In this document: piece after piece, positions 1 to 64,000 of the stretch
Numbering within the stretch: the stretch's first letter is position 1
Layout: every line of letters starts with the position of its first letter
From: Alphaproteobacteria bacterium
GTDB lineage: Bacteria; Pseudomonadota; Alphaproteobacteria; UBA7985; JAUIBT01
Direction: 5' to 3'
Length of the DNA stretch: 64,000 nt
Assembly: GCA_030428255.1 (NCBI GenBank)
Contig: JAUIBT010000011.1
Span: 1-64,000 of the forward strand
Translations under genes and position numbers: made by a program
Notes under the pieces: generated by a model
What the model was told of the DNA's origin: nothing
Seen by the model: only the letters and a program-made list of their open reading frames with translations
Database searches by the model: none

Positions 1-2
1 AG

Positions 3-110
3 GCTAGAACATATGACGACCTTTGGAAGGCCGTCGGCCAGATCTGCGACCTGTTCACGCCCCAGGAGTGCTGGAACTTCTTCAAGGCCGCAGGATGCGT
101 TGCAGACTAA
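3..110 (+). CDS. IS630-family transposase, C-terminal fragment (5' part outside the window)
   Basis: The first 36 codons in frame 3 read to a TAA stop at 108-110. The peptide contains YDDLWKAVGQICDLF and ECWNFFKAAG, which I recognise as the usual C-terminal tail of IS630-type (mariner-like, DDE) transposases. Everything upstream, including the catalytic residues, is outside the window, so intactness cannot be judged. A CTAG tetramer, the usual IS630 target whose TA is duplicated, lies at 122-125 just past the stop and may mark the element boundary. The stop codon itself lies inside copy 1 of the dispersed repeat. Confidence 0.75.
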   Translation, partial: ARTYDDLWKAVGQICDLFTPQECWNFFKAAGCVAD

Positions 111-184
111 TCGCCCGACGCTCTAGGGCATTGAAAAACAAGTCGAATCATAGCGTAACACGGCTTGGAGCGACGCGGCTTTGG
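101..184 (+). repeat. Dispersed 84-nt repeat, copy 1
   Basis: The 43-nt core (142-184) starts GTCGAATCA and ends GAGCGACGCGGCTTTGG. The 41 nt before it are more diverged but share TAATCGC, CTAG and TGAAAAACA with copy 6. The copy begins within the last codons of the IS630 transposase. No gene is seen between 111 and 269 apart from this repeat. Confidence 0.7.
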
Positions 185-269
185 GCCAAAGCGGCGCAGG
201 CTGGCTTGACGTCAGCGCGTCTTCGGGCTTTGCTGCGGGTTTGCTCCTGCCGTTAAGAGCCCGAGGCCC

Positions 270-1301
270 ATGGATATCATCTACAGCGAAACCCACCGTC
301 TGCGCGCGCCCAAGTTCGAGTTGAATGGCGGGCTGTTGGTGCCGCCGTTCGAGTGCCCCGAACGCCTGGACTTCATCTTGGCCGAGGCCAAGGCGCGCGG
401 CTTTGCTGCTCCACAGCCGCCCAGCGATCACGGGTTGGCACCCATCCAAGCGGTCCACGATGTGGACTATCTCGACTTCTTGGCCACCTGCTGGGACGCC
501 TGGCAGGCCATGGGCTTTAAGGGCGAGGCCATTGCCAACATCTTCCCCTCTCGGCGCATGACGCGGCTGGCGGTACCCAGCGATATCGAAGGCAAGCTTG
601 GCTACTATTGCTTGGCAAACGACACCGCGATTTCACCAGGGACTTGGGAAGCGGCTCAGGGCTCGGCGCAAGTGGCCTTGAGCGGAGCGGATCGGCTGAT
701 CGCAGGTCAGCGTGCGGCCTTTGCCTTGTGTCGTCCACCGGGCCACCATGCGGCTCAGGATATGTTCGGCGGCTATTGCTTTTTGAACAACGCGGGCATT
801 GCCGCCCAGCACCTTCGCGACCAGGGCGCAGCGCGGGTGGCCATTTTGGACGTAGATTTCCATCACGGAAACGGCACCCAGGCCATGTTCTATGATCGAC
901 CCGATGTGCTGGTGGTCAATCTGCACGGCGACCCGGATTACGCCTTTCCGCACTTCCTAGGCGGGGCGGATGAGCGCGGCGAAGGGGCCGGCGAGGGCGC
1001 AACGCTCAACTACCCCCTGCCGGAAGGCTGCTCGTTCGAGCGCTGGTTCGAGACCTTGGAGATCGCCGTGTCGGCCATCCAGGCTTGGGGTGCTGAGGCG
1101 CTGGTGGTTAGCTTGGGCGTCGATACCTATGAGGGCGACCCCATCAGCGCCTTCAAACTGAAGAGCGCGGATTTCACCACCTACGGGCAGCGGCTGGGGC
1201 GTTTTGGCCTACCGACCTTGTTCGTTATGGAGGGCGGTTATGCGGTCGAAGCGATTGGGGTTAATACCATCAACGTGCTGGACGGTTTCGCCCAGGTTTA
1301 G
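270..1301 (+). CDS. Histone deacetylase family protein / acetylpolyamine amidohydrolase
   Basis: A 343-residue zinc hydrolase of the arginase/deacetylase fold. Landmarks are RPPGHHA with the catalytic His pair at 159-160, GGYCFLNNAGIA just after, DVDFHHGNGTQ at 194-204 with the metal-binding Asp and His, and MEGGY near the C-terminus. Length and the N-terminal MDIIYSETH are typical of the bacterial acetylpolyamine aminohydrolase branch, so the substrate is more likely an acetylated polyamine or small amide than a histone. It heads a plus-strand cluster; the next start is 12 nt after its stop. The exact substrate is inferred, not visible. Confidence 0.88.
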   Translation: MDIIYSETHRLRAPKFELNGGLLVPPFECPERLDFILAEAKARGFAAPQPPSDHGLAPIQAVHDVDYLDFLATCWDAWQAMGFKGEAIANIFPSRRMTRLAVPSDIEGKLGYYCLANDTAISPGTWEAAQGSAQVALSGADRLIAGQRAAFALCRPPGHHAAQDMFGGYCFLNNAGIAAQHLRDQGAARVAILDVDFHHGNGTQAMFYDRPDVLVVNLHGDPDYAFPHFLGGADERGEGAGEGATLNYPLPEGCSFERWFETLEIAVSAIQAWGAEALVVSLGVDTYEGDPISAFKLKSADFTTYGQRLGRFGLPTLFVMEGGYAVEAIGVNTINVLDGFAQV

Positions 1302-1313
1302 GAGGGCAGGCGC

Positions 1314-2051
1314 ATGAGTAAGCCAAAGGTGGTGCTAGTTCGCCATGGACACGATCCATGCGATGATCGCGTGCAGCGCTTCTTTGCAGCGTCAGACCTA
1401 GAGATCGTGACCTTGCGCCCGTTCCAAGGTCAGGTCCTGCCACAAGTCGATGGCGCTGTGCGCGCTGCCGTGGTGTTCGGCGGGCCCTTTTGCGTCGACC
1501 AGCCCCAGGCGCATCCCTTCTTGGCCGATGAAAACCGCTTCATTGAGGCTTGTTTGCGCGCTGATTTGCCCGTCTTGGGCATCTGCCAGGGCGCTCAGCA
1601 ATTGGCGGCGGTCTTGGGGGCCTATGCCGGGCCGCCCAGCGATGCCGCTCCAGGTGAGGGGCGCGAGTTTGGCTATTACCCGCTGTCCCCGACCCCAGCC
1701 GGGCAGGACCTGTTCGCGGGCGATCTGGTGGTGCCGCAAGCCCACTTCCACACCTTCGCCATTCCCAGCGGAGCGCGCCACTTGGCCAGCTCTTACCGCT
1801 ACCCCAACCAGGCCTTTTCCTATGGCTCGGCGTATGGCTTCCAGTTTCATGCTGAGGTAACCAAGCCCGGATTTCGCCGCTGGCAGGTCGAGCTTGGCCC
1901 GCAGCACTATGGCCAGCCGGGCGCGCAGACCAAGGCCGAACAAGACGCGCTGATGGCGACCCACGATGCGGCCATCGACGCCTGGTTCCTGGCCTTTATG
2001 GATCAGCATTTCGGTCCCGCACTTAAACCCGAGCAAAAGGGCCAAGTATGA
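1314..2051 (+). CDS. Class I glutamine amidotransferase-like protein
   Basis: A 245-residue protein with a class I GATase layout: a GGPFC oxyanion-type segment, the nucleophile elbow GICQGAQ with Cys91, and FQFHAE with His179 and Glu181 completing the triad. No synthase domain is fused, so it resembles stand-alone GMP-synthase-like amidotransferases or gamma-glutamyl hydrolases. GGAGGG sits just before the ATG. Its stop overlaps the next start by 4 nt (ATGA), indicating translational coupling to threonine aldolase. With an acetylpolyamine-hydrolase-like neighbour, a role in hydrolysing gamma-glutamyl amines is conceivable but unproven. Confidence 0.8.
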   Translation: MSKPKVVLVRHGHDPCDDRVQRFFAASDLEIVTLRPFQGQVLPQVDGAVRAAVVFGGPFCVDQPQAHPFLADENRFIEACLRADLPVLGICQGAQQLAAVLGAYAGPPSDAAPGEGREFGYYPLSPTPAGQDLFAGDLVVPQAHFHTFAIPSGARHLASSYRYPNQAFSYGSAYGFQFHAEVTKPGFRRWQVELGPQHYGQPGAQTKAEQDALMATHDAAIDAWFLAFMDQHFGPALKPEQKGQV

Positions 2052-3115
2052 GCCACTACGACAGCATGCAAGCCGCGCAGGCGCGCATTATCGGCGATTT
2101 CCGCTCGGACACCGTGACCCGTCCTTGCGCGGGTATGCTGGCGGCCATGGCCGAGGCCCCGCTGGGCGACGATGTGTTCGGCGACGATCCGACCGTGACC
2201 AAGCTTGAGGCTGAAGTCGCCCGGTTGCTCGGCAAGCAGGCGGCGCTGTTCTTGCCCACCGGCACACAGTCGAACCTGGTCGCGGCCCTGTCGCATTGCG
2301 GGCGCGGCGAGGAAATCATCGTCGGCCGCTCCTATCACCTGTTTGCCGACGAGGCCAAGGGGGCCTCGGTGCTGGGCGGGATCGGTTTCGAGCCGCTGGA
2401 TACAGAGGCCAACGGCGCGCTGGACCCCGAGGCCATCGCCGCTGCCGTGCAACCCGACGATCCGCACCAGGCCATCTCGCGCTTGTTGGCGTTGGAAAAT
2501 ACCGTGGCGGGCTCTGCCATCGCGCTCGCGCAGTTGCAGGATTGTGCCTTGGTGGCGCGCAAGCATGGGCTCAGTGTGCATTTGGACGGCGCGCGTCTGT
2601 TCAACGCTGCGGCCAGCCTTGGCTGTCGGGTGGGTGATTTGGCTTCGGTGGCGGACAGTGTGTCGCTCTGCCTATCCAAAGGCTTGGGAACGCCGCTGGG
2701 CTCGGTTTTGGCCGGTGACAGCGCACTGATTGCCCGCGGGCGACGCCATCGCAAGCTGCTGGGCGGCGGCATGCGCCAGGTGGGGCTGGTGGCTGCCGCC
2801 GGGCTCTACGCGCTGGCGCACAACGTCGAGCGGCTGATTGAGGACCAACGCAAGGCCGAACGCTTGGCGCAAAGTCTGGCGCGTTTGCCGCGCTCCGGCG
2901 ATGGGGCTTGGCTCTGCCACCAAGCGACCAACATGGTGTTTGTCACGCCGCCCAAGGGGCAGGGCGAGGCTTTGTTGCGCCACTTGGCCAACGCGGGCTT
3001 GCTGGCCGGTGGAGCGCCGCGCCTGCGCCTGGTCATGCACAAAGACGTAGACGAGGCCGCCGTCGCAGCTTTGGGGCAGTCGATTTTGACCTTTGCAGGC
3101 GTTGAAGGAGACTAA
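2048..3115 (+). CDS. ltaE: Low-specificity L-threonine aldolase
   Basis: A 355-residue PLP enzyme that would split L-threonine or L-allo-threonine to glycine and acetaldehyde. The N-terminal FRSDTVTRP and the following GDDVFGDDPTV are hallmarks of the family. LENTVAG lies mid-protein, and LSKGLGTPLGS carries the PLP lysine at about residue 211. Length fits the family. It is coupled to the upstream amidotransferase by a 4-nt overlap, and the ChrR-like cupin starts 4 nt after its stop. Confidence 0.92.
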   Translation: MSHYDSMQAAQARIIGDFRSDTVTRPCAGMLAAMAEAPLGDDVFGDDPTVTKLEAEVARLLGKQAALFLPTGTQSNLVAALSHCGRGEEIIVGRSYHLFADEAKGASVLGGIGFEPLDTEANGALDPEAIAAAVQPDDPHQAISRLLALENTVAGSAIALAQLQDCALVARKHGLSVHLDGARLFNAAASLGCRVGDLASVADSVSLCLSKGLGTPLGSVLAGDSALIARGRRHRKLLGGGMRQVGLVAAAGLYALAHNVERLIEDQRKAERLAQSLARLPRSGDGAWLCHQATNMVFVTPPKGQGEALLRHLANAGLLAGGAPRLRLVMHKDVDEAAVAALGQSILTFAGVEGD

Positions 3116-3119
3116 GATC

Positions 3120-3890
3120 ATGGAACTACGCGCAGACTTTGCGACCCGCGCGGTCGTGGCCTTTGACGAGGGCGGCTTTGTCGGCTCGCCCGCAGGCGGC
3201 GTCGCGCGCTTCATGCTGGATCGCATCGGCGCGGAAGTGGCGCGCGCCACCTCGATCGTCCGCTTTGCGCCGGGCGCTACCTTCAGTCAGCACAGCCATG
3301 GCGGCGGCGAGGAGTTCTTGGTCCTGGAGGGCGTGTTTTCTGATGCCTATGGTGATTTTCCGGCGGGCTCTTATGTACGCAATCCTGTGGGCTCCAGCCA
3401 CACGCCGGGCAGCAAAGGCGGCTGCACGATCTTCGTAAAGCTGTGGCAGATGAACCCGGAAGAACAGGTTGCAACGCGCCTGACCGCCGATGAGGTTGCC
3501 GCCGCCACAGCTGCGGGCCAAGCGCTGTACGAGGACGCGCGCGAACGCGTCGTAGTACAGGAGTTGGCGCAAGGCCAAAGCTTGGTGCTGGATTGGCCCT
3601 GGGGTGGTGAGCTTTTGGTGCTAGACGGGCAGCTTGAGCCCAGCGGCGACCCAGGGGCCAGCGGCGACCCAGGGGCCAGCGGCGACCCAGGGGCCAGCGG
3701 CGACCCAGGGGCCAGCGGCGACCCAGGGGCCAGCGGCAACCCAGGGTCCCGCCTTGGTCGTTGGGACTGGCTGCGGCTGCCTGCGCGCGGCGCGGCACTG
3801 CGCGTGGAGGCGCGCGCCAAAACGCGGCTGTGGCTCAAACAGCGGTTGGATGATCGCAGCGGCGAGGCCTGGGCTCTGCGCGGCGTTTAG
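3120..3890 (+). CDS. ChrR-like cupin domain protein with collagen-like repeat linker
   Basis: I take the ATG at 3120, 9 nt after GAAGGAG, rather than an in-frame start at 3093 inside ltaE; this gives 256 residues. Residues about 45-110 form a cupin like the anti-sigma factor ChrR: HSHGGGEE (His58, His60, Glu64/65) and His94 are the expected metal ligands. There is no N-terminal zinc-binding anti-sigma helix bundle, so it is probably not an anti-sigma factor. Residues 175-210 are six SGDPGA units that read as Gly-X-Y triplets, encoded by an 18-bp tandem repeat. The 46 residues after it form a beta-rich tail, perhaps the end of a second degenerate cupin. Function unknown. Confidence 0.8.
   Translation: MELRADFATRAVVAFDEGGFVGSPAGGVARFMLDRIGAEVARATSIVRFAPGATFSQHSHGGGEEFLVLEGVFSDAYGDFPAGSYVRNPVGSSHTPGSKGGCTIFVKLWQMNPEEQVATRLTADEVAAATAAGQALYEDARERVVVQELAQGQSLVLDWPWGGELLVLDGQLEPSGDPGASGDPGASGDPGASGDPGASGDPGASGNPGSRLGRWDWLRLPARGAALRVEARAKTRLWLKQRLDDRSGEAWALRGV
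3642..3749 (+). repeat. 18-bp minisatellite, six in-frame copies
   Basis: Six head-to-tail copies of AGCGGCGACCCAGGGGCC lie inside the cupin gene; the first five are identical and the last carries two base changes (Asp to Asn, Ala to Ser). They encode (SGDPGA)6. The near identity suggests recent slippage expansion and probable copy-number variation between strains. Confidence 0.97.
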
Positions 3891-3940
3891 CGCGCTGGCG
3901 GGGCCTGCCGTAAGGGCCGGTCTTATACGATTGCCGCGCT

Positions 3941-4024
3941 GCCGTGATCGCTCTTCTGGACGATAAATCGCTGCAATAAAAGTCGAACCAAAGCCTGGCT
4001 GGTCGTGGAGAGACGTGGCTTTGG
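3941..4024 (+). repeat. Dispersed 84-nt repeat, copy 2
   Basis: This is a full-length copy starting GCCGTGATCGCTCTTCTGG and ending with a 43-nt core at 3982-4024. ACCAAAGCC and GGCTTTGGT inside the core are perfect 9-nt inverted repeats. It lies 50 nt after the cupin stop and runs up to the stop of the convergent YCII gene, so it might serve as an end-of-transcript structure. Confidence 0.85.
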
Positions 4025-4026
4025 TC

Positions 4027-4347
4027 TTAGCCCCCAGGCATGCTGAAGCACTGGGCGACCTCGATGCTGCCGATCGCTAAGAAGGGGCAGGCCTTGGCCA
4101 TCTCGATGGCCTCTTCAATAGTCTCCGCTTGCACGATGGTGTAGCCCATCAGGGCTTGCGGACCGCTGAGGTCCTCGACCTCGCCGCCTTGGCGCACGAT
4201 CTTCGAGGGGCCAAGCGGCTGGCCTGGGCTGACGACAGCATCGCCCAACCCTTGCAGCCAAGCCCCCCAGGCCTGTTGCTGCTCGGCGCCCTGTTCGGGG
4301 GTGTCGAACTGGCGCTCTTCATGATAGGCGAGGATGAAATTTGGCAT
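4027..4347 (-). CDS. YCII-related protein (YciI-like / DGPF domain)
   Basis: A 106-residue single-domain protein beginning MPNFILAYHEE, with LGPSKIVRQGGEVED, GYTIVQAETIEEAIEMAKACPF and IEVAQCF. This pattern is the YCII/DGPF fold found in small ferredoxin-like proteins often linked to ECF sigma factors. No sigma gene is adjacent. The ATG at 4347 is preceded by AAGGAGAGCCC on the minus strand. Biochemical role not known. Confidence 0.82.
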   Translation of the reverse strand: MPNFILAYHEERQFDTPEQGAEQQQAWGAWLQGLGDAVVSPGQPLGPSKIVRQGGEVEDLSGPQALMGYTIVQAETIEEAIEMAKACPFLAIGSIEVAQCFSMPGG

Positions 4348-4433
4348 GGGCTCTCCTTGTTTTTATAGTGATTTTACCCCCGCGGCAGGCGGTGGTTGTT
4401 CGCATGGACCTGGCCCGTGCTTAGGTACGCGAC

Positions 4434-5042
4434 TCAGGCGTTGGCTGGTTTGCTATCCACCACAGATGGGCGATCCGCGTGCATGTCATACCAAGCGCTC
4501 AACGACGGCCGGCCGTCGCGCCAGGGTTCATCTGCGAAGCGAAAATCCAGGTAGTCCAACGCGCAAATCCAAGCGATGTCATCGATATAAAACTTGTCCG
4601 ACAACCAGCCGGGGTTGGCTTCCATGGCATCCAAAATCGCGGTGACTCGGCGCTTGAACTTGGCTTCTTCAGCTGCAGAGGGTTCCTGATCGGCTTTGCG
4701 GCGATTGCGCATGCGATCCACGGCAGCGTCCATCAAGGCGTCGGCCAGCGCCTCGTTTTCGATCACGCGGAACTTGGCGTGGTCGTTGGCCGGGAACAAC
4801 GCGCGGGTGTTGCTCTGGGTGTCCAGATAGCGGCAGATGGTCTGCGAGCTGGTGAAAATTCGCCCATCGTCGGCTACTAGCGCGGGCAGTTTACCGACCG
4901 GCGAGACCTTGAACAGCATGTTACCAGGGTCGTTGTAGTCGCCGTGTATCAGCTCGATTTGATCCGTCAGCCCCAGTTCGTGGGCGGCGATCACGGCCTT
5001 GCGGACAAAAGGAGAGGCAGGGGAGTGAAGCAGTTTCATCAT
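4434..5042 (-). CDS. Glutathione S-transferase family protein
   Basis: 202 residues with a thioredoxin-like N-terminal half: MKLLHSPASPFVRKA, then VSPVGKLPALV, with the cis-Pro turn, and SSQTICRYLD, the glutathione-gamma-Glu binding SxxI motif. The C-terminal half is helical. Ser6 or Ser9 is the likely catalytic position. The gene may start at either of two adjacent ATG codons (5042 or 5039). It sits between the YCII gene and gloB, all on the minus strand with gaps below 90 nt, consistent with a small glutathione-related transcription unit. Confidence 0.88.
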   Translation of the reverse strand: MMKLLHSPASPFVRKAVIAAHELGLTDQIELIHGDYNDPGNMLFKVSPVGKLPALVADDGRIFTSSQTICRYLDTQSNTRALFPANDHAKFRVIENEALADALMDAAVDRMRNRRKADQEPSAAEEAKFKRRVTAILDAMEANPGWLSDKFYIDDIAWICALDYLDFRFADEPWRDGRPSLSAWYDMHADRPSVVDSKPANA

Positions 5043-5104
5043 GGCAGTCGGAGTCTTTCGATGAAATAGGGAAAAGCTTTTGGCAGCAATCGGAGCCAGG
5101 CGGG

Positions 5105-5866
5105 CTAGAACGAATCCTTGCGGGCGCGCACCTCGGCGAAGACCGCCGCGGCCTCCATACCGCTGAGGCCAAGCGCTGCCTGAAAAGCCGGGTCGTCACA
5201 GCGCAAGAAGGGGTTGAAGCGTTTCTCGTCCTCCAGCAGCGAGGGCACAGTGGGCTGGCCTTGATCGCGGCGCGCCTTCAGGCCGTCGATGTGCTGTTGC
5301 AAGGCCGTGTCGTCCGGGGTCTGCGCCAGGGCAAAGCGGGCATTGGCCATGGTGTATTCGTGGCCGCAGAAGACCAGGGTATCATTGGGCAGGGCGCGCA
5401 GCTTGGACAGGCTGGCCCACATCATGGCCGCGTCGCCCTCGAAGACCCGTCCGCAACCCAGCACGAACAGGCAGTCAGCGCAGAACAGGCCGCTGTGACC
5501 AGCGGAATAGAAGGATACGTGGTCCAGGGTGTGACCGGGGGTCTCGATCACCTCCAGCTCAGCACCGAGGCAGTCGAAGCGGTCGCCGTGACTGACGGCT
5601 TGATCCAGAGGCAGCCGGCTGGCGCTGGCTTTGGGGCCAATCACCCGGGCGTCGTGCTGGGCTTTCAGCGCTGCTACACCGCCAACATGGTCGCCGTGGT
5701 GGTGGGTCAGAAGGATCTGACGCAGGGGCTTGCCAAGCGCCTCGATGGCGGCTTGAACCGGGGCGGCTTCGCCAGGATCTACCACGGCCAGGGCGTCATC
5801 GCTCTCGATCAGATAGGCGTAGTTGTCACTTGCGAAAGGGATCAGGTTGATCATCCAGTCAGCCAT
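5105..5866 (-). CDS. gloB: Hydroxyacylglutathione hydrolase (glyoxalase II)
   Basis: A 253-residue metallo-beta-lactamase-fold enzyme that hydrolyses S-lactoylglutathione to lactate and glutathione, the second step of methylglyoxal detoxification. LLTHHHGDHVGG at 52-63 holds the binuclear metal site, followed by ETPGHTLDHVSF, LFCADCLFVLGCGR and FCGHEYT, and ending RARKDSF as in the family. Length is canonical. It diverges from the methyltransferase at 5948, a neighbour pair common in alphaproteobacteria. Confidence 0.95.
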   Translation of the reverse strand: MADWMINLIPFASDNYAYLIESDDALAVVDPGEAAPVQAAIEALGKPLRQILLTHHHGDHVGGVAALKAQHDARVIGPKASASRLPLDQAVSHGDRFDCLGAELEVIETPGHTLDHVSFYSAGHSGLFCADCLFVLGCGRVFEGDAAMMWASLSKLRALPNDTLVFCGHEYTMANARFALAQTPDDTALQQHIDGLKARRDQGQPTVPSLLEDEKRFNPFLRCDDPAFQAALGLSGMEAAAVFAEVRARKDSF

Positions 5867-5947
5867 AGCTTGCAGCCTCGTTGAAAATGCTTAACTCTGG
5901 GGCAGGCTAGCCTGAAACCCGTCACGATGAAAGGGGTGCTAACGCTC

Positions 5948-6784
5948 ATGTGGTTAGATGCCCGCAGCTTGGAAGCTTTTTATGCCACGCCCTGGGGGAC
6001 CTTGGTGGGCGGCAGCTTGGCTGGCTATGTGCAGACCCTGTGGGGATCGCTGGCCCAACAGCACCTTCTGGCCATTGGCTACCCGTTCCCGGTGCTGGAC
6101 CGCCTGGACCCAGCGCCCGAGCAGTGCTTTGTCGCCATGCCGCAGCGCATGGGCAATGTGTCCTGGCCCGCCGAGCCGCTCCACGAAACACCCGAATCGC
6201 GCGCGCACCGCTGCAACCGCACGCTGATGGTCAAGGGCGCAGCGTTGCCGTTTCGGGACTCCAGCCTGGATCGCATCTTGCTGTTGCACCAGATGGAGTT
6301 TTCCAACGACATTCCGGCCCTCACTTCAGAGCTGTATCGCGTGCTGCATGATCAGGGCGAGGTGCTGATGATCGTGCCCAACCGCGCCGGGCTTTGGAGC
6401 CGCTCTGAGCGCTCGCCCTTTGGCTACGGCCAGCCCTTCACGCCGGGCCAGATCAACGCGCAGCTAAAGGGGGCGGGTTTTGAGACCCTTACGCTGCATG
6501 GCGGGCTGTATTTTCCGCCGCGCAATAGTCGGTTGGTGCGGCGTCATGCGCGGCGCTGGGATCAGCTTGGCGGGCGCTGGGCCAAACTGGTCGCAGGGGT
6601 CATGATTGTGCAGGCGCGTAAGGCCAAAGCGCGCCGTCCGCGCAAGGTCGAGCATCAAGACGCTCTGCGCCGCATTCGCGGCTTGCTGGCTGGTGTTCCG
6701 CTGCGTCCTGAAGGCTTGGCACCCGAACCAAGCGCTTCGGCTTTGCGCCCGCACAAAGAAAAACCCCGGATGACCCGCAAGTAA
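5948..6784 (+). CDS. Class I SAM-dependent methyltransferase
   Basis: 278 residues from the ATG at 5948, which I prefer to the in-frame ATG at 5927 because AAAGGGG lies about 10 nt upstream and the protein then begins MWLDARSLEAFYATPWG, like its relatives beside gloB. The segment LPFRDSSLDRILLLHQMEFSNDIPALTSELYRV corresponds to the Methyltransf_11 region between motifs IV and VI; the glycine-rich SAM motif is poorly conserved. The substrate is unknown. The C-terminus is basic (KARRPRK) and low in complexity. Confidence 0.8.
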   Translation: MWLDARSLEAFYATPWGTLVGGSLAGYVQTLWGSLAQQHLLAIGYPFPVLDRLDPAPEQCFVAMPQRMGNVSWPAEPLHETPESRAHRCNRTLMVKGAALPFRDSSLDRILLLHQMEFSNDIPALTSELYRVLHDQGEVLMIVPNRAGLWSRSERSPFGYGQPFTPGQINAQLKGAGFETLTLHGGLYFPPRNSRLVRRHARRWDQLGGRWAKLVAGVMIVQARKAKARRPRKVEHQDALRRIRGLLAGVPLRPEGLAPEPSASALRPHKEKPRMTRK

Positions 6785-6930
6785 GCAGATCGTCAGGGGT
6801 CTGTGCTCGCGTGAGCGTTTGGTGTGCATTACCGACACGCCTGCGTGCGCTCTGTCTGATATGCGGGCGCGTGTGGGGCGTTCCGACACCGCGCTGGCTG
6901 CCGTCCGCTTGACCGCGCCGGACTGCCGGC

Positions 6931-7143
6931 CTAGAGGCGCAGGGCGGCTGCGATTGCGGCGATGATGGAGATCACCAACAGCACCAAGCCGGTCAGCATC
7001 TGACCTGCAACGGTGGCGAAGAACAAGAACAGAGCCAAGCCGACCAACAGCAATGCGCTGACTGTTGCGATGCGCCAAAAGCCCAAGAAGGTGTGCTTGT
7101 GTCCGGCGGGTGACAATTCGTATTCGAGACCGTGGTCGCTCAT
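6931..7143 (-). CDS. aa3-type cytochrome c oxidase subunit IV
   Basis: A 70-residue protein with a short soluble N-terminus, HKHTFLGFWR, and one long hydrophobic segment (about 27-68). This matches the small fourth subunit of alphaproteobacterial aa3 oxidases, in which a conserved HxxTY/F-xGF motif precedes the membrane helix. AAGGAAACC precedes the ATG. The other oxidase genes are not in the window, so this is an orphan locus. The 146 nt between it and the methyltransferase stop show no gene. Confidence 0.8.
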   Translation of the reverse strand: MSDHGLEYELSPAGHKHTFLGFWRIATVSALLLVGLALFLFFATVAGQMLTGLVLLVISIIAAIAAALRL

Positions 7144-7221
7144 CGGGGGTTTCCTTGCTGGTCGTTGTGCGGTCCGCGTGCTGCGGCCAGTCTGTGCCTA
7201 TGCGGGCGGTTGGTTTTCTGC

Positions 7222-7827
7222 TTACCGCCAGATCAGCTTGCCGTCAATCAACTGCACCTGTTGTGCGGCAACCTGTTTCAAACACTTGGGATAGAGCTGG
7301 TGTTCCAACTCAAGCAAGCGCGCGCTCATGGACTCCAAGCTTTCCCCGGCCTCGATGTGCAGGGCGCCTTGGTCGATGATTGGTCCGGTATCCAGGCCTT
7401 GGTCAACGAAATGCACCGTGCAACCGGTCACTCGCACGCCCGCTCGCAGGGCTTGGGCCTGGGCATCCAGGCCCGGAAACGACGGCAGTAAAGATGGGTG
7501 GATGTTCAGCAATTTGCCGTCCCAACGACGCGTAAAGTCGGGCGACAGCAGGCGCATATAGCCAGCCAGGCAGACCAATTCGATGCTGCGTTGTTGCAAT
7601 TCTTGCTCCAGGCGGGCGTCATAGTCCGCGCGTGTCTCGCCAGTCAGGCGCTCCAGCGCGACGGCCTCTAAGCCCTGATCGCGAGCCCAGCTTAGACCCG
7701 CAGCATCGGGGTTATTCGACAGCACCAAAGCGACGCGCGCCGGAAAATCTGCTGCTTGGCAGGCCCGAACCAAGGACTGCATGTTGCTGCCGCGTCCTGA
7801 GATCAAAATGGCGATGGGGCGCTTCAT
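7222..7827 (-). CDS. purN: Phosphoribosylglycinamide formyltransferase
   Basis: A 201-residue GAR transformylase (third step of purine synthesis, 10-formyl-THF dependent). GRGSN at 11-15 binds the phosphate, LLNIHPSLLPSFPG contains the catalytic Asn and His, and VHFVDQGLDTGPII carries the catalytic Asp. Its ATG overlaps the purM stop by 4 nt, so the two are translationally coupled in the usual purM-purN order. Confidence 0.96.
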   Translation of the reverse strand: MKRPIAILISGRGSNMQSLVRACQAADFPARVALVLSNNPDAAGLSWARDQGLEAVALERLTGETRADYDARLEQELQQRSIELVCLAGYMRLLSPDFTRRWDGKLLNIHPSLLPSFPGLDAQAQALRAGVRVTGCTVHFVDQGLDTGPIIDQGALHIEAGESLESMSARLLELEHQLYPKCLKQVAAQQVQLIDGKLIWR

Positions 7828-8900
7828 GCGGTCAGGCGCTGCAAAAAGCCCTCGACGACAACGCTTGGCTGCGGCGTGACTTCGCCAATGACGCTGGACG
7901 GCTGGTCTGCGTCCGCTAGAGCCGCTTGCACCGCGTCCACGGACGCGGCCTCGACCATCAAAACCATGCCGACGCCGCAGTTAAAGGTGGTCAGCCAGTC
8001 CCGCTCGCTCATCGCAGGAGCCAAGCTGGCCAACCAGGTGAAGACCGATGGGATGTGCCAGGCCTGCGCGTCCAGGCGCACGCCCAATCCGTCGGGCAGT
8101 ACGCGCGGTATATTTTCAATCAGGCCGCCACCGGTGATGTGCGACAGGGCCTTGACCTGACCGGTCTTGCAGGCCGCCAGACAGGATTTGACGTAAAGCT
8201 GGGTCGGGGTCAGCAGAGCCTGGCCCAGGCTGGCGAAACTTCGGGACGCGTCTTGCAGGGCATCAGGGCAAGCAACGCGCATGTCATAGCCCGCCTCTTC
8301 GACCAGCTTGCGCACCAGCGAGAAGCCATTGGAATGCAGGCCAGAAGATGGCAAAGCGATGATTTTATCCCCGGCTTTCAGCGCCTCCATTTTCGGCAGC
8401 ACCGCGTCCCGCTCCACGGCCCCTACGGCAAAGCCCGCCAGGTCGAAATCGCCCGGTTGATAGAGGCCAGGCATCTCGGCGGTCTCACCCCCGATCAGGG
8501 CGCAGCCCGAAGCCTGACAGGCCCGCGCGATGCCCTCAATCAGGGTCGTGGCCGCTGCGACGTCAAGCTTTGCGCTGGCAAAATAATCCAGGAAAAACAA
8601 AGGCTCGGCGCCTTGTACCACCAAATCATTGACGCACATAGCCACCAGATCTTGGCCCAGAGTGTCGAACACCTCTGCCTCGATTGCCACGCGCAACTTG
8701 GTGCCAACGCCGTCGGTTGCGGCCACCAGCAAGGGGTCTTGGTAGCCCGTCTGCTTGAGGTCAAACAGAGCGCCAAAGCCTCCCAGACCAGCCATGACCC
8801 CGGGTCGGGCACTGGCCTTGGCGGCGGGCTTGATGGCTTCAACCAAGGCATTGCCCGCGTCAATATCGACACCGGCTTGGCGGTAGGCCTCACTTGACAT
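7824..8900 (-). CDS. purM: Phosphoribosylformylglycinamidine cyclo-ligase (AIR synthetase)
   Basis: 358 residues from the ATG at 8900, beginning MSSEAYRQAGVDIDAG, the standard PurM N-terminus; AAGGAAGGAAG lies about 10 nt upstream. An in-frame extension to 9278 is rejected because it is compositionally unlike a protein and runs through the divergent gene's leader. ATDGVGTKL, CVNDLVVQGAEPLFFLDYF and GGETAEMPGLY are family signatures. It catalyses ATP-dependent closure of FGAM to AIR. Confidence 0.96.
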   Translation of the reverse strand: MSSEAYRQAGVDIDAGNALVEAIKPAAKASARPGVMAGLGGFGALFDLKQTGYQDPLLVAATDGVGTKLRVAIEAEVFDTLGQDLVAMCVNDLVVQGAEPLFFLDYFASAKLDVAAATTLIEGIARACQASGCALIGGETAEMPGLYQPGDFDLAGFAVGAVERDAVLPKMEALKAGDKIIALPSSGLHSNGFSLVRKLVEEAGYDMRVACPDALQDASRSFASLGQALLTPTQLYVKSCLAACKTGQVKALSHITGGGLIENIPRVLPDGLGVRLDAQAWHIPSVFTWLASLAPAMSERDWLTTFNCGVGMVLMVEAASVDAVQAALADADQPSSVIGEVTPQPSVVVEGFLQRLTA

Positions 8901-9001
8901 ATGCTCGCAACTTCCTTCCTTCAAACAGCGCAGGCGTTCGCGAAAATGCGCTGACACATAATTCGAAAAAAGGTCTACGAGCATTGTTGATCCTTCGCAA
9001 G

Positions 9002-10174
9002 ATGGCTGCGGCGCTGTTGCGGGTTGAGCGTCTCGGGCTGCTGATTGGCATCCTGATGGTCGGCCTGCTGGTGAGCCCAGTGATGACACCCGCATGGGCA
9101 CAGGTCGAAGACGAGGCCAGCGACCCGCTCTATGAGGTGCAGGGCTTGCTGGTTCGCGCTCTGGGGCGCAGCGGCCTGGAGGCACGCGAGAAGGCCATGC
9201 GATTTGGTCACATCTCTGCTTTGCGCCAGGTGGTCGAGCGGCTGGTTCCAAAGGAACAGTGGGCGTCCGTCGCGACACCGAGTGAGCAGGACTTTGAGGC
9301 CATGGTCGCCGGGCTCGACGTCACCGGTGAGCAGCAAGCCAACACTTCTTATCTTGGCTTGATGAGCCTGCGTTTTGACCCAAACAAGTTGCACGTTTTT
9401 CTGGCTGATCAGGGCGTTGAGGTGTCAACCAAGGCTGAAACCCCGCTTCTGTTGGTTTTGGTGACCGAAGATCCCAACGGTGAGCCGTTGTTATGGCAAC
9501 CAGATTCGCTATGGCGGCAGGCTTGGGACCCCTCACCCTTGGCCCGCACGGTGTTGCCGACGAGTATCATCGGCGGTGACTTGCAGGACCGCGAGCTGCT
9601 GGACACGGCCAATGCCTTGGCCCCCACGCCCGCGACTTTGACCGCGTTGCGCGAAGCCTACCAAGCCGACTCGCTGCTGTATGCCAACGCGCGTGAGCTG
9701 ACCGGCACCGGTGCCGACATTGCGCGCTTGGAAGTCGTGCTGCGTCAGGACGGTGCCTTGCCGCCTTTGCCCAGCCAAGTCGTGACCTGTGAGCGTCAAG
9801 ACCAAGAGGCCGCGCGGGTGTTCTATCGACGCTGTGCCAAGCAGGTCTCAACGTTGGCGCTTGAAACCTGGAAGGATCAACACCGCCAGTCGGCCTTAGC
9901 AGAGCGCCAGGAGCAGGCGCCCGACGCTCAACTCCAGCGCATCCCGGTATTTGCCTTGGTGCGCGATATGAACGGCTTTTCTTTCATGCAGCAAAGGGCG
10001 CTTCAGGCTTCGGCCGTCCGCGCTTTGTCCTTGGTGGAGTTTCGCGACACGGGCGCGATCGCCAACCTTGATTTCGAAGGGGACGTTCCTCAGCTCGTCC
10101 AGCAACTGCCGCAAGCCGGGATCAATATTTTCCGCGATCAGGGCGTGATTTACCTTCAGTTCAATGGCCGATGA
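9002..10174 (+). CDS. DUF2066 family exported protein
   Basis: 390 residues from ATG 9002. Residues 1-33 form a signal peptide ending PAWA before QVEDEASDP. The mature protein has ALRQVVERLVP, SYLGLMSLRFDPNKL and a long PLLLVLVTEDPNGEPLLW segment typical of DUF2066, which is conserved between purM and the DnaA-like hdaA in alphaproteobacteria. Start choice is uncertain: a TTG at 8984 and an ATG at 8894 are in frame, but the latter overlaps purM. Function unknown. Its end overlaps hdaA by 11 nt. Confidence 0.82.
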   Translation: MAAALLRVERLGLLIGILMVGLLVSPVMTPAWAQVEDEASDPLYEVQGLLVRALGRSGLEAREKAMRFGHISALRQVVERLVPKEQWASVATPSEQDFEAMVAGLDVTGEQQANTSYLGLMSLRFDPNKLHVFLADQGVEVSTKAETPLLLVLVTEDPNGEPLLWQPDSLWRQAWDPSPLARTVLPTSIIGGDLQDRELLDTANALAPTPATLTALREAYQADSLLYANARELTGTGADIARLEVVLRQDGALPPLPSQVVTCERQDQEAARVFYRRCAKQVSTLALETWKDQHRQSALAERQEQAPDAQLQRIPVFALVRDMNGFSFMQQRALQASAVRALSLVEFRDTGAIANLDFEGDVPQLVQQLPQAGINIFRDQGVIYLQFNGR

Positions 10175-10892
10175 TAGCGAAGTAGCAAAGCCGCCGGAGC
10201 GGGCAGCAAGCCAAGACCTCGGCAGACAACTCAGCCTGCCTTTGCCCCTGGCGCCTGAGCTGGATTTGGATGATTTGGCCAGCGGCGTGCACAACGCCAA
10301 GGCTTTGGCCCTGATTGAAGGCTGGCCGCAAGAATGGCCGCTGCCTTGGGCCGCGCTTTGGGGGCCGGCGGCCAGTGGCAAATCGGCGCTGGCGGAGATT
10401 TGGGCGCGGCGTGCGGATGCGCAATTGCTCCAGCTTGGCCAAGGGGACAGCATCGCTCAAGGCCGCTTGTGCAATACGGTTTTGGATCTTGAAGCGCTTG
10501 AGGGCCTGCCGCCTGCGCAGGAGGAGCCGCTGTTCCACCTGATGAACAATTTGCGCGCTGCGGGCTATAGCTTGCTGATCCTGGCGCGTCAGGCTCCAGC
10601 GCGCTGGTCGGTGCGGTTGCCGGATTTGGCCTCGCGGCTGCGTGCCGTTCTGGCGGTGGAAATCAGTGAGGGCGATGAGGCATTCTTGGAGCAGTTATTG
10701 GTGGCCCTGGCTGCGCAATTTGAGCTGGATATGCGCCCCGAGGCGCGGGCCTATTTGGTCCAACGCCTGCCGCGTCAAGCCGAAGCCTGTTTGGGATTGG
10801 TTGAGATTTTGGCAAGGCGGGCGCGTGTGGTGACGGTGCCGCAAGCCCGTGCAGCGCTGGAGGACTGGCGGTCGCTCGCACAACCCGACTAG
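10164..10892 (+). CDS. hdaA: DnaA-homologous regulatory protein (HdaA/DnaA inactivator type)
   Basis: A 242-residue AAA+ protein homologous to the ATPase region of DnaA but without its DNA-binding domain IV. RQLSLPLPL at 21-29 is a sliding-clamp-binding motif, expected of Hda-type proteins that stimulate DnaA-ATP hydrolysis after replication initiation. WGPAASGKSAL is the Walker A loop, and LRAAGYSLLILARQAP resembles the sensor I region. Context (purM, DUF2066) agrees. Confidence 0.88.
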   Translation: MADDSEVAKPPERAASQDLGRQLSLPLPLAPELDLDDLASGVHNAKALALIEGWPQEWPLPWAALWGPAASGKSALAEIWARRADAQLLQLGQGDSIAQGRLCNTVLDLEALEGLPPAQEEPLFHLMNNLRAAGYSLLILARQAPARWSVRLPDLASRLRAVLAVEISEGDEAFLEQLLVALAAQFELDMRPEARAYLVQRLPRQAEACLGLVEILARRARVVTVPQARAALEDWRSLAQPD

Positions 10893-11207
10893 AGCGGGTT
10901 TCGTTGTCTTGCAATCACGCACCGCGCTCCTACGAGCACCGCGTCGCCGTGACCGCTCTGCTGTCGGATAAGTCGTTGCAATACACGTCGAATTAAGGCT
11001 TTGCACGGCATGGAGCGACACAGCTTTGGCTTCACTATGTGATTTTGCCGCCAATGCAGCTTGCGGGTCTTGGCGCCATCGAGTGCGATTGCTTGGGTTT
11101 TGCTCTATGGCAAGCCCCCAGAACCAGGCAACACTTGCTGCATTGATTTGCGCGACCAAGCAGAAGGGTAGAGCGGCGAACCTAACGCATTGCCAGGAAC
11201 CTGAGCT
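10893..11207. other. Intergenic region between hdaA and yqgE
   Basis: A 315-nt gap between convergent genes. It holds a TAGAGC border-like sequence at 10890-10895, the full-length dispersed repeat at 10946-11029, and otherwise no plausible gene, tRNA or clear terminator. Confidence 0.6.
10946..11029 (+). repeat. Dispersed 84-nt repeat, copy 3
   Basis: A full-length copy beginning GCCGTGACCGCTCTGCTG with the 43-nt core at 10987-11029. Just upstream, ACCGCGTCGCC (10939-10948) is nearly the inverted complement of the consensus 3' end, GGCGACGCGG-like, so the unit may be bounded by imperfect terminal inverted repeats. Confidence 0.85.
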
Positions 11208-11819
11208 CTAGGCGCGGCCTACGAAGTGCGACAGCGTGCCAGGATCTTTGACCCCCAGCTTGGCCATGGCCGCCTCCCAAACGCTGCGGCGATCCAGGTG
11301 GAAGACCAACGAGAAATCGGCCTCGACGAGGTTCCAGGACGCCTGCGCAAGTTCGTCCTCAAGTTGGCCAGCGCTCCAGCCCGCATACCCCAAGGCCACC
11401 AGGTGGTGGCGCGGGCCCTTGCCCTCGGCAATGCGACGCAGTGTTTCCAGCGAGGACGACAGGGCAAATCCGCCCGGAACAACAATGTCATCATCGCTGC
11501 TCTGTTCGTCGGAATGCACAACAAAGCCCCGGCTTTCGGCCACCGGGCCGCCATTGAAGATTTCAAGTTCGTCGTCCAGACCGTGGTCGTCGATCTCGAG
11601 CTGCTCGAGCATGCCGACAAGATTGAGCCCGCTCAGCGGCGCATTGACCACAATGCCTAGGGCACCATCATCGCTGTGCGCGCAGAGCAAAATCGCCGCC
11701 CGCTCAAAGCGGGTGTCGTCGAGTTGAGGCGTGGCCACCAGCAGCTTGCCGGCCAAGGAGGCCGGTGACTGGGTTTGGTTCTTAGCGCGCTTGGCTTGGT
11801 CATAAAGGCGTTCTGGCAT
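11208..11819 (-). CDS. YqgE/AlgH family protein
   Basis: A 203-residue single-domain protein with LAGKLLVATPQLDD, FERAAILLCAHSDDGALGIVVN, FNGGPV and LGYAGWSAGQLEDEL, all landmarks of the UPF0301/AlgH family. The family fold is known but the biochemical role is not; in pseudomonads AlgH has been linked to regulation. Length is about 15 residues more than typical because of a basic N-terminus. No operon partner is apparent. Confidence 0.92.
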   Translation of the reverse strand: MPERLYDQAKRAKNQTQSPASLAGKLLVATPQLDDTRFERAAILLCAHSDDGALGIVVNAPLSGLNLVGMLEQLEIDDHGLDDELEIFNGGPVAESRGFVVHSDEQSSDDDIVVPGGFALSSSLETLRRIAEGKGPRHHLVALGYAGWSAGQLEDELAQASWNLVEADFSLVFHLDRRSVWEAAMAKLGVKDPGTLSHFVGRA

Positions 11820-11954
11820 GGAAGGAATCTAAAGGCCCCACAGAGCCGTGACAAGGGGTGATGCAAAGAGATTTGCAACTGCCGCTCGGACTGCGTAGGT
11901 CTTAGAAGCCCAGATGGTTGGGTGCGCCCCTTACTACCGCAGTTATTTAGTTCC

Positions 11955-14273
11955 ATGCCCTTGTTTCATTTTCAGCGCCATCTAAGCTGGTTTCCCAGCG
12001 GTGGCACTCGCGCCGCCCTTGTTTTTGGCCTTCTCGCGAGTCTGATAGGGTTCGGCTCTGTCAGTCTTGCGCAATCCCAAATCCTGCCAGCGACGATCCT
12101 ACCCTCAGTGAACGGGCAGACATCGGGGCAGAGCGGTAGCCTGCCAATGGCTCAATCGGGCGCAGCGCAATCGGGTGGCGCACAGAGCGCCTTTGGCGAC
12201 TGGGTCCAGGCAGAAGCCTCGCGCTGGCGCTGGGTGGCCGAGACCAAGGCCGTTGGCGACCAAGACCGGCTTTTGCTGGGCCTTGAGGCGGAGTTGCAGC
12301 CAGGCTGGAAGATCTATTGGCGCTCGCCCGGAGACGCTGGTTTGCCGCCCAGGCTCAAACCAGAACCCGACTCTGACCTTACCGAGCTCAACATGCAGTG
12401 GCCGGTTCCCCATCGCTTCCAGACCTACGGCATTGATACCTTCGGCTATAAAGAGCAGGTTCTGTTTCCTGTGACCGCTGCCGTTGCGCGCCCAGGTGAA
12501 GCTCAGCGCCTGCACACCCATGTCAGCTTTCTGATCTGCGAGGAGATTTGTGTGCCTGGGCAGGCAAGGGTCGGCCTCGATCTGCCCGCCGGTCCCGCCG
12601 ATCCCAGCTTTGAAGCTCCCTTGATCCACCAGGCCGTGTTGCAGGTTCCCGACCAAGGCCAGCGGCACGAAATGGCGCTGGATGCCTTGCGCTTTGACGC
12701 CCGTTTCGGCGAAGGTGAGGAGCCCCAGCTGTGGTTGCAGGTCGCCAGCCGCAGCCCCTTGAGCGCTGATATCGACGCCTTTGTTGAAGCCCCCCAAGGC
12801 TGGCGATTTGAGCGCCCAGAGGTGGTGCTGAGCGCTGATGCGCGCACAGCCACCTTGCGCATGCCGGCCTCACCGCAGTTTGTCACCGCTGAACCCTTTA
12901 CGCTGAGCGATCTGGCCGTGACCATCGCCGACGGCACGCGCGCTTTCGAGGCGCCAAGCCAGACCTTGAGCCTTCTGAGCCAAGACGAGAGCAGCAAGCG
13001 CTTTGATCTCGCTGACTTCAACCGCAAGCCGCTCGCGCCCCAATCGGCGAGCGCCAGCGTCACGGGCCTTGCGCTGTTGGCGTCCATGTTGGCCACTGCC
13101 TTGCTGGGCGGCTTGATCCTCAATTTCATGCCCTGCGTGTTGCCTGTGCTGTCGCTCAAGGTCTTGTCGGTGGTCAAGGCCCAGTCCATGCCGCTGAACC
13201 GCGCGCGGCGCGGCTTCTTGGCCACGGCTGCGGGCATCGTTTCCTCCTTTTTGGTGCTGGCTCTGGGTGCGGTGGCGCTCAAGTGGGCGGGCGCTGCGGT
13301 GGGCTGGGGCATGCAGTTTCAGCAGCCGGTCTTTTTGTTGTTTATGATCGCGCTGCTCATGCTGTTCGCGCTGAACCTGTTTGGGTTGTTCGAGCTGCAC
13401 TTGCCTGCCAGGCTGGGTGGCTTGGCCGGGGTCGGCGCAGGCGACAGCTTGCTGGGGCATTTCTCGACCGGAGCCTTTGCCACCTTGCTGGCGACCCCTT
13501 GCTCCGCGCCCTTCTTGGGCACGGCCCTAGGCTTTGCCTTGACGCGCGGCGCGGGCGAGATCGTCTTGATCTTCGCCACGTTGGGCATTGGCATGGCGCT
13601 GCCTTACCTGTTGATCGCAGCCTTTCCGGCGGTGGCACGGGTCTTGCCCAAGCCGGGGGCCTGGATGGTTTGGCTGAAGGTCATCATGGGCTTAGCCCTG
13701 TTGGGCACTGCGATTTGGTTGCTCAGCGTCTTGTTGCAGCAGCTTGGCCCTTGGGCAACGCTGAGCGCGACCGGCCTAATCGTGCTGGCCAGCGGACTGT
13801 TTGCGCTGCGTCGCCTGCCGAACATGGCGCGCCTGCCCAGCCTCGCCCCCAGCGCGGTGCTGGCGCTGATCTTGGCGCTGCCCTTGGTGTTTGACCGTCC
13901 GATCCAGGCCGTGGCAGACGTGACCAGCGCGGGGTATCAGCGCTTTGATCTGGCGGCGGTTCAAGCCTCGGTAGCCCGCGGCACCACGGTGTTTGTCGAT
14001 GTCACGGCTCAGTGGTGCGTCACCTGTAAGATCAACAAGCTGCGGGTGCTGGAGACCGATGCCGCCCAGGACCTGTTCGCGCAAAACCGTGTCGAGATGC
14101 AGCAGGCCGATTGGACCAACCACAGCGACGCAATCGCGTCTTATCTGGCCAGCTTCCAGCGATTTGGCATCCCCTTTAACGTGGTCTATGGACCCGCTGC
14201 GCCAAACGGGATAGTGCTTCCAGAGTTGTTGACCTTTGAGGCCGTCCAACGCGCCATCGCTCAAGCCAGCTAG
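11955..14273 (+). CDS. dsbD: Protein-disulfide reductase, DsbD/ScsB type
   Basis: 772 residues from ATG 11955 (a GTG at 11922 is in frame). A signal peptide ends near SLAQ. The periplasmic N-terminal domain contains CEEICVPGQ. The membrane domain of about eight helices carries the paired cysteines in NFMPCVLPVLSLKVLS and LATPCSAPFLGTALG. The C-terminal thioredoxin domain has WCVTCK with the redox pair at 688 and 691. It would carry electrons from cytoplasmic thioredoxin across the membrane to periplasmic thiol substrates. The large N-terminal domain resembles ScsB more than enterobacterial DsbD, so its partner protein is not certain. Confidence 0.9.
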   Translation: MPLFHFQRHLSWFPSGGTRAALVFGLLASLIGFGSVSLAQSQILPATILPSVNGQTSGQSGSLPMAQSGAAQSGGAQSAFGDWVQAEASRWRWVAETKAVGDQDRLLLGLEAELQPGWKIYWRSPGDAGLPPRLKPEPDSDLTELNMQWPVPHRFQTYGIDTFGYKEQVLFPVTAAVARPGEAQRLHTHVSFLICEEICVPGQARVGLDLPAGPADPSFEAPLIHQAVLQVPDQGQRHEMALDALRFDARFGEGEEPQLWLQVASRSPLSADIDAFVEAPQGWRFERPEVVLSADARTATLRMPASPQFVTAEPFTLSDLAVTIADGTRAFEAPSQTLSLLSQDESSKRFDLADFNRKPLAPQSASASVTGLALLASMLATALLGGLILNFMPCVLPVLSLKVLSVVKAQSMPLNRARRGFLATAAGIVSSFLVLALGAVALKWAGAAVGWGMQFQQPVFLLFMIALLMLFALNLFGLFELHLPARLGGLAGVGAGDSLLGHFSTGAFATLLATPCSAPFLGTALGFALTRGAGEIVLIFATLGIGMALPYLLIAAFPAVARVLPKPGAWMVWLKVIMGLALLGTAIWLLSVLLQQLGPWATLSATGLIVLASGLFALRRLPNMARLPSLAPSAVLALILALPLVFDRPIQAVADVTSAGYQRFDLAAVQASVARGTTVFVDVTAQWCVTCKINKLRVLETDAAQDLFAQNRVEMQQADWTNHSDAIASYLASFQRFGIPFNVVYGPAAPNGIVLPELLTFEAVQRAIAQAS

Positions 14274-14326
14274 TCCTTGGCGCGAGCCGTGGGGACCCCA
14301 GGGCCTCTTCGCTGCTTGGAGCCTCT

Positions 14327-14818
14327 ATGATCGCTGTTTCCGACCGCTTGCCCGCTGCCACTTTGATGCATTTTGACCCCGAATCCGGGCCGTCGCCCTT
14401 TGACCTGCATGCGCGCCTGGCAGGGCGTTGCGTGGTGCTGGTCGGCGTGCCGGGGGCCTTCACCCCCACCTGTAGCGAGCGCCACCTGCCGGGCTTTATT
14501 GTTTTGGCCGACAAACTGAAGGCGGCAGGCGCGGACGAGATCATCTGCCTATCGGTCAACGATCCGCACGTGATGCGCGCTTGGTCCAAGAGCATGAACG
14601 CGGAGGCCCTGACCTTTGTGTCGGATTGGGACGCCTCCTTTGTGCGCGCGCTTGGCCTAGAGGTGGATCGCCGCACCCAAGGCATGGGTTGGCGCGCCAG
14701 CCGCTTTGCACTGATCCTCAACGATGGCGTGGTGCGCCACATCGGTCTGGAGGAGCAGACCAAGGATCTGGAATTCTCCTCAGCAGAGGCCATTCTTGAG
14801 GTGCTGCAAGCCGCATAG
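14327..14818 (+). CDS. Peroxiredoxin (Prx5 / AhpC-TSA type)
   Basis: A 163-residue thiol peroxidase. GVPGAFTPTCSERHLPGF carries the peroxidatic Cys in the PxxxTxxC motif, and the following SVNDPHVMRAW is typical of the Prx5/hybrid-glutaredoxin-type group. It would reduce H2O2 and alkyl hydroperoxides using glutathione or thioredoxin. It lies 53 nt after the DsbD-type gene and upstream of a GST, suggesting a thiol-redox cluster. Confidence 0.92.
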   Translation: MIAVSDRLPAATLMHFDPESGPSPFDLHARLAGRCVVLVGVPGAFTPTCSERHLPGFIVLADKLKAAGADEIICLSVNDPHVMRAWSKSMNAEALTFVSDWDASFVRALGLEVDRRTQGMGWRASRFALILNDGVVRHIGLEEQTKDLEFSSAEAILEVLQAA

Positions 14819-14884
14819 CTTGCCGCGGCGCGGAGCAGGGGCTAGCCTGAAGCATCGCTGGCTTTGTCGAGGTTGCTCAGGACT

Positions 14885-15511
14885 ATGACCCTAACGCTCT
14901 ATCACGCGCCGCGCACGCGCGCCTTCACCGCTCTTTGGCTGCTGGAAGAGTTGCAGCAGCCCTATGAGGTGCACAGCTTTGATCTGGCCAGCGGCTATCA
15001 CCGCAGCGCCGAGTATCTGGCGCGCAACCCCATGGGCAAGGTTCCCATGCTGATGGACGGTCAGACGCCGGTCAGCGAAATGGGGGCCATCGCGCTCTAT
15101 CTGGTGGAAAAATTCCCGGACGCGGGGCTAGCACCGCTGCCAGGCGACGCCCAGCGCGCTGAGTTCCTGCGCTGGATGTTCTTCGTTCCGGGCATCGTCG
15201 AGCCCGCTTTGGCGCAAAAATTCTTCAACTGGGAGCCGCCGCGCGCCTCGGTGGCCTGGGGCTCCTATGATCTGATGGTCGAGGTGGCTGAACAGGGCGT
15301 GACGCCCGGCCCTTGGCTGTTGGGCCAGCGGTTTAGCGCTGCTGATGTTTTGGTTGGTTCTGCCTTGCGCTTTGGCGTGATGTTTGGTGCCATTGATAGC
15401 CCCGCCATCAAAGCCTACGTTGAGCGGGTGAGCCAGCGTCCAGCCTTCCTGCGTGCCACTGAACGTGAGGCTGGCCTGGCTCCCGACACCGACGATAGCG
15501 CGGCGTCGTAA
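14885..15511 (+). CDS. Glutathione S-transferase family protein
   Basis: 208 residues from ATG 14885; a TTG at 14864 in frame is less likely. The N-terminal thioredoxin-like domain shows TLYHAPRTRAFTALWLLEEL, NPMGKVPMLMDG and SEMGAIALYLVEKFP. The C-terminal helical domain includes FSAADVLVGSALRF, the GST N-capping region. Substrate unknown; it is separate in sequence from the GST at 4434. Confidence 0.88.
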   Translation: MTLTLYHAPRTRAFTALWLLEELQQPYEVHSFDLASGYHRSAEYLARNPMGKVPMLMDGQTPVSEMGAIALYLVEKFPDAGLAPLPGDAQRAEFLRWMFFVPGIVEPALAQKFFNWEPPRASVAWGSYDLMVEVAEQGVTPGPWLLGQRFSAADVLVGSALRFGVMFGAIDSPAIKAYVERVSQRPAFLRATEREAGLAPDTDDSAAS

Positions 15512-15562
15512 ACCCGCCCGCGCTGGCGTCTGTTCCACCTTTGCTATTCGGAGCCCTAACCT

Positions 15563-16333
15563 ATGGCCCTTCCTGACTTGACCGGACAGGTCGTCCTTAT
15601 CACCGGTGCCTCGCGCGGAATTGGCGCTGCGGCCGCCAATGCCTTTGCGCAGGCAGGGGCCAAGGTTGCTTTGCTGGCTCGCTCCGGCGATCAGGTCACG
15701 GCGCTGGCGGCTGATTTGACGGCAGCCGGGCACCGCGCCCTTGCGCTGAGCTGCGATGTGGCAGACTACGAGCAAGTGCGCCAGGCCATGGCCGAGACGC
15801 TGCAAGAATTGGGCGGGCTGGATGTGGTGGTCAACAATGCTGGCTTGATCGAGCCCATCGGGCACTTCGGCGATCTGGACCCGGGCGATTGGGGCAAGGT
15901 GATCGATGTCAACGTCAAGGGCGTCGCGCACTGCATCCATGCGGCCCTGCCCAGCATGCTGGTGCAAGGGCGCGGCACGATTATCAACATCTCGTCTGGC
16001 GCGGCCACCAATGTGCTGGAGGGCTGGAGCCACTATTGCGCCTCCAAGGCGGCGGTGCTGTCCATGACCCGCGCCCTGCACGCAGAATACGCCGACCGTG
16101 GCATTCGCATCATGGGTTTGTCGCCGGGCACGGTGGCCACCAACATGCAGGTGGCGATCAAGGCCAGCGGCATGAACCCGGTCTCGCAACTGGCACCCGA
16201 GGCGCACAAGCCGACTGCGTGGGTGGGGCGTGAATTGGTTTGGCTGGCGGGGCCTGAGGGCGACGCCTTTTGTGGGCAGGACTTCCAGGCCCGCACCGAA
16301 GATGCCCTGCGCGCGCGCGGGATCTTGGAATAG
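15563..16333 (+). CDS. Short-chain dehydrogenase/reductase (SDR)
   Basis: A 256-residue classical SDR. VLITGASRGIGAAAA binds the dinucleotide, NNAGLIEPIG is the NNAG motif, NISSGAA holds the catalytic Ser, and HYCASKAAV is the YxxxK pair. The C-terminus, with FCGQDFQAR, departs from the usual GG(x)2-3 end. The substrate cannot be read from sequence. A truncated dispersed repeat begins 13 nt after the stop. Confidence 0.9.
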   Translation: MALPDLTGQVVLITGASRGIGAAAANAFAQAGAKVALLARSGDQVTALAADLTAAGHRALALSCDVADYEQVRQAMAETLQELGGLDVVVNNAGLIEPIGHFGDLDPGDWGKVIDVNVKGVAHCIHAALPSMLVQGRGTIINISSGAATNVLEGWSHYCASKAAVLSMTRALHAEYADRGIRIMGLSPGTVATNMQVAIKASGMNPVSQLAPEAHKPTAWVGRELVWLAGPEGDAFCGQDFQARTEDALRARGILE

Positions 16334-16345
16334 GCGGCGCTCCAA

Positions 16346-16388
16346 GTCGAATCGTTGCTTTGCGCGGCATGGAGCGACGCGGCTTTGG
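16346..16388 (+). repeat. Dispersed repeat, copy 4 (43-nt core only)
   Basis: Only the core is present; the 41 nt that would precede it are the end of the SDR gene. The sequence runs GTCGAATCG to GACGCGGCTTTGG. It stands about 60 nt before copy 5 in the same orientation. Confidence 0.85.
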
Positions 16389-16424
16389 TATTCGATGAAC
16401 GCCGCGCCACAGTGGCCGTTGAGC

Positions 16425-16492
16425 TGCCTGTTGGGGAGCTGCAACACACGTCGAATCAATGCTTTGCGCAGTATGGAGCGACGCGGCTTTGG
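16425..16492 (+). repeat. Dispersed repeat, copy 5 (shortened left arm)
   Basis: The core is at 16450-16492. The left arm keeps GCCGTTGA, GCTG and GCAACACACG but is shorter than in copies 2, 3 and 6. The core ends 2 nt before the AAGGAGG ribosome-binding site of the DUF1801 gene, so the repeat forms that gene's leader. Confidence 0.8.
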
Positions 16493-16506
16493 TGAAGGAG
16501 GCGCAG

Positions 16507-16992
16507 GTGAGGAAACCAGCAGGCACAGGCCAGACACAGCGTCCTTCGGACCGACAAACCGCCGGGGCGCTCGACGATGACCCAGCAGTCATCCAAGCAG
16601 CGCTGGAGGCCTACTTTGCCGAACTGGCGCCAGACCGCGCAAGCGAAGCGCGAGCCTTGGACGTCCTGTTTCGCGACGTGACCGGCTTTGCCCCACGCCT
16701 CTGGCGCGGCAACATTCTGGGCTACGGGCGCTATGACTATCGCTATGAAAGCGGGCGCTCGGGAACCTGCCTGGCAACAGGCTTTGCCGTGCGTAAAGCC
16801 GAGCTGTCGATCTATATCATGCCCGGCTATGCCGATTTTTTGGCGATCCTTGAGCGCTTGGGTCCGCATCGCAAAGGCAAGTCCTGCCTCTATATCCGCC
16901 GCCTTGAGCGCATTGAATTGCCCGTTTTGGCCGAGCTGATAGAAGCAGGGCTGAAGGATCTTGAACAGCACTGGCCAGTTTCTGCGCGCTGA
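16507..16992 (+). CDS. DUF1801 (YdhG-like) domain protein
   Basis: 161 residues from the GTG at 16507, chosen because AAGGAGG ends 5 nt upstream; an in-frame upstream start would translate the dispersed repeat. The core GYGRYDYRYESGRSGTC, FAVRKAELSIYIMPGY and KGKSCLYIRRLERIE is DUF1801. The family is widespread and uncharacterised; relatives include YdhG and iron-chaperone-like proteins. Confidence 0.85.
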   Translation: MRKPAGTGQTQRPSDRQTAGALDDDPAVIQAALEAYFAELAPDRASEARALDVLFRDVTGFAPRLWRGNILGYGRYDYRYESGRSGTCLATGFAVRKAELSIYIMPGYADFLAILERLGPHRKGKSCLYIRRLERIELPVLAELIEAGLKDLEQHWPVSAR

Positions 16993-17080
16993 TCGCGGTC
17001 TCGCACGTGACCCGCAACGCGCGCCCGCGCTTGGGCGAGGGGACCGCAAGGCGCGCCGGCACCCTGGCCCTTCAAACGCA

Positions 17081-17108
17081 AATCAGGGCCCGCAAGCGAG
17101 CCCCGATT
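17081..17108 (-). terminator. Likely Rho-independent terminator of the outer-membrane protein gene
   Basis: On the minus strand AATCGGGGC and GCCCTGATT form a 9-bp stem with one G-T pair and a short loop, followed by TTGCGTTTG. It stands 28 nt beyond the stop of the 17136-20804 gene. The T-tract is weak, so confidence is moderate. Confidence 0.5.
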
Positions 17109-17135
17109 GTAGCGTCCAGGATGCGCAGACCCAGG

Positions 17136-20100
17136 TTAGAATTTCGCGATTGCGTTGATGAACCAGCCCGAGGCATTGGCATCGGTGTTGGTCAGATTAT
17201 CGCTGACGCTCGAGAAGTTATAGCCGCCACCGATCTTGAAGTTATCGCCGACGTGGCGGTAAACGCCGACCAAAGCGCCGTACTTGGTCTGCTGGTTTTC
17301 TTGGTGGTGCAGGATGCGGCCCTCCAACAGAGCGTCCCAATTCTTCACGATGTGGAAGTCGGCACGGATAATGCCCAGGTGCGCGGTTGAGGAGTAGAAG
17401 TCGTTGCTGGCGGCATTCAAAGTCCGCTGTCCCAGCTTCAAGCCGTACTTCGCGCCGATGGTCAACTGAGGCATGACATCATAGGCCACGTCCGCAGACA
17501 AGATGTGCGAGCGCTGCTTGTAGGCACCATTGGCCGCGTTGGCCACGGTGTCAGACGGCAGGTCGGCATAGAAGCGATACTTGAACAGGGCGTTCAGGCG
17601 GTCGTTGTCGATGGGGCGGTAGGCCGCGCCGATATCGCCGTCGATAAAGTTGCCGTTCTGCAATTGGCCGTTCTTATCCGAGATGAAGGCCGCAATCTTG
17701 GCCGACAAGCGCCAGCTTGGGTCTACCTTATAGCTGGCGTTGGCCTTAGCCAGCCAGGTGCGGGCCTCTTCGCCCATGGCGTTGGTGTCAGAGCGATACT
17801 CCAGCGCCGCGCCGATCTTGCTGTTTTCGATCGAGAAGCCAACCGAGCCGCTGGCCGCGATGCGGCGCAGATCATTGCCGGTCACAACGTCCTTAACGTT
17901 ACCCACCTCGATGGCGCTGGACAGGCTCCAGTTGTCGTTGGGGGTGTAGTTGACGCCGTAAGAGTGGGTCAGGCCGGTCACGCCCCAGCCTTCGTGGATC
18001 AGGTGCTCTTCACCAAAGACCGACAGGCTGTCGGTAAAGCGCGTCTTGCCGCCAACCGTGACCTTGCCAGTGGTGGGGTCAAACACCTTGGCACCGCTTG
18101 AGCTGCCGGTGCCGCTGTTGGTCCGAAAGCCGGTCTCGTAACCCGCATAATAGTTTGTGCGGTCGCTGTGAGCATAGTCGATGCCCAGGCGCGCAGCCAC
18201 TTGCTGGGCGTCGAGCGCGTAGGAGACCTCACCATCGGCGGTGAGCTTCTCGTTAATTTTGGCGCTGCCGCCCACGCCCAGGATGGTGTCCTTCAGCGTT
18301 GGATCATCGGCCGCGATGGTGGTTTGACCAAAGACCCGCGCTTTGGTGCCTTCTGAAATGTTGTAGGCCAGCTCGGCACCGACATCGGTCTTTGAGCCCT
18401 GCGCGGTGGTGTTGAGGTAGCCGATGCCAAGGCCAGCCTCCAGCGCGCCGAAGGTCTGGCGGACATCGACTTGCGCGGTGGTGCTGCTGGTGTTGGTATC
18501 CAAGTTGTCAACACGGGTGGCTTTGGCGGTCACAGCGCCGCCGGTCTCACCGATGGGAATGTCAGCCGATACGCCATAACGACGCTCGTTGTTGGCGGTG
18601 TAGTTGCCTTCGCCGGCAAAGCCCTGGTCGCGCTGCTGGAAGTAGGCGCCCAATCGGCCCTGTACGCTGGTGACGCCCAAATCGGCCAGGTCTACCGCAG
18701 CCTCGACGCCATAGGCGCGGGCCTCGGGGTTGGCTACGACGATGGCGGTGTTGGCACAGGTGGTGCCGCCAGCGGTGTTGGAATTCGTGGCATTACAGGC
18801 GGTAAAGCCGCCATCGCTTGAGGCGGTGGTGGTGACAGCAGTGCCCGCGCTTTGGGCGACCTCTGCCTTGATATAGGTGCCGGGGGTGGCTTGGACCTTG
18901 ATGTCCGCGCCGACGACGCTCTTGTTTTCGCCGGTGGTATTGTCGTACTGGCCAGTCACGCCCAAGGCCACGTTGTCGCCGATCCAACCTGCCAAGCGAC
19001 CGCCTGCCAGATAGTTGTTGCCGATCTGGGTGGTGGTCGGTGTGAACTCATAGTTGACCACCAAGAAGGCGGGGTTGCTGCCGCCATTGGGGCCCAGCGT
19101 CGTGATGAAGTTGTCATCAAAGCTGGATTGCAGCGGGTAGGACAGGATGATCCGACCCTGGATGTAGTCCACGTCATAATCTTCTTCGGGCACCAGATCG
19201 CGGCTGTTCAGCACCACGCCGGTGTTGGGATCGCGCGCTTCGATGCGCACCTTCTCAGAGCCCACGGTGATATCTTGGTTGGACAAGAAATACAGCGAGC
19301 CGCCGGTGCCTCGGAACTCGTCGCGCTGGGGCAGGGTGCCGGGCTGGGCTGCAAAGGCCTGAACCTGAATGCGGCTGTCGCCGTTGTTGGTTTTGGCGTT
19401 CGACAGGTATTGGGCACTGGCACCATAGAGACCACGGTTAATCGTGATGAACTGGTTGCCGGTGATGTTGGTCTGATAGTTGCCCCACATGGCGTAGGAC
19501 TCGTCTTTTTCGATCCGCACATAAAAGCGGCCCTGGGTCGGTGCCAGGTTCTCGATGGTCGAATCATCGCCATAGACGGGGTAGTATTTGTCGGGATCGA
19601 CGCGATCCAGCAGGTTGGCGGGATCTTTCTTGTCGATGTTCTGGATGATTTCTTCCAGTGTGCCGTGGCCGGTGTCCGCCATTGCGGTCAGCAGCACGTC
19701 GCCGCGAATCTTGCCACGCACGAAGAAGGCGACGCGGCCATCAACGGTGATGTCACCATAGCCCGAAGTGTTGCCGACAAAGGCGGCGGGGCCGGTGGTG
19801 TTGGTCGAACCGATGGTCAAATCACCCAAGGCGACATAGAAAACCTCGTCTTCAGGGATGATCAGCTCGCGGCTAAAGTTCAGGCCGCGGCGATACAAGT
19901 CTACAACCGCTACGGATACTTGGTGCGTACCGGCGGGCAGGATCTCACGGGCAACAAAGTCGCCGCGCGAATCGACGGGCACGCGCTCGCCCAGAACGTA
20001 GGCAAGGTGGCCGGCTGGAGCACCGGTGCCAAAGACAGTGACCGCGCCACCGCTGACATTAATAGCAGAAACCGCAAGCGTGTTCTGGTCCCAAGCTTCG

Positions 20101-20804
20101 CCCAAATCGTCGAAGCTGTCGCCTTCGGCCAGCGCGCCGCTGTCGTCAATGGTCAGCAGCTTGGGTGCGGTTTCGTCCCAAACGCCGTTCTCATCGTAGA
20201 GACGCAAGACGTACTGCAACTGACGGCCCTTGAGCGAGCTTGCCAGCAAACGCAGCGGTGTGACCTTGCCTTCGGCTACCGGCAAGACCTGGACCGGACG
20301 ACCCTTGACCGAGGATTTGACGTCGAAAATGCGCACTTCTGCGCGCTTGACCCAATAGGAGTAGTTCCAATAGGCGGCAAAGGAATGCGTGTTGGCGATT
20401 GTGCGATTGGCATCGACCACGGGCTCCGCGCTGTCGCTGCCCAGCAGGACGATGTTGGCGGATTTCTCGACGTTTAGGCCGTCGAACTGGATTTTGATAT
20501 CGGTGCCGCCCGCCGAGCCACCTTGACTGCCGGACTGAACCGCGCCGTCCACACTGATTTGAAACGGCGAGGGCTGGGGGCCGGTTGCGACGGGGGTTGG
20601 GGTCGGTGCAACCGACTTTGACAGCACGGTATTGGAGGGCTGAGCGGCCTGGACTGTTTCAGGCTGAGCCGCATAGGTCTGGGCCACAGACGGCTGTGCA
20701 GAGCTCATCCAGACACCGACCATTGCTGTGCCCAGCAGGCACACCATACCTAATAGAGAAGTGGTCGAGTGGTTAGGCCCAGTATACGAATTGGCCAAGA
20801 TCAT
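17136..20804 (-). CDS. Large outer-membrane beta-barrel protein with N-terminal periplasmic domains
   Basis: 1222 residues. An N-terminal signal-like segment (about 15-42) precedes a Pro/Ala/Gln-rich stretch, then beta-rich, Ig-like domains to about residue 350. The central part has PVYGDDSTIENLAPTQGRFY, MWGNYQTNITG, RDEFRGTGGSLYFLS and DYDVDYIQGRIILSYPL, which I recognise from an uncharacterised family of large outer-membrane proteins in proteobacteria, sometimes annotated as OmpA- or TonB-related. The C-terminal 600 residues show alternating beta strands and end in NAIAKF, with the terminal aromatic expected of a barrel. No TonB plug motif is evident. The exact start is uncertain (no good ribosome-binding site; Met20 is an alternative). 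Confidence 0.72.
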   Translation of the reverse strand: MILANSYTGPNHSTTSLLGMVCLLGTAMVGVWMSSAQPSVAQTYAAQPETVQAAQPSNTVLSKSVAPTPTPVATGPQPSPFQISVDGAVQSGSQGGSAGGTDIKIQFDGLNVEKSANIVLLGSDSAEPVVDANRTIANTHSFAAYWNYSYWVKRAEVRIFDVKSSVKGRPVQVLPVAEGKVTPLRLLASSLKGRQLQYVLRLYDENGVWDETAPKLLTIDDSGALAEGDSFDDLGEAWDQNTLAVSAINVSGGAVTVFGTGAPAGHLAYVLGERVPVDSRGDFVAREILPAGTHQVSVAVVDLYRRGLNFSRELIIPEDEVFYVALGDLTIGSTNTTGPAAFVGNTSGYGDITVDGRVAFFVRGKIRGDVLLTAMADTGHGTLEEIIQNIDKKDPANLLDRVDPDKYYPVYGDDSTIENLAPTQGRFYVRIEKDESYAMWGNYQTNITGNQFITINRGLYGASAQYLSNAKTNNGDSRIQVQAFAAQPGTLPQRDEFRGTGGSLYFLSNQDITVGSEKVRIEARDPNTGVVLNSRDLVPEEDYDVDYIQGRIILSYPLQSSFDDNFITTLGPNGGSNPAFLVVNYEFTPTTTQIGNNYLAGGRLAGWIGDNVALGVTGQYDNTTGENKSVVGADIKVQATPGTYIKAEVAQSAGTAVTTTASSDGGFTACNATNSNTAGGTTCANTAIVVANPEARAYGVEAAVDLADLGVTSVQGRLGAYFQQRDQGFAGEGNYTANNERRYGVSADIPIGETGGAVTAKATRVDNLDTNTSSTTAQVDVRQTFGALEAGLGIGYLNTTAQGSKTDVGAELAYNISEGTKARVFGQTTIAADDPTLKDTILGVGGSAKINEKLTADGEVSYALDAQQVAARLGIDYAHSDRTNYYAGYETGFRTNSGTGSSSGAKVFDPTTGKVTVGGKTRFTDSLSVFGEEHLIHEGWGVTGLTHSYGVNYTPNDNWSLSSAIEVGNVKDVVTGNDLRRIAASGSVGFSIENSKIGAALEYRSDTNAMGEEARTWLAKANASYKVDPSWRLSAKIAAFISDKNGQLQNGNFIDGDIGAAYRPIDNDRLNALFKYRFYADLPSDTVANAANGAYKQRSHILSADVAYDVMPQLTIGAKYGLKLGQRTLNAASNDFYSSTAHLGIIRADFHIVKNWDALLEGRILHHQENQQTKYGALVGVYRHVGDNFKIGGGYNFSSVSDNLTNTDANASGWFINAIAKF

Positions 20805-20923
20805 ACTAAATTGTCCGCATTTAAGGCGTGTTGGCTCGCTTAAAATCTCACAAAAACGGCTATCTGTGATAAGGAATTCAACCCAGAGTTGCTCACTTCC
20901 AATGCCTTGGCAATGACAATCGC

Positions 20924-20957
20924 CTCATATTCGCAGATTAGAAAAATCTGGTATGAG
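20924..20957. repeat. Two-tier inverted repeat in the divergent control region
   Basis: CTCATA (20924-20929) pairs with TATGAG (20952-20957), and inside it CAGATT (20934-20939) pairs with AATCTG (20945-20950). The arms are perfect; the bulge between tiers is 4 nt on one side and 1 nt on the other. It could be an operator or an RNA hairpin. Confidence 0.5.
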
Positions 20958-21093
20958 ATTACGATTTTGCAACGCAACCGTTCGGTTGGGATTCGCTATC
21001 TTTATTGTTTGTTCGTTTACTATAAGGGAAAACCGACCAGTTGCTAAAGCTCTAATTTTGAAAAGAAAAAAAACACAAGGTTACTAATATAGT

Positions 21094-21124
21094 CCTTTGG
21101 CTATGAGTTTTATCCCTTTGGCTA
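21094..21124. repeat. 10-bp direct repeat with 21-bp phasing
   Basis: CCTTTGGCTA occurs at 21094-21103 and again at 21115-21124, exactly 21 bp apart (two helical turns). It lies 56-86 nt before the micro-ORF. The phasing suggests paired binding of a regulator. Confidence 0.45.
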
Positions 21125-21179
21125 GGCGTTGCGCCTGGCAATGCACGCTATATGTGAATCCATGAAAGGAAGCTTCGCA

Positions 21180-21260
21180 ATGCACCCAGCCCAGCGCCGT
21201 TTGGCCCAAGCCATCTTGCTCTTTTGCGTCCTGGCAACGGGTTGGTACTGTCTGCTCTAG
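21180..21260 (+). CDS. Putative micro-protein, single membrane helix (26 residues)
   Basis: An ATG at 21180 preceded by AAAGGAAG with 7-nt spacing opens a 26-codon frame ending in TAG at 21258-21260. The peptide starts MHPAQRRLAQ and continues as a hydrophobic segment (AILLFCVLATGWYCLL), the pattern of a short single-helix membrane peptide with a basic cytoplasmic N-terminus. An in-frame ATG at 21162 would give 32 residues. The same AAAGGAAGCTT leader type precedes telA. I recognise no family; coding is inferred from the ribosome-binding site and composition. Confidence 0.4.
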   Translation: MHPAQRRLAQAILLFCVLATGWYCLL

Positions 21261-21328
21261 GCTCTGGCGCCTGTGGGTAAGGGTATGCCTTTGGACCAAT
21301 TCGCTAAAGATACAAAGATCGAAATGAC

Positions 21329-22315
21329 ATGACGCAAAAGCAGCGCTTTAAAGCCGCAAGGCGGGTTCCGCCACCCGATCAGCGGGCGCAAAATCGCAGC
21401 AACAAGCGCGCGGTGAAGGTGCGGCGCGGGTCTGGCCTGTTGCTGGCCTTTCTGCCGCTTCTGCTGGCACCGGCGACGCTGTTCAAATTCTTCACCTTTC
21501 GCTTGGATCAGGCGCTGATCTTGGTGCTGGCTATGATCGCCTTGGGTGCGGCGGCTTCGCTGGTGCGCCAGGGCCTGGCAGAGCAGGCCGACTACGATGC
21601 GGCCGCCATGGCCCGCGCGCCGCGCCCCCGCAAGGCGCAGGGCTTTGTGCTGATTGCGCTGGCGGTGGCGGGCAGTCTGGCATGGGCCTCGCCAATGTCG
21701 GTAGCGACGGCGGCGTTTTTCGGCGGTCTGGCTGGTCTGTCGGCGATGCTCGCCTATGGCCTGGATCCCATGCGCGACAAGCTGCCCGAACGCGACCAAC
21801 AGGGAGGCGACGAGCAAGACCTGAGGGCGACCAACCAACGGGCCTGGAAGCACATCGAAGCGGCCGAGGCAAAGATCACGGCGCTGGAGGCCACCGCCGA
21901 TGCGCTGGATCGCCAGATCCTGATTTTTGCCGCTCACACCACCCAACCGCCGCTCGATCAACAAGTGGCGGCCATAGCACATAAGATCGCGCGGGTGGCA
22001 GAGCTGGCGCAGCGGGTTGTCGAGCTGGTGCGTCAAGACCCTTCAGATATCAACCATGCCCGGCGCTTCTTTGTGACCTATCTGGATCAAGTCAGCCAGG
22101 TCAGCGACAAGTTTCAAGCCTATGCTGACCAGGCCAAAGACACCGCGCAATACCAACGCCTGGCCGATATCAGCGGCGCTTATTTGCGGGTTCTCGAGAC
22201 CATTGAAGCGGCTTGCCACGAACAAATTGAGCGCCTGCAAGCCCACGACCTCATGGATTTGGAAGTGCAGATTGAGGTCTTGCAGACTCAGTTGGATCGC
22301 GAAGGATTAGTCTGA
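21329..22315 (+). CDS. xpaC: XpaC family membrane protein (5-bromo-4-chloroindolyl phosphate hydrolysis protein)
   Basis: 328 residues. A basic N-terminus is followed by four hydrophobic helices between about 37 and 150, then a cytoplasmic helical, coiled-coil-like region with ARRFFVTYLDQVSQVSDKF and YLRVLETIEAACHEQIERLQ. This arrangement and the position just before telA identify XpaC (PF10112). Despite the name, the family is not known to be a phosphatase; it is found with TelA in tellurite/toxic-anion and envelope-stress loci. It is the first large gene of a four-gene operon. Confidence 0.8.
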   Translation: MTQKQRFKAARRVPPPDQRAQNRSNKRAVKVRRGSGLLLAFLPLLLAPATLFKFFTFRLDQALILVLAMIALGAAASLVRQGLAEQADYDAAAMARAPRPRKAQGFVLIALAVAGSLAWASPMSVATAAFFGGLAGLSAMLAYGLDPMRDKLPERDQQGGDEQDLRATNQRAWKHIEAAEAKITALEATADALDRQILIFAAHTTQPPLDQQVAAIAHKIARVAELAQRVVELVRQDPSDINHARRFFVTYLDQVSQVSDKFQAYADQAKDTAQYQRLADISGAYLRVLETIEAACHEQIERLQAHDLMDLEVQIEVLQTQLDREGLV

Positions 22316-22426
22316 TATAAATTGAGAAAATCGCATTTCGACTGCGGATATGGCAGTTTATATTGAAGATCTCGCAGGACCCAAATCGTGGGGACAGAGA
22401 GCAAAGAGCCCCCAAAGGAAGCTTTC

Positions 22427-23713
22427 ATGACAGACACTTCAAGCGCGCCGACACAAACTTCTGTCGCTTTGCCTGCGGCTGTTGATCGCGGCGTTGCTGA
22501 GCTGCCGCCTGAAGTACTGCTGGACATAACCAACAACGTCGAAGCGAGCAGCGAACAAGACTTGATCGAAAAGTTCATGGCTGAGATCGTCATGGATGAC
22601 AGCAACTCGATCATCTATTTCGGCACCCAAGCCCAATCGCAGTTGACCGAGATTTCCGACCTCATGCTGGAAGGCGTGCGCAATAAGGAGACCGGCCAGG
22701 CGGGCCAAGCGCTGAACGACATGGTCTCGCGTTTGCGCGATCTGAAGTTGGACGGCATTGATCCGTCAAAGCGGCCCTCCTGGCTGGCGCGCCTATTCGG
22801 GCTGCGCTCGAAGGTGGAAACCTTCCTCAATCAATACGCCGAGGTGCGCGCGCAGATCGACAGCTTGTCGGACAATCTGGAGCGCCACAAAACCGGCCTG
22901 TTGACCGATGTTGCCAGCCTGGACCGGCTCTATGACGCCAATCTGGACTATTTCCACACGCTGGAGCTCTACATTCAGGCCGGTGAGCGCAAGCTGGGCG
23001 AGCTTGACACCCGCGTCATTCCCGACTTCGCCCAGAAGGCCGAGGGCTCGGGCGATGTGCTGGAAGCCCAGCGTTTGCGCGATCTGCGCAGCGCGCGCGA
23101 TGATTTGGAGCGTCGCCTCCACGATTTGCGCCTGACCCGCCAGGTCACCATGCAATCGCTGCCCTCGATCCGTTTGGTTCAGGAAAACGACAAGGCGTTG
23201 GTCAACAAGATCAACTCCACCCTGGCCAACACAGTACCGCTCTGGCGTCAACAGATGGCGCGCGCGGTGACCATCATGCGCTCGGCGGCGGCGGCCAAGA
23301 CGCTCAAAGAGGCCAGCGACTTGACCAACGAGCTGCTGACCGCCAACGCTGACCAGTTGCGCGATGCCAACCGCGAGACCCGCGAGCAGATCGAGCGCGG
23401 TATCTTCGACATCGATGCGGTTAAGCAGGCCAACGACCAACTGATCGCCACCATCGAAGACAGCTTGCAGATCAACGAACAAGGCCGGGCCATGCGCCGG
23501 GAGGCTGAGGACACGCTGGCTGCCTGTGAGGCCGAGCTGAAGACCATGCTCAAGGCCTCGCAATCGCGCGCTGCACGCCCCCCTGCCGAGCCTGCGACCA
23601 AGGCAAGCAACCCGCACAAGGCGGCAGGTGATGAGACCGTGATTATCGCAGCCCCTGCACCGGCTGAGGATGAAGCTGCAAGCGAGGACGACAAGCCGCC
23701 TGCGACCGGCTAA
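22427..23713 (+). CDS. telA: Toxic anion resistance protein TelA
   Basis: 428 residues from ATG 22427, 6 nt after AAAGGAAG; an in-frame GTG at 22388 is less likely. Almost entirely alpha-helical, it has LARLFGLRSKVETFLNQYAEVRAQI, DVASLDRLYDANLDYFHTLELY and RLVQENDKALVNKINSTLANTVPLW, the core of TelA (PF05816). The last 50 residues are an acidic, Ala/Pro-rich tail. TelA proteins are associated with tellurite, colicin and cell-envelope antimicrobial tolerance, by an unknown mechanism. Downstream spacing to the SPFH gene is 97 nt. Confidence 0.9.
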   Translation: MTDTSSAPTQTSVALPAAVDRGVAELPPEVLLDITNNVEASSEQDLIEKFMAEIVMDDSNSIIYFGTQAQSQLTEISDLMLEGVRNKETGQAGQALNDMVSRLRDLKLDGIDPSKRPSWLARLFGLRSKVETFLNQYAEVRAQIDSLSDNLERHKTGLLTDVASLDRLYDANLDYFHTLELYIQAGERKLGELDTRVIPDFAQKAEGSGDVLEAQRLRDLRSARDDLERRLHDLRLTRQVTMQSLPSIRLVQENDKALVNKINSTLANTVPLWRQQMARAVTIMRSAAAAKTLKEASDLTNELLTANADQLRDANRETREQIERGIFDIDAVKQANDQLIATIEDSLQINEQGRAMRREAEDTLAACEAELKTMLKASQSRAARPPAEPATKASNPHKAAGDETVIIAAPAPAEDEAASEDDKPPATG

Positions 23714-23810
23714 ACTCGCCACCTGAGGGCAAAGGCGCTGGCGCGCGCGATGCCTTCGCGGTCAGCTCGCACGCACGTATGCGCTCCAATTTCGACGAAG
23801 GAAGGGCCCC

Positions 23811-25040
23811 ATGGGACTGTTTGATATCTTCACAAGCCAATTCATCGACATCATTGAGTGGCTGGACGAGAGCAACGATACCTTAGTCTATCGCTTCGAT
23901 CGTCATGACAACGCGATCAAAAACGGAGCCAAGCTGACCGTGCGCGAAGGACAGATGGCGGTGTTCGTCAGCCAGGGGCAGACCGCTGATGTCTTTGGCC
24001 CCGGTATGTACGAGCTGGTGACGGCCAACCTGCCCATTTTAACCGACCTCAACCATTGGGATCACGGCTTCTCCTCGCCCTTCAAGGCCGAGGTCTATTT
24101 CTTCAACATGCGCCGCTTTGGCGATCTGAAGTGGGGCACGCGCAACCCCATCATGCTCAACGATCCAGAGTTCGGCCCCTTGCGACTGCGCGCCTTTGGC
24201 ACATACGAGATGCGAATCGGTGAGCCGCAAACCCTGCTGGTTCAGGTGGTTGGCACCGATGGCCATTTTACCATGGACGAAATTTCAGACCGTTTGCGCA
24301 ACATCATCGTCTCCAAGTTCAGCTCTAGCTTAGCGCGGGCCAAAATCCCGGCGTTGGAGTTGGCGGCCAACTACCAGCAGCTTGGCGAGCTGGTGGCCGA
24401 GCAACTGGAAGAAGAATTTGCTGACTACGGCGTTAAGCTGGTGGATTTTTGGGTTGAGAATATCTCCTTCCCGCCGCGCGTCGAAGAGGCCTTGGATCAG
24501 CGCTCGTCGGTAGGAATGGTGGGCGACCTGTCGCGCTATTTCCGCTTCCAGCAGGCCGAGGCCTTGGGCGCGGCTGCCTCGGCGGATAATGCTATGGGTG
24601 CAGGTATGGGTGCCGGGATGGGCGCGGCCATGGGGGCCAGCTTGGCGGCGGGTATGCAGGCCGCCCGGGCCCAACCCGCTCCCCAGGCCCAACCCGCCAC
24701 CCAGCCCGAACCCCAGCCCGAGCCAGCCCCACAACCAGAGCCTGAGCCGGCACCCGTCCTACGCGCCAGCCCCCCGCCGATGGACGCCGCGGCACCGTCT
24801 GCGAGCCTGCCCGAAGGACTAGAATACCACCTGGGCATTGATGGCGAAATCCAAGGCCCCTTTGACGCCGAAGCCATGGTTGACCTGGTGCAAGCTGGAC
24901 GCGTGACAGGCCAAACACTGGCCTGGACAGCGGGCATGGAAGGCTGGGAACCCATGGAAGCGGTCGAGGAATTGGCTGGCATTCTGGACCACATGCCGCC
25001 ACCCATGCCAGGCTCTCTGCCTGGTCCGGGCGCGAGCTAA
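23811..25040 (+). CDS. SPFH-domain protein with C-terminal GYF_2 domain (YdjI/virion-core-like)
   Basis: 409 residues. The first roughly 260 are an SPFH/stomatin-like domain of the type named virion core protein (MGLFDIFTSQFIDIIEWLDES, VFGPGMYEL, FFNMRRFGDLKWGT). Residues about 265-325 are a linker with MGAGMGA repeats and a Pro/Glu/Gln-rich stretch. Residues about 335-395 (GEIQGPFDAEAMVDLVQAG, WTAGMEGWEPM) are a GYF_2 domain, a probable protein-interaction module. No transmembrane helix is seen, so it is likely a peripheral membrane scaffold. A strong GAAGGAAGG precedes the ATG. It lies between telA and the zinc-ribbon gene. Confidence 0.85.
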   Translation: MGLFDIFTSQFIDIIEWLDESNDTLVYRFDRHDNAIKNGAKLTVREGQMAVFVSQGQTADVFGPGMYELVTANLPILTDLNHWDHGFSSPFKAEVYFFNMRRFGDLKWGTRNPIMLNDPEFGPLRLRAFGTYEMRIGEPQTLLVQVVGTDGHFTMDEISDRLRNIIVSKFSSSLARAKIPALELAANYQQLGELVAEQLEEEFADYGVKLVDFWVENISFPPRVEEALDQRSSVGMVGDLSRYFRFQQAEALGAAASADNAMGAGMGAGMGAAMGASLAAGMQAARAQPAPQAQPATQPEPQPEPAPQPEPEPAPVLRASPPPMDAAAPSASLPEGLEYHLGIDGEIQGPFDAEAMVDLVQAGRVTGQTLAWTAGMEGWEPMEAVEELAGILDHMPPPMPGSLPGPGAS

Positions 25041-25061
25041 GGGCAGCGCGGCAAGAAAGCG

Positions 25062-26174
25062 ATGGCCGACGACCTGCTCCACAAGCCCTGCCAGACCTGC
25101 GGCGCGACCCTGAATTACGAGCCGGGCGCAACTACGCTGGATTGCCCCTATTGCGGCAGCCAGAACGATATTGCAGTGCCCGCAGCGGCCTTAGCGCGCT
25201 TTGAGCTGAGCCCGGCGCTTGGCGGTGCATCAGAGACCGACTTGCCGCCCGAGCGGCACATCTCCTGCCCCTCGTGTGGCGCAGAGGCAATCATGGCCCC
25301 GCAGGTCTTCGCCCGCTCGTGCGATTTCTGCGAAACCGTCCTGATCGACCAAGACACCAAGCTCCGACGCTTTGCGCCCCAAGGCCTGCTGCCGTTTGGC
25401 GTCGAGGAAGGCCAGGCCCGCGAGCGGTTGCGCCGCTGGCTGCGCAGCCTTTGGTTCGCGCCCTCATCCTTGGCGCGGTCTGCGCGCGCCAAGCAGCGCT
25501 TGCGCGGGGTCTATGTGCCCTATTGGTGCTTTGATGCGATGACTAAGACCGACTATCGCGGCGAGCGCGGCACCACCCACACCGTTAGTCGCCGGGTTCA
25601 GGTCATGAAAGGCGGCAAGAGCCAGTGGGTTTCGCGCAGCCAACAGGTCACGCGCTGGCGGCCCGCCTCAGGCCAGGTTGCACGACGGTTTCGCGATTTG
25701 CTGGTGCAGGCCGACGGCGGACTCAAAGAGCTGGAGGATCGCCGCTTTTCGTCCTGGGATACCGACGCGCTGGAGCCCTTTGCTCCCGACTATTTGGCAG
25801 GCTATGAAGCGCGGCTCTATGGCTTGGATCTGCCGCAGGGCTGGCAGGCAGCCTTGCGGGCCATGGAGGGCGTCATTCGCGGCGACATTCGCCATGACAT
25901 CGGCGGTGACAAGCAGCGCATTCATACCCTCAACACCCACCATTGGGACGAGCGCTTCACGCTGGTGCTGTTGCCGATCTGGATGTCTGACTACCGCTTT
26001 GGCGGCAAAGACTATCACGTTGTGATCAACGGGCGCACGGGCGAGGTGCGCGGTCAGCGCCCTGTGGCTTGGTGGAAGGTCGTGGTGGCGGCCTTGCTGG
26101 TGTTGGGTCTGGTGGCAGCGGCCTTGCTGATCGCCGGGGCGTCTGAGGGCGTCAGCTTAACGCCCCCGATTTAA
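25062..26174 (+). CDS. Zinc-ribbon membrane protein, partner of the SPFH protein
   Basis: 370 residues. Two zinc ribbons are visible: Cys10/13 with Cys28/31, and Cys69/72 with Cys87/90. A central globular part (VYVPYWCFDAMTKTDYRG, then SQWVSRSQQ) follows, and a single hydrophobic helix spans about 341-362 near the C-terminus. Similar proteins are encoded beside YdjI-type SPFH proteins in Bacillus. The gene starts 21 nt after the SPFH stop, so it is the last gene of the xpaC-telA operon. The two-ribbon, tail-anchored layout suggests a membrane receptor for the SPFH scaffold (inference). Confidence 0.75.
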   Translation: MADDLLHKPCQTCGATLNYEPGATTLDCPYCGSQNDIAVPAAALARFELSPALGGASETDLPPERHISCPSCGAEAIMAPQVFARSCDFCETVLIDQDTKLRRFAPQGLLPFGVEEGQARERLRRWLRSLWFAPSSLARSARAKQRLRGVYVPYWCFDAMTKTDYRGERGTTHTVSRRVQVMKGGKSQWVSRSQQVTRWRPASGQVARRFRDLLVQADGGLKELEDRRFSSWDTDALEPFAPDYLAGYEARLYGLDLPQGWQAALRAMEGVIRGDIRHDIGGDKQRIHTLNTHHWDERFTLVLLPIWMSDYRFGGKDYHVVINGRTGEVRGQRPVAWWKVVVAALLVLGLVAAALLIAGASEGVSLTPPI

Positions 26175-26190
26175 GCGCTCGCTGCTGTTC

Positions 26191-27561
26191 TCAGCGCTCG
26201 TCAAGCACGCGCTTGGCCTTGCCCTCGCTACGCGCGACGCCGCCGGGATCGCGGACCTCAACGCTGACACTGATGCCGACCATGGTCTTAATGTTCGACG
26301 ACAACTGTTTGGCGGCGGCCGCGCGGGCCTCGGAGTTCTGCGCGTCTGGCAGGCATTCGACCAGCACTTCCATGGCATCCATGGGTCCGGACTTGAACAA
26401 GCGCAGTTGGTAGTGCGGGGCCAAGGTTGGCACCTTCAAGACCTGCTCTTCGATCTGGGTCGGGAAGACGTTGACGCCGCGCAAGATGATCATGTCATCG
26501 CTGCGGCCTGTGATCTTGGCCATGCGGCGCATCGAGCGCGCAGTGCCCGGCAGCAAGCGGGTCAAATCGCGGGTGCGATAGCGGATGATCGGCAGCGCCT
26601 CTTTGGTCAGCGAGGTAAAGACTAGCTCGCCTTCTTCGCCGTCCGGCAGCACTTCGCCGGTCTCGGGATTGATGATTTCGGGCAAGAAGTGGTCTTCCCA
26701 GATGTGCAAGCCGTCTTTGGTCTCCACGCACTCGTTGGAGACGCCCGGGCCGATGATCTCTGATAAGCCGAAAATGTCCACCGCGTGCATGTCAAAGGTG
26801 GTCTCGATCTCTTGGCGGATGGCTTCGGTCCAAGGCTCGGCGCCGAAAATGCCGATTTCAAGCGAGCAGGATCGCGGATCAATGCCCTGACGACGGAACT
26901 CTTCGGCGATCGACAGCATATAGGACGGCGTGACCATGATCACGCGTGGCTTGAAGTCTTGGATCAACTGCACCTGGCGCGCGGTTTGGCCGCCGGACAT
27001 GGGAATAACGGTACAGCCCAGCTTTTCCGCGCCATAGTGCGCACCCAAGCCGCCTGTAAACAAGCCATAGCCATAAGCAATATGCACCATATCGCCCGGG
27101 CGCACGCCTGCTGCCACCATAGAGCGTGCCACGACCTCTGCCCAGGTGTCGATATCGCGCTTGGTATAACCAACAACGGTGGGTTTGCCGGTGGTGCCGC
27201 TGGAGGCGTGAATGCGGGCCACCTGCTCACGCGGGACGGCAAACATGCCAAAGGGGTAGTTGGCGCGCAGATCGGATTTCAGCGTGAAGGGGAATTTGGC
27301 CAGGTCTGCCAAGCTCTCCAAGTCGTCGGGTTTGACGCCGGCTGCATCAAAGCTGGCCCTGTAAAACGACGAATTGGCATAGGCGTGCGACAGGCTCCAA
27401 TGCAGGCGCTCAAGCTGTAGCGCTTCGATCTCAGCGCGTGGTGCCAGCTCGATTGGATTGATCAAGCCGACATCGGGCGACAGCGCGTTGCGCACCAACC
27501 CGCTGGCCTGGCTATACGACTTGGCGTCCTTGGTCTTAAGCAGCTTTGACAGAAGTTCCAT
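26191..27561 (-). CDS. paaK: Phenylacetate--CoA ligase
   Basis: 456 residues from ATG 27561, preceded by AAGGGAG; an ATG at 27582 is also in frame. HASSGTTGKPTVVGYT is the AMP-binding loop, and YGYGLFTGGLG, GLSEIIGPG and GRSDDMIILRGVNVFP are characteristic PaaK segments. It activates phenylacetate to phenylacetyl-CoA. The stop faces the zinc-ribbon gene with 16 nt between. It is preceded by paaI; the epoxidase and ring-opening genes are not in the window. Confidence 0.94.
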   Translation of the reverse strand: MELLSKLLKTKDAKSYSQASGLVRNALSPDVGLINPIELAPRAEIEALQLERLHWSLSHAYANSSFYRASFDAAGVKPDDLESLADLAKFPFTLKSDLRANYPFGMFAVPREQVARIHASSGTTGKPTVVGYTKRDIDTWAEVVARSMVAAGVRPGDMVHIAYGYGLFTGGLGAHYGAEKLGCTVIPMSGGQTARQVQLIQDFKPRVIMVTPSYMLSIAEEFRRQGIDPRSCSLEIGIFGAEPWTEAIRQEIETTFDMHAVDIFGLSEIIGPGVSNECVETKDGLHIWEDHFLPEIINPETGEVLPDGEEGELVFTSLTKEALPIIRYRTRDLTRLLPGTARSMRRMAKITGRSDDMIILRGVNVFPTQIEEQVLKVPTLAPHYQLRLFKSGPMDAMEVLVECLPDAQNSEARAAAAKQLSSNIKTMVGISVSVEVRDPGGVARSEGKAKRVLDER

Positions 27562-27612
27562 GTCCCATTCTCCCTTTGGCACTTTGTGTCGCCATGCATC
27601 AGCACGGCGGCG

Positions 27613-28080
27613 CTATTGCCCGTCTTCATTGATGATGTGGCCTTTGATTTGACGCGACTGGCCCCGGAACAGCGCCACCGGCTCGCCGGTTTCCTCGACC
27701 CAAACCTTGATATCATAGACCTGGCTGCGGCCCGCGCCGCCGACCTTGATCGCCTCAGCCAGCAGGGTCTGCCCCAGCTGCCCCGGTGCCAGATAGGTCA
27801 TGCTGCCAGCTTGGCTGACCGTGGTCAGGTTGTGCGAATTGCAGGCATGAGCAAAGGCGGTGTCAGCCAGGCTGAAAATCGCGCCGCCATGGCAGATCTT
27901 GTGCCCGTTGAGATGCTGCTCGCCCACGGTCAACGCCATGAGGCAGCGCTCGGGCTCGGCCTCGACAATGCGCATGCCCAGCGACTGAGAATAGAGGTCG
28001 TTGCTGAGCATGGCGGTCGCGACGCGTTTTGCCAGGTCGCGTTGCTCTTCGCTCCAAGTTCGGGTGGGCGCGTGGCTCAT
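27613..28080 (-). CDS. paaI: Hydroxyphenylacetyl-CoA thioesterase
   Basis: A 155-residue hotdog-fold thioesterase. NGHKICHGGAIFSLADTAFAHACNS is the PaaI signature with the HGG and the catalytic Asp on the long helix. It releases CoA from dead-end phenylacetyl-CoA products. It lies 51 nt upstream of paaK on the same strand, so they form a two-gene operon, with a candidate operator at 28149-28188. Confidence 0.92.
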   Translation of the reverse strand: MSHAPTRTWSEEQRDLAKRVATAMLSNDLYSQSLGMRIVEAEPERCLMALTVGEQHLNGHKICHGGAIFSLADTAFAHACNSHNLTTVSQAGSMTYLAPGQLGQTLLAEAIKVGGAGRSQVYDIKVWVEETGEPVALFRGQSRQIKGHIINEDGQ

Positions 28081-28148
28081 GGGTCTGTTTCCTGTTTTGC
28101 CTCAGCAAACACCGAGGCGCGCTGTAGGTCCGTAGTTTCCCTGACGTT

Positions 28149-28188
28149 ATGTTACGTAAAGTATGAAAGTCAATAATTTTCGTAACAT
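28149..28188. promoter_or_regulatory. Candidate operator for paaI-paaK (inverted repeat)
   Basis: ATGTTACG (28149-28156) and CGTAACAT (28181-28188) are perfect 8-bp inverted repeats 24 nt apart; the left arm also overlaps the palindrome TTACGTAA. The surrounding sequence is A+T rich and lies 70-110 nt upstream of the paaI start. Phenylacetate operons are usually controlled by PaaX or TetR-type PaaR repressors; neither gene is in the window, so the binding protein is a guess. Confidence 0.5.
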
Positions 28189-28329
28189 TTTAACTGCTGC
28201 CGCGACGCCGCAGGCCGCTCAGCCCCTTGATCCCGCGGCGCGGTAGCCAGCGAAATCCTCGTTGACCCGCCGGGCCAGGCGGGGCAAATCTGCTGAGCCG
28301 ACCCACCCTTGCTAGTTTGGACGCTTCCC

Positions 28330-29253
28330 ATGATTTCTGCCGTGTTGCGCCGAGGCCCAGAGATCGCTTTTGGTGCAGCGCTTTTGGCGCTTTGGACGCC
28401 AAGTTTTGATCGCATAATTGCGAACTGGGTGCCGGTGCTGTTGCCGATTTTGACCTTTCTGTCGCTGCTGCTGCTGCCCCGCCAATCGGGCGAAACGCGC
28501 TTTGTTTGGTGGCAACCAGTGGTGCTGACCCTCTGGGGGCAGGGGGTCTTGCCTTGGATTTTGGTCGGTGGCCTAGCGCTGGCGGGCCTGGCACGCGACT
28601 GGCTGTTGATCGCCTTGCTGCTGAACTCGGCGGGCAGTGTCTATCTAGTGACCAATTTTGCAATCCTGTTGGATCGTAGGCCGCGCCTCATGCTGACCTT
28701 GTTGATTTCGGGCTTGGTGGCGACGCCGCTGTTCTTGTTTATCAATGCCAGCATGTTTTTTGCCTCCTGGGTCGCCATCGACCTGGTGGGCTTTGCCAAG
28801 GCCACGACCTTGTTTTTGGTGCTGCCCATGGCGGCCGCTTGGGGGGCGCGACGGCTGGGGTTGGCCGAGCGCGGGCGCAGCGGCTGGCAGCTCGCCAGTC
28901 TGGCGGTGGTGACGCTGATCGCCTTTGGCCTGGAGGCCGAGGTCAGTGCGAGCTTGACCGACGGGTTACGGCGCGCAGATTGGGCACAATTGATGCGCAT
29001 TGCCCAAGCCTTGGTCTTCGTTGTTGGCTTGGCTTTGGCAGCCTTTTTCATTTCGCGCACGACGCTGGGCTGGCTGGGGCTGCAGCTTAAGGGCGGGGCG
29101 GGCTTGGTGGCGCTGGGTCATGCGGTGCGCAACGCAGCCATGGTCTATGTGCTGGTGCGCGCCTACTTGCCAGACAGCTATGGCCTGGTGCTGGGGGTGG
29201 TGCAGATCCCGATCTATTTTGCCCCCTTGGCCATGCGCCACCTGCGATCATGA
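28330..29253 (+). CDS. Polytopic membrane protein, possibly bile acid:sodium symporter-like
   Basis: 307 residues from ATG 28330 (a TTG at 28309 is in frame). About nine hydrophobic helices cover nearly the whole length. The C-terminal GLVALGHAVRNAAMVYVLVRAY with a conserved-looking HAVRN, and VVQIPIYFAPL, recall the last helices of BASS-type transporters, but the match is weak. It diverges from paaI; a link to aromatic acid uptake would be speculation. Confidence 0.5.
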   Translation: MISAVLRRGPEIAFGAALLALWTPSFDRIIANWVPVLLPILTFLSLLLLPRQSGETRFVWWQPVVLTLWGQGVLPWILVGGLALAGLARDWLLIALLLNSAGSVYLVTNFAILLDRRPRLMLTLLISGLVATPLFLFINASMFFASWVAIDLVGFAKATTLFLVLPMAAAWGARRLGLAERGRSGWQLASLAVVTLIAFGLEAEVSASLTDGLRRADWAQLMRIAQALVFVVGLALAAFFISRTTLGWLGLQLKGGAGLVALGHAVRNAAMVYVLVRAYLPDSYGLVLGVVQIPIYFAPLAMRHLRS

Positions 29254-29399
29254 TGCCAAAGCTGTGCACACCAGGAGCCGCAACACTGCACACCTGAGGA
29301 GGCTTAGATCCTTCGTGCTTCATTGCCCGAACCGCGGCGCAAGTGATCGCGGTGGCGCGTCGCCCAAAAGGCCAATATAGCCAATATAAAAGGCCAGTA

Positions 29400-30290
29400 T
29401 TAGGTCGATGAGGCGGCAACGATGGCGCGGATTGTACTAGCGATGGTGGCGTTGAAGTCTTCATCACTCATCTGGTGCTTGAGGCCCTCGGTCAGTGCGC
29501 GCGAGAAGCTGGCAATCATGCCCGTGTTGGCCGCCAGGCGCTTGTTGGATTCCTCACGGCTGTAGCCGCCGGACAGGGCCACAACCCGCAGCACGCGCGG
29601 ATGGTCAACCAGCTCGCGATAGAAGTCGGTCTTCTCCGGCAAAGTGAGCTTCAACATCACCTCTTGGCCTTCGTCCAAGTGGCTTAGGCCCGTTAGGAGG
29701 GCCGCTTTTAAGGTGGCCTCACAATCGGCCTTGTCGGCGGCCTTAATGTTGACCTCGGGCTCGACGATGGGCACCAGTCCGTGGGTCAAGATTTGGCGCG
29801 CCGTTTTACACTGCTGGTTGACCACCGCGGCGATACCGGCGGCGTTGTTCTCGTGGATCACAGAACGCATTTTGGTACCGAAAATCCCGGCCTCCACTGC
29901 GCGCGCGCACAAGGCGTCCAGATCGGGCATGGGTTTGAGGATTTGCGTACCGTCCTGGATGTCTTCCAAGCCCTTATCAACCTTTAGGAAGGGCACGACC
30001 CCGCGCTTTTCCACCAGGTAACGCGGCACGGGCATGCCTTCGACGCTGCCATCCATGGTGCGCTCGAACAGTATCGCGCCCAGAACTTTGTCACCTGTGA
30101 AAGCGGGCGCGGTCATGATGCGCTGGCGCATGTCGTGGATAAGGGCAAACATCTGTTCGTCATTGGCGTAAGCGTCAGGCTGAACGCCATACTCCGCCAA
30201 CGCCTTGGGCGTTGAGCCACCGCTTTGGTCCAAGGCGGCAATCATGCCCTTGCCTTCGATGATTTGTGCGCGTTGTTGTGCTTTATCCAT
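29400..30290 (-). CDS. fda: Fructose-bisphosphate aldolase class I
   Basis: A 296-residue Schiff-base aldolase of the short bacterial type. GKGMIAALDQSGGSTPKAL, ILFERTMDG, VPFLKVDKGLED, KMRSVIHENNAAGIAAVV and EPEVNIKAADK with likely active-site Lys residues, and ALSGGYSREESNK for phosphate binding, are all present. It interconverts fructose 1,6-bisphosphate with triose phosphates and needs no metal. It stands alone; no other glycolytic genes are nearby. Confidence 0.94.
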   Translation of the reverse strand: MDKAQQRAQIIEGKGMIAALDQSGGSTPKALAEYGVQPDAYANDEQMFALIHDMRQRIMTAPAFTGDKVLGAILFERTMDGSVEGMPVPRYLVEKRGVVPFLKVDKGLEDIQDGTQILKPMPDLDALCARAVEAGIFGTKMRSVIHENNAAGIAAVVNQQCKTARQILTHGLVPIVEPEVNIKAADKADCEATLKAALLTGLSHLDEGQEVMLKLTLPEKTDFYRELVDHPRVLRVVALSGGYSREESNKRLAANTGMIASFSRALTEGLKHQMSDEDFNATIASTIRAIVAASST

Positions 30291-30514
30291 GACCGCGAGT
30301 TGTCCCCTAGATATGCTGTGTCTGGTGTGCCGATTTGTTGCCTTATTTGCTCTATTTTGTGCGGATTGACCAGTGCTCAGCCGCTAAAGGGCGCTGTTTT
30401 CGTCATGCCATGTTTGCGAGCTGACATTTGAGGCGCGAATTCGGGCTTTGCCCCCAGGTCTGTGCTCGAAATTCCCGGATATCGCGGCCAGCACTCGCTG
30501 ACCGACTAGGGCTG

Positions 30515-31681
30515 CTAGCGCTTCAGCCAGGTCCAGCGCGGACGATCGCAGTCCAAAACCTGGGTCTCGCCCCAACGCTTTTCCAACGCCAGGCAGCGCA
30601 CATCGGGCTCGCTCGTAAGCGCGTCAACCAGCTCTGGCGCGTGACTGACCACCAGCACCTGACCGCACTCGGCGGCGCGGGTGATCAGCCGCCCTAAGGC
30701 GGGCAACAAGCTGGGATTGAGGCTGGTTTCTGGTTCGTTGAGCACCAGCAGTCGGGGCGGGCGTGGCGAAAGCAGCGCCGCCGCCAGCATGAGGTAACGC
30801 AGGGTCCCATCCGACAGCTCGCCAGCACTGAGCGGGCGCAGCAGGCCTTCTTGCTGCAAGGTGCAGTCGAACCAGCCGTCGCGGTTGGTGACGCTGACGA
30901 GGGTGCCCGGAAAGGCGTCGTCGATGGCCTCGGCCAAGGCTTCAGCGTCGCCAACCTCGATAATGGTCTGGAGCGCGGCGGCCAAATTGGCGCCATCACT
31001 GGCTAGAACGGGTGCGCGGGTGCCGATCTGGGCGTGACGTGCGGGCGCCTGAGGATCGCTGCGCAGGGAATCATAGAACCGCCAAGCGCGCATGGTCTCG
31101 CGCAGGGCCAACAACTCGAAGGCCGCGCGCGGGTGGGCCGCATGGGTCATCATGCTGTCGTAGTCGGCCAGGTGGGTGTGCACCACCTGCTCCTCGTCCA
31201 TGGCTCCCGTTTCGGGATCGCGCAGGATTACCGCTGGGCCACGCCGCTCAGCCAGAGTGGTGCGCGGGTTGAGCTGCTCGCCGATCCACACCGCTTCGGT
31301 CTTAATCAACGGGTCGCGGGCAAAAGCGCTGCGCCCTTCCGTCGGCAAGCCCAGGTCAATCGCATAGCCGTAGTCCTCACCAGCAAAGCCCAATTTAAGC
31401 GCGATGCGCGCGTGCCTTTGGGTGCCTTGGAGGGGATGCTCGCCGCGTTTGACCGCCGCGCTGATGGTCTCCGGCCCAGCCCAAAGGGTGGAAGCCAGGC
31501 CGCCTTCTTGCGCAAGCGCTGAGATAATGCGGCCCTGCGCAACCTCGCCCAGCAGCCTTAGGGCTTTGTAGAGATTAGATTTTCCGCTGCCGTTCGGGCC
31601 CGTGACCACCGTCAAGCGATCCAGAGGCACCACCAAATCACGCAGGCTGCGATAGCCCGATATGGCCAAAGTGAGCAGCAA
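30515..31681 (-). CDS. AAA family ATPase (RecF/SMC-like, AAA_21)
   Basis: 388 residues starting at the very edge of an ABC-type ATPase: LAISGYRSLRDL, TGPNGSGKSNLYKAL (Walker A), LSAGELSDGTLRYLMLAAALLSP (signature motif) and LLVLNEPETSLNPSLLP (Walker B), then VVSHAPELVDAL as the switch His. No coiled coil, membrane or nuclease domain is seen, which marks it as one of the orphan single-domain chromosomal ATPases. It lies 6 nt after the DUF2125 gene and probably shares its transcript. Function unknown; no nearby defence partner is evident. Confidence 0.85.
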   Translation of the reverse strand: MLLTLAISGYRSLRDLVVPLDRLTVVTGPNGSGKSNLYKALRLLGEVAQGRIISALAQEGGLASTLWAGPETISAAVKRGEHPLQGTQRHARIALKLGFAGEDYGYAIDLGLPTEGRSAFARDPLIKTEAVWIGEQLNPRTTLAERRGPAVILRDPETGAMDEEQVVHTHLADYDSMMTHAAHPRAAFELLALRETMRAWRFYDSLRSDPQAPARHAQIGTRAPVLASDGANLAAALQTIIEVGDAEALAEAIDDAFPGTLVSVTNRDGWFDCTLQQEGLLRPLSAGELSDGTLRYLMLAAALLSPRPPRLLVLNEPETSLNPSLLPALGRLITRAAECGQVLVVSHAPELVDALTSEPDVRCLALEKRWGETQVLDCDRPRWTWLKR

Positions 31682-31687
31682 GGGCGC

Positions 31688-32815
31688 CTACCAATCCACC
31701 CGTGGAACAGGCCCCAGAAACACCGGCCCGATGCTCATGCCCGCATCACTGAGTTCGATGGGCAAGGCCAGGCTAGAGGCATCGCCGTCCGCGCTGGCGC
31801 CGCCTTGCATGCGCCCCATCATCGTGATGGCAAAGCGCGCTTGCGCGGCGCTGAGAATGCCGGTCTCGGCCAAGGTTTGCAGAAAGTCGTCCAGGCCCTC
31901 AAGGGTCAGGTCGATGCGCCCGCGCGGCTGTAAGTCCTGGTTCAGATAGAGCCTACCTTGGCCCTTGAGCCCCAGGCGTTGCAGCTTGGCCGACAGGTGT
32001 TCAAGCCGCAGCACGCCACCTTCGGCCTGCCAGCGCGCGACGCTGCTGCGGGTCGGATTGGCGGGCAAAGCAGGCTCGGCGTACCCGCGCATTTCGGCCA
32101 GGTCCAAGAAGCTGCCGAGCGCCGGGCTGAGTTGCTCGGCGCTGGCGCCGCGAATAAAGGGCAGTGCGCTCAAGGCGAGGGCCAGTTTGCTGGTTGCTTC
32201 CGGTGGCAAGCGCAGCGCCTCGGCGCGAAACTCAAGGGTCGAACGCGCGCCTGGGCGCTGAAAGTGGAAGCGCAGGGCTTGGCTTTCGATGGGCAGACGA
32301 TCCAACAAGCTGCCACTGACAGGCCCCAAATCCAGGGCAATCGCGTTGGGGATGGGCCCCGCCGACAGGCTGCTGCGCAAGGAGCCCGCGCTCACCTGCA
32401 CCGTCGAGGCCAGCTCGGGCCGGTTCAAAGGCGCCAGGCGGTGCGCGCCGCTCAAATCCAGGTCAAAGGACCAGGGCGCATAGGCCGGAACGCTGATCTT
32501 CAGGTCACCTTCAGGCGGTTGCCAGGCCAGGCCCAGGTCTTGGGCGGCCAACTCCAGGCCTTCAAAGCGCATGTCAAAATTCAGCGGAAAGCCTGAGACG
32601 GCAGCCCCTTCGACTTCTAAGCGGTTGCCGCTGACATCTTGACTCATCAGGCTCGCGGCAAAGCCCCAGACCGCGCCCGCGACCAGCAGCCAATAGATCA
32701 CGTAGGCTCCGCAGAGGCCGCCAAAGCTGAAGGCACAGCGGCGAGTCCAGCGCGCCAAGGGGCCACGCTTGGCGGTAGAGGGGGCAGGGGAAGCGGTTTC
32801 GGTCATGGCAGGCAA
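31688..32815 (-). CDS. DUF2125 family protein
   Basis: 375 residues with one N-terminal transmembrane helix (about 33-55) and a long beta-rich exported region with SGFPLNFDMRFEGLEL, WSFDLDLSGAHRLA and GRIDLTLEGLDDFLQ. This is the DUF2125 pattern, a periplasmic domain common in alphaproteobacteria and reminiscent of AsmA-type repeats. An alternative start is the ATG at 32806. It is upstream of the ATPase and downstream of the zinc-ribbon/plsC pair. Role unknown. Confidence 0.82.
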   Translation of the reverse strand: MPAMTETASPAPSTAKRGPLARWTRRCAFSFGGLCGAYVIYWLLVAGAVWGFAASLMSQDVSGNRLEVEGAAVSGFPLNFDMRFEGLELAAQDLGLAWQPPEGDLKISVPAYAPWSFDLDLSGAHRLAPLNRPELASTVQVSAGSLRSSLSAGPIPNAIALDLGPVSGSLLDRLPIESQALRFHFQRPGARSTLEFRAEALRLPPEATSKLALALSALPFIRGASAEQLSPALGSFLDLAEMRGYAEPALPANPTRSSVARWQAEGGVLRLEHLSAKLQRLGLKGQGRLYLNQDLQPRGRIDLTLEGLDDFLQTLAETGILSAAQARFAITMMGRMQGGASADGDASSLALPIELSDAGMSIGPVFLGPVPRVDW

Positions 32816-32842
32816 GCTCGATTGAAAGGGATGGGCGTCGGT

Positions 32843-33064
32843 TTAACCGCCGAATTTAGCCGAAATAAGCCGCGCCCAAAGCGACCAGTCCACCACCAGG
32901 TAGCCGATCATGACGACGATCAAGCCGCCGATTAGGTAAACCCACCACTGAATGGCCTTGGGCAAGGGCTCGCGGCAATGATCACAGCGATCTTCAGAGC
33001 GCTTGGTTTGCTTGCCGCAGGCGGGGCAACGGCGGGTCATCAGCGTGTTTTCTGAGCGGCTCAT
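32843..33064 (-). CDS. Small zinc-ribbon membrane protein
   Basis: 73 residues. A CPACG...CDHC ribbon (two CxxC pairs about 11 residues apart) is followed by one hydrophobic helix (about 41-62) and a short tail. A start at Met9 is possible. Its ATG overlaps the plsC stop by 4 nt, so translation is probably coupled to plsC. No function is known to me for this short type. Confidence 0.7.
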   Translation of the reverse strand: MSRSENTLMTRRCPACGKQTKRSEDRCDHCREPLPKAIQWWVYLIGGLIVVMIGYLVVDWSLWARLISAKFGG

Positions 33065-33798
33065 GGCGTGGCCTCCGCCGTTTTGTTGGGGGCAGACGTC
33101 AAGCGCGCCACTTCGTCTTCGATGCTACGCTCAAGCTGGCCTTGGGCCTCGCGCATCGACAGGCCGGGCTGGATCGGGGGCAGGATCGACAAGGTGATGC
33201 AGCCGGGCGCAAAGTTGGAAAAGCCCTTGCCCCAATGCTGGCCCGAGTTCAGTGCCACCGGCACCAAGGGAACGCCTAGGGCTTCATAGAGCGCCGCCAC
33301 CCCGATGTGGTAGCTGGTGGGCGCGCCGACAGGGCGGCGGGTGCCCTCGGGGAAGATTACCAGTTGTGGGGCCTTGTCCGCCATAATGGCCTTGCCGTCG
33401 GCAATCAGTTTGCGCAGTGCCGCGCGGCCCTGCTGGCGGTCCAAAGCAATGACCGGCCAGCGCTGCACCACCCAGCCGAACAGCGGCACGTTGAGCAGCT
33501 CTTGCTTCATGACATAGCCGGGATTGGGCAGGATCAGGCCCGGCACGAAGGTGTCCCAAGCGCTTTGATGCTTCATGGCGAATAGGCAAGGACCGTCAGG
33601 CAAATTCTCGACCCCCAGCACGCGATAACGGATGCCCAGCAGGCCCTGTGCCAAAGCCATAATGCCCGCCAACCACAGCCGCTTGAGCGGCCGCAGAACG
33701 CGCAAACCCAACGGGCTGGTGACGATCATCAACAGGGCCAACAGCGCCCCCCAAACCCAGAACAGGGCGATGAACAAGTAGCGACGCAAGGTGTACAT
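33061..33798 (-). CDS. plsC: 1-acyl-sn-glycerol-3-phosphate acyltransferase
   Basis: 245 residues from ATG 33798 (an upstream ATG at 33816 adds six). Hydrophobic N-terminal helix, then MKHQSAWDTF with the catalytic HX4D (His77, Asp82), VFPEGTRRP-type motif (FPEGTR) for glycerophosphate binding, and VPLVPVALNSG. It acylates lysophosphatidate to phosphatidate at the inner membrane. It is the first gene of a minus-strand block with the zinc-ribbon, DUF2125 and ATPase genes. Confidence 0.93.
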   Translation of the reverse strand: MYTLRRYLFIALFWVWGALLALLMIVTSPLGLRVLRPLKRLWLAGIMALAQGLLGIRYRVLGVENLPDGPCLFAMKHQSAWDTFVPGLILPNPGYVMKQELLNVPLFGWVVQRWPVIALDRQQGRAALRKLIADGKAIMADKAPQLVIFPEGTRRPVGAPTSYHIGVAALYEALGVPLVPVALNSGQHWGKGFSNFAPGCITLSILPPIQPGLSMREAQGQLERSIEDEVARLTSAPNKTAEATP

Positions 33799-34001
33799 GC
33801 TGGAAGTTGGTCTCATGGTTCACTGGCAGAGGCAGGGCGAGGCCTGCTTATAGCATCGCAAGGCGAAGCACGGAAGCATTGCTATTGTTTCGAAATTGGA
33901 AACGAAGAGGCGCAAATTTTGGCCTTTATACGCCTGCGATCACGCCTTAGCTGTGAGTCAGTGAGCAATCCAGAAAGAACAGCAAAGCGAAGGGCAAACC
34001 C

Positions 34002-34955
34002 ATGGGTCTTCTTATCGACGGTGTGTGGCACGACAAGGGCTATGATACCAAATCCAGCGGCGGGCGCTTTGTGCGTAAGGATGCGGGCTTTCGCTCTTGG
34101 GTCGAAGCTGCTGAAGGGGCCGAGTTTCCAGCAGAGCTAGGCCGCTACCATCTCTACGTCTCGCTGGCTTGTCCCTGGGCGCATCGCACGCTGATTTATC
34201 GCGAAATCAAAGGTTTGGTGGATCACATTTCGGTCTCTGTCGTCAACCCGGACATGCTGGAGCACGGCTGGACCTTCGATCCTGCGCCGGGCGTTGTGCC
34301 AGATGCCAACCTGCAAGCGCAGGCCCTGCATCAGGTCTACACCCACAGTCAGTCTGACTACTCGGGTCGCGTGACGGTTCCGGTCCTGTGGGACAAGCAT
34401 CAGCGCCGCATCGTTTCCAACGAGTCGTCTGAGATCATCCGTATGTTCGGCTCGGCCTTCGATCACCTGACTGGCAACACCCTGGATTTCTACCCTGAGG
34501 CCTTGCGCGCCGAGATCGACGCGGTGAACGAGCGCGTCTACCGTCGCGTCAACAATGGGGTCTATAAAGTGGGGTTTGCAGGCACCCAGGCGGTCTACGA
34601 AGAAGAAGTATCGCTGCTGTTTGAGACGCTCGATTGGCTGGAGCAGCGTTTGACTGGGGCGGACACTTTGGTCGGGGGGAAAATCACCGAGGCCGACTGG
34701 CGTTTGCTGCCGACCTTGCTGCGCTTTGATGCCGTCTATGTCGGGCACTTCAAGTGCAACTTGCGCCGCATCGCTGACTATCCGGCGCTTTCGGCCTATA
34801 TTGAGCGCTTGCTAGACTATCCGGGCGTGGCCAGTACCGTGAACATGGAGCACATCAAGCGCCATTACTATTTCAGTCATCGCCATTTAAACCCTTCAGG
34901 GATTGTACCTGCCGGACCGATTTTGCCCTTTTGGCCGCGGCCGGCTCAAGGCTAG
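34002..34955 (+). CDS. yqjG: Glutathionyl-hydroquinone reductase (Xi-class GST)
   Basis: 317 residues. YVSLACPWAHRTLIYREIKGL carries the catalytic Cys in the CPWAHR motif of the Xi class. The longer C-terminal GST domain includes LTGADTLVGGKITEADWRLLPTLLRFD and the ending KRHYYFSHRHLNPSGIVP. These enzymes remove glutathione from glutathionyl-hydroquinones, e.g. formed during aromatic or quinone stress. Single transcription unit. Confidence 0.93.
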   Translation: MGLLIDGVWHDKGYDTKSSGGRFVRKDAGFRSWVEAAEGAEFPAELGRYHLYVSLACPWAHRTLIYREIKGLVDHISVSVVNPDMLEHGWTFDPAPGVVPDANLQAQALHQVYTHSQSDYSGRVTVPVLWDKHQRRIVSNESSEIIRMFGSAFDHLTGNTLDFYPEALRAEIDAVNERVYRRVNNGVYKVGFAGTQAVYEEEVSLLFETLDWLEQRLTGADTLVGGKITEADWRLLPTLLRFDAVYVGHFKCNLRRIADYPALSAYIERLLDYPGVASTVNMEHIKRHYYFSHRHLNPSGIVPAGPILPFWPRPAQG

Positions 34956-35212
34956 TCGCTTGCTCAGCGCACCGGGGAGCAATGCTGGGTTGCTGTCAGC
35001 AGATCGCGGACACCTAATCCGAGCAGTTCTTGCGTCGCTACGCTAAAGGTCTAAGACTACGTGCTAGTAAAATTTCAATACCTACCGACTACATGGAATT
35101 TAATGACGATTTGATCGCGCATGATGCAATTGTGAACAGGAGCGGATTGATTATTTGCCGCAGTGTGCTAGGCGAGTTTAGCTAATTTCGCACGATGTTT
35201 GGGGATTCTTAC

Positions 35213-35782
35213 ATGCGCTCATTTTTTGCTGTCCTGGGCCTGATTGGCCTGCTCTTTACAGTGCCTGCCTCAGCGGTAGACACAGAAAATACCGCCGTGA
35301 CCCTGGCCGCGCCCGAGCAAAGCGTGCAGCTTGCCGCAACGGTCTTCAAGAGCAGTCGGGTGCCAAGCGGCAATGCGGGCCGCGTTGGCCCGATCCGTAA
35401 TGTCTCCGCCAGCTTGGGAGGCCGTTCGGGCGATGTCGTTGCCAAGATCTATCTGGCGCGCCAGGAGATGGAGGTCTATATCAACGGCAACTTGCGCCAC
35501 ACCTGGAAGATCTCGTCCGGTCGTTCTGGCTATTCGACCCCGCGCGGTACCTTCCGTCCGCAGCGGATCTATTCGTCCTACTTCTCTCGCAAATACGACA
35601 ACGCCCCCATGCCAAGCGCGGTCTTCTTTCGCGGTGGCTATGCGGTTCACGGCACCGGCCACATTTCGGCGCTGGGGCGTCGCGCCTCGCACGGCTGCGT
35701 GCGCTTGCATCCCAACAATGCGCGCCAGTTTTTTAACTTAGCCAAGACCTATGGTCGGAACATCAAGATCCAGATCATCTAA
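35213..35782 (+). CDS. L,D-transpeptidase (YkuD domain)
   Basis: 189 residues from ATG 35213; GGGGATT is upstream, and an ATG at 35195 is in frame. A signal peptide ends near ASAVD. The catalytic domain spans about 80-189: VKIYLARQEMEVYING-type beta strands, AVHGTGHISALGRRASHGCVRL with the catalytic Cys in SHGCVR, and a C-terminal FNLAKTYGRNIKI. It would crosslink peptidoglycan 3-3 or anchor proteins in the periplasm. A strong terminator follows. Confidence 0.93.
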   Translation: MRSFFAVLGLIGLLFTVPASAVDTENTAVTLAAPEQSVQLAATVFKSSRVPSGNAGRVGPIRNVSASLGGRSGDVVAKIYLARQEMEVYINGNLRHTWKISSGRSGYSTPRGTFRPQRIYSSYFSRKYDNAPMPSAVFFRGGYAVHGTGHISALGRRASHGCVRLHPNNARQFFNLAKTYGRNIKIQII

Positions 35783-35812
35783 GCGGCACATCGTTTGAGA
35801 GAAGCCTGTTTA

Positions 35813-35850
35813 GGGGCACTGAGGACGGTTGGTCTTTGGTGCCCTTTTTT
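35813..35850 (+). terminator. Rho-independent terminator of the L,D-transpeptidase gene
   Basis: GGGGCAC at 35813-35819 pairs with GTGCCC at 35839-35844, directly followed by six T residues. It stands 31 nt beyond the stop codon. Confidence 0.85.
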
Positions 35851-35994
35851 GCTCCCGCACGCCGCAAGCGGCAGGCGGCGGCTGCGAAGGTGGCTATGTG
35901 GGTTGCTCATCTTGCAAATCCTGGCAGGTTGCGCGCTGCGCAAGGCTGCTGGGCGTGTTTGCTCTGAGCCGCAAAGTCTGCTAGCTCCAAACCC

Positions 35995-36423
35995 ATGCAG
36001 TGGATGAGTTATTTGTTGGTGGCGCTTGGTGGCGCGCTGGGAGCTATGGCCCGCTTTGGCTTAGCCCAGCTGGGGCAAGTCTGGGGCTGGAGCGGCCTGC
36101 CCTGGGCCACCTTGCTCGCCAATACCTTGGGCAGCTTCGCAATGGGCGCCTTGGCGGTTCCCGTCACCGCAGCCATGCTCGGCGGGGCCAACGAGGCCGC
36201 CTGGGCCGGTGGCGTTCGCGCTCTGATCATGGTCGGCTTTTTAGGGGCCTTTACCACCTACTCCAGCTTTTCGTTGGAGGTCTGGCGTTTGGCCGAAGGG
36301 CCGGGACACCAGGCCAGTCTGGTTGCCTTGGCCTATGGCTTGGGCACGCTGGTGCTGGCGGTCTTGGCCTGCGGGCTGGGTCTTTGGGTGGCGGGTGCCA
36401 TCTTGCATCTGCGCGCGCCCTGA
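35995..36423 (+). CDS. crcB: Fluoride ion channel CrcB/Fluc
   Basis: A 142-residue, four-helix dual-topology fluoride exporter. GGALGAMARFGL, ATLLANTLGSFAMG and GFLGAFTTYSSFSLE are the three conserved blocks, the last with the Phe/Thr residues that line the pore. I find no fluoride riboswitch in the 150 nt upstream. An RluA gene follows with 123 nt between. Confidence 0.95.
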   Translation: MQWMSYLLVALGGALGAMARFGLAQLGQVWGWSGLPWATLLANTLGSFAMGALAVPVTAAMLGGANEAAWAGGVRALIMVGFLGAFTTYSSFSLEVWRLAEGPGHQASLVALAYGLGTLVLAVLACGLGLWVAGAILHLRAP

Positions 36424-36546
36424 CGCATATGATCGCCAAGGTATGGTCGCCGATCTGCCCGAGCGATGGAATTTATCGGCGATACCAAAGCAAGGCGGCC
36501 GGTCGCGATGGTGGCCGTAGTTCGGTTTTGCTCCAAGGAGGCCCAG

Positions 36547-37746
36547 GTGAGCCCAAACGATCCGTCAACTGATGACCAAGCCACAAGGCAGGCTGACACC
36601 CCTTTGAGCAAGCAGGCTGAGGGCGCTGCGCAAAACGCATCAGACGCGCCAAACGCACCAGACGCGCCAGGCGAGCAGGCCGCAGGACAAGCAGATAGCC
36701 AACCCGAAGCCGCAAGCGCGAGCAAAGCCAAAACGCCCGTTGTGCAAGAGCGCGTCGCGCGCGAGTTCGATGGTCAACGCCTGGATCGCTGGTTCAAAGA
36801 ACAGCGCCCAGGGCTCAGTTTCGGGCGGTTGTCCAAGCTGCTGCGCACGGGTCAAGTCCGCGTGGACTCCAAGCGCGCCAAGGCTGACACACGCCTGTCC
36901 GCAGGACAGATCATCCGCATCCCGCCCCTGGAGCTGGACACGCTGGCCAGCCCGGCAACCGCCAAGAGCGGCCTACGCACGGGCCTCAGCGAGGCCGACC
37001 GCCTGCTGCTGGAGCAAGCCTTGGTCTATGAGGACGACGACATCGTCGCGCTGAACAAGCCGCCGGGCCTGGCTGTGCAGGGCGGTTCGGGCACCGCGCG
37101 CCACCTGGACGGCCTGGTGTCTGCCTGGCGCAAGAGCGGGCGGCTGCGCTTGGTACATCGCCTGGACAAAGACACCTCGGGCCTGATCTTGCTGGCCAAG
37201 AGCGTCGGCGCGGCCAACCGGCTGACCCAGGCCTTCAAGACTGGCGGCATCGAAAAGACCTATTGGGCGATTGTCGTGGGGCGTCCGCCCTATGCTTCGG
37301 GCGAGATCAAGGCACCGATCTCCAAGATGGCGGGCACCAATCGGGCTGGTGGCGCAGGCTCGGGCGGTGAGCGCATGGTGGTCAACGATCAAGGGCAGTT
37401 CGCGCTGACCCACTACCAGGTGGTGGATAAGGCCGGGCACCGCGCAGCTTGGCTGGCACTGTCGCCGCGCACCGGGCGCACCCACCAATTGCGCGTCCAC
37501 TGCGAGCATATGGGCACGCCCATCTTGGGCGACGGTAAGTACGGCGGTCAAAACGCCTTCTTGGACGGTCTGGACTTGTCGCGAAAGCTCCACTTGCACG
37601 CCCGCCAATTGTTGGTGCCGCACCCTGAGTTGGGTGAGCTGCGCCTGACTGCTGATCTGCCGCCACATATGGCGACGACCTTTGGCACGCTTGGTTTCAG
37701 CCTGAATGTGGCGCGTGACTTGGACGAAGACGCGCCCTGGCGCTGA
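36547..37746 (+). CDS. RluA-family 23S rRNA pseudouridine synthase (RluC/D-like)
   Basis: 399 residues from the GTG at 36547, set by AAGGAGG five nucleotides upstream; an in-frame ATG at 36466 lacks such a site. An acidic, Ala-rich disordered N-terminus (to about 60) precedes an S4 RNA-binding domain (DGQRLDRWFKEQRPGLSFGRLSKLLR) and the catalytic domain with VHRLDKDTSGLILLAK (catalytic Asp) and GRTHQLRVHCEHMGTPILGD. The exact target uridines cannot be decided from sequence. The HAD gene follows 45 nt later. Confidence 0.92.
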   Translation: MSPNDPSTDDQATRQADTPLSKQAEGAAQNASDAPNAPDAPGEQAAGQADSQPEAASASKAKTPVVQERVAREFDGQRLDRWFKEQRPGLSFGRLSKLLRTGQVRVDSKRAKADTRLSAGQIIRIPPLELDTLASPATAKSGLRTGLSEADRLLLEQALVYEDDDIVALNKPPGLAVQGGSGTARHLDGLVSAWRKSGRLRLVHRLDKDTSGLILLAKSVGAANRLTQAFKTGGIEKTYWAIVVGRPPYASGEIKAPISKMAGTNRAGGAGSGGERMVVNDQGQFALTHYQVVDKAGHRAAWLALSPRTGRTHQLRVHCEHMGTPILGDGKYGGQNAFLDGLDLSRKLHLHARQLLVPHPELGELRLTADLPPHMATTFGTLGFSLNVARDLDEDAPWR

Positions 37747-37791
37747 TGAATTTCACCCTGCTGTTCGGCCCCGAACCGACAAAGTTGAGCT

Positions 37792-38475
37792 ATGACTGAA
37801 CCTGGACATCGCTTTCGCCTGCTGGCGTTTGATTTCGACGGCACGCTGGCTGACAGCAGCGCCAATATTTACCGCTCTGCGCGCGCAGCTTTTGCTAGCC
37901 TGGGGCTGACCTATCCGGGCGATGCAGCGGTGGGCGCGACGGTGGGCCTGGACCTGATCGGCTGTGCGCGGCGCTGGCTGCCCGAGGGCGAGGCTGTAGA
38001 CCACCTGGCCTTGGCGGATGCCTACCGCCATGCCTTTGTGACCATGCGCCAGCAAGCCGACTTTCACGAACCGCTGTTTGACGGCGTGCGCGAGACCTTG
38101 GGCGCCTTGAGCCATGACGCTGTTTTTATGGGGATTTGTACCGGCAAGAATCGGCGTGGTTTGGATCATATGCTGAACTATCATGCGATCGAGCATCACT
38201 TTCACACCCTGCAAACGCCGGACACCAACGCCTCGAAACCTGCACCAGATATGGTGGTCGCGGCCCTATCAGAGACCGGGTGCGAAGCGCCTGACTGCGT
38301 GGTGGTGGGCGACACCAGCTATGACATGCTGATGGCCAAGGCCGCAGGGGCGCTGGCGGTGGGGGTCAGCTATGGCCACCACCTGGAGCGCGATTTGCTG
38401 CAGGCGGGCGCGGACCTGATAATCCACGCCATGGCCGAGCTGCCTGCTGCCTTGGTTCGCCTGTCTGATCGTTAG
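37792..38475 (+). CDS. HAD-superfamily hydrolase, phosphoglycolate-phosphatase-like
   Basis: 227 residues. FDFDGTLADS contains the nucleophile Asp, ICTGKNRRG the motif II Thr, ASKPAPDM the motif III Lys and VVVGDTSYDMLMAKAAG motif IV. The four-helix cap fits Gph-type enzymes. It commonly follows the RluA gene in alphaproteobacteria; the substrate is unproven. Convergent with the Cys-rich secreted gene, 10 nt between stops. Confidence 0.9.
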   Translation: MTEPGHRFRLLAFDFDGTLADSSANIYRSARAAFASLGLTYPGDAAVGATVGLDLIGCARRWLPEGEAVDHLALADAYRHAFVTMRQQADFHEPLFDGVRETLGALSHDAVFMGICTGKNRRGLDHMLNYHAIEHHFHTLQTPDTNASKPAPDMVVAALSETGCEAPDCVVVGDTSYDMLMAKAAGALAVGVSYGHHLERDLLQAGADLIIHAMAELPAALVRLSDR

Positions 38476-38485
38476 CGCCAGAGCG

Positions 38486-39229
38486 CTAGGGTTGGAGCAG
38501 CAGGGCTTGGCCCGCGCTGAGGGTGGCGGCCGCTTCGACTAGGTTGCCGTCTTGAATGCTAATCCTTAGCAATTGCGTTGCATTCGCTTCCCGGGCAGCT
38601 TGTTTGAATTCTTCCGGTATGTTGGAATCTATGAAAACAAGGTCGTCAGGGTTGATGCATTTGCAATTGCCCAGATCATCGGGGCGGTCGATTTCTATTG
38701 CGTCTGCGAAGATGTGTTTCCAGCAGTCTTTGTCATCGATTGGGCAGTTCGCAGCAATACTCTTAAATCGGCATGCATTGACGATCTCGTCAAAATGGTA
38801 GCCAGGTGGGCAGCGGGAAATCAGCTCTATACATCCCAGGGTTAGGCATCGATCTGACCAAGCTTTGTGCTGGTAGCTCTCAAGATCAAAGACCTGCGCA
38901 TCATTTCTAATGTTACGAATCTTGTCGCCTTTGATCATGATTTTCGAAGAGCAAATCTTCTCCCAAGGGCTGCCTTGGCGGTAGTATATGAGCTTACAGA
39001 TTTCAGGAACCTTAGATCCTTCGAATGGAAACAGCGCGGGAACGCCCTCTTGCCACCGAAATTCGCCGCTGCCTTCAGGCAAAGTCAGCCCTTGGGGCTG
39101 TTGCAGCAGCATCTGAAGATCGCTGCGTGAGATCAGGATTTGATCCTCGGCCAAGGCCGCTTGCGGCGTTAGCAGGATCGAAAGGTTGGCCAAGACGGCC
39201 GCGAACACAGCCAAAGTGATGTTGCGCAT
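38486..39229 (-). CDS. Cys-rich secreted protein of unknown function
   Basis: 247 residues with a signal peptide of about 27 residues ending QAALA before EDQ. The mature part has ten cysteines, most between about 90 and 200 (RCLTLGCIELISRCPPGYHF, NACRFK, ANCPIDDKDCW, NCKC), a spacing that suggests several periplasmic disulfides. I recognise no domain. Base composition is clearly more A+T rich and codon use less biased than in the genes on both sides, so recent acquisition is possible. AAGGGAG precedes the ATG, and a good promoter lies at 39261-39289. Confidence 0.7.
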   Translation of the reverse strand: MRNITLAVFAAVLANLSILLTPQAALAEDQILISRSDLQMLLQQPQGLTLPEGSGEFRWQEGVPALFPFEGSKVPEICKLIYYRQGSPWEKICSSKIMIKGDKIRNIRNDAQVFDLESYQHKAWSDRCLTLGCIELISRCPPGYHFDEIVNACRFKSIAANCPIDDKDCWKHIFADAIEIDRPDDLGNCKCINPDDLVFIDSNIPEEFKQAAREANATQLLRISIQDGNLVEAAATLSAGQALLLQP

Positions 39230-39260
39230 GATGGGTCTCCCTTAAGTGTTATTAAGAGAG

Positions 39261-39289
39261 ATCATACCCGAAAAGGGTTAAAAAATCAA
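39261..39289 (-). promoter_or_regulatory. Sigma-70-type promoter of the Cys-rich secreted gene
   Basis: On the minus strand TTGATT (39289-39284) and TATGAT (39266-39261) are separated by exactly 17 nt. The predicted transcript start near 39254 leaves a 25-nt leader with AAGGGAG before the ATG at 39229. Confidence 0.65.
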
Positions 39290-39305
39290 AAAACCATTAT
39301 TGGAT

Positions 39306-39321
39306 TGACGCGTTAGCGTCA
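39306..39321 (-). terminator. Short hairpin at the end of the ubiH-like gene
   Basis: TGACGC and GCGTCA form a perfect 6-bp stem with a 4-nt loop overlapping the stop codon; two runs of T follow on the minus strand within 30 nt. It is weak as a terminator but positioned as one. Confidence 0.35.
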
Positions 39322-40632
39322 CCCCGGCAGCACCCCGGTGGCCATAACCGGCAGCTTGGAGCCGAAATTCGGGCCAAAGCCCATAGCCTCGACAATCAGG
39401 CGCTTCTTGAGGCGTGGCATGCGATCCACCGCCGCCAGTCCCAAGTCGCGGGCAATGCGGATCGGCGGCAAAGCGGTCGAGAACAGGCGGTCGAGTGCGT
39501 CGGTCGCGGCCAGCATGGCGGCGTTGTCGGGGCGTCGCCATGCCTGATAGCGCTCAAGTTGATGCAGGTCGCCCAGAGCCAGGCCGCGTTCACGGGATTC
39601 GACCAGGATCTCGGCCAGGCTGGCAATGTCCTTAAGAGCCAGGTTGAAACCCTGGCCCGCGATGGGGTGGACGCCGTGCGCCGCGTCGCCGATCAAGGCC
39701 AAGCCTGGCACGACATAGCGATCAGCATGCTGCGCCGACAAGGGATAGACCCAGCGCTGGCCCACGGGAGTCAGGCGGCCCAACCAGGGCCCAAAGCTGG
39801 CGTTGAGGCAGTCTGCTAAGTCGTCTTGGCTCAGGCGTGACAGGCCTTTAGCAGCGGCCTCAGACTTGGTCCAAACCAGCGAGGAGCGGTGGGTGCCGTC
39901 AGCCAGATCGGGCAGCGGCAGGGCAGCAAAGGGCCCGTCGGGCATGAAGTGCTCATAGGCCCAATTGTTGTGCGGCTCGCTGTGATGCAGGCATGTGACC
40001 AGCGCCCACTGGTTATAGGGCCAGGCCTTGAGGCCAATGCCAGCGGCTTGGCGAGTGGGCGAGGGGCGGCCATCGCAGGCCAGTACCAAATCGGCCACCA
40101 GGCGGCGGCCATCTTTCATGCCAAGTTGCGGTAAAGGCTGCGAGAAGTCGAACTCGGCCACTTCGCACTCGGTCCACAGCTTGTCGCCCAATGCGGCGCT
40201 CATGGCTTTGAACAGGATATTGCGAATGGGCTGATTCTCGGTGATGTAGCCCATGGGCCCGTCGCGATAGCTGCCCGCGTCCGTGATCCCCAGATCGGCG
40301 ACGTTGAAGGTCATTTGCAGCGGCGAGATGCGCCCGTTGCGCTGAGCGTCGGTGATGCGGATGTGGTCAATCGCGCTGGCGTAGGGCGTCATGGCCTCCC
40401 AAAGACCCAGCGATTGGAAAATCTGCTGCCCGGCCTTGGCGATGGCGTGGCCGCGCCCGTCAAAGCTGTTGTCCAAGGTCACGGGGTAGGGTGCGCGCTC
40501 GATCAAGCGCACGTCAAAGCCCAGTTTCGCAAAGGTAATCGCGGTTGTCATGCCCGCGAAGCTGCCGCCGATGATGGCGATTTCACAGCGTTCGGTCTGC
40601 GGGGGTGTGGTTTGGGCGGCGGTCTCGGTCAT
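39319..40632 (-). CDS. UbiH/UbiF/COQ6-family FAD-dependent hydroxylase
   Basis: 437 residues from ATG 40632, with GGAGC upstream; a longer frame to 40806 has no support. EIAIIGGSFAGMTTAITFAKLGFDVRLIE is the FAD-binding Rossmann motif (IIGGSFAG at 20-27), VADLVLACDGRPS the middle DG motif, and LALIGDAAHGVHPIAGQGFNLAL the COQ6/UbiH signature. It would hydroxylate the ubiquinone ring; which position cannot be read from sequence. No other ubi gene is in the window. Confidence 0.9.
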   Translation of the reverse strand: MTETAAQTTPPQTERCEIAIIGGSFAGMTTAITFAKLGFDVRLIERAPYPVTLDNSFDGRGHAIAKAGQQIFQSLGLWEAMTPYASAIDHIRITDAQRNGRISPLQMTFNVADLGITDAGSYRDGPMGYITENQPIRNILFKAMSAALGDKLWTECEVAEFDFSQPLPQLGMKDGRRLVADLVLACDGRPSPTRQAAGIGLKAWPYNQWALVTCLHHSEPHNNWAYEHFMPDGPFAALPLPDLADGTHRSSLVWTKSEAAAKGLSRLSQDDLADCLNASFGPWLGRLTPVGQRWVYPLSAQHADRYVVPGLALIGDAAHGVHPIAGQGFNLALKDIASLAEILVESRERGLALGDLHQLERYQAWRRPDNAAMLAATDALDRLFSTALPPIRIARDLGLAAVDRMPRLKKRLIVEAMGFGPNFGSKLPVMATGVLPG

Positions 40633-41023
40633 GGCAAGCTCCAGTGCAGGGCGATCAGCGCGGGTGACTATAGACAGATAGATGGTGCTTGCGGCTGGGA
40701 CAAGGCGGCACAGCGGCAGACTACGTGGGGGCCGCCGCAGCGTTTTAGTGATTAAAAAATCATCAAAAATTGAAATGTCTCGAAAAATTGCGCGAATTAT
40801 GAACAATGCAGATTAAAATTTAGTCACTACGAAGTTAGCCTAATCGTGTCCTGATGGCCCGTGAAACATCGATTCAAATCCATAGTGCATTGAAATTAAA
40901 ACATTAAATCTGCTTATGCCAAACTTGGCACGATCCTTGAACAGTAAGAGGCAGGGGAGGCTGTCTCAGCAGACCTCCACCACCTTGGACCCGAACGATA
41001 ATTACCAAATCAGGAATGTGCTC
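40633..41023. other. AT-rich divergent region between ubiH-like gene and amt
   Basis: 391 nt, strongly A+T rich from 40745 to 40920. It contains the sigma-54 promoter of amt near its right end. I see no convincing NtrC dyad and no small gene; the frame that begins at 40916 starts upstream of the promoter. Confidence 0.55.
40926..40941 (+). promoter_or_regulatory. Sigma-54 (-24/-12) promoter of amt
   Basis: TGGCACG, 4 nt, TTGAA matches the RpoN consensus TGGCACG-N4-TTGCA with one change at the -12 element; the GG and G(A) doublets are correctly 10 nt apart. It lies 83 nt before the amt ATG. A nitrogen-controlled ammonium transporter is the classic RpoN/NtrC target. Confidence 0.72.
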
Positions 41024-42400
41024 ATGTCTCCAGCCTCCTCGACCAAATTTAACGCGCGACTTAAGGCCAGCTTCAAAGGCTGGCATCGCCCAACGGGCGG
41101 GCTCGGCCTGGCTGCGGCAAGCTGGCTCGCGCTGGGCCAACCGGCCTTTGCCCAAGTGAGCCCCGAAGTCGCGCACATCTTCAACACCTTCTCTTTCCTC
41201 GTCTGCGGGGCGCTGGTCATGTTTATGGCCGCGGGCTTTGCCATGTTGGAGGCTGGCCTGGTGCGCTCCAAGAACGTCGCCACGATCTTGCTCAAGAACA
41301 TCGCGCTCTATTCTGTGGCGGGCATTTTGTTCTATCTCATCGGCTATGCACTCATGTATCCGGCCGATGCCTGGATCACAGGGGCACAGATTTTAGGATT
41401 CGCCAGCGGCGGAGCCCCCTACAACCCGGGCGATATCGCCGCGCCTGATTTGGAGACCGGTTATTCGGTGTCGTCAGACTGGTTCTTCCAGATGGTGTTC
41501 GTGGCAACGGCCGCCTCGGTGGTGTCTGGCACCATCGCGGAGCGCACCAAGCTGTGGAGCTTCATGATCTTTGTCGTGGTCTTGACCGGCTTCATTTACC
41601 CGATCCAGGGGTCTTGGACCTGGGGCGGCGGTTGGCTTGCTGACATGGGTTTCAGTGACTTCGCCGGTTCGACCATCGTTCACTCGGTTGGTGGCTGGGC
41701 AGCCCTGGTTGGCGCATTGATGGTTGGCCCGCGCTTGGGCAAGTTCAGCGGTCGCAAGATCAACGCTCTGCCGGGTCACAGCATGCCTTTGGCGACCTTG
41801 GGCACCTTCATCTTGTGGCTCGGTTGGTTTGGCTTCAACGGTGGCTCGCAGTTGGCACTGGGCTCGGCAGCCGATGCAACCGCCATGTCGATCGTCTTCG
41901 TTAACACCAACATGGCAGCAGCGGCAGGCGTGGTCGCGGCTATGATCACCGCGCAACTCTGGTTCGGGAAGGTCGATTTGACCATGTCTTTGAACGGCGC
42001 TCTGGCAGGGCTGGTCTCCATCACCGCTGGACCCGACGTCTCAACGCCGTTGTTGGCGATGATCATTGGCGGCATCGGCGGGGCCTTGTGTGTGGCCTCG
42101 GTGGTCTTCCTTGAGCGTTTGCGCATCGATGATGTTGTTGGCGCGATCTCTGTCCACCTGGTTTGTGGCATTTGGGGCACCCTGGCGGTCGGCATCTTCA
42201 ACCCCAAAGTGGCTTTGGACGTGCAGATCATTGGTATCCTTGCCATTGGCGCCTTCGTGTCGATCTGCTCTTGGGTGGCCTGGAGCCTCATCAACCTGGT
42301 AGTCGGTCTGCGCGTTAGCCCAGAAGAAGAGACCAGCGGACTGGATGAAGCCGAAATCGGTCTGCAAGCCTACCCAGAGTTCGGCAAGAACTCCTTCTAA
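41024..42400 (+). CDS. amt: Ammonium transporter
   Basis: 458 residues from ATG 41024; AGGAATG is upstream. A cleavable signal-like segment (GLGLAAASWLALGQPAFAQ) precedes about eleven transmembrane helices. GFAMLEAGLVRSKN, DFAGSTIVHSVGGWAALVGALMVGPRLG and GWFGFNGGSQ are Amt/MEP signatures with the pore His residues. It conducts ammonium into the cell under nitrogen limitation. No glnK gene is adjacent, which is unusual for amt loci. Confidence 0.96.
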   Translation: MSPASSTKFNARLKASFKGWHRPTGGLGLAAASWLALGQPAFAQVSPEVAHIFNTFSFLVCGALVMFMAAGFAMLEAGLVRSKNVATILLKNIALYSVAGILFYLIGYALMYPADAWITGAQILGFASGGAPYNPGDIAAPDLETGYSVSSDWFFQMVFVATAASVVSGTIAERTKLWSFMIFVVVLTGFIYPIQGSWTWGGGWLADMGFSDFAGSTIVHSVGGWAALVGALMVGPRLGKFSGRKINALPGHSMPLATLGTFILWLGWFGFNGGSQLALGSAADATAMSIVFVNTNMAAAAGVVAAMITAQLWFGKVDLTMSLNGALAGLVSITAGPDVSTPLLAMIIGGIGGALCVASVVFLERLRIDDVVGAISVHLVCGIWGTLAVGIFNPKVALDVQIIGILAIGAFVSICSWVAWSLINLVVGLRVSPEEETSGLDEAEIGLQAYPEFGKNSF

Positions 42401-42496
42401 GACCAGTACCCTTGCGAGGTTCCGCTCTTGGAGCCTCGCACACAGCTAGGGCAGGGCAATTGATAGCAGGGAGGCAAGCCGCTCCATGCCTTGCCC

Positions 42497-42549
42497 GGAG
42501 CCACGGATGCGCGCCGTTAAATAACAACAGGGTCTCCATTCGTGGCTCC
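42497..42549. repeat. Inverted repeat with 9-bp arms
   Basis: GGAGCCACG (42497-42505) and CGTGGCTCC (42541-42549) are perfectly complementary with 35 nt between. Confidence 0.6.
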
Positions 42550-42658
42550 TTGCTCTGCAAATGCGCGCCGCCTTTGCGATGGCCGTGTTGACACAGGGTT
42601 GGACCACACGACCAACCTCAGCTTTGCAAGCGATCTCTCCCCTTGATGGCTTGCTATC

Positions 42659-42695
42659 GGGCTCCGATCTTGACCCGCCCTTAAGATCGGAGCCC
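42659..42695. repeat. Perfect 13-bp inverted repeat
   Basis: GGGCTCCGATCTT (42659-42671) and AAGATCGGAGCCC (42683-42695) pair without a mismatch around an 11-nt loop. No T-tract follows on either strand, so it is not a standard terminator. Confidence 0.75.
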
Positions 42696-42800
42696 ATCTT
42701 GCCCGCATGAAAGCTTTGCGCCACCGCAGGGCCAGCGCCTACCACCGGGGGCGGGCAGATCAAAAAAGGATAGATGGTCGGGCCGCTCTGGGTGGCGGCG

Positions 42801-42820
42801 CAAGCCCTACTCAGGGCTTG
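42801..42820. repeat. Compact hairpin CAAGCCCT/AGGGCTTG
   Basis: A perfect 8-bp stem with a 4-nt loop (ACTC fills the gap), within a segment from 42775 to 42925 that is rich in local complementarity and ends in the terminator-like hairpin. Confidence 0.6.
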
Positions 42821-42880
42821 GGCGCGAGCCCCCGCAAGCCGCTTCGGGCCATCGCAACCGGTGCGTTCCCCTAGACTTAA

Positions 42881-42927
42881 CTTGGCGGGGAGGATGATCT
42901 CCGCTTGTCTTCCCCGCCAAGCCCTTT
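42881..42927 (+). terminator. Terminator-like hairpin just upstream of dapC
   Basis: CTTGGCGGGGA (42881-42891) pairs perfectly with TCCCCGCCAAG (42911-42921) around a 19-nt loop, followed by CCCTTTT. It ends only 13 nt before the dapC ATG, so on the plus strand it would act as an attenuator or end a small RNA. Confidence 0.55.
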
Positions 42928-42939
42928 TATGGGCAAAGG

Positions 42940-44148
42940 ATGGAACCTGTTTTCTTCACCTTGCCTGATATGTCGTTGCTTGAGGCCTCGCGCCGCATGC
43001 ATCCTTTTACCAAAACCCGCGCGCTGCTGGATAAGCACAAGCCGGGCAAGCCGCCAGTGGCGCTGACCATTGGCGAGCCGCAAAACCAGCCGCCAGCCTT
43101 TTTGGCGCAGGTCATTGCCGAGCACGACCAAGAGTTCAACCGCTATCCGCCCAACCAGGGCTCCGACGAACTGTTGGAGGCGCAAATTGCTTGGTTAGAG
43201 CGCCGCTATGGTTTGGTAGGCCTCGACCTCAAGCCTCAGCGCGATCTTTTGGCCTCTGCGGGCAGCCGCGAGGGCATGACCATGGCCATTCGCGCCGCCG
43301 TTGCGCGCAAGCTGGCCCAAGGCGTGGCCAAGCCGGTGATCTTGACCCCCAATCCGTTTTACCACACCTACGTTGGTGCCTCCATGTCCGCAGGCGCAGA
43401 GGTGGTGGTGGTCAACGCCGAGGCCGACAGCAACTTCCTGCCGCGCTATGAAGCGGTACCCGATGCGATTTGGCAGCGCGCTGCGGCGGTCATTTTGTGC
43501 TCGCCCTCGAACCCGCAAGGCAGTGTAGCCAGTGCGGGCTATCAAAAGACCTTGGTGGATCAGGCGCGCCAACAGGATTGCTGGGCGATCTTTGACGATT
43601 GCTATGCTGATATCTATCGCAGTACGCCGCCGCCAGGCGTGTTGGCCCAGCTTGACGGCAATTTTTCCAACGTCCTTGTGCTGCATTCCTTGTCCAAGCG
43701 CTCCAGCGCGGCGGGCCTGCGCTGTGGCTTCATCACCGGTGACGCCCGCGCCATTGACGATGTGGCGGCCATTATGAAATTCACAGGCGCGGCCATCTCT
43801 GCCCCCCTGCAAGCCGGAGCCGCGGCGCTGCTGCGCGATGATGTGCACGTTGAGGCCAACCGAGCACGTTATAACGCAGCCTTTCAAGCCGCGCGCGAGG
43901 CGCTGGACTGTGACATCCCGGAGGGCGGCTTTTTCTTGTGGCTGCCCGTGCGCTCGGCAGAGGAGGCCTGCCTCAAGCTGTGGATTGAAGAAGGCATACG
44001 CACGCTTCCCGGCGATTCCGTCGCTTGGGGTGAGGGCGGCCACAATCCAGGTTCACAATATTTGCGCCTGGCTCTCGTAATTGAGCCCAATTTGCTGCCT
44101 AGCTTGCTGAAACGCGTGGCAGATTGCTTGAAAGACCAGTTGCGCTAG
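42940..44148 (+). CDS. dapC: Succinyldiaminopimelate transaminase-like aminotransferase
   Basis: A 402-residue fold-type I PLP enzyme. LTIGEPQNQPP is the N-terminal substrate loop, LTPNPFYHTYVG and LCSPSNPQG hold the PLP-contacting residues, and HSLSKRSSAAGLR has the Schiff-base Lys. Sequence is close to the DapC branch of the lysine/meso-DAP pathway; family assignments between DapC and DapL-like enzymes are not sharp. The ATG at 42940 directly follows AAAGG with no spacing; an ATG at 42970 is an alternative start. Confidence 0.85.
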   Translation: MEPVFFTLPDMSLLEASRRMHPFTKTRALLDKHKPGKPPVALTIGEPQNQPPAFLAQVIAEHDQEFNRYPPNQGSDELLEAQIAWLERRYGLVGLDLKPQRDLLASAGSREGMTMAIRAAVARKLAQGVAKPVILTPNPFYHTYVGASMSAGAEVVVVNAEADSNFLPRYEAVPDAIWQRAAAVILCSPSNPQGSVASAGYQKTLVDQARQQDCWAIFDDCYADIYRSTPPPGVLAQLDGNFSNVLVLHSLSKRSSAAGLRCGFITGDARAIDDVAAIMKFTGAAISAPLQAGAAALLRDDVHVEANRARYNAAFQAAREALDCDIPEGGFFLWLPVRSAEEACLKLWIEEGIRTLPGDSVAWGEGGHNPGSQYLRLALVIEPNLLPSLLKRVADCLKDQLR

Positions 44149-44286
44149 TCGCTGCTTGTTGGGGGTTCGAGCCATATTTTGGCCAACCCGCAGGGCGCGA
44201 AGTAGCTGCGGACTTGCACTTTTCCATGCGGGAGACAGCAGGATTTATTTTGCTTTATCATTAGTTTATGGAATTTGCTCTCAGCT

Positions 44287-47200
44287 ATGGCCCAGTATTT
44301 CACGGCTTTTCAAACGCGTCCCCAAGCTCAGCCAGGCGGCTCTGAACCGCAAGTAGCTGGTCATCAGGCCCCAGGACAGCAGGCCCCAGGACAGCAGGCC
44401 CCAGGACAAGCAGCCCCAGGGCAGCAGGCCCCAGGACAAGCAGCCTCAGGACAGGCAGCCTCTGGATACCGGGCGCACGCAGCCCAAAGGTACGCAGAAG
44501 CCAACACGGCCCAAAGAGGCGGCGGTGGGCAGGCGATCCCGACAACGCAATTTGCCATGCCCCAAGACCTTCATGCGCCCCAGTCAAGCCCCGCGTCACG
44601 ACCGGTAGGGCCCTATGATGACGAGGGCGAAGACTTGAGCGATGCGGCCAAGGCCTATGCACAGCACGACGCCCCTGGCCCCGGCCCTCAAGCCTTCAAT
44701 ACCATGCGGCCCTTTGCCAAGCCCCAAACCAGTGGCCAGGCCCAGCCGAGGCGCTATGACAGCGACGCGACAGAGGCCGCTGTGGATGCAAGCGATGCTG
44801 CGGATGCTTATCAAAGCAGTCTGTCCTATCCCTCCTACGTTGACGATTGGAACAGCGCCGAGACTTGGCATCAAAATACCATGCCGCGTAAGACCCGCCT
44901 GCTGCCTGAAGGATTTGCCTCGCAATGGCGTGTAGGCTGGGTCCGCTGGCACGCTTTGGCATACGGCCTGATGGGCCTGGTTTTGATCTTGGCGCTCGGC
45001 AGCTTCAGCCCGACCGACAATTCTTGGAACTCCTCAGGTGCGCTGCAGACGCAGAACCTCTTGGGCCAGCCCGGCGCTATTGCCGCCGATGTTCTGGTAC
45101 AGTTGTTCGGTTACAGCGCGTTTTTCATGCCGTGCCTGGCGATTGTCATGGCCTTTCAGGTGCTCTCGCATGGCCGGGTGCCGCGCTTGATGAGCCGCTT
45201 GGTTTATGCCGTCGCGGGCCTGGCGCTGTTCTCCGCCGCGCTCAACATCACGGGGCTGCCCAGCCATTGGGGACGGCCGGACCGCTGGGGCGGCGCTTTG
45301 GGCTACCTGCTGCAATACAACCTGAAAACCTGGCTGTGGCTGCCGCTGTGGGCATCTTCTTTGCTGGCGTTTTTGCCCGGCCTCATGCTGCTGGGCTCAG
45401 CCATGGGCGTTCCGGGCAGCGAGTGGTGGCGGCTGGCCTCTGGCCTCGGCCATCGCCTGCGCTTGTTGGGCTTGCCGACCTTGAAGCTAGCATCCTGGGG
45501 CCTGCCACTGAGCGCCCTGGCGTCGAAGGAGCGTGAGCACCAGGTTGCCCAGACGCACGCAGGCCAGACGCAAGCAGGGCAGAAGCAAGCAGGCCAGACG
45601 CAAGCAGGCCAGACGCAAGCAGGCCAAACCCAGCCAGCGGCCCAGACCCAGCCAGCGGCACCGCACGGCGCGGTCCCGAAATCCAGACCGCAAAACTTTC
45701 AATCCGCGCCGGTTGGCCCTCAGGCTGGCGTGCAACAGGGCGCAGCCGCAGCCATGACCGCAGCCATCTTGCCCGACACGCGTCCGCCTGGCTGGGGCCC
45801 GGGGCAGCAGCCGGTTCAGCTCGGCGCGCGCCGCCAGTCAGCGCCTGCCCAGCCGCAGAGCGCGCACCCGCAGCCAATCGGTCAGCACGCGGCCTCCTAT
45901 CAAGACTATCACAGCCAGCCCGCTGCTCTGCGCCGCATGGCCGAGGAAGAAGAGCGCCGCCGCGCCCTGGCGGCCATGGAAGAAAACGCGCGCCAAATCG
46001 CCCGCCAACGCCAAGCGCAACTGGCTGCACATGAGCGCCCCCTGCGCGCTCACCCGGCGACCCCTGCCGCGGCTGAAGCAACGGCGGCCTTCCTGTCGCC
46101 CCACGGCAACGCGGTTGCTGCGCATTCCCAGGTTGGGCATTCCCAAGTCGCACATTCCCCAGTTGCACATTCCCCAGTTGCACATTCCCAAGTCGCACAT
46201 TCCCCAGTCGCACATTCCCCAGTCGCACATTCCCCAGTCGCACATTCCCCAGTCGCACATTCCCAGGTCGCACAGGAGCGCGATTCGATGCTGGGCCTTC
46301 ATGAGGCTGAGTTAGCCGCACGCAGCGAGGCTTTGTTGGACGATGAAGCCCTGCAGGACGATGAAGCCTTGCAGGACGATGCAGATTGGCAAGGCTATGA
46401 GGCCGAGCAGGACGCCCAAGAAGAGCAGGGGTGGCAGGCATTTGCCAACCCTGAGCAACACCTTGCCCAAGATGGTACGCCTGGTCACGACGCGTCAGGC
46501 TACGACGAGGCTGATTTCAACGAGACTGGTCACGACGCGTCTGGTCACGACGGGTCTGGCTATGACGAAGCCGATTACGATGACGCAGGCTATGCCGACA
46601 TAGAGCAGACAAGCCCGGCTGCGCTGTCAGCTCAGGTCGTGCCGTCATCTCGGGCCGCGCCTTGGGATGACGACATTCCTTGGGACCAGCCCGAGCAGCG
46701 AAGCACTGAGGACCATGCCACGGCAAGCACCGGCGCGCAGCAGGACGACGATCTGGACTGGGGCGAAGACCTAGACGACGACGCCAGAGAAGCGCAATTT
46801 GCCCAGCCCCAAACAACCCAGCCACAAACACCCCAGGCACAAACACCCCAGGCAGCCGCGTCGCCAGCGCCTGTAACTGGGTCTGCTGTATCTGGGCCTT
46901 CTGTTTCTGGGTCTTCTGTATCTGGGCCCGAACGCGCCTATCGCCCGGACCCCGAACCCATGGTCTGCGAGCGCAAGGTCACACCCGTGTCCTCGGCGCA
47001 ATTGGCCGTGCAGGCGCACCAGCATCGCTATGAGCCGCCCTACCTGGACTATCTGTCTGCGGCCGACCCCGGTCAATTGGCCAACCGCTTGACCGCAGAG
47101 GAAGCCCACGAAAACGCCCGCATGTTGGAAAGCGTGCTGTCGGATTTCAACGTCAAAGGTACGATTGTCAGCGTTAAGCCTGGCCCCGTCGTGACGCTCT

Positions 47201-48573
47201 ATGAGCTGGAGCCCGCGCCCGGAACCAAGACCAGCCGCGTTGTTGGTCTGGCCGACGACATCGCGCGCTCTATGTCGGCGCTGTCGGCGCGTATCGCGGT
47301 CGTACCAGGGCGCAATGTCATCGGTATCGAGCTGCCCAACCCTCGCCGCGAGACGGTCTATTTCCGCGAAATGCTGGAAAGCAACGCCTATCGCGATCCT
47401 GGCTTCAAGCTGCCGCTGGCGCTTGGCAAGGACATTGGCGGCGATCCGGTGGCGGTCGACCTGGCCAAGATGCCCCACCTATTGATCGCGGGCACCACCG
47501 GCTCAGGCAAGTCTGTAGCAGTCAACACCATGATCTTGTCGCTGCTCTATCGCCTGGCGCCTGAGCAGTGCAAGTTCATCATGATCGACCCCAAGATGTT
47601 GGAACTTTCGGTCTATGACGGCATTCCGCACCTGCTGTGCCCGACCGTGGTCGATCCCAAAAAGGCCGTGGTGGCGCTCAATTGGGCGGTGCGCGAAATG
47701 GAAGATCGCTATAAGGCCATGAGCCAAGTGGGTGTGCGCAATATTGCTGGCTTTAACAAGCGCCTGGCCGAAGCCCGAGCCAAGGGCGAGGTGATCTTGC
47801 GTCGCGTACAAACTGGCTTTAACCCCGAGACCGGCGAGGCCATCTTTGAAGAACAGGAGATGGATCTAACGCCGCTGCCCTATATCGTCATCATCATCGA
47901 CGAGCTGGCGGACCTTATGCTGGTGGCGGGCAAGGACATCGAGTCCGCACTTCAACGCCTGGCGCAAATGGCGCGGGCGGCGGGCCTGCACCTGGTCATG
48001 GCGACCCAGCGGCCATCGGTGGATGTCATTACCGGAACAATCAAGGCCAACTTCCCGACCCGTATCTCCTTCCACGTCACCTCGAAGATCGACTCGCGGA
48101 CCATCTTGGGAGAGATGGGTGCCGAGCAGCTCTTGGGCATGGGGGATATGCTCTACCAACCTTCAGGCGGTCGCCTGAAGCGGGTCCATGGTCCCTTTGC
48201 CAGCGACGACGAAGTGGAAAAAGTGGTCTCCTTCCTCAAGGCTCAGGGCTCGCCGTCCTACATTGGCTCGATTACCGAAGAGGCCGAGAGCAGCGAAGGT
48301 GAAGAGGGCTATGTCGATGACGAAGGCGCAGGCGTCGGCCAGGGCTTCGGCCACGGATTCGGCAACTCTGGGGATGATCTCTATGATCAAGCTGTGGCCA
48401 TAGTTTTGAAGCACAAGAAGGCTTCGACCTCCTTTGTTCAACGCCAACTTCAGATCGGCTATAACCGTGCCGCGCGCTTGATCGAACGCATGGAAGAAGA
48501 GGGCCTGATTTCTGCTTCTGATCATGTGGGCCGCCGCCAGATATTGGTTGGCGGGGACTCGGGCGACCTCTAA
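44287..48573 (+). CDS. ftsK: DNA translocase FtsK, greatly expanded
   Basis: 1428 residues from ATG 44287, against about 800-900 in most relatives. Residues 1-210 are an Ala/Gln/Pro-rich extension with repeats; about 215-390 contain four membrane helices; about 410-910 are a linker full of low-complexity repeats. The motor domain follows, with [12 protein letters not shown] (Walker A, about 1069-1080), [12 protein letters not shown] (Walker B), and a C-terminal gamma winged helix ([26 protein letters not shown]) that reads chromosome orientation sites. It is anchored at the septum and pumps the terminus region to allow dimer resolution. lolA follows 36 nt later. Confidence 0.95.
44365..44469 (+). 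repeat. 15-bp tandem repeat in the ftsK N-terminal extension
   Basis: About seven imperfect copies of CAGGCCCCAGGACAG (some with AAG or TCA changes) encode QAPGQ-type units. Confidence 0.9.
45548..45640 (+). repeat. 15-bp tandem repeat in the ftsK linker (QAGQT units)
   Basis: About six imperfect copies of CAGGCCAGACGCAAG encode AGQTQ-type units, followed by PAAQTQ repeats. Confidence 0.9.
46118..46273 (+). repeat. 15-bp tandem repeat in the ftsK linker (VAHSP/Q units)
   Basis: Ten copies of a GCACATTCCCCAGTC-type unit encode (VAHSP/Q). The units differ only at the Pro/Gln and synonymous positions. Shorter duplications follow (46331-46378, DDEALQ) and near 46800-46930. Confidence 0.93.
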
Positions 48574-48609
48574 GCCTTCTAACAACTCACCGCTTGCAGG
48601 ATGCTTGCT

Positions 48610-49260
48610 ATGACCTTGAACCTCTTCTTTCGTGCTCATCTGCTGCGCTGGATGGCGGGCCTTCTGGCCTTGCTGGCCAGCCTGACTTCAGCTCAGGCAC
48701 AGGACATCACCGACGCCGAGCTGTTGGCGGTGGTGGAAGCCGAACGGGTGCTGAATAGCGTCATCACCGCACAAGGTCGCTTTACGCAACAGGATTCGCT
48801 TGGCGGGCAAGCCAGCGGTGAGGTGGCGATCTGGCGACCGGGCCGCCTGCGCTTTGACTACGATGCACCCAGCCCGACGTTGATCTTGGCTGACGGCTAC
48901 TTTGTTATGAGCGTTGACCGTGAGCTGGAGAATGTGGCCCACCAACGCATTTCGCGCTCGCCGCTGTATTTCCTGCTGGATGACCGGGTGGAGTTTACCA
49001 AGGGCTTGAACCTGGTGGACGTGGTGCTGGGTGATCAACTGCTGGAGATCACCGTTCAACGCCAAGGCCGGGAGGACGAGGGCTTTTTGACCCTGTTGTT
49101 CCATCCGCAGTCCAAGGCGCTGTTGGGCTGGCGGACGGTCGACGCTCAGGGCGTGACCACTTTGCTGCAGCTTGAATTCATGAACTACGGCATGGCCATG
49201 AGCGACGACTTGTTCAAGTTGCCAGCGGGCTATGGCAAGGACGATCGCGACCGCAACTAG
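48610..49260 (+). CDS. lolA: Outer-membrane lipoprotein carrier protein LolA
   Basis: 216 residues from ATG 48610 (an ATG at 48601 is in frame). A signal peptide ends near SAQAQ. The mature part has the LolA pattern: VITAQGRFTQQDSLGG, GEVAIWRPGRLRFDYDAPSP, and GWRTVDAQGVTTLLQLEFMNYG. It shuttles lipoproteins across the periplasm to LolB. Placement right after ftsK is the normal alphaproteobacterial order. Confidence 0.92.
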   Translation: MTLNLFFRAHLLRWMAGLLALLASLTSAQAQDITDAELLAVVEAERVLNSVITAQGRFTQQDSLGGQASGEVAIWRPGRLRFDYDAPSPTLILADGYFVMSVDRELENVAHQRISRSPLYFLLDDRVEFTKGLNLVDVVLGDQLLEITVQRQGREDEGFLTLLFHPQSKALLGWRTVDAQGVTTLLQLEFMNYGMAMSDDLFKLPAGYGKDDRDRN

Positions 49261-49354
49261 CGGCGCGCGTCTTACAAGCCCTGACCGGCGAATTCGCGCT
49301 TGCCGCCAGCGGGACCGGCGCGCCATACTGCGAGTCGAACCGCAGCATAGTACG

Positions 49355-49438
49355 CCAAAGCCGCGTCGCTTCTTGTGCTGAAGTGCTTAGATTCGATGTG
49401 TTTTTCAGCGATCTAGTACCAGCAACAGCGATTACTGC
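49355..49438 (-). repeat. Dispersed 84-nt repeat, copy 6 (inverted)
   Basis: On the minus strand the unit starts GCAGTAATCGCTGTTGCTGG and ends AAGCGACGCGGCTTTGG; the 43-nt core is 49355-49397. It is the only copy in this orientation and lies 28 nt before the glpK ATG, so it covers the region where the glpK promoter would be expected. Confidence 0.8.
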
Positions 49439-49466
49439 GGCCTGGCCTTAGGATAAGGGAACTCGC

Positions 49467-50978
<1,512 letters not shown>

Positions 50979-50996
50979 GCGCATATACTTAGCAGG

Positions 50997-52652
50997 TTAC
51001 AGCAAGCTGGCGTGCGCGCGCTGGGGGCAGCCTTGGCGTGGGCAGAGCCGGCAAGTCGAGCCGACCGGCGTCGTCACCCCGCGCCCGGTCAAGTCCAAAC
51101 CATCGCCGTAGACTGTTTGATCGGCATAGACCAGATCGCACCCAATCATAATCGAGTAAGTCTGCTGGGGCGCGCGGTATGCGCTGGACTGCTTAGTGGC
51201 GGTGCGCGCAAGGAACAAGAAGCGGCTGTTGTTGGGGAATTTGGCCAGTTGCACCATCAGCTCGCCGGGCGTGCGGAAGGCCTGGTAGAGCGCCCAGAGC
51301 GGGCAGGCGGCCCCCTGACGCGGCATGCGCAACCCCTGCACCGAAAAGCGCTTGGATGAATTGCCCGCCATGTCAGTACGCAGGAACGAGAAGGGGATGC
51401 CCTCTGAGCCCGGGCGGCGCAGGGTGGTGAGGCGATGGCAAATTTGCTCGAACGAGCCACCAAAGCGTTGCGCCAGCAGGTCCAGATCATAGCGATCTTG
51501 CTGGGCGGCGTCCAAATAGGCCTCATAGGGGAACAGCACCGCGCTGGCCACATAGGCCGCCAAGGCGACGAAACCGCGTTCAAAGCCGTCGCCAGCAAAG
51601 GGATGCGGGGCGGTTTTCAGGACTTGCGTGATGGCCTCGCTGGCTTCGTGTTCGGCCAACACGCGCGCCATCAAAAAGCGCTGGCTGGCTTCGGGCAGCA
51701 GGTCGCGCACGATGAGCCGCTTGTTTTCCGCATCGTAGCGGTAGCCGCTTCGCAACAAATGCGTGTCTTCGCTGGCCCCGTGTTGAATTTCAAAGCGGAT
51801 CTTGTGACGCTGTTCTAAAGCCAGGCTGAGGCCCGTGGAGACATGCTCGCGTTGTGACAAGAGCCGTGCATGGATGTCGTCAGCCACCTCCTCCAGCAAA
51901 GGAAAGTGGTTGCGATTGTCGATGATGAAATCATCAACCTGCTCTTCTGGTGTCAGGCTTTGCCAGTCGTGTTCTTGATCCCGGAAGATTTGGTCTAAGA
52001 AGACTTTAGCGTTTTCTCCCAATTGCTTAGAGGTCGTTGAAAGGCGCTGAGTAAAGGTACTGCGTTCTTCGGGCTCTAGGTCGTCCACATCTTGCAAAAT
52101 GTCAGCGATGGAGCGCACGGTGGTGATGTGAGAGACAATTTGCTGGCCGGTCTCCGCCACCCAAGGGTCTTGACTGAGGCGGGCGGAGAGATCCTCGACC
52201 TGCGCCAAACGCCCAGTGTAGGCGCGGTGCAGGTTGACCAAAGCTTTCGCCCATTTGGGGTGTAGGTTGACGAACTCGTGCACCCGATCTTGGCTAAGCT
52301 GTATGTCCAACAAGGCCGGGTCTAGGATGGCTTCACTCAGGTCGTGGATCAAGCGGGCATTGTTGGCCCCGGTCAGCTCGTCGGTGTCGATTTGCAAGGC
52401 CTCGGCCAGCCGGTTGAGCAGGCTGCCACCGATCGGCCGCTTGGAGTGCTCGATCAGATTGAGATAAGAAATCGAGATGCCGACCATCTTGGCCAGCTTG
52501 GTTTGCGACAGCTTGAGGTCTTTGCGTCGGTCGCGCAGCCGCGGCCCAATCGGATCGGCCAGCGGCGCGACTTCGGCGACGGCGTTGGACTGTGTGGGCG
52601 CGTCCTTCGGCGGAACGGAAGACGCGATTGGGGGCGAGGTGCGGTCGGCCAT
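50997..52652 (-). CDS. Short-chain fatty acyl-type transcriptional regulator (ScfR/DUF2083 family)
   Basis: 551 residues from ATG 52652, 6 nt after AAAGGA; a nearby ATG at 52658 has no spacing to it. Residues about 22-85 form an HTH_3/Xre DNA-binding domain (KLSQTKLAKMVGISISYLNLIE). The middle is an IrrE/ImmA-like domain without the HExxH zinc motif. The C-terminal DUF2083 domain ends with CRLCPRQGCPQRA, a Cys cluster that may bind an acyl-CoA ligand or metal. Relatives control glyoxylate, propionate or related acyl metabolism. TTTACA repeats at 52670-52710 near its start may be autoregulatory sites. Confidence 0.85.
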   Translation of the reverse strand: MADRTSPPIASSVPPKDAPTQSNAVAEVAPLADPIGPRLRDRRKDLKLSQTKLAKMVGISISYLNLIEHSKRPIGGSLLNRLAEALQIDTDELTGANNARLIHDLSEAILDPALLDIQLSQDRVHEFVNLHPKWAKALVNLHRAYTGRLAQVEDLSARLSQDPWVAETGQQIVSHITTVRSIADILQDVDDLEPEERSTFTQRLSTTSKQLGENAKVFLDQIFRDQEHDWQSLTPEEQVDDFIIDNRNHFPLLEEVADDIHARLLSQREHVSTGLSLALEQRHKIRFEIQHGASEDTHLLRSGYRYDAENKRLIVRDLLPEASQRFLMARVLAEHEASEAITQVLKTAPHPFAGDGFERGFVALAAYVASAVLFPYEAYLDAAQQDRYDLDLLAQRFGGSFEQICHRLTTLRRPGSEGIPFSFLRTDMAGNSSKRFSVQGLRMPRQGAACPLWALYQAFRTPGELMVQLAKFPNNSRFLFLARTATKQSSAYRAPQQTYSIMIGCDLVYADQTVYGDGLDLTGRGVTTPVGSTCRLCPRQGCPQRAHASLL

Positions 52653-52902
52653 GAGCATCCTTTACAGGCTTTACACTTGTTAGCTTATACTCTCCTCATA
52701 TTTTTACAAAAGACATAATTGCAAGTGAAATCTGATTGAGAAGAAAGTCTGTGTCGCTCAATCTACGGTCACTGAAACATCGTCTCCTTTGTTTCGACCA
52801 TCCTGCCTCCCCAGTTGGGCAACTCTCCTAAGAGTTCACGATGGACGAAGGATCGGCATCGTTCGTTTCAGCAATCAACAATCTTCTTTGGGAGGAAGAC
52901 AC

Positions 52903-54234
52903 ATGTCTAAATTCTCACGCCGTCAGGTGCTCCAGGGCGCAGCGGCTACGGGCGCAGCGCTCAGCACGCCTTTGGTTTTGAATGCGGCCGCACACGGCTA
53001 CACCAACGACCCCACCAAGTCTGGCAAGCTGGTTTTCGGCTTCAACGTTCCCCAGACCGGCCCTTACTCGGAAGAGGGCAAGGATGAGCTGCGCGCTTAC
53101 GAGCTGGCAGTCGAGCACATCAACGGTGAAGGTGACGGCGGCATGCTGAACACCATGACCGTGAACGGCGAAGGCCCAGCACTGAAGGGCAACGGCGTTC
53201 TGGGCATGAAGCTCAACTACGTCACTGGCGACACGCAGACCAAGTCTGACGCGGCGCGCGCTTCTGCTCGTAAGATGATCGAGAACGAAGGCGTGATCAT
53301 GTTCTCAGGCGGTTCATCGTCTGGTGTGGCAATCGCTGTCCAGGGCTTAGCCCAGGAGAAAAAAGTGATCTTCATGTGTGGCTTGACCCACTCGAACGAC
53401 ACCACCGGTAAAGACCGCAAGCGCTATGGCTTCCGCCACTTCTTTAACGCGCACATGTCCGGTGCCGCTCTGGCTCCCGTGCTGAAAAACGCCATGGGCG
53501 GTGAGCGCCGCGCCTACCACCTGACCGCTGACTACACTTGGGGTTGGTCACAAGAAGAGTCGATCATGAACTCGACTGGTGCCATCGGCTGGGAGACTGT
53601 CAACGCAGTTCGCACCCCGCTGAAGACCTCAGACTTCTCGTCTTTCTTGACGCCCGTTTTGAACTCTGGCGCGGACGTGCTGGTTCTGAACCACTACGGC
53701 AAGAACATGGTCGACTCGCTGACTCAAGCGGTTCAGTTGGGCATGCGTGATAAGATGGTCAACGGCAAGCAGTTGGAAATCGTTGTACCGCTGTATTCTC
53801 GCCTGATGGCGCAGGGTGCTGGCGAAAACGTTAAGGGCATCTACGGTTCGACTGGCTGGTCTTGGCAGTTGACCGACGCGGGCTCTCAGGCCTTCGTTAA
53901 GTCCTTCGGTACCAAGTACGGCTTCCCGCCGTCACAGGCCGCCCACACCTGCTATGTGCAGACTCTGCTGTACGCTAACGCGTGTGAGCTGGCTGGTACC
54001 TTCGATCCAGCGGCTGTTATCCCGACCTTGGAAGGCATGGACTTCGACGGCATGGGCAACGGTCCGGTTCACTACCGCGCTGACGATCACCAGTGCTTCA
54101 AGGATGTCTTGGTCGTGAAGGGTAAAGACAACCCCTCATCAAACTTCGACTTGCTCGAGATCGTGGAAGTGACTCCGCGCGCTCAGGTCGAATACGACTC
54201 AAACCTGTACGCAGGCGACCTGGGCCCGATCTAA
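52903..54234 (+). CDS. Periplasmic substrate-binding protein of a branched-chain-type ABC importer (TAT signal)
   Basis: 443 residues from ATG 52903, after GGGAGGAAGACAC. SRRQVLQGAAATGAALS is a twin-arginine signal, so the protein is exported folded. The mature protein is a Peripla_BP_6/LivJ-type fold (LVFGFNVPQTGPYSEEGKDELRAYELAVEHIN, SGGSSSGVAIAVQGL). The size and TAT export suggest amide- or urea-like substrates rather than plain branched-chain amino acids, but this is inference. Codon use is unusually optimised, suggesting abundant expression. The first gene of a five-gene unit. Confidence 0.88.
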   Translation: MSKFSRRQVLQGAAATGAALSTPLVLNAAAHGYTNDPTKSGKLVFGFNVPQTGPYSEEGKDELRAYELAVEHINGEGDGGMLNTMTVNGEGPALKGNGVLGMKLNYVTGDTQTKSDAARASARKMIENEGVIMFSGGSSSGVAIAVQGLAQEKKVIFMCGLTHSNDTTGKDRKRYGFRHFFNAHMSGAALAPVLKNAMGGERRAYHLTADYTWGWSQEESIMNSTGAIGWETVNAVRTPLKTSDFSSFLTPVLNSGADVLVLNHYGKNMVDSLTQAVQLGMRDKMVNGKQLEIVVPLYSRLMAQGAGENVKGIYGSTGWSWQLTDAGSQAFVKSFGTKYGFPPSQAAHTCYVQTLLYANACELAGTFDPAAVIPTLEGMDFDGMGNGPVHYRADDHQCFKDVLVVKGKDNPSSNFDLLEIVEVTPRAQVEYDSNLYAGDLGPI

Positions 54235-54236
54235 TC

Positions 54237-54619
54237 GGTTCGCCGATCCGACTTGTACCCACAAGCCTTCCTCGTACCTCTGGTCACTCGGCGCAGCGGC
54301 GTGCTGCTGCGCCTCTTTTCCAAAGTTGCGAGCCCCTGAATGCGCAAGGTCCGGCAGATGTCGGGCCTTGTGTTCCTTCAGGGTCGCCTTTCGCCCGTCG
54401 GCCTGGTCTGGGCCGAAAGGGGCAAACTTGGCACACCGGTTCCTGATTGGCCGGTTCCTGGTACGCCGAATTTGGGCAGGCTGGTTCCAAACAGGGCGCA
54501 GCGCCGCTGCATCCCTGGTGCGAGGGCCATCACATCAAAGAGGCGGTCCTTCGAACGCGCAGAGCCGAGCTTGCGCACCTCGACGTCTCAACGCACTCCA
54601 AACAGCGAAGTAAGCAGTC
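54237..54619. other. Gap between the binding protein and permease genes
   Basis: 383 nt. It contains the attenuator-like hairpin at 54290-54319. Downstream to 54619 lies no plausible gene; one 106-codon frame overlaps the permease start but lacks a ribosome-binding site and any recognisable domain. Confidence 0.55.
54290..54319 (+). terminator. Attenuator/terminator after the binding-protein gene
   Basis: GGCGCAGC (54290-54297) pairs perfectly with GCTGCGCC (54306-54313) around an 8-nt loop, followed by TCTTTT. It would allow high binding-protein expression with reduced read-through into the permease and ATPase genes. Confidence 0.75.
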
Positions 54620-55630
54620 ATGGACGCAATCATTTTACAGTTTCTAAATGGTGTCGATAAGGGGGCGGCCTATGCGCTGATCGCTTTGGGTTTGACCCTG
54701 ATCTTCGGCACCCTGGGCGTGGTCAACTTTGCCCACGGAGCCCTGTTCATGTTGGGCGCCTTTTGCGCGGTGACCACAAATACGCTGCTGACCTTGTCGC
54801 AAAAGGTCAAAGATCCCAGCATCACCTTCTTCGAGGCCTACATCGACCAGCCCTATTTGGTGACCTGGTACGGCGATTTGGGCGCGACCATCATCGACTG
54901 GTCGGTGCCCATATCCTTGTTGCTGGCGATCCCGGTGATGTTCTTGCTCGGCACGGTGCTGGAGCGCGGGCTCATTCGCCACTTCTATAACCGGCCTCAC
55001 GCCGATCAGATTCTGGTGACCTTTGGCCTGGCGATTGTGTTGGGCGAGATTGCGCGCACCTTCTATGGTGCCAACCCCTTGCCGCAGCCGACGCCCGATT
55101 TCTTTACCGGTCAGGTCAACATCGGCGCGATCTTCGGCAGCGATCTGGCCTATCCCGCGTGGCGACTGTTGTATTTCCTTGTGGGTGTGGTGATCATGTT
55201 CGGCGTTTTCGCCCTGCTGCAATTCACCCGCTTTGGCATGGTGGTGCGCGCTGGCATGCAGGACCGCCAAATGGTCCAACTGTTGGGCATCAACATTCAG
55301 GCGCGCTTTACGTTGGTCTTCGGCATGGCCGCCGCCATTGCTGGTGTCGCAGGCGCACTCTATACGCCAACTCTGCCCCCTAACTATGAAATGGGTATGG
55401 AGTTCTTGGTCATTTCCTTCGTGGTCGTGGTGGTCGGCGGCATGGGCTCGCTGGGCGGTGCGGTACTGGCTGGCTTCATGCTGGGCATTCTTGAGGCCAT
55501 CGTCGCCTTACCTGTCATTTCTGATCTAATTCCCGGTATCAACCAGGTTATCATCTACGCCGTAGCGGTGGTCGTTCTGTTGACCCGCCCGCGTGGTCTG
55601 ATGGGCCGCAAAGGCGTGATGGAGGACTAA
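54620..55630 (+). CDS. livH: ABC transporter permease, LivH type
   Basis: 336 residues with about eight membrane helices and the LivH pattern: ALIALGLTLIFGTLGVVNFAHGALFMLGAF, FGLAIVLGEIARTFYG, and the coupling-helix region MVVRAGMQDRQMVQLLGINIQARF. It forms half the inner-membrane channel with LivM. The letters livH/M/G/F are by family; the real substrate is unknown. Confidence 0.9.
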   Translation: MDAIILQFLNGVDKGAAYALIALGLTLIFGTLGVVNFAHGALFMLGAFCAVTTNTLLTLSQKVKDPSITFFEAYIDQPYLVTWYGDLGATIIDWSVPISLLLAIPVMFLLGTVLERGLIRHFYNRPHADQILVTFGLAIVLGEIARTFYGANPLPQPTPDFFTGQVNIGAIFGSDLAYPAWRLLYFLVGVVIMFGVFALLQFTRFGMVVRAGMQDRQMVQLLGINIQARFTLVFGMAAAIAGVAGALYTPTLPPNYEMGMEFLVISFVVVVVGGMGSLGGAVLAGFMLGILEAIVALPVISDLIPGINQVIIYAVAVVVLLTRPRGLMGRKGVMED

Positions 55631-55633
55631 ACC

Positions 55634-56770
55634 ATGCGCAAAAGAGATTACTTTTTGCTGTTCATCTTCGCAGCAGTCATGCTCAGCATGCCGATTTGGG
55701 GGCCCTTCATTGACGCGGGCTATCCCGACATTATGCAGCGTTTTGCGGTCTTCGGCTTGATCGCGGTTGGCTTTAATTTGTTGTTCGGACTGACCGGCTA
55801 CTTGTCCTTCGGGCACGCCGCATTCCTGGGCATTGGCTCTTATACGGCGGTGTGGTGCTTTAAGCTCTTCACCATGGACGTCATCCCGGCCATCATCGCT
55901 TCAACCATCATGGGCGGCCTTGTGGCGCTGATTTTGGGCTTCGTGGCGTTGCGTCGCTCGGGAATCTACTTCTCGATCCTGACGCTGGCTTTTGCCCAGA
56001 TGATGTATTCGCTGGCCTATTCAGTTTTGACGCCACTGACCAACGGTGAAACCGGCCTGCAGTTGGCTTTGGGAGATGCCCGGGTTTTGGATCGTGCTTT
56101 GGGAACCAACCCTGAAAGCGGCCTGCCCTCGACCTCCTTCCTGGGCTTTGGTGTGTCGAACCAGGGCATGACCGGCTATTGGATCTGTGCCATCGTTGCC
56201 ATCATTGGCTTCTATATCGCCCTGCGCATTACGCGCTCGTCATTCGGTATCATGCTGCGCGGCATCAAATCCAACCAGACGCGCATGTCGTACACCGGCC
56301 TGGCGGCGCGCCCCTACCTGATTACCGTGTTTGTCATCTCTGGCATGTATGCGGGTTTGGCGGGCGGCCTGTTGGCCTCGGTCGATCCGCTGGCGGGCGC
56401 CGAGCGCATGTACTGGACCGCATCGGGCGAGATCGTTCTGATGACCATCCTGGGCGGCGTTGGCACCATGTTTGGCCCGATCTTGGGCGCAGGCATCATC
56501 AAGTGGCTGGAAGCAAAACTCTCTACCTTTAACGAGAGTGTCGTTGAGCAGGCTATGGCGTTCTTGCCGGACAGCATAGAGCACAGCTTTGCGGTGGTTG
56601 CCTCCAAGTTCGTCGGCGAAGGCTGGCACCTGTCTTTGGGCGTCATTTTCATGCTGATCGTCATCTTCCTGCCCGGCGGGGTCATGGAAGGTCTGCAGCG
56701 CCTGGTCGGACTGTTTGGCTTTGGCAAGACTAAGAAACAGGGTGCTGACACCAGCACCCCTGCAGAATAA
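55634..56770 (+). CDS. livM: ABC transporter permease, LivM type
   Basis: 378 residues, hydrophobic, with about ten helices. GFNLLFGLTGYLSFGHAAFLGIG is the LivM N-terminal signature, and GIMLRGIKSNQTRMSYTGLAARPYL is the ATPase coupling region. It starts 3 nt after livH. Confidence 0.9.
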   Translation: MRKRDYFLLFIFAAVMLSMPIWGPFIDAGYPDIMQRFAVFGLIAVGFNLLFGLTGYLSFGHAAFLGIGSYTAVWCFKLFTMDVIPAIIASTIMGGLVALILGFVALRRSGIYFSILTLAFAQMMYSLAYSVLTPLTNGETGLQLALGDARVLDRALGTNPESGLPSTSFLGFGVSNQGMTGYWICAIVAIIGFYIALRITRSSFGIMLRGIKSNQTRMSYTGLAARPYLITVFVISGMYAGLAGGLLASVDPLAGAERMYWTASGEIVLMTILGGVGTMFGPILGAGIIKWLEAKLSTFNESVVEQAMAFLPDSIEHSFAVVASKFVGEGWHLSLGVIFMLIVIFLPGGVMEGLQRLVGLFGFGKTKKQGADTSTPAE

Positions 56771-56782
56771 GGACGCGTGGCC

Positions 56783-57547
56783 ATGTCAGCTATTCTAACC
56801 GTAAGCGGCGTCAACAAATCCTTTGGCGGATTGAAGGCGTTGAACGACGTCAATCTTCAGGTCGAAGAGGGCACCATTCACGCCATTATCGGCCCCAACG
56901 GAGCCGGTAAATCAACCTTCTTGAACGCCTTGATCGGCCGCCTGATCCCGGATTCTGGCACTGCCAGCTTCCAAGGTCAGTCCCTGATCGGTCAAGCGCC
57001 TCAAGCCATCAACCAGATGGGGGTCAGCCGGGTGTTCCAAACGCCCGAAATCTTTGGCGAGCTTACGTTGCTGGAGAATGTGATGATCCCTGCTTTGGCG
57101 CACGCAGATGGGGCCTTTAAGGCCAACTGGTGGACCAGTTTGCGCGACCGCAAGGCCGTACGCGAAGTGGCCGAGCGCGAGTTGCACGACGTGGGCTTGA
57201 AGGAAAAGATGAACGTTGTGGCCGACAACCTCTCGCGCGGTGACAAGCGCCGTCTTGAGCTGGCCATGTGTTTGTCGCAGGACCCCAAGCTGTTGCTGCT
57301 GGACGAACCCACCGCGGGCATGTCGCGCGCTGACACCAACGAGATCATCGAGGTGTTGAAGACCATTCATGCCAAGGGCATGACCAAAGTCATCATTGAG
57401 CACGATATGCACGTGGTCTTTTCGCTGGCCTCGCGCATCTCTTGTATGGCCCAAGGCCACGTGATCGACGAAGGCAACCCAGAGGAAATCCGCAACTCGC
57501 CCAAAGTGCGCGAAGCCTACCTAGGAGACGAAGCCGATGAGCACTAA
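56783..57547 (+). CDS. livG: ABC transporter ATPase, LivG type
   Basis: 254 residues from ATG 56783 (AAGGA upstream). GPNGAGKSTF is Walker A, LLLLDEPTAGMS Walker B. The signature reads LSRGDKRRLELAM, with Arg-Gly-Asp instead of the usual Ser/Tyr-Gly-Glu/Gln. The final codons overlap livF by 11 nt, so translation is coupled. Confidence 0.92.
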   Translation: MSAILTVSGVNKSFGGLKALNDVNLQVEEGTIHAIIGPNGAGKSTFLNALIGRLIPDSGTASFQGQSLIGQAPQAINQMGVSRVFQTPEIFGELTLLENVMIPALAHADGAFKANWWTSLRDRKAVREVAERELHDVGLKEKMNVVADNLSRGDKRRLELAMCLSQDPKLLLLDEPTAGMSRADTNEIIEVLKTIHAKGMTKVIIEHDMHVVFSLASRISCMAQGHVIDEGNPEEIRNSPKVREAYLGDEADEH

Positions 57548-58247
57548 GTATCTCGAGCTGAAGAACATCAAGTCCTACTACGGCGAGTCCTACATTGTGC
57601 AGGACGTGAGCTTTGGCATGGAAAAGGGTCAAATCCTGGCGCTGCTGGGCCGCAATGGCGCGGGCAAATCCTCGACTCTGCGCTCGATCGCCCGGGCCGC
57701 CGACCCCGAGGTGCGCTCAGGCGAAATCTGGCTAGACGGAGAACGTTTGGACCACGAGCCCGCGCACGTTGCCTCGCGCAGGGGCATCCAGCTTGTGGTC
57801 GAAGATCGTCGCATCATTCAAGGGCTGACGGTCGAGGAGAACCTGCAACTGGCTCAAGTCGCCGAACCCCTGGGCTGGCCGCTGGAGCAGATCTATGACC
57901 ACTTTCCGCGCCTAAAAGAACGCCGCAATCAGGAGGGCACCACCCTGTCCGGTGGCGAGCAGCAGATGCTGGCCTTGGGGCGGGCTTTGGCTCGTGACGT
58001 GAAGGTCTTGTTGTTGGACGAGCCCTATGAGGGTCTGGCGCCGACCATCCGCCACGAGATCGAGAGCATCATGTTCCAGATTAAGGAGCAGGGCTTTACG
58101 ACTATTATCGTTGAGCAAGACGCCAAAGCGGCGCTGCGTTTGGCCGATCGTGCAGTGATCTTGGACACCGGCGTTGTGGCCTTCGACGGCGAGGCCTCTG
58201 AGCTGTCGAGCAACAAGGAACTGCTGGAAAAATACCTGGCGATCTAA
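57537..58247 (+). CDS. livF: ABC transporter ATPase, LivF type
   Basis: 236 residues. GRNGAGKSST is Walker A, LSGGEQQMLALGRAL the signature and LLLDEPYEGLAP Walker B; IIVEQDAKAALRLADR is the switch region. It is the last gene of the importer. I see no strong terminator in the 151 nt before ydcF. Confidence 0.94.
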   Translation: MSTKYLELKNIKSYYGESYIVQDVSFGMEKGQILALLGRNGAGKSSTLRSIARAADPEVRSGEIWLDGERLDHEPAHVASRRGIQLVVEDRRIIQGLTVEENLQLAQVAEPLGWPLEQIYDHFPRLKERRNQEGTTLSGGEQQMLALGRALARDVKVLLLDEPYEGLAPTIRHEIESIMFQIKEQGFTTIIVEQDAKAALRLADRAVILDTGVVAFDGEASELSSNKELLEKYLAI

Positions 58248-58398
58248 GCCGCGTCTTAAAATCCGGAGCTGAACAGCGGTTTGCCTTTGCCGTGTCGGTC
58301 AGCCCGAGCCAGCGCACGCAAAGCCTGTAGATTTGCGCGCCGCTTTCACTTCAGCGTCATAATGCTCCCCTATAGGCAAAGGCTCAATCGGGGGACTT

Positions 58399-59250
58399 AT
58401 GACGCTGTTTTTGTTTGTGGCGAAATTGGCTTGGCTGGCGTTGCGGCCATCGAATCTGCTGTGGATCGTTGCGCTGCTGGCGCTTGTTCTGATCTGGCGC
58501 CGTCGCCGGGTCCAAGTGGCTGCGGTTCAGAACGCTGAAGCCCAGAGCCTGGCCGGCGGTCTTGGTCGCAGCCTCATGACCGCCGCGCTGACCGCCTATT
58601 TGGTGTTGGCCTCGCCGCTTGGCCACATGCCGCTTTGGGCGCTGGAGCAACGCTTTGAACCTTGCCGCTTTGACCAACTTGACGCCGATGTGGTGGCGGT
58701 GTTGGGCGGGGCGGTGAAAACCAACCTCTCCAATCAGGTCGGTCAAATCACAGTGGGGGACGCCAGCGAGCGGCTGTTGGCCTTGGCGGCTTTGGCGCGA
58801 GCGCCGAACGCACCGCTGATCGTGGCCAGCGGCGGCACCTTGGCCCTGCGGGGTACGCGCAACGAGAGTCAATGGATTTCCCATTGGCTTACACAGATAG
58901 GCGTGCCCGGGGGCCGGGTGTCGTTTGAGGCGGCCTCGCTCAACACCTTCCAAAACGCCCTAGAGATCGAGGCGGTGTTGCCCGACACGGCGCGGCGTCT
59001 GGCAGTAGTCACCTCGGCCTTTCATATGCCGCGTGCGGTGGGTGTGTTTCGCGCAGCGGGCTTTGAGGTCCAGGCCTGTCCGGTCGATTTTCGGGTCAAT
59101 TTGCTGCAAGTCTGGGGCTATCCAGATGCCGCTGGCGCTTTGGTGAACCTTGATATCGCGCTGCACGAGGCTTTGGGCTTGGTCGCTTACTACGCCACCG
59201 GCCGCAGCACCGCTTGGTTTCCAGGGCCTCAAGGTCCACGTGAAGGATAG
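58399..59250 (+). CDS. ydcF: YdcF-family protein (DUF218)
   Basis: 283 residues with two N-terminal membrane helices (about 5-33 and 52-72). The DUF218 domain has DVVAVLGGAVK, ERLLALAALARAPNAPLIVASGG, ESQWISHWL and VVTSAFHMPRAVGVFRAAGFEV. Relatives such as ElyC and SanA are linked to envelope biogenesis. It acts at the inner membrane; the enzyme reaction is unknown. The 224 nt that follow up to NDUFA12 contain only a short GCATC-GATGC hairpin near 59397. Confidence 0.88.
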   Translation: MTLFLFVAKLAWLALRPSNLLWIVALLALVLIWRRRRVQVAAVQNAEAQSLAGGLGRSLMTAALTAYLVLASPLGHMPLWALEQRFEPCRFDQLDADVVAVLGGAVKTNLSNQVGQITVGDASERLLALAALARAPNAPLIVASGGTLALRGTRNESQWISHWLTQIGVPGGRVSFEAASLNTFQNALEIEAVLPDTARRLAVVTSAFHMPRAVGVFRAAGFEVQACPVDFRVNLLQVWGYPDAAGALVNLDIALHEALGLVAYYATGRSTAWFPGPQGPREG

Positions 59251-59474
59251 ACTGGCGGATTGCATGGCGAGGGTTTCGCGTCAGGGTGTGCCAGCGAGCG
59301 GCTTCGTCGCGCTCACAGGGGGCATTTGGCCCCTAGACCTGGCAGCCATCTGGTGCCATAAGCAGAGCCAAAGTAAGCGGGTCTTGGCCTGCCGCGCATC
59401 AGCGATGCTTTGCTGTTGCTCTCAGGCTGGCGCAATCCCGTTTTTCACGCAATGGCATGCAGAGACGAAACTCT

Positions 59475-59858
59475 ATGGCTGATATCGGCACTTTGATCTC
59501 AACTTGGCTCACCGGTCGCTTGGTCGGGCGCGATGACTTCGGCAATGCGTATTATCAAGCGCGCGGCACGGTGAAGCCTGCGGGCTCCGGCTCCTTGGTT
59601 CGTGCCCGGCGTTGGGTGATCTTTAAAGGTCGCCCTGAGGCGTCCAAGGTTCCGGCTGAATGGCATGCGTGGTTGCACCACACCGTGCAGACACCGCCGA
59701 CAGAGGCTGTGCCGCACCGCTGGCCCTGGCAGCGCCAGCATATCCCCAACTTGACCGGCACCGAGCTTGCCTATCGCCCGCCGGGCCACCCTTCGATGGG
59801 TTCGCAGCGCGCCGCCAGCGGCTCGGACTACGAGGCCTGGTCTCCCGATCAATCCTAA
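59475..59858 (+). CDS. NDUFA12-family complex I accessory protein
   Basis: 127 residues from ATG 59475. LVGRDDFGNAYYQAR and RRWVIFKGRPEASKVPAEWHAWLHHT, plus the Pro-rich C-terminus, are the NDUFA12 family. In mitochondria it is the B17.2 subunit of NADH:ubiquinone oxidoreductase; in alphaproteobacteria it accompanies the 14-subunit enzyme. The nuo operon itself is not here; neighbouring mlaD and DUF2155 genes are the usual partners. Confidence 0.9.
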   Translation: MADIGTLISTWLTGRLVGRDDFGNAYYQARGTVKPAGSGSLVRARRWVIFKGRPEASKVPAEWHAWLHHTVQTPPTEAVPHRWPWQRQHIPNLTGTELAYRPPGHPSMGSQRAASGSDYEAWSPDQS

Positions 59859-59936
59859 ACGATACCATTTGGCCGCTGAGGGCTGGCTGTCTCCGCCCTC
59901 GCGGGTTCATCGCGCCTAGCTAAGAAAGCAGCCCCC

Positions 59937-60518
59937 ATGCGTCACTCGCCCTTTGAAACTGCGGTTGGTTTTTTGGTCCTGATTGCGGCCATTGCCTTTG
60001 GCGCTTATGCCGTCAACAATCAGGGCCTGTGGCAAGGCCAGCAGGACTCCTATGTCCTAGAGGCGCGCTTTGACACCATCGGTGGCGTCAGCAAGGGCAC
60101 CGAGGTCAAGATTTCTGGCGTCAAAGTCGGCAAGGTATCTGGTTTTGCGCTGGACCCGCTGACCTTCGAGGCCTCGCTGAAGATCGAATTGCCCGCCCAT
60201 ATACAGTTGCCCACGGATTCGGCGATCCGCATTGCCTCTGACGGGTTGTTGGGTGGCAGCCATATCTTGATCGAGCCCGGCTATAACGTCGAAATGATGG
60301 GCGCAGGCGATGCGTTTGAACTGACCTATGGCGCGACCAACATCATGGATTTGATTTCGGGCGCGGTGTTTGGTGGTCTAGGCGGCAGCGCTCCGGCGGC
60401 GAGCGGCGCGGACGACGGCTTTGGATCAGAGCTGGATGATGGCGCAAGCGATGGCGCGACCGACGGCCTAGAGCGCGACCCTACGCTGGCTGATGAGGGT
60501 CAGGACGGCTCGCTTTGA
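59937..60518 (+). CDS. mlaD: MlaD-type outer-membrane lipid asymmetry protein (MCE domain)
   Basis: 193 residues. One N-terminal membrane helix (about 9-27) anchors an MCE domain (VLEARFDTIGGVSKGTEVKISGVKVGKVSGFALD, GLLGGSHILIEPG). The last 50 residues are acidic and low in complexity. It binds phospholipid in the periplasmic Mla transport chain. The 81-aa gene starts at its last codon. Confidence 0.92.
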   Translation: MRHSPFETAVGFLVLIAAIAFGAYAVNNQGLWQGQQDSYVLEARFDTIGGVSKGTEVKISGVKVGKVSGFALDPLTFEASLKIELPAHIQLPTDSAIRIASDGLLGGSHILIEPGYNVEMMGAGDAFELTYGATNIMDLISGAVFGGLGGSAPAASGADDGFGSELDDGASDGATDGLERDPTLADEGQDGSL

Positions 60519-60760
60519 GCGGCGGCGATCCACAGTTAGACGCGCGCTTGGCGGCGATGTTGCCGACCTGGCAGGATTCATCTGGAAAGGTGCTGTCCTG
60601 CCACGAAAAGATCAAAGTGCTGAACCAAAACTTAGCGGAGTTGCTAGAGTTGGCGCAAGATGCGCTGGAAGACGCTGTGCTGATGGGCGCAGATGAGGCG
60701 CAGGTGCGCGCTTGCTTGCATGCTATGGTTGATGCGCTGGAAAACCCTTATGATTCCTAA
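60515..60760 (+). CDS. Conserved small alphaproteobacterial protein
   Basis: 81 residues, acidic, with CHEKIKVLNQNLAEL and LMGADEAQVRACLHAMVDALENPY, a pattern I have seen in uncharacterised small proteins of this gene order. The TTG at 60515 overlaps the mlaD stop, and its own end overlaps the DUF2155 start by 11 nt, so it is part of the coupled series. An ATG at residue 15 (60557) is the alternative start. No function known. Confidence 0.65.
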   Translation: MSGGDPQLDARLAAMLPTWQDSSGKVLSCHEKIKVLNQNLAELLELAQDALEDAVLMGADEAQVRACLHAMVDALENPYDS

Positions 60761-61787
60761 GTTTGCCACACCAGGAACGATGGGCCGGGCGGTCTTGTCC
60801 CGCGTGATGGGGCTAACGCTTGGCGTGCTCGCGGCAACGGCCCTGCCTGCCTGGTCGCAGACCTTTGATCCATTTTTGGGGCAGTGGATTGATGCTTTCG
60901 GCAATATTGTCCCAGACCCGAACTCGGCCCCACCAGCGCAGCCGAGCCAACCCAGCTTGCCGCGCCTTCAGCCTGCGCCCAGCTTGCAGCTAACCTCTCC
61001 TCAGGCCGCCAATCCGCAGCCTTTCAGCCAGCCGCCAAAGCCACACCTGAAGGGGACACTGGCCTTTCCCGCAGAGTCAACAGACGCGACATCGAACTCG
61101 GTCGCAATCGAAACCAGCTTCGGCGATGAGCTGGATAGCCAGGGCCGTCAGCCTGATGCGCCAGAGGACGCAAGCCTCGCCGCTGCTCCAAGCGAGGCCA
61201 CCGCCGCCGTGCTGGATATCGAGGAGCCCGAGCCAACCGGCCTGCTTTTCACCGAGCCGCTGGGGCTATTGGAACTCGGCGAGGGGGCCTTGGTGTTGGA
61301 CCCGGCCTTGATGGAAGACGAACCGAGCTTGGAAGCCTTGCTGAGCGGCGCGGACCGCGAGCAACGCCTCAAGCAATTGGGGCTGGGTGATAAAATTGCC
61401 CTGCTGTCCACCAGCGAAGAGGCCGAGCGCAAGCGCAACCAGGTGCTGTTCCAGCGCGCCTTGCAAGAGCGCGATCCGCCGCTGCCGCGCCGCTTTGCCC
61501 GTCTGCGCGCCATGGAGAAGATCACCGCGCGCATGACCACAATCGATGTCCCCGTGGGGCAAACCGTGGAGTTTGGAACGGTGCAGATCACGCCGCGCGT
61601 TTGCTATGAGAATCCGCCAACCGAGCCGCCCGAGAGCGCCAGTTTCCTGGAGATTTCTGACCATCCCGTGTCACGCGACGCCTACCAGGTCTTCAATGGC
61701 TGGATGTTTGCTTCCTCGCCCGCGCTATCGGCCATGGACCACCCTATCTATGACGTCTGGGTCTTGCGTTGCTTGGATATTGAGTAG
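60750..61787 (+). CDS. DUF2155 family exported protein
   Basis: 345 residues from ATG 60750 (a further in-frame ATG at 60780 is possible). A signal peptide ends near AWSQ; residues about 60-160 are Pro/Gln/Ala/Ser-rich. The C-terminal 115 residues hold the DUF2155 domain: KITARMTTIDVPVGQTVEFGTV, RVCYENPPTEPPESASFLEI, VFNGWMFASSPALSAMDHPIYDVWVLRC. The role is unknown, but gene order with NDUFA12 and mlaD is conserved in the class. Confidence 0.88.
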   Translation: MIPKFATPGTMGRAVLSRVMGLTLGVLAATALPAWSQTFDPFLGQWIDAFGNIVPDPNSAPPAQPSQPSLPRLQPAPSLQLTSPQAANPQPFSQPPKPHLKGTLAFPAESTDATSNSVAIETSFGDELDSQGRQPDAPEDASLAAAPSEATAAVLDIEEPEPTGLLFTEPLGLLELGEGALVLDPALMEDEPSLEALLSGADREQRLKQLGLGDKIALLSTSEEAERKRNQVLFQRALQERDPPLPRRFARLRAMEKITARMTTIDVPVGQTVEFGTVQITPRVCYENPPTEPPESASFLEISDHPVSRDAYQVFNGWMFASSPALSAMDHPIYDVWVLRCLDIE

Positions 61788-61810
61788 TACCAGCTTCCAA
61801 TCGGACATGA

Positions 61811-61847
61811 AAAAGGGCAGAGGCCGCGTTGCAGCCTTTGCCCTTTT
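61811..61847. terminator. Bidirectional terminator between DUF2155 and the aminotransferase
   Basis: AAAAGGGCAGAGGC (61811-61824) pairs with GCCTTTGCCCTTTT (61834-61847) with one mismatch and a 9-nt loop, giving U-rich ends on both strands for the two convergent genes. Confidence 0.85.
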
Positions 61848-61877
61848 GTTTGCCGTTTCGCATGTCTGAGGCCTGGG

Positions 61878-63230
61878 TTAGGCCGCAGCCAGGCCCGCGT
61901 CGGTGGCGGCCAGCATGGCTTGAACATGGGCGCTGGTGATGATCAGCGGCGGGCTGAAGATCATGTTCGGGCCCGAAATGCGCACCATGACGCCCGCTTC
62001 GTAGATGGTCTCAAAGACCCGCGCGATGCGGGACTTGTCGATCGGCTTTTTGGTGGCGCGGTCCTCGACCAGCTCGATTGCACACATCAGGCCCTTGCCG
62101 CGCACATCGCCAACAACTTCGTGCTTGTCAGCCAGCGCTTGTAGGCCGGTCAGCAGCTCGTCGCCACGGGCAATCGAGGTGTTGGCCACGTCGTTTTTGA
62201 CGATCTCTGGCAAGCAGGCTAGCGCCGCTGCCGCGCCCACCGGGTGCGCCGAATAGGTATAGCCGTGGCCAATGGCGCCGAAGCTGCTGCGGTCGCTCTC
62301 GAACACCTCGGCCACCTTTTCGTGGATCATAACCGCACCGAAAGGGTAATACCCGTTGGTGATGGCCTTGGCGGTACACATCATGTCTGGCTGCACGCCC
62401 CACAGGCGCGATCCGCTCCATGCCCCGGTGCGGCCAAAGGCGGTGATGACCTCGTCAGCGATCAACAAGATGCCGTGGCGGTCGCAGATCTCGCGAACTT
62501 TGGGCATCAGGCTTTCATGTGGCGGGATGACACCGCCTGCGCCCAAGACCGGCTCCATGATGAAAGCGGCCACGGTGTCGGCGCCTTGGAAATTGATCTC
62601 GTCCTCCAGATTGGCGGCCACCATGTCGGCTAGCCGTGCTGGGTCGGTCTCGCCAAAGGGATTGCGGTAGGGGTAGGGCGCGGCGATCTGAAAGCAGCCG
62701 GGCAACAGCGGCTCGTAATTGCGACGGAAGTTGGCATTGCCATTGACAGACGCGCCGCCGAAGTGGGTGCCGTGATAGCCCTTCTTCAGCGAAATGAACT
62801 TGGTGCGATCGCGCTCGCCGCGAATCTTGTGATACTGGCGCGCCAAGCGCAGGGCCGATTCGACGCTGTCGGAGCCGCCCGAGGTGAAGAAGGCTCGGGT
62901 CAAGCCATCGGGCGCAAACCACTCCTTGAGCGCGTGGCTCAGCTCGATGGCGGGCGCGGTCGCGGTGCCGCGAAAGGCAGAGTAGTAGGGCAGCTCGGCC
63001 AGTTGGTCGGCGATGGCCTTTTTGACCGGCTCGCAGGAGTAACCCAGGTTGACGTTCCACAGACCGCCGACCGCATCAATGGTCTTGTGGCCATCCACGT
63101 CGGTCAGCGTGACATCCTCGGCACTGCAAATGATTTTGGGCGGCTGGGCTTGCATCTCGGCCGGATGCGCCATGGGGTGCCACTGATACTTGGCATTGTT
63201 TTCTTTTAAGAAATTGCTGTCAAACGGCAT
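61878..63230 (-). CDS. Class III aminotransferase (omega-amino acid:pyruvate type)
   Basis: 450 residues of fold-type I PLP enzyme. AEDVTLTDVDGHKTIDAVGGLWNVNLGY, TSGGSDSVESALRLARQY, LIADEVITAFGRTG and TAKAITNGYYPFGAV with the PLP Lys are class III motifs. It resembles beta-alanine, taurine or putrescine transaminases that use pyruvate; substrate not decidable. An IclR-type regulator gene lies just upstream on the same strand. Confidence 0.92.
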   Translation of the reverse strand: MPFDSNFLKENNAKYQWHPMAHPAEMQAQPPKIICSAEDVTLTDVDGHKTIDAVGGLWNVNLGYSCEPVKKAIADQLAELPYYSAFRGTATAPAIELSHALKEWFAPDGLTRAFFTSGGSDSVESALRLARQYHKIRGERDRTKFISLKKGYHGTHFGGASVNGNANFRRNYEPLLPGCFQIAAPYPYRNPFGETDPARLADMVAANLEDEINFQGADTVAAFIMEPVLGAGGVIPPHESLMPKVREICDRHGILLIADEVITAFGRTGAWSGSRLWGVQPDMMCTAKAITNGYYPFGAVMIHEKVAEVFESDRSSFGAIGHGYTYSAHPVGAAAALACLPEIVKNDVANTSIARGDELLTGLQALADKHEVVGDVRGKGLMCAIELVEDRATKKPIDKSRIARVFETIYEAGVMVRISGPNMIFSPPLIITSAHVQAMLAATDAGLAAA

Positions 63231-63307
63231 GGATAGAGACCTTGTTCAAAGGGAAGGGCACGCAGATAGGCCCTGGTGGAAAGTTGGAAAACGGGTGACG
63301 GCGGCGG

Positions 63308-64000
63308 TCATGGAGTTGCAACGCCTGCCATAAGCGCGAGCGATCCGCTTGGTGTTTGCTTCGAAACCTGTCGGGGCTGCTGAAGGGCAGCTTCTGCCAG
63401 GCGCTGGTAGTCCGGCGGCGTGAGACCACCCACTTGCTGCGTCAAGCGCAAGCTGGCGCTGAACAGGGCTTGGGCGGCAGCTCGCCGGCTCTCAGGCGTG
63501 GCGCGCGAGACCGGTGTCACCACCGCCAGCGTGGCGTAGGGGCGACGTTCTTTGTCGAACACCGGTACAGCTTGCGAAAATACCTCAATTTCTACCCCGC
63601 GATCTGAAGAGGCAATCCCGGTGCTACGGGCCTCGGCGACTTGCTGGGCGACCCGCTCTGGGTCGGTCTCGGTGTAGCTGGTCCAAGGCTCCAGGGGCTC
63701 GCTAAGCCAAGCGCGCACCTGATCATCGGGGCTGAAGGCCATGTAGATCAAGCCAGAGGCCGAAGCGTGGAGCGGGGCGACAAAGCCGGTTTCGATATGC
63801 ACGCGGGTGGAGTTGGGGCTTTCGACGCTGGCAATGGTGGCCAGGCCGCGCGGGCTCAAGAGGCTTGCGTGGCTGGTCTCGCCGGTCGCCTGGGTCAGGT
63901 CGTGCAGCACCGGCGTAACCAGAGCCTGAAAGGGGAAATGTTGCTCGCGCAAGCGCGCCAAGCGCAGGACTTCGGGGCCAAGAGCGTACTTTTTGTGGCT
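63308..64000 (-). CDS. IclR-family transcriptional regulator (5' end outside the window)
   Basis: The frame runs from the right edge (coding for YALGPEVLRLARL, the linker after the winged helix) to the stop at 63308; the DNA-binding domain is not in the window. The effector domain shows the IclR pattern (LASVESPNSTRVHIETG, LHASASGLIYMAF, VEIEVFSQAVPVFDK). It lies 77 nt before the aminotransferase start and probably controls it. Confidence 0.85.
   Translation of the reverse strand, partial: SHKKYALGPEVLRLARLREQHFPFQALVTPVLHDLTQATGETSHASLLSPRGLATIASVESPNSTRVHIETGFVAPLHASASGLIYMAFSPDDQVRAWLSEPLEPWTSYTETDPERVAQQVAEARSTGIASSDRGVEIEVFSQAVPVFDKERRPYATLAVVTPVSRATPESRRAAAQALFSASLRLTQQVGGLTPPDYQRLAEAALQQPRQVSKQTPSGSLALMAGVATP

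Follow-up and report, generated by a model that had tools for sequence, protein, structure and literature searches.

A TelA-containing gene cassette with SPFH-GYF and zinc-ribbon partners, apparently a variant of the YdjGHI/Psp kind

The four genes and their products

The window, i.e., the whole 64 kb stretch of DNA that was analysed, carries at positions 21329-26174 four adjacent genes, all on the + strand, which encode in order an XpaC-like membrane protein, a TelA family protein, an SPFH protein that bears a GYF_2 domain at its C-terminus, and a tail-anchored two-zinc-ribbon protein. The gene coordinates agree with the Pfam and cysteine evidence on this arrangement, as the initial annotation had described it. 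The intergenic spacings are about 111, 97 and 21 nt; no regulator lies within the cassette, and a promoter/terminator scan of it gave counts near or within chance.

The XpaC-like protein (21329..22315, 328 aa) matches PF10112 with E = 1e-16 in its C-terminal third only (residues 217-318). Its architecture comprises a basic N-terminus, three to four membrane helices and then a helical domain, which is probably cytosolic. The hydropathy profile shows clear peaks at residues 37-55, 61-79 and 107-125, whereas a fourth region is weaker, making the "four-helix" protein of the initial annotation plausible rather than certain. Alignment revealed conserved DPxD and EVEIEVL-type motifs. The XpaC of the window is also one of the rare XpaC sequences bearing PPP, which lies at residue 14.

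The TelA family coiled-coil protein (22388..23713) matches PF05816 with E = 8.9e-106 and lacks a membrane segment. Judging from the nucleotide sequence and an alignment of the family, its start is most likely the ATG at 22427, with AAGGAAG upstream, rather than the GTG at 22388, which gives a protein of 428 aa. The AlphaFold model (mean pLDDT 71.5) has helices of 83, 113 and 54 residues. A search of this helical hairpin against solved structures gave no Foldseek match at E ≤ 0.001, and no ESCRT-III fold was among the Foldseek or VIA-align matches listed. The best VIA-align rows (Z about 13) were alpha-pore-forming toxins and helical bundles, a level also reached by unrelated bundles, and the matches to ClyA/AhlB-type bundles lie at chance level for helical models.

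The SPFH (Band_7_1) scaffold protein (23811..25040) matches PF13421 with E = 3.4e-92 and GYF_2 with E = 4e-15, and its hydropathy profile contains no hydrophobic membrane segment. Among the control genomes, B. subtilis alone has a PF13421 match at E ≤ 1e-20. The GYF_2 domain (residues 339-388, 24825..24974) matches the GYF domain of Myxococcus AgmX (7z3c, E = 1e-6). Proline motifs lie on both sides of it, with PPP from residue 321 on the N-terminal side (24771..24779) and a polyproline tail, PPPMPGSLP (residues 396-404, 24996..25022), directly on the C-terminal side. All 84 of the 84 SPFH proteins from cassette loci have PPP within their last 25 residues, and in an independent set the tail is present in 8/8 GYF-bearing SPFH forms and in 0/9 intact non-GYF forms. 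One divergent TelA-linked SPFH/GYF-like protein (locus L148) lacks the tail. In the other cassette proteins, PPP is rare (TelA, 1/68; XpaC, 3/65) or occasional (zinc-ribbon protein, 18/88), and a ligand for the GYF domain outside the SPFH protein was rejected. As GYF domains bind proline-rich peptides, self-crosslinking of the SPFH protein is predicted, and this pairing offers a concrete, mutable prediction for how SPFH assembly may be switched.

The fourth protein (25062..26174, 370 aa) gave no match above cut-off with Pfam models. Its eight cysteines, arranged in CxxC pairs, form a first (C10-C13 and C28-C31, 25089..25154) and a second zinc ribbon (C69-C72 and C87-C90, 25266..25331), and are invariant across 34 aligned sequences; both ribbons are also invariant in two further alignments, except that C28 is near-invariant in one of them. 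The hydropathy profile shows one strong hydrophobic segment at residues 340-358, 12 residues from the C-terminus. The AlphaFold model (pLDDT 84.4) contains a putative YpeB/PepSY-like domain bearing a long beta hairpin, and its best PDB match is the YpeB C-terminal domain (5boi), with a Z of only 5.5 over 66 residues and an rmsd of 3.1; a relation to YpeB has already been published for YdjG. Matches to beta-barrel pore toxins and secretins (Foldseek E ≥ 0.045, probability ≤ 0.16) were rejected, as the long beta hairpins of the model explain them. A homologue with 24.7% identity (E = 2e-16) lies in Enterococcus between SPFH and TPM genes, and the putative YdjG likeness of the protein was assessed through this homologue.

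Distribution and co-inheritance

Gene order and strand are kept in 65/65 loci having all four genes, and the compact form of the cassette is found across alpha- and gammaproteobacteria. Across 398 genomes from the phylum, the genes co-occur in pairs with Fisher p values from 2e-13 to 5e-38, with kinship ignored; the arrangement far exceeds what chance would give. In Rhodobacteraceae, where the cassette is near-core and occupies a conserved chromosomal site, TelA and SPFH have an identical distribution (81/90 genera). Among the 83 genomes of the sampled genera that are at least 90% complete, 76 have the TelA, SPFH and zinc-ribbon genes, 7 have none of the three and 0 are mixed, a pattern which counts genomes rather than independent losses; for TelA and the zinc-ribbon gene, the Fisher p value is 2e-10 before phylogenetic correction. 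The initial annotation had staked the system beforehand, in part, on co-occurrence beyond a few genomes, and both surveys found this decisively. The TelA and SPFH trees have one fully supported split in common. Nine Rhodobacteraceae genomes have all three genes although TelA is not linked to the zinc-ribbon gene in them, which argues for a functional coupling beyond linkage. A cassette in Enemella (Actinomycetota) was not counted as a wide transfer, as it nests inside Rhodobacteraceae in the TelA, SPFH, zinc-ribbon and XpaC trees.

The cassette is the union of two known modules, i.e., a YdjI/YdjG-type SPFH-zinc-ribbon pair and an XpaC-TelA pair. The XpaC and TelA genes lie ≤ 6 kb apart on the same strand in 32 of the 36 genomes having both, and XpaC-TelA pairs without SPFH occur in other alphaproteobacteria; SPFH-zinc-ribbon pairs without TelA occur in several proteobacterial families as well as in Vibrio, Comamonas and Tsukamurella. 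As each pair occurs alone, neither strictly needs the other. A gene for a DUF2927 protein, often with a lipobox, is found in 59/71 cassette loci, and no homologue of it was found in the window. This partner, the pairing of GYF domain with polyproline, and the existence of the two pairs as separate modules were absent from the initial annotation.

Proposed mechanism and alternatives

We favour, with about even confidence, a reading in which the cassette encodes a scaffold of the YdjGHI/Psp type that lies against the membrane, with the XpaC-TelA pair as its effector arm. The tail-anchored zinc-ribbon protein would act as the receptor in the membrane, exposing its zinc ribbons and YpeB/PepSY-like domain to the cytosol, and would recruit the soluble SPFH protein, which would then oligomerise on the membrane. 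Binding of the flanking polyproline, on its own or a neighbouring chain, by the GYF domain may cross-link the SPFH oligomers or hold them off. XpaC would tether the long coiled-coil TelA to the membrane, where the SPFH patch may load or organise it. Upon envelope stress, e.g., membrane-active peptides, oxyanions or lost membrane order, the assembled layer would protect or fluidise the inner membrane, much as has been proposed for PspA-YdjGHI in Bacillus; in Rhodobacteraceae, the DUF2927 protein would add a periplasmic part. The envelope-stress function itself is suggested by the literature on homologues. In Listeria, a mutant of the telA-family gene lmo1967 is reported as 4-fold more sensitive to nisin and 2-fold more sensitive to tellurite (cited in PMC12791056).

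The initial annotation had XpaC and TelA taking the place of PspA. In the genome of the window, which is 99% complete, PspA went undetected (no PF04012 match, against 9/14 control genomes with one), and a clear PspA match is present in only 19/90 Rhodobacteraceae genera. However, PspA accompanies TelA in 17/81 TelA-bearing Rhodobacteraceae genomes and is present in 2/9 without TelA, and a complementarity of the two in this family was therefore rejected. Because of this coexistence, the replacement holds for gene position and not as mutual exclusion. With this and with the hairpin model giving no significant structural match, TelA as an equivalent of PspA is unproven.

Alternatively, the cassette may comprise two separate modules on one transcript, in which the SPFH-zinc-ribbon pair takes care of the assembly or quality control of a membrane complex and XpaC-TelA deals on its own with toxic oxyanion or antimicrobial stress. 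That each pair is found alone is consistent with this possibility, which we nonetheless consider rather unlikely, given that TelA and SPFH are perfectly all-or-none in the 90 Rhodobacteraceae genera, even where TelA is unlinked, and that a divergent GYF-bearing SPFH-like gene adjoins XpaC-TelA in an unrelated lineage (L148). Less probable still is that XpaC, TelA and SPFH serve TerC-type metal exporters or secretion machinery rather than membrane repair. A TerC-family gene, identified by Pfam, lies in the fetched flanks of 15/71 cassette loci, the receptor has two zinc ribbons, the DUF2927 protein is frequent and often lipobox-bearing, and TerC proteins of B. subtilis load exported enzymes with metal at the secretion machinery (PMC10550928). 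However, TerC genes are common and lie near just a fifth of the loci, and the window lacks both a DUF2927 homologue and, by tblastn with a TerC query, TerC. An anti-phage role, which would fit the match to the PHROG of phage TelA and the earlier placing of TelA among Ter-type anti-superinfection components, jumbo phages with TelA and Ter genes having been read as helping against superinfecting phages (PMC7824862), is very improbable, since the sole match to PADLOC models, which falls on a zinc ribbon, is weak (E = 0.059), since pattern scans of viral contigs confirmed no relative of either TelA or the zinc-ribbon protein, and since the cassette, unlike mobile defence islands, is near-core at a conserved chromosomal site in Rhodobacteraceae.

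For decades TelA has been labelled as conferring resistance to tellurite or toxic anions, to our knowledge with no mechanism attached. The cassette provides it with genetically tight partners which resemble a characterised membrane-repair assembly, and makes its mechanism approachable by simple deletion and localisation experiments. Rhodobacteraceae are an abundant marine group. As the trio is near-core there (76/83) while clear PspA is found in only 19/90 genera, the cassette may be their main route for dealing with inner-membrane damage. A bolder version, which we hold to be unlikely, would make TelA the founder of a second class of coiled-coil effectors that remodel membranes, distinct from ESCRT-III and loaded by a dedicated SPFH receptor complex whose assembly is switched through GYF-polyproline self-recognition; the system as a whole would be the principal inner-membrane guard of Rhodobacteraceae.

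Comparison with known systems

A combined-term literature search found neither TelA, XpaC and SPFH together nor a description of the cassette, which we take to be a widespread and apparently undescribed variant of the YdjGHI/Psp kind. The Ter stress-response systems share with it the TelA component, which has been classified as a sub-membrane structural component (PMC7824862), and, at a minority of cassette loci, a nearby TerC gene; here, in contrast, SPFH and zinc-ribbon partners are present and the window has no TerC homologue. Band-7/polyamine operons (DUF4178, DUF350, spermidine synthase; PMC11237479) use a related SPFH protein as a swappable scaffold, an arrangement also seen with a related SPFH in Novosphingobium; the cassette has no polyamine genes, whereas TelA/XpaC and the SPFH GYF domain are missing from those operons. 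Listeria lmo1966-lmo1967, a putative two-gene operon (PMC12791056), likewise has neighbouring XpaC and TelA genes, to which the cassette adds the SPFH-GYF/zinc-ribbon module.

The closest comparison is with B. subtilis pspA-ydjGHI (ydjFGHI), where YdjI and YdjG/YdjH bring PspA to the membrane and affect membrane fluidity (PMC8581546), an assembly supported by two-hybrid data (PMC9239133). A kinship with this module, as initially proposed, is borne out by the Enterococcus locus, in which homologous SPFH and zinc-ribbon genes lie beside a TPM (YdjH-type) gene, and by the YpeB-like best structural match. Common to both are the SPFH Band_7_1 protein, the tail-anchored two-zinc-ribbon protein, whose YpeB-like domain is putative in the cassette, and the co-directional operon. 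We note two differences. First, the cassette has XpaC and TelA in place of PspA and the TPM protein YdjH, the only TPM match of the genome being on another contig. Second, the cassette SPFH protein ends in a GYF domain and polyproline, whereas the Bacillus protein is reported to have a zinc ribbon there, as the Enterococcus protein was seen to have.

The four genes and their edges

As the initial annotation held, four adjacent genes lie on one strand of the window at 21329-26174, and the identities of TelA, of an SPFH protein with a GYF_2 domain and of a double-zinc-ribbon protein (ZnR) with a C-terminal hydrophobic helix were borne out by Pfam, alignment and hydropathy. The first gene (21329-22315, +) encodes XpaC, whose PF10112 match is confined to the C-terminal part; of the four membrane helices attributed to it, hydropathy shows three clearly, behind a basic N-terminus, and the fourth is only possible. 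TelA follows (22388-23713, +; PF05816, 9e-106), for which an ATG at 22427, with AAGGAAG upstream, seems a likelier start than 22388. In the SPFH protein (23811-25040, +), Band_7_1 precedes the GYF_2 domain, while ZnR (25062-26174, +) has eight Cys that do not vary across 34 aligned sequences and form its two zinc ribbons, a central domain to which no Pfam name applies, and a hydrophobic helix spanning residues 340-358.

The cassette ends cleanly, since it is flanked by a divergent gene for a 1222-aa protein (17136-20804, −; no Pfam family at E ≤ 0.001) on one side and, on the other, by a convergent AMP-binding enzyme gene, which a thioesterase gene adjoins. The 1222-aa protein has a signal-like N-terminal stretch and repeated regions, the latter suggestive of an outer-membrane barrel. 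A strongly hydrophobic, multi-helix protein of 314 aa, encoded at 28309-29253 (+), has no Pfam match.

Conservation of the cassette and its two modules

A scan of genome contigs with a ZnR alignment returned at least 566 relatives, and 88 loci were analysed, 80 among the scan matches listed and the other 8 belonging to the window's relatives. The flank is long enough for all four genes in 65 of these 88, and the order XpaC–TelA–SPFH–ZnR on one strand is kept in 65/65. Co-occurrence likewise reaches beyond a few genomes, being significant for all six gene pairs in 398 genomes of the phylum (Fisher p 2e-13 to 5e-38, uncorrected for relatedness), where pairs ≤6 kb apart are always on the same strand. 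XpaC is also present in all 26 genomes of this sample with TelA, SPFH and ZnR genes that were compared in this respect (the window's genome and family f25), at a distant site in two of them.

Most of the loci analysed are from Rhodobacteraceae, whose chromosomal neighbourhood is fixed (apparent pseudouridine synthase and D-aminoacyl-tRNA deacylase genes flank the cassette). Synteny alone could thus reflect inheritance, and therefore presence or absence of TelA, SPFH and ZnR genes (XpaC left out) was tested in 90 Rhodobacteraceae genera. TelA and SPFH occur in an identical set of 81 genomes, and ZnR in 79. When only the 83 genomes with ≥90% completeness are counted, all three genes are present in 76, none is present in 7, and 0 are mixed. 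In nine genomes the TelA and ZnR genes lie apart with both retained; some of these are contig breaks, and in one (G451) about 37 kb separates them on the same contig. A divergent second ZnR paralogue was seen outside the cassette in a few Rhodobacteraceae genomes (G435, G444, G448, G453).

This all-or-none pattern argues against two independent modules that simply share one transcript, a reading favoured by the occurrence of each module elsewhere: SPFH–ZnR pairs without TelA in other proteobacterial families, Vibrio, Comamonas, Tsukamurella and one Bacteroidales genome, and XpaC–TelA pairs without SPFH in other alphaproteobacteria. The window cassette is a union of the two. In the TelA-less pairs, the SPFH C-terminus varies (GYF, helix-turn-helix-like, SHOCT-like tail, zinc ribbons). 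At loci L130, L132, L135 and L138-L146, the ZnR-paired SPFH swaps its C-terminal domain, GYF with polyproline being one form, as if the scaffold exchanges its adaptor; L135 also has polyamine genes. A metal- or secretion-linked complex, a less likely rival reading, would accord with TerC within the fetched flanks of 15/71 loci. Phage defence is disfavoured, as there was no meaningful PADLOC match and the scans used turned up no viral relatives.

Two subtypes can be told apart. The compact one occurs in the window, in other members of its genus and in two related families of its order, as well as in Geminicoccaceae, Granulosicoccus and Methylococcaceae; in the Rhodobacteraceae one, TelA and SPFH are separated by a DUF2927 gene in 59 of 71 loci (e.g., L102). 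DUF2927 proteins carry a lipobox-like motif in 44/61 and, by regular expression, a conserved HEE(L/I)xQGxGLxND motif in 43/61, possibly a metalloprotease-like site or its remnant. Full support for the subtype split in both the TelA and the SPFH tree suggests that these two genes moved jointly between alpha- and gammaproteobacteria. In its own tree, the ZnR of the window is a long branch of unsure placement, and the XpaC tree sets the Rhodobacteraceae form apart and resolves compact members poorly. A contig labelled Enemella evansiae (Actinomycetota; L128), with a Rhodobacteraceae-like cassette and two XpaC genes, is probably contamination or a mislabelled assembly. In another lineage (L148, 2275-9314), a divergent SPFH/GYF-like gene comes after XpaC–TelA, and next to it are three lytic transglycosylase-like genes with LMQLMPAT-type motifs, which may point to a connection with peptidoglycan.

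The polyproline tail and a proposed working

GYF domains bind proline-rich peptides. PPP is found in the last 25 residues of 84/84 cassette-locus SPFH proteins (some partial), directly after the GYF domain, and also ahead of that domain in 81/84; at these loci it is nearly absent from TelA and XpaC and occasional in ZnR. Related SPFH proteins from a separate set have the tail in 8/8 cases with GYF and in 0/9 intact cases without it. The divergent TelA-linked GYF protein of L148 has no such tail. Given the ligands of the GYF family, the pairing of GYF and tail would be most simply explained if SPFH chains bind one another, or themselves, through these two parts. In the working we propose, ZnR would be a cytosol-facing membrane receptor that recruits SPFH, GYF–tail contacts would cluster SPFH or keep it inactive, XpaC would tether TelA and TelA would build a sub-membrane layer, the assembly protecting the inner membrane under envelope stress.

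Judged by homologues only, such protection would be the most likely role. Listeria TelA mutants are reported to be 4-fold more sensitive to nisin and 2-fold more to tellurite, and lmo1966-lmo1967 go up on bacteriocin exposure (PMC12791056). Ter systems are held to include TelA as a structural element beneath the membrane (PMC7824862), and Paracoccus TelA was found in plastic biofilm proteomes (PMC11962581). The observation behind the initial annotation is confirmed in gene arrangement, domains and co-occurrence, and its interpretation as an envelope-stress system is partly supported, the stress role being drawn by analogy.

Comparison with the Bacillus YdjGHI–PspA module

In B. subtilis, the SPFH protein YdjI and the membrane proteins YdjG and YdjH place PspA at the membrane, and cells that lose YdjI have less fluid membranes (PMC8581546); two-hybrid data on this system have also been reported (PMC9239133). 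YdjG is described as combining a pair of zinc ribbons with a YpeB-related domain and a membrane segment (PMC11237479), and the window ZnR appears to follow the same plan of domains. The best PDB match of its AlphaFold model (pLDDT 84.4) is the YpeB C-terminal domain, albeit weak (Z 5.5, 66 residues), and in Enterococcus gallinarum the gene for a ZnR homologue has an SPFH-zinc-ribbon gene on one side and a TPM (YdjH-type) gene on the other. The similar plan and this gene context support the kinship to Bacillus SPFH and zinc-ribbon proteins first suggested.

No PspA was detected in the window's 99%-complete genome, and the single TPM gene found there is away from the cassette. Membership of the PspA module is ruled out, since PspA and TPM were looked for at the locus and not found. 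That XpaC and TelA take PspA's place holds in gene position but not as an exclusion: PspA is independent of TelA in Rhodobacteraceae (17/81 genomes with TelA vs. 2/9 without), and the structure modelled for TelA (a long helical hairpin, predicted with moderate confidence) has no significant match among solved structures, so the replacement is positional only. The two best-scoring PspA matches of the 90 Rhodobacteraceae (G455, G517; two genomes only) are both from genomes without detected TelA.

The cassette is a widespread union of a YdjI/YdjG module with XpaC–TelA, near-core in Rhodobacteraceae and apparently undescribed within the open-access literature searched. It resembles a YdjGHI-type receptor, with the difference that XpaC–TelA stands where PspA–YdjH would be.
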